In this document: positions 1 through 34,656 of the stretch, one piece after another
How positions within the stretch are numbered: position 1 is the first letter of the stretch
Layout of the letters: every line of letters starts with the position of its first letter
DNA from: Candidatus Bathyarchaeota archaeon B24-2
Lineage (GTDB): Archaea; Thermoproteota; Bathyarchaeia; Bathyarchaeales; B24-2
DNA: 34,656 nucleotides
NCBI GenBank assembly: GCA_002490245.1
Contig: PCNA01000002.1
Location: 1 to 34,656 of the forward strand
Reading direction: 5' to 3'
The notes under the pieces: model-generated
What the model saw: the letters and a program-made list of their open reading frames with translations, nothing else
What the model was told of the DNA's origin: nothing
The model's database searches: none
Made by a program: the position numbers and the translations under genes

Positions 1-342
1 GTAGCCCAGTACATTTTAGCGCCCGGAAATAAGACACATTACCTTTCAGAGCTCAAGGCCGGAGAAGAAGTTTTAATCGTAGATCGGGAAGGCAGAGCGA
101 GAAGCGCTACAGTGTGTAGGGTTAAGATCGAGTGGAGGCCCATGATACTCATAGAAGCTGAGCATGAGGGTAGAAGGTTCAAGGTCATACTGCAGAATGC
201 GGAGACTATCAGGGTTGTGACTCCTGAGGGAAGTAAGGCCGTAACAGACCTCGAGGAAGGAGATGAAGTTCTTCTATACGTTCAAGAGGGTGGAAGGCAC
301 TTCGGAATGCTAGTCGAAGAGGAAAGAGTGATAGAAGCTTGA
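1..342 (+). CDS. aroB': 3-dehydroquinate synthase II, C-terminal part (5' truncated by window edge)
   Basis: The frame is open from base 1 and gives about 113 residues that match the C-terminus of archaeal type II 3-dehydroquinate synthase. Visible family motifs are APGNKTHYLSELKAGEEV, VILQNAETIRVV and a final GGRHFGML. The enzyme acts with an aldolase-type partner (ADH synthase) in the alternative archaeal route to 3-dehydroquinate, the first ring compound of the aromatic amino acid pathway. The N-terminal two thirds and the true start lie outside the window. The TGA stop overlaps the TTG start of aroD (TTGA), so the two are probably translationally coupled. This is the first gene of the visible shikimate operon. 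Identity is inferred from remembered family motifs and context. Confidence 0.9.
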   Translation, partial: VAQYILAPGNKTHYLSELKAGEEVLIVDREGRARSATVCRVKIEWRPMILIEAEHEGRRFKVILQNAETIRVVTPEGSKAVTDLEEGDEVLLYVQEGGRHFGMLVEEERVIEA

Positions 343-1037
343 AGGTCAAGATCTGCGTTCCGGTTGCGGCTGAGACTACTACTGAGGTGATAGACCTCAT
401 CGAGAGAGCGGAGTCTCTAGGTGCAGACCTCATCGAGGTCCGGTTCGACTATCTAAACTTAACTGGTGAGATACGCAGGATAGCTAGGTCCACACCTTTA
501 CCTTTGATAGCGACTAACCGCAGGTTTGATCAAGGCGGAAAGAAACAGCAAGACGAAAGCGACCGAATACGCTCCTTACTGGAGGCTTCGAAACACGGGT
601 TCGAATATGTAGACTTAGAACTCAATACTCCTGAACTGCGGTCTGTAGTCGAGAAGGTCAGGAATTTAGGTTCGGAAGTGATACTCTCCCACCACGACTT
701 CGACCATACACCTCAACAGAAGGACCTCGAGAAGATAGTAGAGGAGATGATCTCCAAAGGCGCTAATATCTGTAAAGTTGTAACTACCGCCAGAAGGTTT
801 GAGGACAACCTAATCTGCCTCAACCTACTAAAAAACGTGACTAAAAAGTTTAGAGTGATCTGCTTCGCGATGGGAGATCTAGGACTACTCTCAAGATTGC
901 TCTCACCGTTGGTTGGTGGATACTTTACATACGCCTCGATAACAGAAGGCCTCGCCACAGCACCCGGCCAAGTGAGCATACGAGAGGCGAAGGAGTTTTA
1001 CGAGGTGTTAGGTGTCCAGTATGGAAATATCGGGTAG
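339..1037 (+). CDS. aroD: 3-dehydroquinate dehydratase, type I
   Basis: A 232-residue type I dehydroquinase that converts 3-dehydroquinate to 3-dehydroshikimate through a Schiff-base lysine. Seen: the substrate-binding EVRFDY near residue 34, the catalytic His pair in LSHHDF near residue 115, the Schiff-base Lys in NICKVVTTA near residue 147, and the closing motif TAPGQVS near residue 212. Length fits the single-domain archaeal enzyme. The start is TTG at 339, overlapping the aroB' stop. The 3' end overlaps aroE by up to 26 bases. It is cytoplasmic and sits in a strictly co-directional aro operon. Confidence 0.95.
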   Translation: MKVKICVPVAAETTTEVIDLIERAESLGADLIEVRFDYLNLTGEIRRIARSTPLPLIATNRRFDQGGKKQQDESDRIRSLLEASKHGFEYVDLELNTPELRSVVEKVRNLGSEVILSHHDFDHTPQQKDLEKIVEEMISKGANICKVVTTARRFEDNLICLNLLKNVTKKFRVICFAMGDLGLLSRLLSPLVGGYFTYASITEGLATAPGQVSIREAKEFYEVLGVQYGNIG

Positions 1038-1887
1038 AACGAAGGTCTGCGCCTTAATCGGAGATCCCGTCGAGCATTCGCTTAGTCCAGCCATGCATAA
1101 CGCTGCATTCAAGCATTTAGACCTAGACTACGTTTATCTGGCGTTCAAGGTTAGGAGAGAAGAGCTTAGGGATGCTGTTAACGGGGTTAAAGCCCTAAAG
1201 ATTCATGGTCTAAACGTGACCAAACCGCTTAAGGTCGAGATAACTACCTTGCTCGATCGTCTCGACGAATCCGCTTTAAATATAGGAGCGGTTAACACAG
1301 TCTTACGTGCAGGAGATAAACTGATAGGGTATAATACTGACTGTATAGGAGCGCTTGAAGCCTTAAGAGAAGCCGGAGTGAACCTTGAAGGTATGAAAGC
1401 CGTAATCTTGGGTGCTGGAGGAGCGGCAAGAGCGGTAGCTTTCGCAGTTGCACCAAAAGTTAGGGAGCTGGTAATACTTAACCGTACGGTTACAAAAGCG
1501 GAGTCTCTTTCACGCGACCTTAAACGTAGATTAGGCGTCGATGTGCGTTTCGGCGGTTTAAGCGAGGTCGAAAAAGAGGAAGAGTTAAAGGACGCGGATT
1601 TACTGATAAACGCCACATCGGTCGGCATGAAGCCAAACGAGAACCTAAGTCCAGTTAACCCAAACCTCCTCAAACCAGACCTAACGGTCTTCGACCTCGT
1701 CTATAATCCGGTCGAAACTAAGCTTTTGAAAGACGCTAAGAAGGTCGGCGCGAAGGTCGTAGACGGGTTGAGTATGCTGTTGTTTCAGGGGGCGGCAGCA
1801 TTTTCGATCTGGACTGATAGAGATCCTCCTTTAAAGGTTATGAGAGAGGCCTTAAAATCGGCTTTAGAGGAGAGAGTTAGTGGCTAA
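1012..1887 (+). CDS. aroE: Shikimate dehydrogenase (NADP+)
   Basis: A 291-residue enzyme that reduces 3-dehydroshikimate to shikimate. The N-terminal substrate domain shows SLSPAMHNAAF and NVTKPLK (the catalytic Lys motif, usually NVTxPxK). The dinucleotide domain shows GAGGAARAV followed by NRT, which suits NADP. Then come NATSVGM, DLVYNPVET and the C-terminal DGLSMLLFQGA. Two starts are possible: GTG at 1012 with GAGGTG four bases upstream, or ATG at 1021. I keep 1012 but 1021 is nearly as good. It overlaps aroD upstream and the shikimate kinase gene by 8 bases downstream, so it is part of the coupled aro operon. Confidence 0.95.
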   Translation: MSSMEISGRTKVCALIGDPVEHSLSPAMHNAAFKHLDLDYVYLAFKVRREELRDAVNGVKALKIHGLNVTKPLKVEITTLLDRLDESALNIGAVNTVLRAGDKLIGYNTDCIGALEALREAGVNLEGMKAVILGAGGAARAVAFAVAPKVRELVILNRTVTKAESLSRDLKRRLGVDVRFGGLSEVEKEEELKDADLLINATSVGMKPNENLSPVNPNLLKPDLTVFDLVYNPVETKLLKDAKKVGAKVVDGLSMLLFQGAAAFSIWTDRDPPLKVMREALKSALEERVSG

Positions 1888-2752
1888 GGGATATGGGAGA
1901 GCAGTCGCCTACGGCGCTGTAACTATAGTGAACGCAATCGCCTGCGGTTACGGCGCGGCTTTAGGCGTAGACCTATGGACAGAGGCAACAGTCGAACTAA
2001 CAGATAACCCTAACGTCGTAGAGGGTAAGATAGTGAACGACCCCTCAGAGAGTACGCGCCTCATAGAGAAAACCGTAAAACGTATCCTCCGATACTTCAG
2101 GTTGGAGGATAAGTTCGGTGCTTACGTCGAAACTAGGTCGAACATCCCCATAGCTAGAGGCTTAAAGAGCAGCAGTGTAGCAGCCAACGCGATATCTCTA
2201 GCAACTCTATCCGCTTTAGACAGAACCCTAGACGACTTAACAGTCGTTAAGCTAGGCGTAGAAGCCTCGATCGACGCTGGTGTAACAGTAACCGGAGCCT
2301 TCGACGACGCGTCCGCATCGTACTTCGGAAACATAACGGTTACAGACAACCTGAAAAGAAGAATTCTTAAGACCTTCAAGCCGGAGATTAAGAACGTACT
2401 TATCTACGTGCCGGAGGAGAAGTACTATACCGTAGAGTCAGACGTATCCAAAATGAGGGTTTTCGAGAAGGAGGTGAAAGCTATTCACAGGTTAGCCTTG
2501 GAAGGCGATTATTGGACCGCGATGACCTTAAACGGAATTCTGTATTCGAGCATCCTAGGCTTTAGTCCGGAGGTCGCTATAAGTGCGATCGAAAACGGAG
2601 CCGTAGCCGCCGGCCTCTCAGGTAAGGGTCCAGCCGTAGCCGCCGTGGTTTCAGACAGAGATCTAGCTCGAGTCGAGAGAGCTTGGAGTGAACTAGAAGG
2701 GAGAGTTATTCGGGCTAAGATAAATCGAAGGAAAGCTCAAATCTTAGAGTGA
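1880..2752 (+). CDS. aroK: Shikimate kinase, archaeal GHMP-kinase type
   Basis: A 290-residue GHMP-superfamily kinase that phosphorylates shikimate at the 3-OH using ATP. It is unrelated to the bacterial P-loop AroK and is the usual archaeal replacement. Seen: the ATP-binding glycine/serine loop IPIARGLKSSSVAANA near residues 88-103, a substrate-pocket GAFDDASAS near residue 139, and a C-terminal GLSGKGPAVAAVV near residue 245. The start is GTG at 1880, inside the aroE tail (8-base overlap). The neighbours aroE and aroA fix the pathway position better than the family alone, because GHMP kinases also include homoserine and mevalonate kinases. Confidence 0.93.
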   Translation: MAKGYGRAVAYGAVTIVNAIACGYGAALGVDLWTEATVELTDNPNVVEGKIVNDPSESTRLIEKTVKRILRYFRLEDKFGAYVETRSNIPIARGLKSSSVAANAISLATLSALDRTLDDLTVVKLGVEASIDAGVTVTGAFDDASASYFGNITVTDNLKRRILKTFKPEIKNVLIYVPEEKYYTVESDVSKMRVFEKEVKAIHRLALEGDYWTAMTLNGILYSSILGFSPEVAISAIENGAVAAGLSGKGPAVAAVVSDRDLARVERAWSELEGRVIRAKINRRKAQILE

Positions 2753-2758
2753 CTCGAT

Positions 2759-4051
2759 ATGGTAGATGCCCTAGTAAGGAAGACGGAGTTCCTCTGTGGA
2801 AGCGTTCAAGCCCCGTCCTCAAAGAGCTATACTCATAGAGCCATCATAGCAGCCTCACTCTCTGAAGGTCGATCTTTGATCAAGAAACCTCTAGTATGCG
2901 ACGATACACTCGCCACGATAGATGCTTGTAAAGCGCTGGGAGCTGAGATGCAGATTAAAGCGGATTCGATAGAGGTCTCAGGGAAAAGCAAGCCAAACAC
3001 TCCTGAGGACGTTATATTCTGTAGAGACAGCGGCTCCACGATCAGGTTCTTAACTCCTGTCTGCGCTCTAGCTCCGGGTATATCAGTCCTGACCGGAGGG
3101 AAGAGTCTGAGGAGAAGACCTATGGCACCGTTACTTGAAGCTTTACGGCAGCTTGGTGTTCGATGTTACTCGGCTAGAGGAGACGGTAGACCTCCCCTAA
3201 TAGTTTTCGGCGGCGGGATTAAGGGAGGTAGGGCGGAGATTAGGGGTGATGTAAGTTCTCAGTTCGTTTCAGGCCTTCTGTTTGCCTCGCCTAAAGCGGA
3301 TTCAGACGTAGAGTTAGTCCTCAAGACACCCCTGAAATCTAAACCATACGTAGACATGACGGTCGAGGTCCTGCAAGAGTGTGGTGTAAAAATAGTCTTC
3401 GAGCCTGATAGACAGGCTTTTATCGTCGAGTCCGGACAAATCTATACTCCTCTAGACTATGAGGTGGAAGGAGACTACTCGTCCGCCGCTTTCATACTCG
3501 CCGCCGCAGCGCTCATCGAGTCCGAAGTCGAAGTAACGAACCTGAGAAGAGATTCTATTCAAGGAGATAGAAGAATAATCGACATCTTAAGGGAGATGGG
3601 TGTCCGATTAGAGGTTAAAGAGGATAGAGTTAAAGTTAAGGGTGGCGGATGCTCCTTAAGCGGTGTGAGGTTCAGTGCAGACGATAATCCTGACCTCGTT
3701 CCCGTATTGATGGTTTTAGGATGTGTTGCTGAGGGGGAAACAGTCATAGAAGGAGTTAAGAGATTGCGGTGGAAGGAGTCCAGTAGGGTCGAAGCCTTGA
3801 CCGTCGAGCTAGAGAAGCTTGGAGGAGAGATTAGACAGATGAACGATAAAGTAGTCGTTAAGGGCGCTAGAAGATTTAAGGGAGCCGACCTAAACTGTCA
3901 CGGTGACCATCGGGTGATGATGGCCTTAACTGTAGCTGCTCTGATTTCTGAAGGGGAAAGTAGGATTCATGGAGTGGAGTGTGTAAGTAAATCTTACCCG
4001 AACTTCATTCAAGATTTAATCTCCTTAGGAGGGAGAATATATATCCGGTAA
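2759..4051 (+). CDS. aroA: 3-phosphoshikimate 1-carboxyvinyltransferase (EPSP synthase)
   Basis: A 430-residue EPSP synthase that joins phosphoenolpyruvate to shikimate 3-phosphate. Motifs in order: SSKSYTHRA near residue 20, DSGSTIRF near residue 91 (family consensus NSGTTxR, so Asn is Asp here), SLRRRPM in the PEP-binding loop, GDVSSQFVSGLL near residue 165, GDYSSAAF, DNPDLVP near residue 312, KESSR, HGDHRVMMA and KSYPNF. The tandem domain layout is complete. It begins at ATG 2759, six bases after the aroK stop, with no strong Shine-Dalgarno sequence. Its last 11 bases overlap the proposed aroC start. The gene supplies the substrate for chorismate synthase next door. Confidence 0.96.
   Translation: MVDALVRKTEFLCGSVQAPSSKSYTHRAIIAASLSEGRSLIKKPLVCDDTLATIDACKALGAEMQIKADSIEVSGKSKPNTPEDVIFCRDSGSTIRFLTPVCALAPGISVLTGGKSLRRRPMAPLLEALRQLGVRCYSARGDGRPPLIVFGGGIKGGRAEIRGDVSSQFVSGLLFASPKADSDVELVLKTPLKSKPYVDMTVEVLQECGVKIVFEPDRQAFIVESGQIYTPLDYEVEGDYSSAAFILAAAALIESEVEVTNLRRDSIQGDRRIIDILREMGVRLEVKEDRVKVKGGGCSLSGVRFSADDNPDLVPVLMVLGCVAEGETVIEGVKRLRWKESSRVEALTVELEKLGGEIRQMNDKVVVKGARRFKGADLNCHGDHRVMMALTVAALISEGESRIHGVECVSKSYPNFIQDLISLGGRIYIR
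4027..4033 (+). promoter_or_regulatory. Shine-Dalgarno sequence AGGAGGG for aroC
   Basis: AGGAGGG lies inside the 3' end of aroA, seven bases before the ATA codon proposed as the aroC start. No other gene start lies at a suitable distance. It is the main argument, with protein conservation, for initiation at ATA 4041 rather than at the first standard in-frame start (GTG 4308). Confidence 0.75.
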
Positions 4052-5138
4052 CTCGATCGGGAAAGCCTTCACGATAACCTGCTTCGGAGAAAGCCATGGG
4101 AAACTCATAGGCGTAACCATAGATGGATGCCCAGCAGGGCTAGAGCTGGGGGTAGAAGACGTTCAAAGAGACTTAGACAGACGGAAACCTGGAGTTGGAC
4201 CCTACGTCTCCCCAAGACGGGAGAGAGACGAAGCAGAACTGGTTTCAGGCATCTTTAAGGGGAAAACTACAGGCGCACCCATAACGATAATCATCTATAA
4301 CAGAGACGTGGATTCGAGACCTTATGAAGAGATAAGATACACACCGAGGCCTGGACACGCCGATTATCCGGCTGAGGTGAGGTATGGGGGCTACCAAGAT
4401 TATAGAGGTGGAGGGAGGTTCTCAGGTAGGATAACGGCCGCTTACGTAGCCGCAGGCGCCATAGCCAAGAAGTTATTGAAAACCGTGGGCGTCGAGGTTC
4501 TCGCTCACACGGTGCAGATCGGTAAGGTAAAGCTATGTAAAGAAGTCTCCTACGAGGAGATTCGAAGAGAAACTTATAGAAACCCGGTTAGATGCGTCGA
4601 CCCTGAAACGGCTGAAAGAATGCTTGAGGAGATAAGAGCAGCTGTGAGAGACGGAGACAGTGTCGGCGGAATAGTCGAGGGTATAGCACTCGGAGTCCCC
4701 GCTGGATGGGGTTTCCCCATCTTCGATTCGATAGACGCCGATTTAGCTAAGATGGTTTTTAACATCCCGGGAGTTAAAGGCGTCGAGTTTGGTTCAGGTT
4801 TCAAAGCGGCTTCGATGAGAGGCTCAGAAAACAACGACCAATACACGATAAAGGACGGTAAGATAGTTACGGAAACAAACAATTCAGGCGGTGTGCTGGG
4901 GGGCTTATCTAACGGGATGCCTATCAAGATGAGAGTTGCCTTCAAGCCGACGGCCTCGATTCCACGGGGACAGAAGACCGTAGACCTCAGAAAGTTAAGA
5001 GAGATAGAGTTAAGATTGAGGGGTAGATACGACCCATGCATAGTTCCTAGGGCTGTTCCAGTCGTTGAAGCCTGTATGGCGCTTGTCTTAGCAGACCACG
5101 CTATCCGGATGGGAGCGATCCCACAGGTCTTAGGCTAG
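4041..5138 (+). CDS. aroC: Chorismate synthase with apparent ATA start codon
   Basis: Converts EPSP to chorismate with reduced FMN. Read from ATA at 4041 the frame gives 365 residues beginning (M)SGNSIGKAFTITCFGESHG, exactly where this family begins, including the GESHG His motif. Later motifs are GRFSGRITAAYVAAGAIAKK, the FMN/EPSP-binding SENNDQY region near residue 264, and NSGGVLGGLSNGMPI. The first standard in-frame start is GTG 4308, which would remove 89 conserved residues. An in-frame TAG at 4026-4028 rules out a start further upstream, and no ATG/GTG/TTG lies between that TAG and GESHG. The stop overlaps that of the opposite-strand radical SAM gene. An assembly error changing ATG to ATA cannot be excluded. 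Confidence 0.93.
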   Translation: MSGNSIGKAFTITCFGESHGKLIGVTIDGCPAGLELGVEDVQRDLDRRKPGVGPYVSPRRERDEAELVSGIFKGKTTGAPITIIIYNRDVDSRPYEEIRYTPRPGHADYPAEVRYGGYQDYRGGGRFSGRITAAYVAAGAIAKKLLKTVGVEVLAHTVQIGKVKLCKEVSYEEIRRETYRNPVRCVDPETAERMLEEIRAAVRDGDSVGGIVEGIALGVPAGWGFPIFDSIDADLAKMVFNIPGVKGVEFGSGFKAASMRGSENNDQYTIKDGKIVTETNNSGGVLGGLSNGMPIKMRVAFKPTASIPRGQKTVDLRKLREIELRLRGRYDPCIVPRAVPVVEACMALVLADHAIRMGAIPQVLG

Positions 5139-6157
5139 ATGCTGCAGGAACGTATAACTCGAGTTAATCTTTCGACCTCGACCCTCTTTATCTCTTTCCA
5201 GAAGTCTTTGTTCGGCACGTTATAGACTGGCCCGCTCACCCTCTCATTATAGAACGGTCTATTGCAGCCCGGACAGCCAGAAGTGATGAAAGGCTCTCCG
5301 GATTCTAGGATTTTATGTAGCCTTTCTCTCGGAAGCGGGAAGCACTCTATCTCTCCAGCCTCGTTGAACATTAGGTCTTCATAGCGAATTATCCTTTTAA
5401 CTATTAGGTAGCGGGCGACCTGTATCCTACGATAACTCTCTATCATGGGCGGTGTTAAATTTTCGAGTCTTGTGCCGGGGATCGGCGTGAAAGCAAAGAG
5501 CGCAGGTAGAATACCCCTATCGACGCACCACTGAATGGTCTTCACCATATCTCTCTCCTTCTCACCTAAACCGGCGATTAGGTGAGTCGTTACTTTACCT
5601 CTTCCGAAGACCTCGACCGCTTCGAGTAGGGCTTTAATTTGGCTTCCCCACCTATAAGGTCCATTAACTCCTGAGCCCTTAACTTTGTCGAACAACTCTT
5701 CTGTAGCGGCGTCGAGGGAGACTTCGATTCGCTCTAAACCAGCTTGCAATAATCTCTTCATGTATTCTTTAGGTAGAGGTTGAGAGGAGAGGGAGACTGG
5801 TATATCGGATATACTCTTTAACTCCGCCAGTATGTGAGCAACGTCTTCTAGAACCCCCTCATAATTCAAGGTTTGAATGCAGACCCTCTGAATTTTCCCT
5901 TCAGAGTACGCCGACGCTATTTTCCTCTTAACCTCGCTTAATGGAAACGGAGGCCAGCTGACCCTGGAGAGCAGATCCTCCCTAGCCTTACTGGACCTTG
6001 CCTGAGCGCAGAAGCCACAATTTGCGGTGCATTTCCCTTTGGTGTAAGTTAACAGGTACACGGTGGTGGGCGGAGCTTTCAGGAGACCTTTAACCAAACC
6101 TAGAACTATCGCAGACCCTATAGATACGCGTATAACTTCGGGCTTTCTTATAGTCAT
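5135..6157 (-). CDS. BioB-like radical SAM protein (COG2516 type), possible archaeal lipoyl synthase subunit
   Basis: A 340-residue radical SAM enzyme. The cluster motif is CTANCGFC (CxxxCxxC) near residues 43-50, followed by the BioB-type AQARSS. Seen later are SLDAATEELF, THLIAGLGE and FTPIPGTRLE, which fit a BioB/LipA-like barrel. The C-terminus carries SGCPGCNRPFYNE, an extra CxxC. This matches what is usually called a 'biotin synthase-related protein' in archaea. Related proteins have been shown to form the two-part lipoyl synthase LipS1/LipS2 in Thermococcus; whether this is one of them is a guess, since no partner is nearby. It starts at ATG 6157, 23 bases after hisI, so it may be the last gene of the his operon. 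Its TAG stop shares the palindrome CTAG with the aroC stop. Confidence 0.75.
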   Translation of the reverse strand: MTIRKPEVIRVSIGSAIVLGLVKGLLKAPPTTVYLLTYTKGKCTANCGFCAQARSSKAREDLLSRVSWPPFPLSEVKRKIASAYSEGKIQRVCIQTLNYEGVLEDVAHILAELKSISDIPVSLSSQPLPKEYMKRLLQAGLERIEVSLDAATEELFDKVKGSGVNGPYRWGSQIKALLEAVEVFGRGKVTTHLIAGLGEKERDMVKTIQWCVDRGILPALFAFTPIPGTRLENLTPPMIESYRRIQVARYLIVKRIIRYEDLMFNEAGEIECFPLPRERLHKILESGEPFITSGCPGCNRPFYNERVSGPVYNVPNKDFWKEIKRVEVERLTRVIRSCSI

Positions 6158-6180
6158 AATCTAGACACCCTTTTCTTCGC

Positions 6181-6543
6181 CTATAAGATAGGCTTATGGA
6201 AGCATGAGTATTTACCTGTGTGACAGCATGGTCCGATTTGTCGAACCTTGAAGAGGATAGCGTCGTTATCGCAGTCTAGTATCGCTTTTCTGAGTAGAGA
6301 ATAATGTTTACTGCTCTCGCCTTTAAGCCATATTCTTCGTCTAGTTCTACTCCAGTAGTGCATTAGCCCCGTTTCTAGGGTTAGGATTAAGGCCTCTCTG
6401 TTCATAAAGGCCTGCATTAACACCGCGCCTGTAGATTCGTCCTGAACGATTACTGGAACTAGACCATCTAGCTTCTCGAAGTTAACTTTATCTGCGATCC
6501 TTTCAGCTTCAGACCTACTTAACCTCAAAATCTGGAACCTCAC
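6181..6543 (-). CDS. hisI: Phosphoribosyl-AMP cyclohydrolase
   Basis: A 120-residue monofunctional cyclohydrolase that opens the purine ring of phosphoribosyl-AMP, the third step of histidine synthesis. Seen: VLMQAFMNREAL near residue 42, HYWSRTRRRIWLKGESS, the metal-binding ILDCDNDA, and the zinc cysteines in GPCCHTGKYSCF near residue 107. The usual TSG triplet reads SSK here. There is no fused HisE domain, and hisE is not in the window. It starts at GTG 6543, six bases after the hisA stop. It belongs to the minus-strand his operon. Confidence 0.95.
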   Translation of the reverse strand: MRFQILRLSRSEAERIADKVNFEKLDGLVPVIVQDESTGAVLMQAFMNREALILTLETGLMHYWSRTRRRIWLKGESSKHYSLLRKAILDCDNDAILFKVRQIGPCCHTGKYSCFHKPIL

Positions 6544-6549
6544 AATAGC

Positions 6550-7281
6550 CTATAAGGCCTTAATTCCTGTTTTCACCTTTTCGATAGCCTCTTTAAGGTT
6601 AAGCTTTCCTTCATAGATCGCCGTGCCCACTATCAATCCTTCAACTCCAGTTCGCGACACTTTAATCACGTCGTTTAGATTTCTAATCCCACCGGAGGCG
6701 ATAACTGGAACCTTAACCCTTGAGACTAAGACTGATATATCGTCTAAGGCTGGTCCCGTTAAAGTTCCGTCTCTACACACAGAAGTGAAGATTATGGAGC
6801 CTACACCCGATTCCTCAAGGAACTCGGCATATTCCAGATAACTCATGTTAGACTTGAACCTCCAACCTTCGATCATCACTACACCGTCCTTAGAGTCTAT
6901 CGCTCCGGCGATCCTCTTACCGCCGAAACGTTTAACAGCTTCCCTGAGGAACTCTGGGTTCCGGATAGCCGCTGTACCTATCACCACTCGAGATACACCT
7001 ATCCCGAAAAGAAGTTCCGCCTTCTCGATACTCCTTATTCCCCCGCCAACTTGAACCTTAACATCTACTTCGTCGACTATCCTCGCTATCACGTTTAGGT
7101 TGTCTCCAAAGCCCAAAGCGGCGTCTAAGTCGACCACATGTAAGAGCTCGGCGCCTTGCTCCACGAAAAGTCTGGCAGGCTCTAATGGATCATCGTAGTA
7201 AATCTTCGCTTTCTTTGGGTCTCCCTGAACTAGACGCACGCATTTACCGCCCATTATGTCGACTGCCGGTATAACTATCAA
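6550..7281 (-). CDS. hisA: ProFAR isomerase (phosphoribosylformimino-AICAR-P isomerase)
   Basis: A 243-residue (beta/alpha)8 barrel that catalyses the Amadori rearrangement of ProFAR to PRFAR. The N-terminal catalytic Asp lies in IPAVDIMGGKCVRLVQGD and the second Asp in GAIDSKDGV near residue 130. Phosphate-binding loops GGGIRS and ASGGIR and the strand VVDLDAALG support HisA rather than HisF. Lack of HisF features, plus the adjacent hisI and hisB, adds to the assignment. The start is TTG 7281, 19 bases after the hisB stop. Confidence 0.95.
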   Translation of the reverse strand: MIVIPAVDIMGGKCVRLVQGDPKKAKIYYDDPLEPARLFVEQGAELLHVVDLDAALGFGDNLNVIARIVDEVDVKVQVGGGIRSIEKAELLFGIGVSRVVIGTAAIRNPEFLREAVKRFGGKRIAGAIDSKDGVVMIEGWRFKSNMSYLEYAEFLEESGVGSIIFTSVCRDGTLTGPALDDISVLVSRVKVPVIASGGIRNLNDVIKVSRTGVEGLIVGTAIYEGKLNLKEAIEKVKTGIKAL

Positions 7282-7300
7282 GCTCTCACCCGTTCTAAAC

Positions 7301-7879
7301 TTATAGGATTCCCTTTACGCTCGGCCTCTCTCCCTTGATTCTCTCATCGATCGCTGAGGCTTCTCTGATAGCTACGGCTAATGCTTTAACCGCGGACTCG
7401 ACTTTGTGGTGATCGTTGTCTCCGTAGAGGATTGAAAGGTGTATGTTCGCTTGAAGAGATTGCCCAAATGAGAAGAAAAAGTGTTTGATATCTTCAGTCT
7501 TTAATCCCTCGACGTCTACTCCACTAAGCTTCAGGTCTAACAGCACGTAGGGTCTTCCACCCAGATCTACTGAGGCTCTAGCTAAGGAATCGTCCATCGG
7601 GATTAGGGCGTATCCGAACCTCCTTATCCCCCTTTTCTCTCCGAGAGCTTTGCGGAGAGATTCTCCCAACACTAAACCTACATCTTCGACTACGTGATGC
7701 ACCAAGTCCCCAGAAGCCTGAACTTCTAAGCTCCAATAAGCGTGTTTGGCTAACGTAGCTAACATGTGGTTCAGGAAAGCCACCCCAGTCTCAACTTTCG
7801 ATTCGCCTTTTCCGTCGATCATGAGGCTTACTTCGATGTCTACTTCTCTCGTTACCCTCTTAACCCTAGCAGACCTCAA
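7301..7879 (-). CDS. hisB: Imidazoleglycerol-phosphate dehydratase
   Basis: A 192-residue monofunctional dehydratase that makes imidazole-acetol phosphate. Duplicated half-domain metal motifs are visible: FLNHMLATLAKH near residue 35, DLVHHVVEDVGLVLGE near residue 58 (consensus HHTxED; Thr is Val here), DDSLARASVDLGGRP near residue 96, and GDNDHHKVESAVKALA near residue 153. There is no fused phosphatase domain, so a separate histidinol-phosphatase is needed; the HAD gene one base upstream is the obvious candidate. The start is TTG 7879, right after the HAD stop. Confidence 0.96.
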   Translation of the reverse strand: MRSARVKRVTREVDIEVSLMIDGKGESKVETGVAFLNHMLATLAKHAYWSLEVQASGDLVHHVVEDVGLVLGESLRKALGEKRGIRRFGYALIPMDDSLARASVDLGGRPYVLLDLKLSGVDVEGLKTEDIKHFFFSFGQSLQANIHLSILYGDNDHHKVESAVKALAVAIREASAIDERIKGERPSVKGIL

Positions 7880-7880
7880 T

Positions 7881-9059
7881 TCATCCTCCTCCGCATATGT
7901 CTCTAAACACCACAGCTAACTCGTTAACGTCGTATGTAATAATATCCGCACCTAACTCCATATATCTATTTGTAAGCCTCTCTTTATACTGAGACGAGGA
8001 GAGTACTCCAAAGAAGTATACGTTATCCGCTCCCCTCTTACGTGCGTTGTTCACCATCAAGAGGTCTGAGACAGAGTCTCCAACATAGGCTACAAACCCT
8101 TTAGAAGCACACTTCTTAACGAGTTCTAGGAAGAGCGTAGGGTCAGGTTTACTTAAAGATGCTTTAACCCCTGCCCTTCTTAGCTCTTTCTCCCGAGCCG
8201 ATATATCCTCGATAAAAACTAAATATTCAGGCTCGAAGTACCTGAGAAAACCTTTCCTCTTCAAGTGGTAGATTGCTTGCTTCCTACTCCTTTCTGAGTA
8301 TATAGCGAGCTTTCCCGTCTTTTCCACTAGTACTTCGAGGGTTTCAGACGTAGGGATGAACTCCTCCCTCTCCATGAAGCTCTCCTTAAAATTGAAGAAA
8401 GGTGTCTCCTGATAGAACTTCCTAAATAGTTTCCCGCCGAGGAACGACTCCTCAAATAGTCTCCTCAGCAAATCCGGCCTGTAGACGTCGTATGGAATCA
8501 TCTTGGAAGCCAACTCTAGATTCTTCACTCTAGGTTCTGGGAAGAACCTGACTAAAGCCCTCTTTATATGTTCTGGATCTCCGCTCTCGCATAGCTCGAG
8601 AAAGGATTCGAGTCCAAATTTACTCGACTTCTTATCAGTTGCTAGGTCATCGACGCTTATATTCCGTCTATTTAATTCTATTCCGATGGTTTTAAGCTCA
8701 AGTAAAAAATCTCGGAGGTTCGTGAATTCTAATTTCTGGAGTTTCCTCTTCACCTTTTCGTATACGCCATTTTCTACAAGCTTTCTGAAGACTGTCGAAA
8801 GATGGTAGAGTATCGCAGCGTAGGTTAGGTTCCAATCGTTGTTAAACCATCCTGTGTCTTTAAATCTCTGAACGTCCTCTAAGTCTATTAATAGATGCGG
8901 CCTGCCCTTTAGGCCTAAGATCTCTAGAAAATAGTAATCCACAACTTTAATTATGTTCTTCCTGAAGGAGTGGAGGCTCTGAATTAAGACACCGTCGAAA
9001 TCGAAGATAAGCCTCCTAACTTCGCAAAGCCTCTTTTTAACATCGTCTCTGACGTACAT
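7881..9059 (-). CDS. HAD-superfamily phosphatase in the his operon, candidate histidinol-phosphate phosphatase
   Basis: A 392-residue HAD hydrolase. Motif I is FDFDGVL at residues ~20-25 with both catalytic Asp. Motif II is AIYSERS near residue 254, motif III the Lys in SKPDP near residue 305, and motif IV GDSVSD near residue 327. Between motifs I and II lie about 230 residues with no motif I recognise; this cap is unusually large for a HAD phosphatase. The gene sits between hisC and hisB, the exact pathway position of histidinol-phosphate dephosphorylation, and is packed at 1-22-base spacings. No other phosphatase is in the cluster. ATG 9059 is preferred over the TTG just before it. Function is inferred from context; a monofunctional HAD-type histidinol-phosphatase is known in Thermococcus. 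Confidence 0.8.
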   Translation of the reverse strand: MYVRDDVKKRLCEVRRLIFDFDGVLIQSLHSFRKNIIKVVDYYFLEILGLKGRPHLLIDLEDVQRFKDTGWFNNDWNLTYAAILYHLSTVFRKLVENGVYEKVKRKLQKLEFTNLRDFLLELKTIGIELNRRNISVDDLATDKKSSKFGLESFLELCESGDPEHIKRALVRFFPEPRVKNLELASKMIPYDVYRPDLLRRLFEESFLGGKLFRKFYQETPFFNFKESFMEREEFIPTSETLEVLVEKTGKLAIYSERSRKQAIYHLKRKGFLRYFEPEYLVFIEDISAREKELRRAGVKASLSKPDPTLFLELVKKCASKGFVAYVGDSVSDLLMVNNARKRGADNVYFFGVLSSSQYKERLTNRYMELGADIITYDVNELAVVFRDICGGG

Positions 9060-9081
9060 CAACCATCATCCAATGAACGAT

Positions 9082-10167
9082 CTAACTCTCGAGGCACTTC
9101 TCAAGGGCTGAGACCAAGAGTTCGTTATGTTCAGGCTTACCGACAGTTATCCTGATGCAGTCTGAGAGGAGAGGTTTATCTGAGACGTCTCTAATCAGGA
9201 TCTTTCTCTCCATAAGCTTCTTCTTTAATATCCTCGGGGTCACTCCCTCTTTAACTATCTTAACGAGTATGAAATTCGTCTTCGAAGGGTAAACCTTTAT
9301 GCCATCCAATCCTGCGAGAGCTTTCCTAAGCCTTTCACGTTCCTCGATGACTTCCTTCACTTTCCCCTCGAAGTAACTCCACATACTCAAAGCTTTCTTC
9401 ACGATTAGTTGGGTGAGCTGATTCACATGGAATGGAGGGGTAGCTCTATTCATGTATTCGATTACTTCAGGGTTAGAGACTAAGTATCCGCATCTAATAC
9501 CTGCGAGACCGAAGACTTTGGAGAAAGTCCTCATAACCGCGAGGTTCTCATAGTTCCAGACATCATCTATCATAGAGTAATCGGCGAACTGGACGTAAGC
9601 CTCGTCGAGGACGACTAGAGCATCTATCTCTAAGATCCGCTTTAAATCGTCTCTGGGAAACTGGTTTCCAGTCGGATTATTTGGAGAACAAACGATCACT
9701 AGGGAGATTTCATCTTTCGATTGCTCGATAATCTGTTCGACGTTTAAGCTAAAGTCTGGGTTGAGTAGGACGGTTTTCAGTTCTCCTCCATAGAGGTTTG
9801 TGAAATAGGAGTACATACCGAAGGTTGGCTCTACGATCAAAACCTTGCTTCCCCTCCTCAGGTATGTCCTGAAAAGGGTGTTCATAACTTCGTCTAACCC
9901 GTTACCGACATATACCATAGACTCCTCGACTCCTAGAAACCTCGAGATCGCCCTAACCGCTAAACCGGCTAGATTATCTGGATATCTTCGATAATCGAAT
10001 TCTTTACACGCGTCAATTATCAACCCACTTATCACTTCCGGCTCGACGAAGAAGTTCTCGTTCATGTTTAACCTAACATAGTCTTCAGGGAAGTCGCTCT
10101 CAACTTTGACCGTTTGAAGTCTGGCTACCTCTTCACGAACTATCTTCTTAAGGTTTATCTTCCCCAC
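9082..10167 (-). CDS. hisC: Histidinol-phosphate aminotransferase
   Basis: A 361-residue fold-type I PLP enzyme that aminates imidazole-acetol phosphate. Seen: RLNMNENFF near residue 32, VGNGLDEVMN, the cofactor-contact region VCSPNNPTGN near residue 160, VLDEAYVQFAD, and the PLP Schiff-base Lys in TFSKVFGLAGIRCGYL near residue 217, followed by the phosphate-binding Arg. The start is GTG 10167, preceded by a GGAGGAG Shine-Dalgarno that lies within the last codons of hisD. The hisD-hisC spacing is one base. This is a class II aminotransferase; its operon decides it is HisC rather than another paralogue. Confidence 0.95.
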   Translation of the reverse strand: MGKINLKKIVREEVARLQTVKVESDFPEDYVRLNMNENFFVEPEVISGLIIDACKEFDYRRYPDNLAGLAVRAISRFLGVEESMVYVGNGLDEVMNTLFRTYLRRGSKVLIVEPTFGMYSYFTNLYGGELKTVLLNPDFSLNVEQIIEQSKDEISLVIVCSPNNPTGNQFPRDDLKRILEIDALVVLDEAYVQFADYSMIDDVWNYENLAVMRTFSKVFGLAGIRCGYLVSNPEVIEYMNRATPPFHVNQLTQLIVKKALSMWSYFEGKVKEVIEERERLRKALAGLDGIKVYPSKTNFILVKIVKEGVTPRILKKKLMERKILIRDVSDKPLLSDCIRITVGKPEHNELLVSALEKCLES

Positions 10168-10168
10168 T

Positions 10169-11458
10169 TTAAAATCTCCTCCTCGACTCGAGCGAGTAGG
10201 CGTGAGCTTCTAACCCTTCCATCCTTGCGAGCTCGATGGCCGTGCCGCTTAGTAGTTCGAACCCCTCCTTATCGCATTTAAGGATGTTAACTGCTTTAAG
10301 GAAATCCCTAACGGATAGGGGTGAATAGACCTTAGCGTACCCGCCTGTAGGTAAGACATGGTTTAAGCCAGAGGAATAGTCTCCTAACGCTACTGGGGAA
10401 AACCCGCCGACGAATATTGCACCAGCGTTTCTGATCTTCTCGGCTGTCGATTGAGGATTCTCCGTTAACACTTGGACGTGTTCAGGAGCCACCAAATCGA
10501 CTATGTGGACAGCCTCCTCTAAGTCTTTGACCGTTACTATGTAGCCATTCTTCTCCAGAGCTTTTTTGGCTACCCCCCTCCGGTCGACTTTAGTTAAAAT
10601 ATGCTCGATCCTCCTCTGAACTTCTGTTGCTAAACGTTCGCTGTCGGTCAACAATAGTGCAAATGTATTCACATCATGCTCGGCCTGAGCCACAAGGTCG
10701 CAGGCGACGAGCTCAGGGTCTGCGCTGCCATCTGCTATAACCGCTATCTCACTCGGCCCAGCAGGCAGGTCTATCGCTACATCCCAGCTCACCTCTAGCT
10801 TCGCTGCGTTAACGAAGACGTTTCCTGGACCTACTATCTTATCGACTTTAGGTATAGACTGAGTGCCATAGGCTAAAGCCGCTATAGCCTGGGCTCCACC
10901 CACCCTGAATATTTTGTCTACTCCGGCTATATGAGCGGCGACTAGGATGTATGGGCTTACTTCACCTCTTCTCGATGGAGGAGAGCAGAGGAATATCTTG
11001 TCTACTCCGGCTACTCTAGCAGGGATCGCGCACATAAGAACCGTGGAAGGATAGCTCGCGATTCCTCCAGGCGCATATACTCCAATAGACTCTAGCGGCA
11101 GGAACTTCTGACGTAACTCCACTCCCTTGAACGGCGAGAAGACTATTTCCTTAGGTATCTGCGCTTTATGGAATCTACGTATAGACTCTGCAGCAAATTT
11201 TATAGCTTTAACTTCCTCTTCTCTCAGTTTATCATAAGCGTCGAGGACCTCTCTTTCAGGAACCTCTAATCCCTTCTCTGTGAGGTCTACGCCGTCGAAC
11301 TTTAGAGTGTATCTCAGAAGCGCTTTATCTCCTTCCTTCCTCACAGATTCCACTATTCTGCGTACGTCCTCTATTACGCTAGAGGTTTTTAACATGCCTC
11401 TCGCCTTTACCCGTTCCAGATATTCACCCAAAAATTTTGAGCTTGAAACCAACTTCAT
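10169..11458 (-). CDS. hisD: Histidinol dehydrogenase
   Basis: A 429-residue zinc enzyme that makes the last two oxidations, histidinol to histidine. Motifs: GVYAPGGIASYPSTVLM near residue 120, RVGGAQAIAALAYGTQ near residue 180, KIVGPGNVFVNAAK, the active-site GPSEIAVIAD near residue 233, the zinc ligand region QAEHDVNTFA near residue 257, PEHVQVLTENP near residue 327 and LNHVLPTGGYA near residue 365. ATG 11458 starts 60 bases downstream of rpoK. It is the first his gene of the visible operon. Confidence 0.96.
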   Translation of the reverse strand: MKLVSSSKFLGEYLERVKARGMLKTSSVIEDVRRIVESVRKEGDKALLRYTLKFDGVDLTEKGLEVPEREVLDAYDKLREEEVKAIKFAAESIRRFHKAQIPKEIVFSPFKGVELRQKFLPLESIGVYAPGGIASYPSTVLMCAIPARVAGVDKIFLCSPPSRRGEVSPYILVAAHIAGVDKIFRVGGAQAIAALAYGTQSIPKVDKIVGPGNVFVNAAKLEVSWDVAIDLPAGPSEIAVIADGSADPELVACDLVAQAEHDVNTFALLLTDSERLATEVQRRIEHILTKVDRRGVAKKALEKNGYIVTVKDLEEAVHIVDLVAPEHVQVLTENPQSTAEKIRNAGAIFVGGFSPVALGDYSSGLNHVLPTGGYAKVYSPLSVRDFLKAVNILKCDKEGFELLSGTAIELARMEGLEAHAYSLESRRRF

Positions 11459-11518
11459 TCAGGGTCACCGAACCTCTAATTAAGAAATAGACCTGCTTTT
11501 ATCGGTTTAAAGAGTTTC

Positions 11519-11803
11519 CTAAAGGCTACTTCTTCTCTTCTTCTCTGCATCCAGTAACCACGAGAGAGGTATGTCTTGATAGGTTCCGTTTGGCAAGGTT
11601 CTCCTGATCGTTATAGGTAGGACTCCGCTCTCGAACTCCTTTAAGGCTATGTCTATCGGATTCGTCAAACCCTTCTCGAGCTTGATCAAGACAGGTGCTC
11701 CCATAGCTATCTGAAGTGCCCTAGCACCGACTATCCTAGCCTTCTCGAAGCGCGTAACTTTCGGAGGTCCTATCGAAATCTTCTTATCGGAGGTTAAAAC
11801 CAC
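11519..11803 (-). CDS. rpoK: DNA-directed RNA polymerase subunit K (Rpb6 homologue)
   Basis: A 94-residue protein whose centre, [21 protein letters not shown], is the signature of archaeal RpoK / eukaryotic Rpb6. It is followed by ... [21 protein letters not shown], the Rpb6 C-terminal helix-strand. The subunit helps assemble the clamp and beta'-like subunits. The start is GTG 11803. A strong TATA box lies ~65 bases upstream. It is followed after 60 bases by hisD on the same strand, so read-through into the his operon is possible. In many archaea rpoK sits among ribosomal genes, so this location is less usual. Confidence 0.93.
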
Positions 11804-11864
11804 TTACGTTTCACAGCTCCAAGTCTTTAGGGTTGGTTAGATTGATATGAGGACTAGAATGTTC

Positions 11865-11876
11865 TTTTATATATAC
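11865..11876 (-). promoter_or_regulatory. TATA box for rpoK (and possibly the his operon)
   Basis: On the minus strand the stretch reads AAGTATATATAAAAGAA, a near-ideal archaeal TATA element. Initiation about 25 bases downstream would fall near 11843 and give a leader of roughly 40 bases before the rpoK GTG. It is the strongest TATA-like sequence in the 230-base divergent gap between rpoK and the P1 peptidase. Confidence 0.6.
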
Positions 11877-11953
11877 TTTATTTTTTGGAACAGGCAATTA
11901 TTCACCTATTCGCGATAAAAGCGATTTACTCCACGAAAATTTTTCGTTAAAAA

Positions 11954-11962
11954 CTTAAAAAC
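11954..11962 (+). promoter_or_regulatory. Possible TATA box for the P1 peptidase gene
   Basis: CTTAAAAAC lies ~80 bases before the proposed ATG. Initiation near 11985 would give a leader of about 50 bases that includes the GGAGGGG ribosome binding site at 12023-12029. The surrounding sequence is A/T-rich, so other positions are possible. Confidence 0.35.
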
Positions 11963-12035
11963 TTTTCTATCCTCGATTAGATAATCTCCCTGATATGGTG
12001 AGAAGTCGATTAAATAAGCGTTGGAGGGGTTATCG

Positions 12036-13133
12036 ATGAGCGATTATAGACCTAGGGTAAGAGAGGTAGGCATAGAAATTGGAGACTATAATCCGGGCAG
12101 GTACAACGCGATCACAGACGTTGAAGGTGTGAAGGTCGGTCACACCACTCTTATCGAGGGTGAAGGCGCTTTAAATCCTGGTAAAGGGCCTGTAAGGACG
12201 GGAGTAACGGCCGTGATCCCGCATGAAGGGAACCTTTTTAGAGAGAAAGTTCAAGCCGGGGTGTTCGTTTTAAACGGCTTCGGGAAATCTGTAGGCTTGA
12301 TTCAAATCGAGGAGTTAGGGAATGTCGAGACGCCTATATTGTTAACGAACACCCTTAACGTCGGTATAGTCATGGATGCGCTTATAGAATATATGCTGAG
12401 GGAGAACCCGGATATAGGGGTCACCACGACCTCCGTGAACCCTGTTGTCTGTGAATGCAACGACTCCTTCCTTAACGATATAAGAGGGCGTCACGTGAGA
12501 CATAGACACGTGTTCGAGTCTCTAAATAAAAGTCGTGGAGGAGAGGTGGAGGAGGGCTCTATAGGCGCCGGAACCGGAATGTCGGCCTACGGATTTAAAG
12601 GAGGAATAGGCACTTCTTCACGTGTCCTTGCGAAAGGAGATGGAAGATACACGGTTGGAGTCCTAGTCTTATCGAACTTTGGGAGAAGAGAAGACTTACG
12701 TATAGACGGGGTTCCTGTAGGTAGGGAGCTTCGGTTTTACGGATCAGAGAGCGAGCGGAGAGAAGGCTCCGTAATAGTAATAATCGCTACAGACGCTCCA
12801 CTGAACCCTCGTCAGCTCAAGAGGGTTGCTAGAAGGGGGACACATGGAATAGCTCGAACAGGCTCCTACACGGGCTGTAGAAGCGGAGACATAATAATAG
12901 CTTTCTCTACGAAGAATAAAGTGTTACATGGCTTATCTCACAAAGTTTCTTACGAGTTTCTACCTGAAGACTCTTTAGATCCCATTTTTAAAGCTACGGT
13001 CGAGGCTACTGAAGAAGCTATAATAAACTCCCTCTTTAGGGCAGAAACGATGGTGGGTAGAGATGGAAACGTTAGGTATGGAATTCCGATAAACGAGGTT
13101 CTGAAGATTATGAGAAAATATGGTAAGATCTAG
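12036..13133 (+). CDS. P1-family (DmpA-like) N-terminal nucleophile aminopeptidase
   Basis: A 365-residue member of peptidase family S58, whose members cleave themselves and then act as aminopeptidases or amidases. Seen: ITDVEGVKVGHTT near residue 25, GVTAVIPH near residue 55, SIGAGTGMSAYGFKGGIG near residue 175, and the self-cleavage/nucleophile Gly-Ser (about residues 244-245) in EGSVIVIIATDAP, followed by NPRQLKRVARR and the oxyanion-region ARTGSY. ATG 12036 is chosen over the in-frame TTG 12021 because GGAGGGG lies six bases before it. The natural substrate is unknown. It stands alone, divergent from rpoK and convergent with the HD gene (12-base gap). Confidence 0.9.
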   Translation: MSDYRPRVREVGIEIGDYNPGRYNAITDVEGVKVGHTTLIEGEGALNPGKGPVRTGVTAVIPHEGNLFREKVQAGVFVLNGFGKSVGLIQIEELGNVETPILLTNTLNVGIVMDALIEYMLRENPDIGVTTTSVNPVVCECNDSFLNDIRGRHVRHRHVFESLNKSRGGEVEEGSIGAGTGMSAYGFKGGIGTSSRVLAKGDGRYTVGVLVLSNFGRREDLRIDGVPVGRELRFYGSESERREGSVIVIIATDAPLNPRQLKRVARRGTHGIARTGSYTGCRSGDIIIAFSTKNKVLHGLSHKVSYEFLPEDSLDPIFKATVEATEEAIINSLFRAETMVGRDGNVRYGIPINEVLKIMRKYGKI

Positions 13134-13145
13134 CCGAAAATATTG

Positions 13146-13700
13146 TTAGAGGCCTAGCCTATCGCTTATCTTCTTCAGACTCTCCAGAGCCAACTCTAAA
13201 AACTCTTCCCTACTTAAACCTAGCTCTTCACAGACCATAATCCTCTTTCTATCGGCGCCTCTCGCAAAGCTTTTGTCCTTAAACTTTTTTATTAGGGTTT
13301 CTAGGCGAACTTCCTTTAACTTCTTCGACGGCATGACTAATGCAGAGGCTATTATCAGCCCAGAGACTGCGTCGCTGGCTATCAACGCCTTATCCATTAT
13401 GGTCGAAGGCTGTATAGAGGTTAGTGAGTTATGAGCTTTTATAGCTTGGATAACCTCTTCTGGAACTAGACCTTTTAAGATCTTTTCGGCTTCTAATCCA
13501 TGTCTTTCAGGAGTATTTATGGTGTGCTCGAAATCGATATCGTGTAGCAGCCCGGTTAACCCCCATATTTCCTCGTCTTCGCCCAATCGCCTGGCGAGAC
13601 CACGCATAATAGCCTCCACGGCTAAGACATGAAGGAACCAGTTCCTCTTTTTAATGTGTTTTCTAACAAGCTTTTCCGCTTCTTCTCTACTTATACACAA
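13146..13700 (-). CDS. HD-superfamily hydrolase (COG2316-like)
   Basis: A 184-residue single-domain HD protein. The metal-binding residues are visible as His in NWFLHVLAVEAI near residue 24, the HD pair in GLLHDIDFEHT near residue 53, a His in PERHGLEAEKI near residue 66, and ASDAVSGL near residue 109, where the Asp closes the site. HD proteins are metal-dependent phosphohydrolases; the substrate here is unknown. It carries SFARGADRKRI near residue 142, typical of this uncharacterised group. The start is TTG 13700 with no clear Shine-Dalgarno. It may be transcribed alone or at the end of the zinc ribbon / radical SAM cluster. Confidence 0.8.
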   Translation of the reverse strand: MCISREEAEKLVRKHIKKRNWFLHVLAVEAIMRGLARRLGEDEEIWGLTGLLHDIDFEHTINTPERHGLEAEKILKGLVPEEVIQAIKAHNSLTSIQPSTIMDKALIASDAVSGLIIASALVMPSKKLKEVRLETLIKKFKDKSFARGADRKRIMVCEELGLSREEFLELALESLKKISDRLGL

Positions 13701-13830
13701 CTTTAACTCACCCGTAACTTAATGAAACAGAGTCTTAAATATGTCGCACATTAATCTAAATTTTTTCTCTCAAAAGAGATGGTGTAAACTCACAAAGGTT
13801 TTGGAGAAGCGGAGTCTCTCGTATTTAGAT

Positions 13831-14043
13831 CTATTTCTCCTTTTTGCTCTTAAACCACCAGCTCAAGTACTCTTTTCTCATCCTCTCTCTTCTCTCTTCC
13901 TCCGATTCAGGATACCAGTCTGTCCTTTGCCTGATCTCAAGTAGCTCTTGGGCGTTAAAGGATAGGCCACAGCTCTGGCAGACGTAAAGCTTCATGGCGG
14001 ATATGTAACGTAATACTCCACCACATTCAGGGCAATAGGGCAC
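13831..14043 (-). CDS. Small zinc-ribbon protein of unknown function
   Basis: A 70-residue protein. The N-terminal half is a zinc ribbon with CPEC at residues 4-7 and CQSC at residues 22-25, similar in layout to transcription-factor or RNA polymerase ribbons. The C-terminal half is a charged, probably helical segment rich in Glu, Arg and Lys with two adjacent Trp (SWWFKSKKEK). The start is GTG 14043 with a GGAGAG element upstream. It lies 56 bases after the PflX-like radical SAM gene on the same strand. I do not recognise a function; nucleic-acid or protein binding is the only fair guess. Confidence 0.75.
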   Translation of the reverse strand: MPYCPECGGVLRYISAMKLYVCQSCGLSFNAQELLEIRQRTDWYPESEEERRERMRKEYLSWWFKSKKEK

Positions 14044-14099
14044 TTCCCACTCTCCCTATAAATAGCTCAAGTCTACGCCGATAAAAGTTTCGGTTCCAT

Positions 14100-15191
14100 C
14101 TAGGTGATGAAGTTTGTTAATCCTGCCTTTCTGGCTAGCTCGACCGCTCTATCCATCTCAGACCTAGTTAACCTTCTCCTCAGCTCTGGTACTTCATGGG
14201 CTCTCCACTCTGGTCTGTACTGGAACATCACGTTCACCCTAACCTCTTTGCCTAGGTTATCTGCGATCCACTCCAAGATCTCTTTGACGCAGCACTCTAG
14301 ATGTCCGGGAAGTACAAGCACCCTGATAATCAGTTCTCCATACTTGAAGGCTTCTAAATGATTCCTTGTGCAGACATCCCAGTAGTTGGGGGCGTCAGAG
14401 ATCCTTTTGGCACAGTCGCCTGAACCATACTTGAAGTCTAAGAGATAGACGTCAACGAATCCGGCTAGTAGCTCTGCAGTCTCCTTGCTGTAATATGAAT
14501 TCGAATTCCATACGACTGGTATATCCGCGTTTACATATTTGAAGGTTTGAAGCCACTGCTCAAGCCATGGGGTAGGCTCTCCTCCTACAAGGTTCACGTT
14601 TCTACATCCTTCTCTCTTTAAGCGGTCTATCTCAGCCGCCAAATCTTTTGGAGTGTAAGTTACTCCCCTCTCATACCACTGTGAAATCGACCAGTTCTGG
14701 CAGTGGAGGCATCTAAGGGTGCATCCCAACGTGAAGATCGTTCCTGAAGGTACTAGTTCAGGTTCCTCACCCATATGCGCGAAGATCGTCGATACTAATA
14801 TTTCGCTTCCACAACCACAGTAACCTCTTTCTCCTTTAAGCCTATTTACACCGCATCTTCGAGAGCAGAAGTGACATGACTCTAAGATTCTTCTGGCTAT
14901 CGTCGACTTTAAGTCGAGGAAACTCTTCTTAGGAGTCTCGAGGTCTTCTAGTCTAACGGTTTTTGAGTCTATCCGCGATTCTAGTTTAACGTACTCTTCC
15001 AGCGATGTATGATGGATCTCCCATAGCTTCTCTGTCGGGAGGTCCTCTTTATAGTCGACTGGGAGTTTCCTAGCTATCTTAAACTTTGGTGGCGTTTCGC
15101 CCTCCATAACCTTGAAGTATCTGTTAAGAGATCTTCTAACCTTCTTGTCTTTCAGAACAGCCAACGAATCAGGTCTTATCATATACCACAT
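14100..15191 (-). CDS. PflX-like radical SAM protein (COG1313 type)
   Basis: A 363-residue radical SAM protein related to pyruvate formate-lyase activases. After an N-terminal region of about 115 residues come CHFCSRRCGVNR and GYCGCG, a cysteine cluster near residues 113-136. The radical SAM triad is CTLRCLHCQNW (CxxxCxxC) near residue 155, followed by NLVGGEPTPW, which fits the SAM-binding GGE motif. The C-terminal barrel includes YLLDFKYG and VLPGHLECC. No pyruvate formate-lyase gene is present, so PFL activation is unsupported; the target is unknown. It follows the AmrS-like gene by 26 bases, suggesting one operon. Confidence 0.85.
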   Translation of the reverse strand: MWYMIRPDSLAVLKDKKVRRSLNRYFKVMEGETPPKFKIARKLPVDYKEDLPTEKLWEIHHTSLEEYVKLESRIDSKTVRLEDLETPKKSFLDLKSTIARRILESCHFCSRRCGVNRLKGERGYCGCGSEILVSTIFAHMGEEPELVPSGTIFTLGCTLRCLHCQNWSISQWYERGVTYTPKDLAAEIDRLKREGCRNVNLVGGEPTPWLEQWLQTFKYVNADIPVVWNSNSYYSKETAELLAGFVDVYLLDFKYGSGDCAKRISDAPNYWDVCTRNHLEAFKYGELIIRVLVLPGHLECCVKEILEWIADNLGKEVRVNVMFQYRPEWRAHEVPELRRRLTRSEMDRAVELARKAGLTNFIT

Positions 15192-15217
15192 TTATCGGTT
15201 CCCTCTTCTAATCAGTC

Positions 15218-16240
15218 TTATATTAGGGCGTAAGGGTATGCGAAACCTCCTTTATGGAACCTCCCTCTTATCGCTATCTTATGTCCACACTTACGGCACC
15301 TCATATCCTCGCTTATATTCCACTTTATGATGTCGAAGCCGAAGCGCTTGACTATTAGCTCGCCGCAGTTTGGACAGTAGGTGTTTTCGTACTTATGTCC
15401 CGGCACGTTTCCTAGATACACGTAGTTTAAACCTTCCTCCTTAGCCACCTCGTAGGCTTCCTCTAAAGTCTTCAGCGGCGTGGACGGAACATCTGTAAGC
15501 ATGTAGTTTGGACGAAACCTAAGCAAGTGAAAGGGTGTATCCTCACCTAAATTTCTCCTTATCCAGGAGGCTAACTCACGTATTCTCTCCATAGAGTCTC
15601 CTATCTTAGGTATAACTAGGTTTGTGACTTCTACGTGTATCCCATACTTCTTTAACGATTTAAGTGCCTCGTAGATCGGCTCGACCGAGGGTACAGAAGA
15701 ATATTTCCGGTAAAAGACAGGATCTCCGCCTCCCTTAAAGTCTACAGTGGCGGCGTCTAGGTAAGGATGTATAAGGTCTATCGCCTCAGGCGTCAAGTAT
15801 CCGTTTGTCACGAACGTGTTAAACAAACCTCTTTCATGAGCTATCTTAGCCGCGTCAAAAGCGTACTCAAAGAACACTGTAGGTTCTGTATAGGTGTAGC
15901 TTATTCCTTGGCAACCATGTCTTAACGTTAGGTCTACAAGCCTCTCAGGTGATAGGTCTGAGCCTTTAACCTCTTCTTCCTGGCTTATCATCCAGTTATC
16001 ACAGAACTTGCATCTGAAGTTACATCCAACGGTCGCGACGGACATCACGAGCGCGCCTGGATGGAAATGTGCAAGAGGCTTCTTTCCTATCGGATCGACG
16101 CAGAGGGAACATACCTTCGCGTAGCTTAAAGAGAAGAGTCTCCCGCCTTCGTTCTTCCTAACCCTACAAAAACCTTTTTCACCCTCTGGTATCCTACATC
16201 TCCTTCCACACAAGTTGCATTTCACGTATCCTTTGGGCAA
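15218..16240 (-). CDS. amrS: AmrS-like radical SAM enzyme (AmmeMemoRadiSam family)
   Basis: A 340-residue radical SAM protein. The N-terminus has paired cysteines CNLCGRRC and GFCRVR, then VCSLCVDPIGKKPLAHFHPG, which is typical of the AmrS group. The cluster motif CNFRCKFCDNW (CxxxCxxC) is near residue 73, followed by SYTYTEPTVFFEYA. A C-terminal zinc ribbon is formed by YCPNCGEL and MRCRKCGHK. In many genomes AmrS occurs with the MEMO and AMMECR1 proteins; neither is in this window. The start is TTG 16240. The reaction is not known for the family. Confidence 0.85.
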   Translation of the reverse strand: MPKGYVKCNLCGRRCRIPEGEKGFCRVRKNEGGRLFSLSYAKVCSLCVDPIGKKPLAHFHPGALVMSVATVGCNFRCKFCDNWMISQEEEVKGSDLSPERLVDLTLRHGCQGISYTYTEPTVFFEYAFDAAKIAHERGLFNTFVTNGYLTPEAIDLIHPYLDAATVDFKGGGDPVFYRKYSSVPSVEPIYEALKSLKKYGIHVEVTNLVIPKIGDSMERIRELASWIRRNLGEDTPFHLLRFRPNYMLTDVPSTPLKTLEEAYEVAKEEGLNYVYLGNVPGHKYENTYCPNCGELIVKRFGFDIIKWNISEDMRCRKCGHKIAIRGRFHKGGFAYPYALI

Positions 16241-16306
16241 CTTCTCATAGAGCAGAGCTTCACGTAAAGCCAGAGTTCTCCACCATAATTAAGAAAACTT
16301 AAGGAA

Positions 16307-16314
16307 ATATAAAA
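16307..16314. promoter_or_regulatory. TATA element in the divergent amrS / rpoH gap
   Basis: GGAAATATAAAAGC reads as a BRE/TATA-like element on the plus strand (towards rpoH) and as GCTTTTATATTTCC on the minus strand (towards amrS). Initiation about 25 bases away in either direction would give leaders of about 65 bases (rpoH) and 40 bases (amrS). A second A/T-rich box, TTATATTA near 16353-16361, could serve rpoH with a shorter leader. Confidence 0.5.
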
Positions 16315-16403
16315 GCTCGACAGATAGCGGAGAAAGCTAACTTTAAAGTACGACTCTTCACTTATATTATGGTCACGAGGTTTATAGGAAAGAGGATTCG
16401 GTT

Positions 16404-16949
16404 TTGAATTATGAAATGAGCTTGGAAGAGAGGAAAGCCCTTAATCTTTTGAAGCTTAGGGGTTATAAGGTGATCGAACGAACAGAGCAAGGAAAGGTGA
16501 TAAGCTTCTTAGCCGGTAAGAGAGGGAGAGGAAAAGCGCTAATCTGGTGTATACTCGACAGGATAATCGGTGTTGCGTATATAGATAGATTAAGGAAAGC
16601 CATGAAATCGAGCGGTGTAGAGGACGGGATAATAGTGGCCTGCAATCCATACACGTTCGCTGCTAAAAGAAAGGCGAGGCGCTACAAGATAGAGCTTATA
16701 CCTAGAAACTTTCCTACGTTCGATATCTTCAAACATAAACTCGTACCAAAACACGAGGTTCTTCCACCGAAAGAAAAGGAAATCCTACTGAAGAACTATC
16801 GCGTGGAATGTTATCAGCTTCCCATGATAAAATCTTCAGATATAGTGGCTGTGGCTATCGGAGCGAAGCCCGGAGATATCATAAAGGTGACTAGAGAAAG
16901 TCCTACCGCTGGTAAACACGTCTCCTATAGATACGTCGTGCCGGGATGA
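16404..16949 (+). CDS. rpoH: RNA polymerase subunit H with Rpb5-like N-terminal domain
   Basis: A 181-residue protein. Residues ~105-181 are a clear archaeal RpoH / eukaryotic Rpb5 C-terminal domain: FDIFKHKLVPKHEVLPPKEK, ending SPTAGKHVSYRYVV. Ordinary archaeal RpoH is only this ~80-residue domain. Here residues ~5-102 form an extra N-terminal domain: a helix with LLKLRGYKVIE, then GVAYIDRLRKAM, DGIIVACNPYTFAAKRKA and YKIELIP. This order matches the endonuclease-fold jaw domain of eukaryotic Rpb5 (and Mrr-type nucleases) but lacks an obvious D...ExK catalytic set. The start is TTG 16404 with AGAGGA upstream; ATG 16416 is an alternative. rpoB is not adjacent, unlike the common rpoH-rpoB order. 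Confidence 0.88.
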   Translation: MNYEMSLEERKALNLLKLRGYKVIERTEQGKVISFLAGKRGRGKALIWCILDRIIGVAYIDRLRKAMKSSGVEDGIIVACNPYTFAAKRKARRYKIELIPRNFPTFDIFKHKLVPKHEVLPPKEKEILLKNYRVECYQLPMIKSSDIVAVAIGAKPGDIIKVTRESPTAGKHVSYRYVVPG

Positions 16950-16963
16950 CAAAGTGCATTGGG

Positions 16964-18214
16964 TTAGCCTCCCTGACCTCTACTCTTATCTAGGGTTTCA
17001 CGGATCAACAAGAAACCGGAACTAGAGACCAACCTCAATATCGCTGAAAAGATCAAGCCTATAAAGAGAGCACGCTCCGCTCCTAGCGAAACGGAGAGTT
17101 GACTGGTAAAAACACCGCTTACAAGCGAACCTATCGAGGTCGCTAGTCCGGAGACCAAGTTTACTGCAGCGACATAGTTGGCTCTATGACCAAGCGGAGC
17201 AGAGTCCATTATGTATGCTCTTAGACTCACTATCGAGGCAGACATCGAAAGAGAGAGAAGCGCGTTGATCGCTAGAAGGTGAAGCCAACTCTCCGCGAAG
17301 GCGTATAAGAGAGGAAGGAGGAAGAGTGATGCCCGACTGATCACTAGGATAGGCTTTCTTCCTACCTTGTCTATTAGAGTCCCGAACTTCGGCTGGGTAG
17401 CCGTTACCACTAAGCCTGACAGAGAGGCTATGACGGCTATCTGCCAGACTGACGCATGAACCACGTTTATTATTACGTATGGAAACAGAGGCCAAGCGAA
17501 AGATAAGCTAAACCAGTAGAAGCCGCCCACGATTAAGAAATTCCTGAAGGATCTATCAAATAATGGAGAGAGTATGAGTATCTTACTTCGAACACCCGTC
17601 TTTATCTTAGATTCTTTTAATGGTAAAGCTAAAAACGCTCCTATCGCGGCAGTTAAAGCTGATAGCGCAAAAGGAATAGTGAAAGAATCCGCTGTGACTT
17701 GACCGGACCGAGTATACGTGATAAACGCGACGATTACGGTGGCTACAACTCCTGAAAGCTGGCTTACAGACCCTATCTTCCCTAAAACCTGACCTCTGGT
17801 TTCCAGTTTAGTGTAATCTGCCAGTAAGGAATTCCAAGCCGGAACGGCTGCAGACCAAAAAATGGAGTGAAGGATTATGATCGCTAAAAGGTGGGCGGGT
17901 GAACGGAAGAAGAGGAGTGCGACTATAAAGCAACCGCTTAGCAGATAGCCTAGAAAAACTAGAAGTCTCTTACTGAAACGCTCTGAGATTTCACCCCAAC
18001 CCATCTGTAACATGTTCTGACATAGGTTTCTGGTAGACCTTATCAAACCCATCTGGTCGAAGGATACTCCTGTAACCACGGCGTATGGAAAAAGGAAGCT
18101 TCCGAGAAGCTTATCTGAGAAATAAGTGAAAGCGGCTACGCCATACAATATTCGGTTTGGCTTCAACGTGTCTTCTGCTCTGCTTCTTGAAGCCTTGCTT
18201 GAATGTTGCTTCAT
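16964..18214 (-). CDS. MFS transporter
   Basis: A 416-residue integral membrane protein with about 12 predicted hydrophobic helices. It begins after a short hydrophilic N-terminus (~25 residues), with the first helix near YGVAAFTYFSDK. Major facilitator marks are RSTRNLCQNMLQMGWGEISE after helix 2 and GTLIDKVGRKPILVISR near residue 275, the second-half copy of the MFS loop motif. Substrate cannot be told. The C-terminus is convergent with rpoH (14-base gap). It starts at ATG 18214. An in-frame TGA lies two codons upstream. Confidence 0.88.
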   Translation of the reverse strand: MKQHSSKASRSRAEDTLKPNRILYGVAAFTYFSDKLLGSFLFPYAVVTGVSFDQMGLIRSTRNLCQNMLQMGWGEISERFSKRLLVFLGYLLSGCFIVALLFFRSPAHLLAIIILHSIFWSAAVPAWNSLLADYTKLETRGQVLGKIGSVSQLSGVVATVIVAFITYTRSGQVTADSFTIPFALSALTAAIGAFLALPLKESKIKTGVRSKILILSPLFDRSFRNFLIVGGFYWFSLSFAWPLFPYVIINVVHASVWQIAVIASLSGLVVTATQPKFGTLIDKVGRKPILVISRASLFLLPLLYAFAESWLHLLAINALLSLSMSASIVSLRAYIMDSAPLGHRANYVAAVNLVSGLATSIGSLVSGVFTSQLSVSLGAERALFIGLIFSAILRLVSSSGFLLIRETLDKSRGQGG

Positions 18215-18300
18215 CGATCAGCGCTCCCCGCATTTTCGACAGGATGTTAGACCGTTATCTGGAAGTTTTATGTCTTCAATACATTTCAAGTTATCTGTGC

Positions 18301-18308
18301 TATTTAAA
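18301..18308 (-). promoter_or_regulatory. Possible TATA box for the MFS gene
   Basis: On the minus strand the stretch reads GGGTTTAAATAGC. Initiation ~25 bases downstream would give a leader of about 65 bases. The 203-base gap between the surface-protein stop (18418) and the MFS start holds no other convincing element. Confidence 0.4.
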
Positions 18309-18417
18309 CCCTAATACGTCTTCCCTTAACTAAAGAACCGATAATAAGAATGGTTTTCGAATTATAGGAGAATATCGGTTTTAAGTTATATTCTAACCAT
18401 CCGATTAGTCTTTAACG

Positions 18418-21400
18418 TTAGGTCTGTTTAGAAGGTTTTAAGAGGAAATTTTTCAGTATCGTTAAAATTTCGAACGACGTTATCAGAACGGCTAACGCTA
18501 TGATACAGGCCGTAAGCGATAACCGTAGTACGGTTGTTATAGAGGGCTGTGTTATCATCCCTACAACCGGTAATTCGTGTTCCGGAGCTTGGATTTTTGT
18601 TATGGTTAATGTTTGGGGCGTCGAATCCCACATTAGCTCTCCGTCTGAGGTTAAGGTTGGATCGGGTGTCGTGTCGAAGTTTTCCCATGAGCATGTGAGT
18701 ATGAGCTTGGTATTCTCTAGGGGTACTCCAAGCCTTGGTTTGAATGTTATGGTCAGATAGTCGCTGTGGAAGTCTGAGCTTGAAAGCTCGTCTATCTCTG
18801 TGATTTCTGCTCTCGCCGTAACAGGATCGACTATCATGTTCATGCTTTCCATCATGCTTCTATTAGCAGACAGCAACGTGCCTGACCCATATATTTCTAT
18901 GTATACGCTGCCTATCCTGTTTACATATACGCTTTCGTTTTCCATGTTGTATAGGAAGCGGCTTAACAGTAATTTGGGATAGTCGGTTTGGGTTAGATAG
19001 TAGATTAGGCTGTCGTTTGCGTTTTGGGTTAAGTGCATTATAATACTGACGTTTCCAGCCATAAGATGCTGGTCGTATTCTGGATAATACTTTCTTTGCC
19101 CCTCGACACGGTATTCGATGAGTCTTACATAGTTAAATACGCTTTCGTTACTGTTCAAAATTATGGGATCTATTATATCCGTTGTCGGTACACTAAATCG
19201 ACCGTGATAGCTGAGGCTTTTTGAAGTTACGTTCAAGCGTATTTCACCTGTACCTTGACTGCTGGTTTTGTTGGTTTCCACCCCGAAGCTTAATGCCTCC
19301 CGATAGTCTGTTGCCAACGTCCAGTTTGCCGGCGGGTCTAATAGAAGTATTCTAGCGGAGCATTCTGCAGGCCATGCGATCTGGTTGACCGACCAGTAAA
19401 CGACGTCGTTTACGGCTAGGAATACATTCAGTCCTGGTACGTAGTCTGCTACTTCGCATCCTGTATATATGTAGAACCCTAAGTCTCGAATCTGCTCGAA
19501 TACTGTGCTTCTGAAGTCTTCATCTGTTAAGAAGGCTTGAAGGCCCTGTTCAGGGGTCCAGTCTTCATGATGCCCTACTATCAGGGCTCTTAGGAAAGCC
19601 ATTATCAGAGGCTTTAGCGGTACGCCTGTTGCATGTGAGGCTGCTGTGAGGCCCAGTTCGAGCAAGTTTATCTCTAAGTTGTTTTCGAAGTCTACTTGAA
19701 CACCATAGTTTGGTAGCGAGTGTTCATACCATAATGTGTTCGACGCTGTTTCAGTTAGGGTATATCCCGGCGGTATCGTTCGAAGCCAGTCGAAGCTCGG
19801 TTCGGTGAGGTTTCCGTAGCGCCAGTCACGTAGGCCGTAGACCCTATACTTGTACCATATGTTTGCGAAGTTGTAGAGTTTAATCTTCATATCGTTACCG
19901 TCGATGGAGAGTAATTTGATTCCAGCTGCTATAGAACCCATAAGGCTTCTCCCCGCCGGTATTATCGACTGCGGAAGAGCTTTTTCAAAGGGGTGGATCG
20001 TAACCTCTTCAACGTTGTAGGGGAATGTTTTATGGAGAGTCCCGTCAGAAGTCTTATAATATATTTCTATATAGGAGGTTGTGTTTCCAGCAAACGTATT
20101 CTTAATTAGAAAGAAGAAGTATTGAGAAGAGTCTATCGTGATGAACTTGCTTGGCTTAAGAGTGTATGTAGGCAGAGGATTTAATTGAGAGATATGCTTT
20201 AATGCTTCACAGCTAAGTTTTAGGTCGGAAATTAAGTATGTTCCTTCTGTGGATCTACTAGCACAGTAAATACGGATGTTAGAGTGGAAGCATTCCCCGG
20301 TTTCGAGAACCCGATCCTCATCCGACGTCCAATAAACCCCGTAGTCTCCTTCTCTACCAAGCCATGTAACTCTGAATAGTGGGCCTCTATCGGCGTGGAA
20401 GCTCCCGGTTTTCAGGTCATACATGAAGCCTCCGAACAACGGCTCAGCTTTAACCGTCCAATTTTGATCTTCCCTGAAGCTTAATGGGTCAGGATACCAT
20501 CCTTTACCCTTTTCATACCGTGTTATCGGTATTTCAAAGTTGAATTCTGAAGTCGCATTAGCCTCTAGATAACTCATATACTTAGATTGAGCTTCTCCAT
20601 TCAATTCGAGGACTACCTTAACCCATCCGCTTGTATTGGCTGAGTTCTTAAGTCTTCCCGAAACTTTTACTATGTTTTCGTCGACCGTGTATGCTCTGGT
20701 AGGAGGATCTACCGTAACATCCACTATCTTGACCTCAAGGTTCTTCATCCTTAGGGTAGTGGAGGCGAAGCCAGTATTACCTCTGCTGTCTCGAGCCTCG
20801 ACCTCTAATGTATACTCTCCGTCTGGTATCTCGATGCTGTTAAAGTAGAAGAACCAAACCTTCCCCTTTAGATCACGTAGTGTGTCTTCTATACCCGCTT
20901 GGGATCCTATGATCCTAGAAACTTCGCTAGAAGTGGCTTCTCGTAGGTAAGCCTCCACAGGATTTTCTCCTTCACTCGTCAGCTTAGCGGTTATGTTCTC
21001 TATGACTCCTTCGAAGGATTCGGCGTAAATGCCTATTATGCCCTCTCCCCCAACGACCACGTAGCTTATAGGCGTAAACCATAAGTTGACGGTTCCCTTA
21101 GCCCCTCCGAGAGCCGTTAAACCTAGGATATTAACTTGAACGAATTTAGGATAAACTAGACATATTCTATCCACGCAATCCTCGAACAAGTATTCCGTTT
21201 GCTCAACATGCGCATTAAAGTCGTCTACATAATCTTCGACACACCACCCTAACTTTACTCGCATATTATGCTTATCTATGTTATCCGGTATAGGTATCAT
21301 GTATATACCCCAAGGATCCGCATAGCCAACCTCATATGGACCCCAGAACCTCTTACTCAAAGAGCCATATTCTCCACCCTTAATTCCTATGCTTACGCTG

Positions 21401-24400
21401 CTTCTATTGCCATTGTGGTCTTCGAACTCTATGATCAAGCTATATCTAGATGTGTCGTCGGGGTCAAAGCTCTCAAGCCACAGACCCCGATTATACACAT
21501 GTCTCGATACCTTCGGCACGTCGCCTATATGAACGAGTATAGCCTCGGCCCGGCCGGCGTCGAAAAACTGTGACGTCAACCACGTGGTCGAAACCGTATA
21601 GTCTTCGCCTCCCGTTGGAGGGCTGGTATAGAAGATCGCTGTATGCCCTACGACAAAGTTGCTTCCATGAAACACGTCGTATCCATGCCAGCTTGGCTGG
21701 TCTGGATAACTAGTCCACCAGTCCCCAGGCATTAAAACATAGTTTTCATAAGTTGTGTTTGCAGAGAGTCCCTGTGAACAATCGGTGTCGACCGTTAAGC
21801 TCCAGTTTAGCGGTATCCCTTGAGAGCCTTCTGTTTCGAAGTCGAAGTTTAGGTTTGGAGGGGCTGCGTAGATCCTAGCTGAAGAGCTATGAGACGCTCC
21901 TCCAGCGTCTATCACTAACACTTTTACGGTCATGACCGCGCCATAGTAGTCGTTAACCCTGAATTGAGCGGTGATCGTTGAGCCTTCTCCATCGTCGTAA
22001 TCGCCGTCATAGTCTAAGTCCCATAGGAAAACCAATGGAGCGTTTGTAATATCGATATCGAACCTCCTATCTCGAAAGCCTAGATCTGCACTCCACATCG
22101 GCGAGTCTCTTTCTAAAGCATACACGTCTACGCTTAAGTTCAAGGTATCCAAATAGAGTGCTTCCCGAGCGCTAGATAGTATATCTACCCGGAAAGGTAC
22201 AACATAGATTCGTCCTACATAAATGGGACACACGTTTCCTTCGCCGTCTATCAGCGTAAGCTTCACGCTGTAGGTGCCAGGCGACCAGAACGTGGCGTCG
22301 AAGAGCCCCTCTCGCCAGTCTTCTCCTAAGTCTATGTCGCATGAGCCCGTGTACGTTAATTTTACCGGATATTCTAAGCTCGTGAACTCTACTTGATAGT
22401 CGAGGCTTCCCCTCTCCCTACCGACCACTTTAAACGTGTAAGTCAACCCCTCATATACGTCGAGTGTGAAGTCAGGGAACTGAGGATTAAAACTCCTCTC
22501 TTCGTCGTGGTATTCATGGTATATTATGCTCATCTCGATGAATTGGGGAGGCCTATCCTGCACGATGATCTGATATGGGCCTATCACAGTCTCTCCGCCG
22601 TCGTCATCGACTATCCTAAAGTATACTGTGTAGTTGCCTGACTCAGGATAGCCCCAGTCGAAGCTTCTAAAACACTTGTTGTATAGCGGTATGGTGAGGT
22701 TGCTCTCTGCTCCCGGAGGCCTAAACGTATATGTAACAGTCTCCTTATCGCCTAACCAGCCTCCCGAGAGATCCCAGCCAACGCCCTGCGTGGAAACATA
22801 GACTGTAAAACTATCGTTTAGAGAGTCGCTCCAAACAACAGTCGCATGCACGCTTTCATCCTCATATATTGTAGTACTATCGAAGATGGCGGAGGCGTCC
22901 CAGGGAGCCTTATTTAAGACTTGAACGGTGATCGATGCTGAGCTCCAGGTCTGCCAGTCGTCATCAGCCGCCTGTAAAGTTACGTTCATCACCCCATCAT
23001 CCGAGAAGCTGTGTATTCCATACGTTAAAAACGGGGCTTGAGGGCAAGGTATGTCTGGATAGTAGGGCATTCCAGTGTCCACTATCTTTAAAGGCTCATA
23101 CTGTGGCCAGGGTTGATCGCTGAAGTAAAGCCATAAGTTTGGTATAGGGTTTCCTTCAGGCGAAGACACGTAACATGATATGTTAAGCGGCTCACCCTCA
23201 AAGCATGTCTGCTGAGCTGAAACGCTGACTGATAACGGAACGTTCTCGACGTAAACCTTTATCTGCTTTTCGTCGAATCCGCCGTCGTCGTCCTCAACCC
23301 TCAATACACACGTATAATAGATATCGTGGCCAAGCCAATAGTAGGGTAAAACACTCCACGTATGTTTCACGATGGGGCCTTGAGCGTCGAATTCTCCGTC
23401 TCCGTCTAGATCCCAGAGATACGTCAACTCGTCACATCCGGGGTCGCTTACTATGGCCGTTATCGTAGCCTCTACTCCTTGGGTTACGTTGACCTCCGAT
23501 GGGCCTACTATGACCGGCGGCACGTTATAGACAGTTACCTCTATGCTATCGCTGTCGGTTAGGCCTTCGTCATCGAGGACCGTTAGGGTAACATTGTACA
23601 CTCCGTTATCGCACCAAGAGACCTCCAGTAGAGGCTGTGTTACGTTGGCGTCTATATCTCCATCGCCGTTTAGATCCCAGAGATAGAACCTTATGGATCC
23701 GTCGTCGTAGCTCAAGGTGGCGTTTAAGGTTACGACATCGCCTTCATTACAGGTTATATCGCTTCCGGCGTCTGCGTGAGGCTTGTATCCCGGTACACTA
23801 AAGTAGACGGTCGACGATGATTGGAGGCCGCCGAGGTCGCAGGCATAGAGGGTTAGAGTATGGTCTCCTTTGCTTACGGCTATAGTTGTGTTGCCTGTTA
23901 TGGTGACGTTGGCCGCGGAGTCTAGGCTGTATCTAACCCACTGTACGGGTTTATCGACATGATAGGTTAACGGTATCTGCGGACTATAGTATGTGCTCAT
24001 GTTGGTCGGTGAGATTATAGTGATGTTCGGCGGATAAACGACCGTTACGAGAGGCCCTATAATGCATCCGCATGCAGGCTCTCTGGCCGGCGAGAAGTAG
24101 TAGTGAGGCATCTCCACATAGTTTGAAATGACAGGTATACTTACAGTTGCGTTGTAATCGTAGGCTGCGACCGCACAGTAGTATTGGCCGACCGTTAAGT
24201 TTAGCTGGCAGCTGTAGGTGCAGTAGAGAGATCCTTGATCCATGTAGCAGTCTTGTTCAACCATATCATATACGGAGCCGTTGATCCACAACTTAACGAA
24301 GGCCGGTGGGTCTCCGTCTTCATCCACGTAAGTCACGGTGAAGTTGAAGGGAGTCGTTTCGCTTCCAGTTTGAGGGGTGAAGGAGAAGTCATATAGTCTA

Positions 24401-26301
24401 GGAGCGTGATTTTGGGGGCATGAATTATTACATAAACAGTTCTCGAATAAGTCTTCAACATAAACATACCATGCAGTGTTATCCGTAATATTGTTTCCAG
24501 AGGTTTCAACATATATGTCTGGACTTCCTCTATAGTAATATCCACTCCACTCATATTCGTGTGGCTTCTCATAGAGGTATACCGTAACGTTGTTTCCTGA
24601 AACGTCGCAGTCACGGCTAGGCTCGTAGATCGCTATACCGATCGGCGTGAGGGTTTCAGGATATGTAGGATTGCATATCTTATTCCCCTTTATTATGGAG
24701 TTATTCGAGCCACCGTTGACTTCGACTCCCGCATAGCTGAACATGGTTATCGTATTGTTTTCGACCAGCGTGCCGTTCGACTTATAGATGGTAATCCCAT
24801 AATTGATGGATTCAGAGTTTGGATGGATTACGTTATTTGAGATCGATACATTAAAGGAATTTTCACACTCTATACCTGTGCCCCCGTCTCTAGGTTTAAG
24901 GTCGTTACCTAAGATCTTGACATGGGATGCATGGTCTAGGCGTACGGCTTCGGCGAACGCCGATACATTATTTTGAGTTAGGTTGATTATGTATGAAAAT
25001 GTGGGATCGCAGTCTCTGACCTCTATGCCGTAGGTGTTCGTTTTCCCGGAGCCTGTTAGGTTGTTATCTAAGACCTCTATGACTCCTAGATTCCATACAC
25101 CTTCTATTTCGACACCGTTATCGCAGTTAACGGTGTTTAGGTTTACCGTGACGTTTGAGGAAGCGACGATGCTTAAGCCTAATGAGTATCCTGAAACGTT
25201 ATTGTTCGTTATCGTCGTGTCTATTGCTCCTGAAACTTGTATGGCAGTCTGTTCCGTCCAGTCTCCCTCTATGCTGTTCTCATTAATAGTTGAGTCTATA
25301 AGGTCTATGAGGCTTATCGGGTATGTGCAACCGTAGACCGCGTTATGCTGTAAAGTTACGTCTGTATTATTGTATCCTTCAAAGCCGACGGTCTCGTATC
25401 CGCTACTTCCTGTAACGTAGTTGTTTTCAAGTAAGATGTTTCTACAGCTCTCGATCGTGAACGCCGATGAGAAGACTCTCTCGTCGACATAGTCGAAAGT
25501 TAGGAGCGCAGTATTTCTTTCTACGGTTATGTTTTCACATAGCAGAAAGTAATAGCATTCAACCTGTCTGTCAACGTCGTTGAGAGCCACGGTTACATTC
25601 TTAGAATCCTGAATCACGAAGCCATACTGGTATGGAGGTAAAAACCCGTTTGCTGTATCGTCGAGGACTACATTTCCCTTTAAGAGTAAGCCGTCTGCAT
25701 TAATCGCCGTTAGGGCTGTTTGATGGTTTTGGAAGGAGCATCCTTCTACTATGGCGTTTCGGGTACCATTAAGGATTAAGCTACTATAGAGGCAGTGGTT
25801 GAAAGTTGTTCCGTTAAGCTCGACGGATCCGCCCTCAACATATATGCCTGCACTCTGAGGGTCGTCCTTAAGTTCGGTGTAGCCTACATAAGAGACGATA
25901 CTGTTGACTATCCTCAACCGTCCTCCCTTAACCCTGACGAAAAAGCGGTCTGGAACCATCACTTCGGGAGGACTGTAACCAGTTATTCTGGAAGGGTCTC
26001 CGTTATTGTCAGATACGTTTAAGAAACCGTTACTGAGCACTTCTATGCCATGTGGAGACTCGACTGGGCTTATCACGTATAGGGTTACGTTCTCGAGATT
26101 TAGAGTAGCGTTCACATGCAACGTGCCGTTTAAGTATATTATCTCATCGGTTATTGTGGTGTCTTGATTGATGAACCAGTCGCCGTTAATCTGCTGTTCA
26201 GCTGCCACCTCACGCAAATCTAACGTTAAAGCGTACATTACGATTAGGATAAATATGAATAATAAAGCGGTAATATATGCGTCTTTATCTTTAAGCCGCA
26301 T
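18418..26301 (-). CDS. Giant membrane-anchored surface protein: beta-helix, Ig-like and PKD domains
   Basis: A single 2627-residue frame. Residues ~10-35 are a signal peptide or anchor (ITALLFIFILIVMYALTL). Residues ~40-625 are right-handed parallel beta-helix repeats of the NosD/PbH1 type, with many turns such as NNVSGYSLGLSIV and ENNTITMFSYAGVEV. Residues ~630-835 are two Ig/fibronectin-like domains. PKD or PKD-like domains follow at about 837-925, 925-1017, 1017-1130, 1130-1248, 1248-1369 and 1369-1480, several with calcium-loop-like WDLNGDGDID, WDLDGDGEFD and WDLDYDGDYDDG. Residues ~1483-1720 look like a jelly-roll carbohydrate-binding domain (FETEGSQGIPLNW). The rest to ~2585 is beta-rich and unrecognised. 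Residues ~2590-2612 are a membrane helix with a basic tail. N-x-S/T sequons are very frequent. Role inferred: cell-surface binding or adhesion; no catalytic site seen. Confidence 0.85.
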   Translation of the reverse strand: MRLKDKDAYITALLFIFILIVMYALTLDLREVAAEQQINGDWFINQDTTITDEIIYLNGTLHVNATLNLENVTLYVISPVESPHGIEVLSNGFLNVSDNNGDPSRITGYSPPEVMVPDRFFVRVKGGRLRIVNSIVSYVGYTELKDDPQSAGIYVEGGSVELNGTTFNHCLYSSLILNGTRNAIVEGCSFQNHQTALTAINADGLLLKGNVVLDDTANGFLPPYQYGFVIQDSKNVTVALNDVDRQVECYYFLLCENITVERNTALLTFDYVDERVFSSAFTIESCRNILLENNYVTGSSGYETVGFEGYNNTDVTLQHNAVYGCTYPISLIDLIDSTINENSIEGDWTEQTAIQVSGAIDTTITNNNVSGYSLGLSIVASSNVTVNLNTVNCDNGVEIEGVWNLGVIEVLDNNLTGSGKTNTYGIEVRDCDPTFSYIINLTQNNVSAFAEAVRLDHASHVKILGNDLKPRDGGTGIECENSFNVSISNNVIHPNSESINYGITIYKSNGTLVENNTITMFSYAGVEVNGGSNNSIIKGNKICNPTYPETLTPIGIAIYEPSRDCDVSGNNVTVYLYEKPHEYEWSGYYYRGSPDIYVETSGNNITDNTAWYVYVEDLFENCLCNNSCPQNHAPRLYDFSFTPQTGSETTPFNFTVTYVDEDGDPPAFVKLWINGSVYDMVEQDCYMDQGSLYCTYSCQLNLTVGQYYCAVAAYDYNATVSIPVISNYVEMPHYYFSPAREPACGCIIGPLVTVVYPPNITIISPTNMSTYYSPQIPLTYHVDKPVQWVRYSLDSAANVTITGNTTIAVSKGDHTLTLYACDLGGLQSSSTVYFSVPGYKPHADAGSDITCNEGDVVTLNATLSYDDGSIRFYLWDLNGDGDIDANVTQPLLEVSWCDNGVYNVTLTVLDDEGLTDSDSIEVTVYNVPPVIVGPSEVNVTQGVEATITAIVSDPGCDELTYLWDLDGDGEFDAQGPIVKHTWSVLPYYWLGHDIYYTCVLRVEDDDGGFDEKQIKVYVENVPLSVSVSAQQTCFEGEPLNISCYVSSPEGNPIPNLWLYFSDQPWPQYEPLKIVDTGMPYYPDIPCPQAPFLTYGIHSFSDDGVMNVTLQAADDDWQTWSSASITVQVLNKAPWDASAIFDSTTIYEDESVHATVVWSDSLNDSFTVYVSTQGVGWDLSGGWLGDKETVTYTFRPPGAESNLTIPLYNKCFRSFDWGYPESGNYTVYFRIVDDDGGETVIGPYQIIVQDRPPQFIEMSIIYHEYHDEERSFNPQFPDFTLDVYEGLTYTFKVVGRERGSLDYQVEFTSLEYPVKLTYTGSCDIDLGEDWREGLFDATFWSPGTYSVKLTLIDGEGNVCPIYVGRIYVVPFRVDILSSAREALYLDTLNLSVDVYALERDSPMWSADLGFRDRRFDIDITNAPLVFLWDLDYDGDYDDGEGSTITAQFRVNDYYGAVMTVKVLVIDAGGASHSSSARIYAAPPNLNFDFETEGSQGIPLNWSLTVDTDCSQGLSANTTYENYVLMPGDWWTSYPDQPSWHGYDVFHGSNFVVGHTAIFYTSPPTGGEDYTVSTTWLTSQFFDAGRAEAILVHIGDVPKVSRHVYNRGLWLESFDPDDTSRYSLIIEFEDHNGNRSSVSIGIKGGEYGSLSKRFWGPYEVGYADPWGIYMIPIPDNIDKHNMRVKLGWCVEDYVDDFNAHVEQTEYLFEDCVDRICLVYPKFVQVNILGLTALGGAKGTVNLWFTPISYVVVGGEGIIGIYAESFEGVIENITAKLTSEGENPVEAYLREATSSEVSRIIGSQAGIEDTLRDLKGKVWFFYFNSIEIPDGEYTLEVEARDSRGNTGFASTTLRMKNLEVKIVDVTVDPPTRAYTVDENIVKVSGRLKNSANTSGWVKVVLELNGEAQSKYMSYLEANATSEFNFEIPITRYEKGKGWYPDPLSFREDQNWTVKAEPLFGGFMYDLKTGSFHADRGPLFRVTWLGREGDYGVYWTSDEDRVLETGECFHSNIRIYCASRSTEGTYLISDLKLSCEALKHISQLNPLPTYTLKPSKFITIDSSQYFFFLIKNTFAGNTTSYIEIYYKTSDGTLHKTFPYNVEEVTIHPFEKALPQSIIPAGRSLMGSIAAGIKLLSIDGNDMKIKLYNFANIWYKYRVYGLRDWRYGNLTEPSFDWLRTIPPGYTLTETASNTLWYEHSLPNYGVQVDFENNLEINLLELGLTAASHATGVPLKPLIMAFLRALIVGHHEDWTPEQGLQAFLTDEDFRSTVFEQIRDLGFYIYTGCEVADYVPGLNVFLAVNDVVYWSVNQIAWPAECSARILLLDPPANWTLATDYREALSFGVETNKTSSQGTGEIRLNVTSKSLSYHGRFSVPTTDIIDPIILNSNESVFNYVRLIEYRVEGQRKYYPEYDQHLMAGNVSIIMHLTQNANDSLIYYLTQTDYPKLLLSRFLYNMENESVYVNRIGSVYIEIYGSGTLLSANRSMMESMNMIVDPVTARAEITEIDELSSSDFHSDYLTITFKPRLGVPLENTKLILTCSWENFDTTPDPTLTSDGELMWDSTPQTLTITKIQAPEHELPVVGMITQPSITTVLRLSLTACIIALAVLITSFEILTILKNFLLKPSKQT

Positions 26302-26508
26302 ATATGACCCCGCTTCTCTAACTGTAGGGCCTCTTATAGAACCTAGAAGAGAAGTAGCTCTTCTAAGGCTCCGGAATGAAGTTTTTTCAGAAAATTATTT
26401 AAATCTTTCTATGATATCGAATTTTTGAGAAAAATGGGTTTAAGCGATTATTCGAAGTTAAGGTTTGAAAATAGAACACTTAATCATTCGTCTATTTCAA
26501 TTAATTCG

Positions 26509-26732
26509 TTATCGGGCTAGTCTATTTAATGCGTCCTTGAAATACTTTCTTAACGCCTTATCGTTCCTAAAAAGTTCGTTCTCTATTAGTCAGGTATCTT
26601 CGCTTCTACAGATTTTATGACCTTATCACAAATCTTAGGCACTTCGTTAAAGTTAGTTTGCCGAGGCTCTGAGATAATTTGTAAGTAGTTTAGAGAGGCT
26701 TGAAGACTATAGTCGATAGTGTTTTTAGTCAA
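26509..26732 (-). pseudogene. Frameshifted small gene remnant
   Basis: Two minus-strand open frames join end to end. The first runs 26732-26586 from TTG, giving 48 residues that end VIKSVEAKIPD before tandem stops. Shifting frame at ~26588-26592 gives LIENELFRNDKALRKYF... and a stop at 26509-26511. Together they read as one charged, helix-like protein of about 74 residues, which suggests a single-base deletion. I do not recognise the family, and no Shine-Dalgarno is clear. The rest of the gap (26302-26508) holds only A/T-rich sequence that probably includes the promoter of the giant surface-protein gene. It could also be chance coding-like sequence. Confidence 0.4.
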
Positions 26733-26749
26733 ACTATTGTAAAAAATAT

Positions 26750-26784
26750 TATAAACAAATTATATAAACAAGGTTTATAAACAA
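26750..26784 (+). repeat. Three tandem TATAAACAA units, promoter/operator-like
   Basis: The 9-base unit TATAAACAA occurs at 26750-26758, 26763-26771 and 26776-26784, a period of exactly 13 bases. The spacers are ATTA and GGTT, and a further GGTT follows the last unit. The array ends ~20 bases before the preferred ATG of the DUF4013 gene. Each unit could act as a TATA box; a unit at 26763 would place initiation near 26790. Regularity suggests either stacked TATA elements or a regulator-binding array. Confidence 0.6.
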
Positions 26785-26804
26785 GGTTAATGAAGGAAAT
26801 AGAC

Positions 26805-27620
26805 ATGGAGAGTAGAGATTTAAAGAGATTGAGTTTACAAGAAAACATTTCGGAATCTATCGAATATGCTAAAGGACTGTTCACAGACTTCGGCCGTCTA
26901 ATAATCCTCATAGTTCTTAACTTGATTCCTATAGTGAATTTCATAGTAGTGGGATACTACGCTAAATGCATAAAGGAGAGTCCAGAGTCTACTTCCCCAC
27001 CGAAATTGACGGATTTCGGTAGTCTATGGGTTCAGGGACTGAAGATAATAGTCGTAATAGTGGTTTACATGATAATTCCTGGGATCTTCCTAGGGTTGAC
27101 TGTCGCATCCTTTATTTTCACGATGAGACACTTCCCTATAGTTCCACCCCACGTGATGTATAGTGGCTTCTATTGGTCTTTCTTTGGGGTACTAGCGTTG
27201 ATCGGTATAGTGCTAGCTTTTCTTTCAAGCTTGTTGATGGCGATGGGCATAGTGAACATGGTTAAGAAAGATAGTTTAACCAAAGCTTTTGCTATACGCT
27301 CCATCCTGAGGATCATAGGAAACGTCGGGTGGGGATACTACATAGTATGGGCTATAGTAATCTTCATCCTCTCGATTATAGTGGGGCTTTTTGGAGCGAT
27401 TCCGTACATCGGATGGATAATCTCACTTGTAGTCTCTCCGGCTTTCGGAGTATTTACTGCAAGGTCCGCTACACTTGTATACCTCAAAGGCGCAGAAGAG
27501 GTTCAGGTTCCCCCAAGTGTTCCGACTCCTGCACCAGCCGACGTGAAGTTCTGCATCTACTGCGGAGCTAGAATTCCCGCCGACGCCGAGTACTGTCCAA
27601 AATGCGGTCGTAAACAGTAG
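26805..27620 (+). CDS. DUF4013-type membrane protein with C-terminal zinc ribbon
   Basis: A 271-residue protein. A short cytoplasmic N-terminus (ENISESIEYAKGLF) is followed by about five hydrophobic segments, including IILIVLNLIPIVNFIVVGYY, VVIVVYMIIPGIFLGL, and GWGYYIVWAIVIFIL. This layout and the G-W-x-x-P spacing resemble the DUF4013 family found in archaea and Gram-positives. After a Pro-rich linker (PPSVPTPAPAD) comes a zinc ribbon, CIYCG...CPKCG, ending the protein. ATG 26805 is preferred over ATG 26790 because GAAGGA lies seven bases before it. Function unknown; the ribbon would face the cytoplasm if the last helix exits inwards. It is divergent from the giant surface-protein gene. Confidence 0.75.
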   Translation: MESRDLKRLSLQENISESIEYAKGLFTDFGRLIILIVLNLIPIVNFIVVGYYAKCIKESPESTSPPKLTDFGSLWVQGLKIIVVIVVYMIIPGIFLGLTVASFIFTMRHFPIVPPHVMYSGFYWSFFGVLALIGIVLAFLSSLLMAMGIVNMVKKDSLTKAFAIRSILRIIGNVGWGYYIVWAIVIFILSIIVGLFGAIPYIGWIISLVVSPAFGVFTARSATLVYLKGAEEVQVPPSVPTPAPADVKFCIYCGARIPADAEYCPKCGRKQ

Positions 27621-27653
27621 AATAAACATCTCTATTTTTTGTTTGAAATAGAA

Positions 27654-29003
27654 TCAGTGTTTCTTAACGTATGGGTAGGGCTTCATGGATGGCCTTTTCT
27701 CTGGTCCTGAAATGTTGGGCATAGCGATTATCTTAGCGTCCTTCCCATGTTCCTTCAAGGCCTCTTCTAACGCTTCTTTCGGGCTCCAAGAAAGTTCTCC
27801 GAACCATTCCACATCCTCTGACTTAAGGTTATTCGAAACCATCTTTAATTTAACCTTCTGACGTAACATCAAAAGTAGCACTCCTTTTATCCCCAGCTCT
27901 GGATAGGGCACCTCTCCTCTTATCGTTAACGAGAGAACATGTTCTGGGCTAGGTGAAGTTTTCAGTAGATCGACAAATTTCTGTGTTCCCGTGAGAACGC
28001 CTTCATAGTTAAGGTGATGTACCCCCTTAAAGGGCACGTAAACACCGTCCCTACATGACGCTAGTAGCAGTACCGTTCCACCCTCCTTTACTGAAGAGTC
28101 GATCGTGGAGAGGTTGAACGCTGTCCCAACTATCTGCCAAACCGTGTCATCTTTAGGACCGAAACCCATGATTAGTATATCGGCCTTCTCGTCTACCTTG
28201 TTTTCACAGATAGACCTCACGGTCTTCACTCCCTCCCTGTGAGCCTTTACAGGGTCTCCCGCGTAGATTCCTGCTATTTCTCCCTCAGTATTGTAAACTA
28301 CGTTTATCACGAAGTCTAAACCTGCTATCCTAGCGTACTCGTCTATGTCTTCTCTGAAGGGATTCCCCTCTAATATTCCGGTTCGGGATTTGGAGGAGAT
28401 ATAGAGCATATGGTGTTTGCCTATAGCCTCCCATGCAGATACCCCGGGAAGGATTATCTTTCCTCCTCCGCTGAAGCCTGCCTCCGGATGAGGTCTTATA
28501 CTTCCTATTCCTAACTTAAAATCTGCCTCCGCTACAGCTTGATTGACCCATACAGGAGTCCCCATTCTCGTAAAACCCATCAGAGATAGACTGCTCTTGT
28601 CTAAAGGGTCGTGGACGAGTAGTTTAACTCCCTCAGGAGGAGTTCCCCCGATTCTCTTAACCAAGTCTTCTACGCTCTGCCTTTTATGTGCACCTGTAGC
28701 CATAACAACCGTTATATCGTGCTCTTTAACTCCCAGCTCCCTCAACTTATTCAGGAGTAACGGGAAGATCATCGAGACCGGGGTATCTCGGGTTACGTCA
28801 TCCACTATTATAGATATTCTGTCTCCTGGAGACAACAGTTTGCTTAGAGGCTCGGTTCCCACCGGGTTCTCAATAGCTTCCAAAATCTTTTTCTTCGGGT
28901 TCTCAAGTCCCGGGAAAGCTCTTTCTTTAATCACCTTTAAATTCTCTTCAGGTAGCTGAAGATTTATAACCGAGTCACCGTACTTGAAGTCGACACTAAC
29001 CAA
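27654..29003 (-). CDS. LarA-like nickel-pincer racemase/epimerase family protein
   Basis: A 449-residue protein of the LarA (DUF2088) family, whose founding member is a lactate racemase with a nickel-pincer nucleotide. Seen: DDVTRDTP near residue 68, VVMATGAHKRQ near residue 100, and RPHPEAGFSGGGKIILPGVS near residue 170, where His and Lys match the cofactor-binding positions. EAIGKHHMLY follows with the second catalytic-type His. Many LarA relatives act on other 2-hydroxy acids or sugars, so the substrate is open. No larB, larC or larE cofactor genes are in the window. The start is TTG 29003. Confidence 0.85.
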   Translation of the reverse strand: MVSVDFKYGDSVINLQLPEENLKVIKERAFPGLENPKKKILEAIENPVGTEPLSKLLSPGDRISIIVDDVTRDTPVSMIFPLLLNKLRELGVKEHDITVVMATGAHKRQSVEDLVKRIGGTPPEGVKLLVHDPLDKSSLSLMGFTRMGTPVWVNQAVAEADFKLGIGSIRPHPEAGFSGGGKIILPGVSAWEAIGKHHMLYISSKSRTGILEGNPFREDIDEYARIAGLDFVINVVYNTEGEIAGIYAGDPVKAHREGVKTVRSICENKVDEKADILIMGFGPKDDTVWQIVGTAFNLSTIDSSVKEGGTVLLLASCRDGVYVPFKGVHHLNYEGVLTGTQKFVDLLKTSPSPEHVLSLTIRGEVPYPELGIKGVLLLMLRQKVKLKMVSNNLKSEDVEWFGELSWSPKEALEEALKEHGKDAKIIAMPNISGPEKRPSMKPYPYVKKH

Positions 29004-29097
29004 CGCTACTCAGCTCCTCTATGAACCTTCTAGATTTTAGAACCCTTCCTAAATATTAGCGTTTACGTCGAGGTCAACCATCCTTACTATCAAAACC

Positions 29098-29107
29098 TTT
29101 TATAATT
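29098..29107 (+). promoter_or_regulatory. TATA box for the zinc-ribbon membrane protein gene
   Basis: TTTTATAATT lies ~45 bases before the ATG at 29151. Initiation near 29128-29132 would leave a ~20-base leader containing the strong Shine-Dalgarno AAGGAGG at 29138-29144, six bases before the ATG. The reverse strand (AATTATAAAA) could also serve the divergent LarA-like gene. Confidence 0.5.
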
Positions 29108-29150
29108 TCAGCCAGTAAATTTCTTCTGGACTAGAGAAAGGAGGAAGAAG

Positions 29151-29372
29151 ATGTCTAAAAAGAGGCGAGAGGTTCAGAAGATTCCACCCCATAAACATTG
29201 TAAAGAGTGTGGCATCTCCATAAGTCCCGATAAGGTATTCTGCAGCAAGAGATGTGAGTCAGCCTATGAAAACAGGTTGAAGAAACAGCGTAGGATGAAC
29301 TATATCCTTCTAGCAGCGATGTTCGGGATACTACTCATAGTCTCGTTCGCTCCGTTAATGTTTCCACCATAA
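29151..29372 (+). CDS. Small zinc-ribbon, single-helix membrane protein (DUF2116-like)
   Basis: A 73-residue protein. The basic N-terminus leads to a zinc-binding motif, CKECG...CSKRC at residues ~17-34, followed by ENRLKKQRR and one membrane helix, YILLAAMFGILLIVSFAPLM, at the C-terminus. This arrangement (cytoplasmic zinc ribbon, C-terminal anchor) matches the archaeal DUF2116 group. It has one of the best Shine-Dalgarno sequences in the window. Function unknown; it is 42 bases upstream of the APS-kinase-like gene on the same strand. Confidence 0.85.
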   Translation: MSKKRREVQKIPPHKHCKECGISISPDKVFCSKRCESAYENRLKKQRRMNYILLAAMFGILLIVSFAPLMFPP

Positions 29373-29414
29373 AGGGTTTAGCTTCCATTTAAGCCTTGGA
29401 GGATAGGATAGAGT

Positions 29415-29990
29415 TTGAGGGAAGGCTGGTGTGTATGGGTTACAGGTCTCCCCGGAAGCGGTAAATCCACGGTTTCTAGATATCTGCTGAAAATCCTTAA
29501 GAAGAAAAACGTTCATGCCCAGATCCTCTCCTCCGACATGCTTAGGAAAGTGATGACCCCTAACCCGAAATACACGGTTGAAGAGAGGGACATAGTCTAC
29601 GGTACGTTGGTTTTCATCGCAGCGCTTCTCGTCAAGAACGGAGTTAACGTAATCATAGACGCAACAGGAAACTTTAGGAGATATAGAGAAAACGCTAGGA
29701 AGAGAATAAAGAAATTCGTAGAAGTTTACTTGAACTGTCCTTTAGAGGTATGTATGAAAAGGGAGGCTGAACGGAAGGTTAGGTTTCACGCTCCAAAAGG
29801 GGTTTATAGAAAGGCTTTTAACGGTGAGAGCTCGACGGTGCCAGGTTTAGGCGCTCCATACGAAGAGCCTTTAAATCCAGAGCTTTCTATAGATTCTAGC
29901 GAGATGTCTCCTGAGCGCTGTGCGGCGGCGATCTTCGATAAGCTGTGCGAGCTTAAATATTTAAGCTCAGAAGTCTGTAAGTACATCTGA
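29415..29990 (+). CDS. Adenylylsulfate kinase-like P-loop kinase
   Basis: A 191-residue P-loop kinase. The Walker A motif is GLPGSGKST at residues ~11-19. DATGNFRRYRENARKRI near residue 82 and VEVYLNCPLEVCMKRE near residue 103 match the APS-kinase core. GVYRKAFNGESSTVPGLGAPYEEPLNPEL corresponds to the substrate-lid region but departs from the usual KGLYxKAR...FTGID. No ATP sulfurylase or PAPS-using gene is near. It may act on APS or on another substrate; the next gene is a sugar nucleotidyltransferase, 30 bases on. The start is TTG 29415 after GGATAGAG. Confidence 0.75.
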   Translation: MREGWCVWVTGLPGSGKSTVSRYLLKILKKKNVHAQILSSDMLRKVMTPNPKYTVEERDIVYGTLVFIAALLVKNGVNVIIDATGNFRRYRENARKRIKKFVEVYLNCPLEVCMKREAERKVRFHAPKGVYRKAFNGESSTVPGLGAPYEEPLNPELSIDSSEMSPERCAAAIFDKLCELKYLSSEVCKYI

Positions 29991-30020
29991 TTATGTTTCG
30001 ACCGTCTTGGAGGGTTACGC

Positions 30021-30869
30021 TTGAAGGCTGTGATCTTGGCTGCGGGGCTTGGGACTAGGCTTCTTCCTGCTACGAAGGAGGTTCCGAAGGAGATGCTTCC
30101 CGTTTTTCTGAGAGATAAAAGGGGTAGGCTTATTGCTAAGCCTTTCCTACACCTCGTATTCGATGTGCTCTACGACTCTGGCTTCAGAAAATTTGCCTTC
30201 ATAATCGGTAGAGGAAAGAGAACGATCGAAGATTACTTCACCCCTGACAGAGAGTTTGTAGACTGGCTGAAGAGGCGTGGTAAAGAGGATCTCGCCATGC
30301 TCCTTGAGGAGCTATACGAGAGGCTTAGGTCCTCCTTCACGATATTCATCAATCAACCTGAGCCTCTAGGAACCGGTAACGCATTACTTTATGCGGAGCC
30401 TTTTACCGATCAAGAACCTTTTCTACTACACTTCGGCGATGACCTATTGTTGCCTGACGTGAGGCTCAACCCAGTCGACAGGTTAACTCAAGTCTTTAAT
30501 GAAACCGGGGCTGAGGCGGTTTTAGCTTTAAAAAGGGTTAAAGACCCCTCGAAGTATGGGATCGCTGTATGCGAGAGGGAATATAAAGACATTTATAGGG
30601 TCTCGAGGATAGAGGAGAAACCTAAGTTTGCAAAGTCGAATCTAGCCTTAGTTTCACTCTTCATCTTTAAGTCTGGCATATACGATGCTATCAGGTCTGT
30701 CGGTGTAGATAAGGTGACAGGAGAAGTTATGTTAACTTCGGGTATACAGAGGTTGATAGATGAAGGTAAACCGGTATATGCAGTCGACGTCTCAGGAGTT
30801 AGGAGGGTGGAAGTAGGCTCTCCACAGACCTACAGGGAAGCCCTACAAACGATAGAACTAAACGAATAG
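30021..30869 (+). CDS. UTP--glucose-1-phosphate uridylyltransferase-like nucleotidyltransferase
   Basis: A 282-residue GT-A-fold enzyme that activates a sugar phosphate. Seen: the nucleotide-binding loop LAAGLGTRLLPATKEVPKEM at residues ~6-25 (GalU type), FIIGRGKRTIEDYF near residue 60, PEPLGTGNALLYA near residue 112, HFGDDLLL with the metal Asp near residue 136, and IEEKPKFAKSNLALVSLFIF near residue 190. GalU likeness suggests UDP-glucose, but thymidylyl activity cannot be excluded. TTG 30021 is supported by GGAGGG at 30009-30014. Neighbours (kinase upstream, propeller protein downstream) hint at glycan metabolism. Confidence 0.88.
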   Translation: MKAVILAAGLGTRLLPATKEVPKEMLPVFLRDKRGRLIAKPFLHLVFDVLYDSGFRKFAFIIGRGKRTIEDYFTPDREFVDWLKRRGKEDLAMLLEELYERLRSSFTIFINQPEPLGTGNALLYAEPFTDQEPFLLHFGDDLLLPDVRLNPVDRLTQVFNETGAEAVLALKRVKDPSKYGIAVCEREYKDIYRVSRIEEKPKFAKSNLALVSLFIFKSGIYDAIRSVGVDKVTGEVMLTSGIQRLIDEGKPVYAVDVSGVRRVEVGSPQTYREALQTIELNE

Positions 30870-30967
30870 AACGTGTTGGAGAAGACCGAAACGTATGAAT
30901 TGAAATAGATAGACCACACTAAAAACCTTAAAGAAGCTACCAGACAATTATAGTGGAGAACTGATGG

Positions 30968-31996
30968 GTGTTGGAGCATATGTGGAAGAAATATTCGTTC
31001 TGGCAGGGTTTACCCCCACCTCAATACATCTTTAAGAACCTTAGATTTATAGGTGTGGCGCTTGAACCACCAGACTGGAAGCCTGGATCATGGTGTGGAG
31101 CTGGAAAGGCTATCATAGATTATGAGAACGAGGAATACCTCCTAACCTCTAGACCTCGAAAAATAGAGGGTGGAGCCCGTGGCTACGCTGCCGAAATATA
31201 CAGGTCGAAGGACGGCGTAAAGTTTAGCTTAGTCTCGAAGATAACTAAGGAGGAGGTTACAGAGAAAAGCGGGATAAAGGTTTGGAGCATAGAGGGAACT
31301 CAACTACTTAAGGATCCTCTAACCGGTAATTGGCACTTTTATCTTTCAGTCGATACGGGGCCTGAGTACGTCGTAGGCGGAGTTTTCTGGGATACTATGC
31401 TATTCGTTTCAGACGACCTGAAAGGACCATGGAAATATAAGGGCTTCGCTATAAGGCGTGGGCATGGACGGGTATTCGATTCTGTTCAAGCAAGAAATGC
31501 GACGATAGACATAATTGACGGGTTATGGATGGCTATATATAGGGCGACAGACCTCGATTGGAGATACAGAATGGGTTTGGCGGTAAGCTCAGACGGCATC
31601 TACTGGGAGAAGAAGGGACCGTTCACCGTCGACGGAACGGCTGAGCATACACACTTCGCGACGATGGGCTCGATCTTCCCCGGCTCTCTAGGTCCGGTTC
31701 TCATAGGGCTAACGTGGCGTAACCAGCAGGGCAGAATAGTAGTGGACTTCACGGCTTACCGGGTCGACGACTTGAACATGAACCTTCAAACCATCTTCCG
31801 CGCTCCTTGGACGGCGAGGTCTAAATACGAGGATAAAGAGAGACCGACTTATGGACACTACTGCACTCTGGTTCACGATAGACTCCGGAACAGGATTCTC
31901 TTCTACCTCTCAGCCGTCGACCCTCGTCCAGAGACGAAGAAAGAAGGGTGGACCGAAGTTTGTGTGAGAGAGCTAGTCTATGAATGTCCACTCTAA
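30968..31996 (+). CDS. Beta-propeller glycosidase-like protein (GH43/GH32/GH130-like)
   Basis: A 342-residue cytoplasmic-looking protein with no signal peptide. Repeated blade-like strands (SKDGVKFSLVSKI, VSDDLKGPWKYKGFA, VSSDGIYWEKKGPF) are typical of five-bladed propeller glycosidases and phosphorylases, where a bound sugar sits at the axis. WSIEGTQLLKDPLTGNWHFY near residue 110 and DLDWRYRMGLAVSSDGIYW near residue 195 fit that fold. I cannot assign a GH family or name the catalytic acids with confidence. GTG 30968 has GGAG nine bases upstream; ATG 30980 is an alternative. It follows the nucleotidyltransferase by 98 bases. Confidence 0.6.
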   Translation: MLEHMWKKYSFWQGLPPPQYIFKNLRFIGVALEPPDWKPGSWCGAGKAIIDYENEEYLLTSRPRKIEGGARGYAAEIYRSKDGVKFSLVSKITKEEVTEKSGIKVWSIEGTQLLKDPLTGNWHFYLSVDTGPEYVVGGVFWDTMLFVSDDLKGPWKYKGFAIRRGHGRVFDSVQARNATIDIIDGLWMAIYRATDLDWRYRMGLAVSSDGIYWEKKGPFTVDGTAEHTHFATMGSIFPGSLGPVLIGLTWRNQQGRIVVDFTAYRVDDLNMNLQTIFRAPWTARSKYEDKERPTYGHYCTLVHDRLRNRILFYLSAVDPRPETKKEGWTEVCVRELVYECPL

Positions 31997-32124
31997 AGCT
32001 TGACTAAAACTCAGATTAGCTGTAGAATGCACTTTAAGGTCGGGCTATCTTTTTCCTCATTCCCTTCCCATCAAAGGGTCAGTCTGGGACAGCTACCTCA
32101 TTCCAGATAAATTAAAGTCGACGA

Positions 32125-32475
32125 TTAAGATAAACTTTTTTGGTTTTTCTCTAGAACTTCGCTTAGCTTTCTTCTAAGCGCCTTTAAGGTTCCTGAGATA
32201 AGGACTGTTCTGAAATAGACTGGTATCTCGTTTATCTTCGTGACCGATGCAACTGAGGATCTTATCAGGTCTACTGAAGCGTGGTCGCAACGTATTATAG
32301 CGTACCTTTTATCTTCGTTGTATTCGATTAGAGAGAGCGTCGTCTTACTTAACCCGTAGAGTCCGTAGAGTCTCGAAACAGCGTTTATCAAAGTTCGCAT
32401 GAAGAGGTCTTTCGGGAACCTCTCCTTAGATTCTACTTTTATCGCTAGGTATCGATATCTGACCCCTTTAACCAT
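32125..32475 (-). CDS. rnp2: RNase P protein subunit Rnp2 (Pop5)
   Basis: A 116-residue Pop5-family protein, which with Rnp3 forms a pair that promotes tRNA 5'-end cleavage by RNase P RNA. Seen: the N-terminal strand RYRYLAIKVESKERFPKDLF, a central YGLYGLSKTTLSLIEY, and RYAIIRCDHASVDLIRSSV, matching archaeal Pop5 order. ATG 32475 overlaps the end of rnp3 by 8 bases. Its length is typical. It is the last gene of the rpl15e-COG1325-rnp3-rnp2 cluster. Confidence 0.9.
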   Translation of the reverse strand: MVKGVRYRYLAIKVESKERFPKDLFMRTLINAVSRLYGLYGLSKTTLSLIEYNEDKRYAIIRCDHASVDLIRSSVASVTKINEIPVYFRTVLISGTLKALRRKLSEVLEKNQKSLS

Positions 32476-33196
32476 CGCCGCCTCTCCTAACCACGAAGAC
32501 TCCTGGAGCCACGTAGTCGGGACTGAGTTTCCTTCTATTCCTCTCGATTATCGAGTTCGGAATTTCAGAGAGCGAGTCCAACGCAGACTCCTTGTCTAGA
32601 TCGAAGAGTCTCGCCAAAGAGACGTAATCGTATGGATGTCTCATCAGCGAAACATCGTTAACCCCACTCGATAGGACGATCTTAACGTCGAACTTTTCGG
32701 CTATTCTAACTTCTTGTCTTAGCGTTCGAAGGAGAGGTACCAGCCGATTAGCCGGTAAGGTCAGAAGTGGATTCATATCTAGCTCGAGGGCGCAGTAAGA
32801 GCCTGAAGCCAACTCTGCCTCAGCCTTATCGAAGAACCTCCTTTTTAAGTCTGTATAAGGGAAGTTCACGAGGTCTACCCTATGGTCTTTAGCGGCTTGT
32901 CTAGCCACAGACTTTGTTAGACACGTTACGGCAACTACTTCAAACCTCCTTCTCACTTGGCGGAGAGCTTTAAGCAGGGATTTAGGGGTGGTGCATGTGA
33001 TGTCTACCCGCGATACTAGGTCTACGTTTAAATCGGCGTCTTCCCTCAACTTCCGGATATATCTTTTATTGGTCCCTGGCGGAGCAGATATTCCTATTCT
33101 TCTATAATCTAACTCGATCGCCCTGACAATTAGCTGCCTCACTTGGTTTTCGTCTTTGAGTTTAGGTGCTAAGTGAAGGTCTACAAACTTTCTCAA
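32468..33196 (-). CDS. rnp3: RNase P protein subunit Rnp3 (Rpp30)
   Basis: A 242-residue (beta/alpha) barrel related to PHP-type folds, the Rpp30 partner of Pop5. The N-terminus FVDLHLAPKLKDENQVRQLI and the barrel strands VDLVSRVDIT, VDLVNFPY near residue 110, CALELDMNPLL near residue 133, and IVLSSGVNDVSLMRHPYDYV near residue 175 match the family. TTG 33196 overlaps the COG1325 stop (TTGA), indicating coupled translation. Confidence 0.92.
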   Translation of the reverse strand: MRKFVDLHLAPKLKDENQVRQLIVRAIELDYRRIGISAPPGTNKRYIRKLREDADLNVDLVSRVDITCTTPKSLLKALRQVRRRFEVVAVTCLTKSVARQAAKDHRVDLVNFPYTDLKRRFFDKAEAELASGSYCALELDMNPLLTLPANRLVPLLRTLRQEVRIAEKFDVKIVLSSGVNDVSLMRHPYDYVSLARLFDLDKESALDSLSEIPNSIIERNRRKLSPDYVAPGVFVVRRGGDG

Positions 33197-33633
33197 GTCT
33201 TGCCTACCATCTCATTTAAGATAGTAGTTATTCCCTCTACGTCTCTTACCTTAAACTTAACTCTAAGCCTTATAGGGTCAGAGTGGCATAGCTTGAGCTT
33301 GCCTAGGAACGCATGTTGTTTGTCTAATCTCATATAAAGACTTCCTCTGTCTGTATGGAGTGATAGCCTGCTAAGCAGAAGCCTTAAGTCTGTTTCTGGA
33401 AGGTTTGTTAAGACGTGCTTAAGTAGCTTATACGCATCATCTCTCCTAACGGAGCCGCGGTACGATAAGATAGGGTTGCCGAAGTATCCTTTTAGGCGCG
33501 TCTGTTTAAACTCTACCTTATTTCTGAGGTCGGGCGGCAGAATGTTATTCACAGCTGAGAATACCTTAGCTGGTTCCTCTGTCGCGTAAGAGAAGAAGGT
33601 TATGTCGACGCTCGAAACTCTTCTCGAAGCCAA
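33193..33633 (-). CDS. COG1325-type RNA-binding protein, predicted exosome subunit
   Basis: A 146-residue protein. Its position between rpl15e and rnp3 is the conserved archaeal setting of COG1325, a predicted exosome-associated RNA-binding protein. Seen: ITFFSYATEEPAKVFSAVNNIL at the N-terminus, FKQTRLKGYFGNPI near residue 42, LSLHTDRGSLYMRLDKQHAFLG near residue 90 and DPIRLRVKFKV. It probably binds RNA in tRNA/rRNA processing, but the role is a prediction in the literature. The start is TTG 33633, after GGGGAG. Confidence 0.88.
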   Translation of the reverse strand: MASRRVSSVDITFFSYATEEPAKVFSAVNNILPPDLRNKVEFKQTRLKGYFGNPILSYRGSVRRDDAYKLLKHVLTNLPETDLRLLLSRLSLHTDRGSLYMRLDKQHAFLGKLKLCHSDPIRLRVKFKVRDVEGITTILNEMVGKT

Positions 33634-33691
33634 CTTTTTAACTCCCCAATATTGTACTTTACCCTTCTAGAAGTGAGGTAACGGCCTCTCT

Positions 33692-33700
33692 CATATATGT
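33692..33700 (-). promoter_or_regulatory. Possible TATA box for COG1325-rnp3-rnp2
   Basis: On the minus strand AAAACATATATGAG lies ~60 bases upstream of the TTG start of the COG1325 gene, in the 111-base gap after rpl15e. It may let the three RNA-processing genes be transcribed apart from rpl15e. The fit to a TATA consensus is moderate. Confidence 0.35.
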
Positions 33701-33744
33701 TTTAACGACCTATCTATATCATGTAAAAAGTAGGTGACTAGGGC

Positions 33745-34329
33745 TTAGTGATACTTTGCCTTCTTTCTCAGATGGGCTGCACGGCTAGGCCTAACTTTTT
33801 CTGCTCCTCTTCCTCTCTTCCTTAATCCACGCATCTTTTTACCCGCACTTGTTAAGCCTCGGAAGACTCTCCCCTTATGGGCTGGTGAGCATATCCAGTT
33901 GATCTTCTCGTCTGACTTTATTACTGGATGGTGTGGGTCAACCGCTATGACTTCAAACCACTTGTATTGCCCGTCCTCCCAGACCCAATAGGAGTTCAAT
34001 ATCTCTAGGTTCGGATATTTTCTTGCAGCCCTCTCCTCCGCGATTAATCTCATGCTCTTAGCCACCTTCAGCTTGAGTACACCCATCCTCTTAGGTCTTC
34101 TTCCAGACCTAGGTCTCTGCCGCCTGAAGCCTGACTTACGAACCCTAACCCTGATTATCACATAGCCCTGCTTAGCTTTATAGCCTAACGCTCTAGCCCT
34201 GTCTAGTCGCGTAGGCTTCTCCACCCTAACTATGCTAGGCTCCTTCCTCCATCGGATGACTCTACTCCGCATTAACTCTTCATGTTCCTCGCTACCTTTC
34301 CAGAGTTCAGAGATGTATTTGTACGCCAT
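33745..34329 (-). CDS. rpl15e: 50S ribosomal protein L15e
   Basis: A 194-residue ribosomal protein of the archaeal/eukaryotic L15e family. Seen: [12 protein letters not shown] at the start, [20 protein letters not shown] near residue 46, a very basic [16 protein letters not shown] near residue 69, and [22 protein letters not shown] near residue 111, with [13 protein letters not shown] after it. The Lys/Arg-rich tail ending [11 protein letters not shown] binds rRNA. ATG 34329 is unambiguous. ATTTTAAAA on the minus strand near 34367-34375 could be its TATA box, giving a short leader. It heads the RNA-processing cluster. Confidence 0.97.
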
Positions 34330-34656
34330 GTTTACGACACCGAACTACCTGCCCGCTGACTTCGGTTTTAAAATTATCAATAAAGAGATCACTAATAAAA
34401 CTTCTGTTTTACTATAATCTTCACTTTGTTCCTCTTTTTTGTAGCCTCATTTATGGGAGGTCGTTTATGAGGAAAGAGTATCGTCTTGGACAGGTTACCA
34501 GTTGTTACGATGATCCCGATCTCTTCTGAAATTATGGGATTTAGCTTCATTTTTGAGGAAGAGCTTGAGATTAATGGTTTGATTATGAATGTTGATAAAA
34601 TGTTTGCTGATCTTCTTTAAGTGGTTGAAAAGGGTAGTTTTCCCTTTCAATTCGAC
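34330..34656 (+). other. Gene-poor right edge with small uncertain frames
   Basis: The first ~60 bases probably hold the rpl15e promoter on the minus strand. The rest is A/T-rich. On the plus strand ATG 34467 has GGGAGG nine bases upstream but stops after 20 codons. A second frame from TTG 34486 to TAA 34620 gives 44 residues (including VVTMIPISSEIMGFSFIF). A GTG directly after that stop (34621) opens VVEKGSFPFQFD to the window end and could be the start of the next gene. These may be pieces of one frameshifted gene, two tiny genes, or chance frames. No family recognised. Confidence 0.3.

Follow-up and report, generated by a model that had tools for sequence, protein, structure and literature searches.

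The window analysed in this study (the whole stretch of 34,656 bases, contig C48 of G000, an archaeal MAG, probably of the Bathyarchaeia, of 1,347,170 bases in 92 contigs that is 97.94% complete) encodes a giant protein of 2627 residues. This protein is best explained as a surface stalk or adhesin: it joins a beta-helix and a chain of PKD/Ig-type modules, two kinds of module found widely in the order, to a C-terminal membrane helix. The frame, the beta-helix, the PKD/Ig chain and the C-terminal hydrophobic segment were all computed. We give roughly even chances to the more specific proposal that the protein is a membrane-held surface stalk with a distal beta-helix head that would probably bind polysaccharide.

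The giant frame is real. The initial annotation had described one unbroken 7.9-kb frame, and this was borne out by translation and the ORF list at exactly 18418-26301, on the minus strand, which had been left unstated. The plus-strand reading of this interval is full of stops, and the longest other listed ORF within it has 101 aa. In 11 consecutive blocks of the frame, synonymous codon usage (mean ln RSU) ranged from -1.07 to -1.22 and thus stayed inside the range of the 19 other window genes (-1.07 to -1.29), the same set from which the reference was taken. GC3 was 0.46-0.57, compared with 0.47-0.55 in these genes. Since codon usage is even and like that of the window genes, the composition carries no sign of a chimera, and the assembly fusion that had been raised as an objection found no compositional backing. 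A scan for bacterial-type promoters did no better on the window than on shuffled sequences (15 versus 14.8).

From the N- to the C-terminus, the protein consists of a hydrophobic segment, a beta-helix, an Ig module, a PKD/Ig chain, residues 1483-1720, a weak Ig region, an orphan block and a membrane helix with a basic tail. The features are as follows; scores from our own Ig and PKD profiles are biased towards the giant protein, as its modules were used to recruit them.

26395-26405, minus strand: TATA-like element (by eye), gatttaaataa, some 95-105 bases upstream of the ATG
18418-26301, minus strand: gene of the giant, presumed surface protein (2627 aa), beginning with ATG and with its stop codon at 18418-18420 (translation, even codon usage)
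26221-26277, minus strand: hydrophobic N-terminal segment, residues 9-27, hydropathy 2.54; signal peptide or anchor
24382-26184, minus strand: right-handed beta-helix with N-terminal cap, residues ~40-640 (Pfam NosD and Beta_helix; outer limits by eye)
23794-24033, minus strand: Ig-like module common in the order, residues 757-836 (profile of 46 stretches, 107 bits)
23530-23784, minus strand: PKD domain, residues 840-924 (PKD_4, 1.5e-22; own PKD profile, 58.9 bits at 851-919)
23272-23427, minus strand: second PKD-like module with DLDGDG, residues 959-1010 (own PKD profile, 14.5 bits; motif)
21883-23013, minus strand: four degenerate PKD/Ig-like modules, residues 1097-1473 (short profile matches; PKD_4, 27.4 bits)
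21142-21855, minus strand: possible jelly-roll domain, residues 1483-1720 (start and end motifs by eye alone; no profile support)
20587-21012, minus strand: weak Ig-like region, residues ~1764-1905, perhaps to 1960 (Y_Y_Y and Big_13 below cut-off; phmmer; weak genome matches)
18547-20409, minus strand: orphan block, residues 1965-2585, with a possible helix-rich part at ~2209-2273 (no Pfam or PDB sequence matches at E<=10; no credible relative in the genomes searched)
18454-18522, minus strand: C-terminal membrane helix, residues ~2594-2616 (hydropathy peak 2.47 for 2598-2616), followed by a basic tail

The protein had been proposed to be anchored at both ends. At the C-terminus a membrane helix is supported by hydropathy; at the N-terminus an anchor is one of two readings, as residues 9-27 may instead be a signal peptide with a possible VAA|E cleavage site (by eye). 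The beta-helix, proposed as NosD-like and about 600 residues long, was confirmed by two Pfam profiles, Beta_helix (2.3e-21, 76.5 bits, best stretch 439-578, searched with the whole protein) and NosD (1.8e-15, 57.4 bits, best stretch 171-344). Rung periodicity was not significant in a simple autocorrelation. The NosD copper-maturation protein (TIGR04247) was rejected as an identity, with 29.4 bits against a cut-off of 300, the beta-helix fold being shared.

Several PKD domains with calcium-loop-like DxDxDG motifs had been expected behind the beta-helix. One of them is strong (PKD_4, 79.8 bits, best stretch 840-924) and a second is moderate. The four others are degenerate, with profile matches at 1097-1118, 1217-1236, 1335-1356 and 1425-1473 of at most 8.2 bits each; on the whole piece 1111-1480, PKD_4 reached 27.4 bits versus a cut-off of 27. 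The ends of the modules are spaced 91-120 residues apart, which suggests worn copies. The motif DxDxD[GY] occurs exactly twice (964 and 1428), and a DLNGDG variant was seen by eye at 876. The profiles used here were built from 97 PKD stretches of relatives, recruited with the protein's own PKD, and from 46 Ig stretches of fetched loci, recruited with the Ig module 757-836, and their E-values were computed for one protein only.

For residues 1483-1720 a probable carbohydrate-binding jelly roll had been suggested, and this assignment was not confirmed. The segment has no Pfam match even at E<=10 and no meaningful PDB sequence match, and among 255 other genomes of the class it gave seven non-self matches, all weak (best E 4.7e-4, 35% over 65 residues). 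Two of the seven were inspected as candidate relatives and neither was convincing. The part that follows, residues ~1764-1905, matched three giants of the order by phmmer (E 7e-7 to 1e-9) in a set of 25 frames, namely those of at least 600 residues in 18 stretches from relatives picked for beta-helix/PKD or weak C-terminal matches. Within it, residues 1814-1850 resemble Big_13 and Y_Y_Y of Pfam, both below the curated cut-offs. AlphaFold, run on the single sequence of residues 1478-1967, gave no usable model (mean pLDDT 42.2). Most of the chains retrieved with it by Foldseek were adhesins or of Ig/Fn3 type, interspersed with unrelated ones (TM by query length <=0.22 and rmsd >=8.9 in the 50 rows listed), a result that is at most consistent with Ig modules.

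The orphan block, residues 1965-2585, makes up about a quarter of the protein (~620 residues). It has no match in Pfam and no PDB sequence match, both at E<=10. A single-sequence AlphaFold prediction of the block was not usable (mean pLDDT 31.6), and the helices at ~2209-2273 are known from that model only. With the C-terminal 900 aa as query, three other same-order genomes (of 161) and 6/255 in the class gave matches, all of them within 1764-1905; no credible relative of the block was found in the 255 other class genomes by this query. In 397 other sampled genomes of the phylum the block gave 12 weak non-self matches and no credible relative; seven of them contain stops, including the best (E 5e-4). 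Of the other five, three were inspected and are, judged by eye, a helicase, an aminotransferase resembling cysteine desulfurase and a regulator-like protein that binds ATP, none of them a credible relative. There was likewise no significant match of the block to the 25 large frames of relatives (phmmer, best E 0.2), and none of residues 1468-2585 to phages and plasmids at E<=0.01. Of the ~850 C-terminal residues called unassignable, 1965-2585 thus remain so, and ~1764-1905 look Ig-like. A known enzyme family in the C-terminal third, which would have changed the role of the protein, was searched for in Pfam, PDB and the phylum genomes and not found. Behind the C-terminal helix follows the basic tail KNFLLKPSKQT; a PEF/PGF-CTERM-type sorting signal was not detected at the C-terminus among the three NCBIfam families listed (E<=1). 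It is tempting to speculate that the orphan block represents a new domain family confined to this lineage, which would lie close to the membrane, be rich in beta structure apart from a helical part, and link the stalk with the membrane or with partners in the envelope in an unprecedented way, but we hold this to be doubtful.

In the stalk model, the giant protein would be a secreted envelope protein whose C-terminal helix keeps it in the membrane. Its N-terminal beta-helix would form the distal functional head, borne outward on about eight PKD/Ig-type modules, with the orphan block at the membrane-proximal end. The protein would most likely bind polysaccharide of a sheath, of the extracellular matrix or of neighbouring cells, and so attach the cell to what surrounds it. 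That the protein is exported, oriented in this way, shaped like a stalk, bound to such a ligand and active in adhesion is inferred from the module families. In favour of this model are the abundance of beta-helix and PKD domains in the order, the large frames of relatives with hydrophobic segments near both ends, the sub-threshold sugar-related matches in another beta-helix giant of the own genome, and the S-layer and sheath of a cultivated Bathyarchaeum, all described below. Of the roles first suggested (stalk-like adhesin, sheath or polysaccharide-capture protein), the surface stalk or adhesin is the one best favoured, although the results would fit a sheath or S-layer component too, and polysaccharide capture is a function that we infer.

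Alternatively, the protein might be the building block of a lattice or sheath. Its copies would then pack via their PKD/Ig chains, in the manner of archaeal S-layers, and the C-terminal helices would fasten this layer to the membrane. Surface-layer proteins of archaea are reported to contain PKD and beta-helix domains (Jing et al. 2002, Structure 10:1453), and in a cultivated Bathyarchaeum an S-layer is accompanied by an outer sheath, the latter described as probably protein or polysaccharide (PMC10477458). However, a main S-layer protein is expected to be recognisable in related genomes, even though S-layer proteins diverge fast, and no full-length relative was found in 60 genomes of the same order, which belong to other families than the source genome. 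We therefore consider a lattice unlikely, if the least so of the alternatives. The giant protein matches somewhere in 43/60 of these genomes (44/61 with its own); among the matches listed, all except its own gene fall in the Ig/PKD stretch ~707-1057, many of them on the Ig module 757-836. Pattern scans of genome contigs and viral contigs gave no match. The protein thus appears to be lineage-specific in sequence. Its module families are common, with Beta_helix matches in 49/61 and PKD_4 matches in 47/61 genomes of the order (own included).

Other giants of the order (for example L158, L159, L160, L150 and L149) are built from the same module families. Unlike the giant protein, several of them end dockerin-like or with PEF-type tails (by eye), and 0/25 of the relatives' frames match 1965-2585 significantly. 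Strong hydrophobic segments near both ends are present in five of the 25 (L150, L155, L157, L162 and L165). The open frame L149 in the same-order genome G001 has 3368 aa with a beta-helix and is longer than the giant protein. By eye, L151, L153, L159, L160 and L161, all giant frames of relatives with PKD or beta-helix domains, have tails that look dockerin-like.

Beta-helices often belong to polysaccharide enzymes. Potentially, the giant might be a cell-bound enzyme that degrades polysaccharide, in which the beta-helix, with a pectate-lyase fold, would act as lyase or hydrolase and the remainder would supply carbohydrate-binding and spacer modules. Besides the giant protein, its own genome encodes one other beta-helix frame, on contig C36 (L196, 2-5551, minus strand), a second giant of at least 1850 aa that runs into the contig end. 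The beta-helix of this C36 protein aligns with residues 44-199 of the giant protein (29%, E 3e-8). It is joined to an N-terminal part with sub-threshold GH42-type matches, and the protein also has sub-threshold Ig and carbohydrate-module matches; therefore, the beta-helices of this organism may have a part in sugar chemistry. However, the generic Beta_helix and NosD models are the sole Pfam models above cut-off in the beta-helix piece, and residues 38-690 have no PDB sequence match at E<=1. We regard an enzyme as rather improbable and prefer the membrane-held stalk.

As first noted, the giant gene has no evident partner on its strand. The nearest same-strand gene, 203 bases downstream, encodes an MFS_1 transporter, and the upstream, divergent neighbour encodes a membrane protein with DUF4013 and a zinc ribbon. 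Beyond the latter lie a lactate-racemase-type gene on the giant's strand, a gene of APS-kinase type and a nucleotidyltransferase with a 342-aa protein beside it. This 342-aa protein (30968-31996, plus strand) matched no Pfam family at E<=1 and nothing meaningful among the PDB sequences; by eye only, it has the look of a glycoside-hydrolase propeller. Finally, it is very improbable that the giant is a variable recognition or conflict protein like VARTIG of Thermococcales with the orphan block as its variable part: it is large and Ig-rich, and the class and phylum genomes searched held no credible relative of its C-terminal block, but an Ig-bearing downstream gene is absent, the next same-strand gene being the MFS transporter, and VARTIG varies in its last Ig domain, whereas the orphan block has no Ig match.

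The window also carries rpoH (16404-16949, plus strand), which encodes a 181-aa RpoH/Rpo5 with an Mrr_cat-like N-terminal domain (E 7.5e-7) joined to Rpb5_C. A short RpoH is given as the archaeal rule (PMC3906176), and the window copy departs from it. A profile of 12 long RpoH sequences (the window copy and 11 of 12 fetched stretches, one being the genome's own second copy), in which the N-terminal part was scored jointly, aligned at positions 33-186 with residues 49-205 of eukaryotic Rpb5 (7eu0_E); the alignment thus reaches into the N-terminal domain of Rpb5. Searched alone against PDB, the N-terminal domain (104 aa) returned no Rpb5 chain at E<=10, and a nuclease metal-site motif was not evident in it by eye. 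RpoH matches were found in 55/61 genomes of the order (own included), and among the matches listed G042 alone matched by the C-terminal domain only; most of the 61 genomes list one match. A second full-length RpoH in the own genome (contig 58 of G000, 5991-6527, L190) is 51% identical to the window copy. In the phylum sample (376/398 with a match), the full-length matches among those listed came from same-order genomes and G225 of the class, and those from other groups start at about residue 65-109. Fifteen of 17 named genomes matched, ten of them with the C-terminal part only or nearly so. Full-length forms were present in Bathyarchaeota ex4484_135, Jordarchaeia, Freyarchaeota, Helarchaeota and a Heimdallarchaeota MAG (L097), the MAG ex4484_135 being the best of the 17 (46% over 9-179). 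The window's L15e likewise has its best E-value with ex4484_135 (67% over 1-185), but Desulfurococcales MAGs reach 72% over a shorter stretch, and the scan covered contigs with a shared exact short peptide; L15e alone is a weak guide, and with RpoH added the genome is probably one of the Bathyarchaeia. The literature searched on this long form, as far as its accessible parts go, holds no report of RpoH with an Mrr_cat-like domain. The gene order around rpoH was not kept in 11 stretches from relatives, several of which were ended by contig ends; the only matches near rpoH were one to APS kinase (L189), a weak one to MFS (L183) and weak ones to shikimate kinase (L182, L187).

Archaeal surface-layer proteins are said to carry PKD and beta-helix domains. 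The title of the 2002 paper also names a beta-propeller, which is present in some archaeal beta-helix/PKD surface proteins only. The giant protein shares with this kind the combination of a beta-helix and PKD domains in one large, probably exported protein, and hydropathy predicts a membrane anchor for it. No beta-propeller model of Pfam matched the whole protein at E<=1; one piece gave a weak NHL match (E 0.056). Bathyarchaeia are unmentioned among the matches listed in the literature on such proteins, and in the accessible parts of the literature on Bathyarchaeota and the PKD domain, the PKD-named proteins belong to another archaeal group. VARTIG proteins are, like the giant, large, predicted to be secreted and Ig-rich. 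Their gene opens an operon in which the genes that follow bear Ig domains, and the available part of their description does not mention a beta-helix, whereas the giant protein has one and no Ig partners were seen (PMC8416519). Surface proteins decide the attachment, the sheath building and the polysaccharide contact of hardly cultivated archaea, and few of them are assigned. The giant protein adds an extreme example that is otherwise ordinary for its order. In the best reading of its sequence, it would belong to the archaeal beta-helix/PKD surface proteins and differ from them in the 620-residue block before its membrane helix, a quarter of the protein without assignable family that is its unexplained part.
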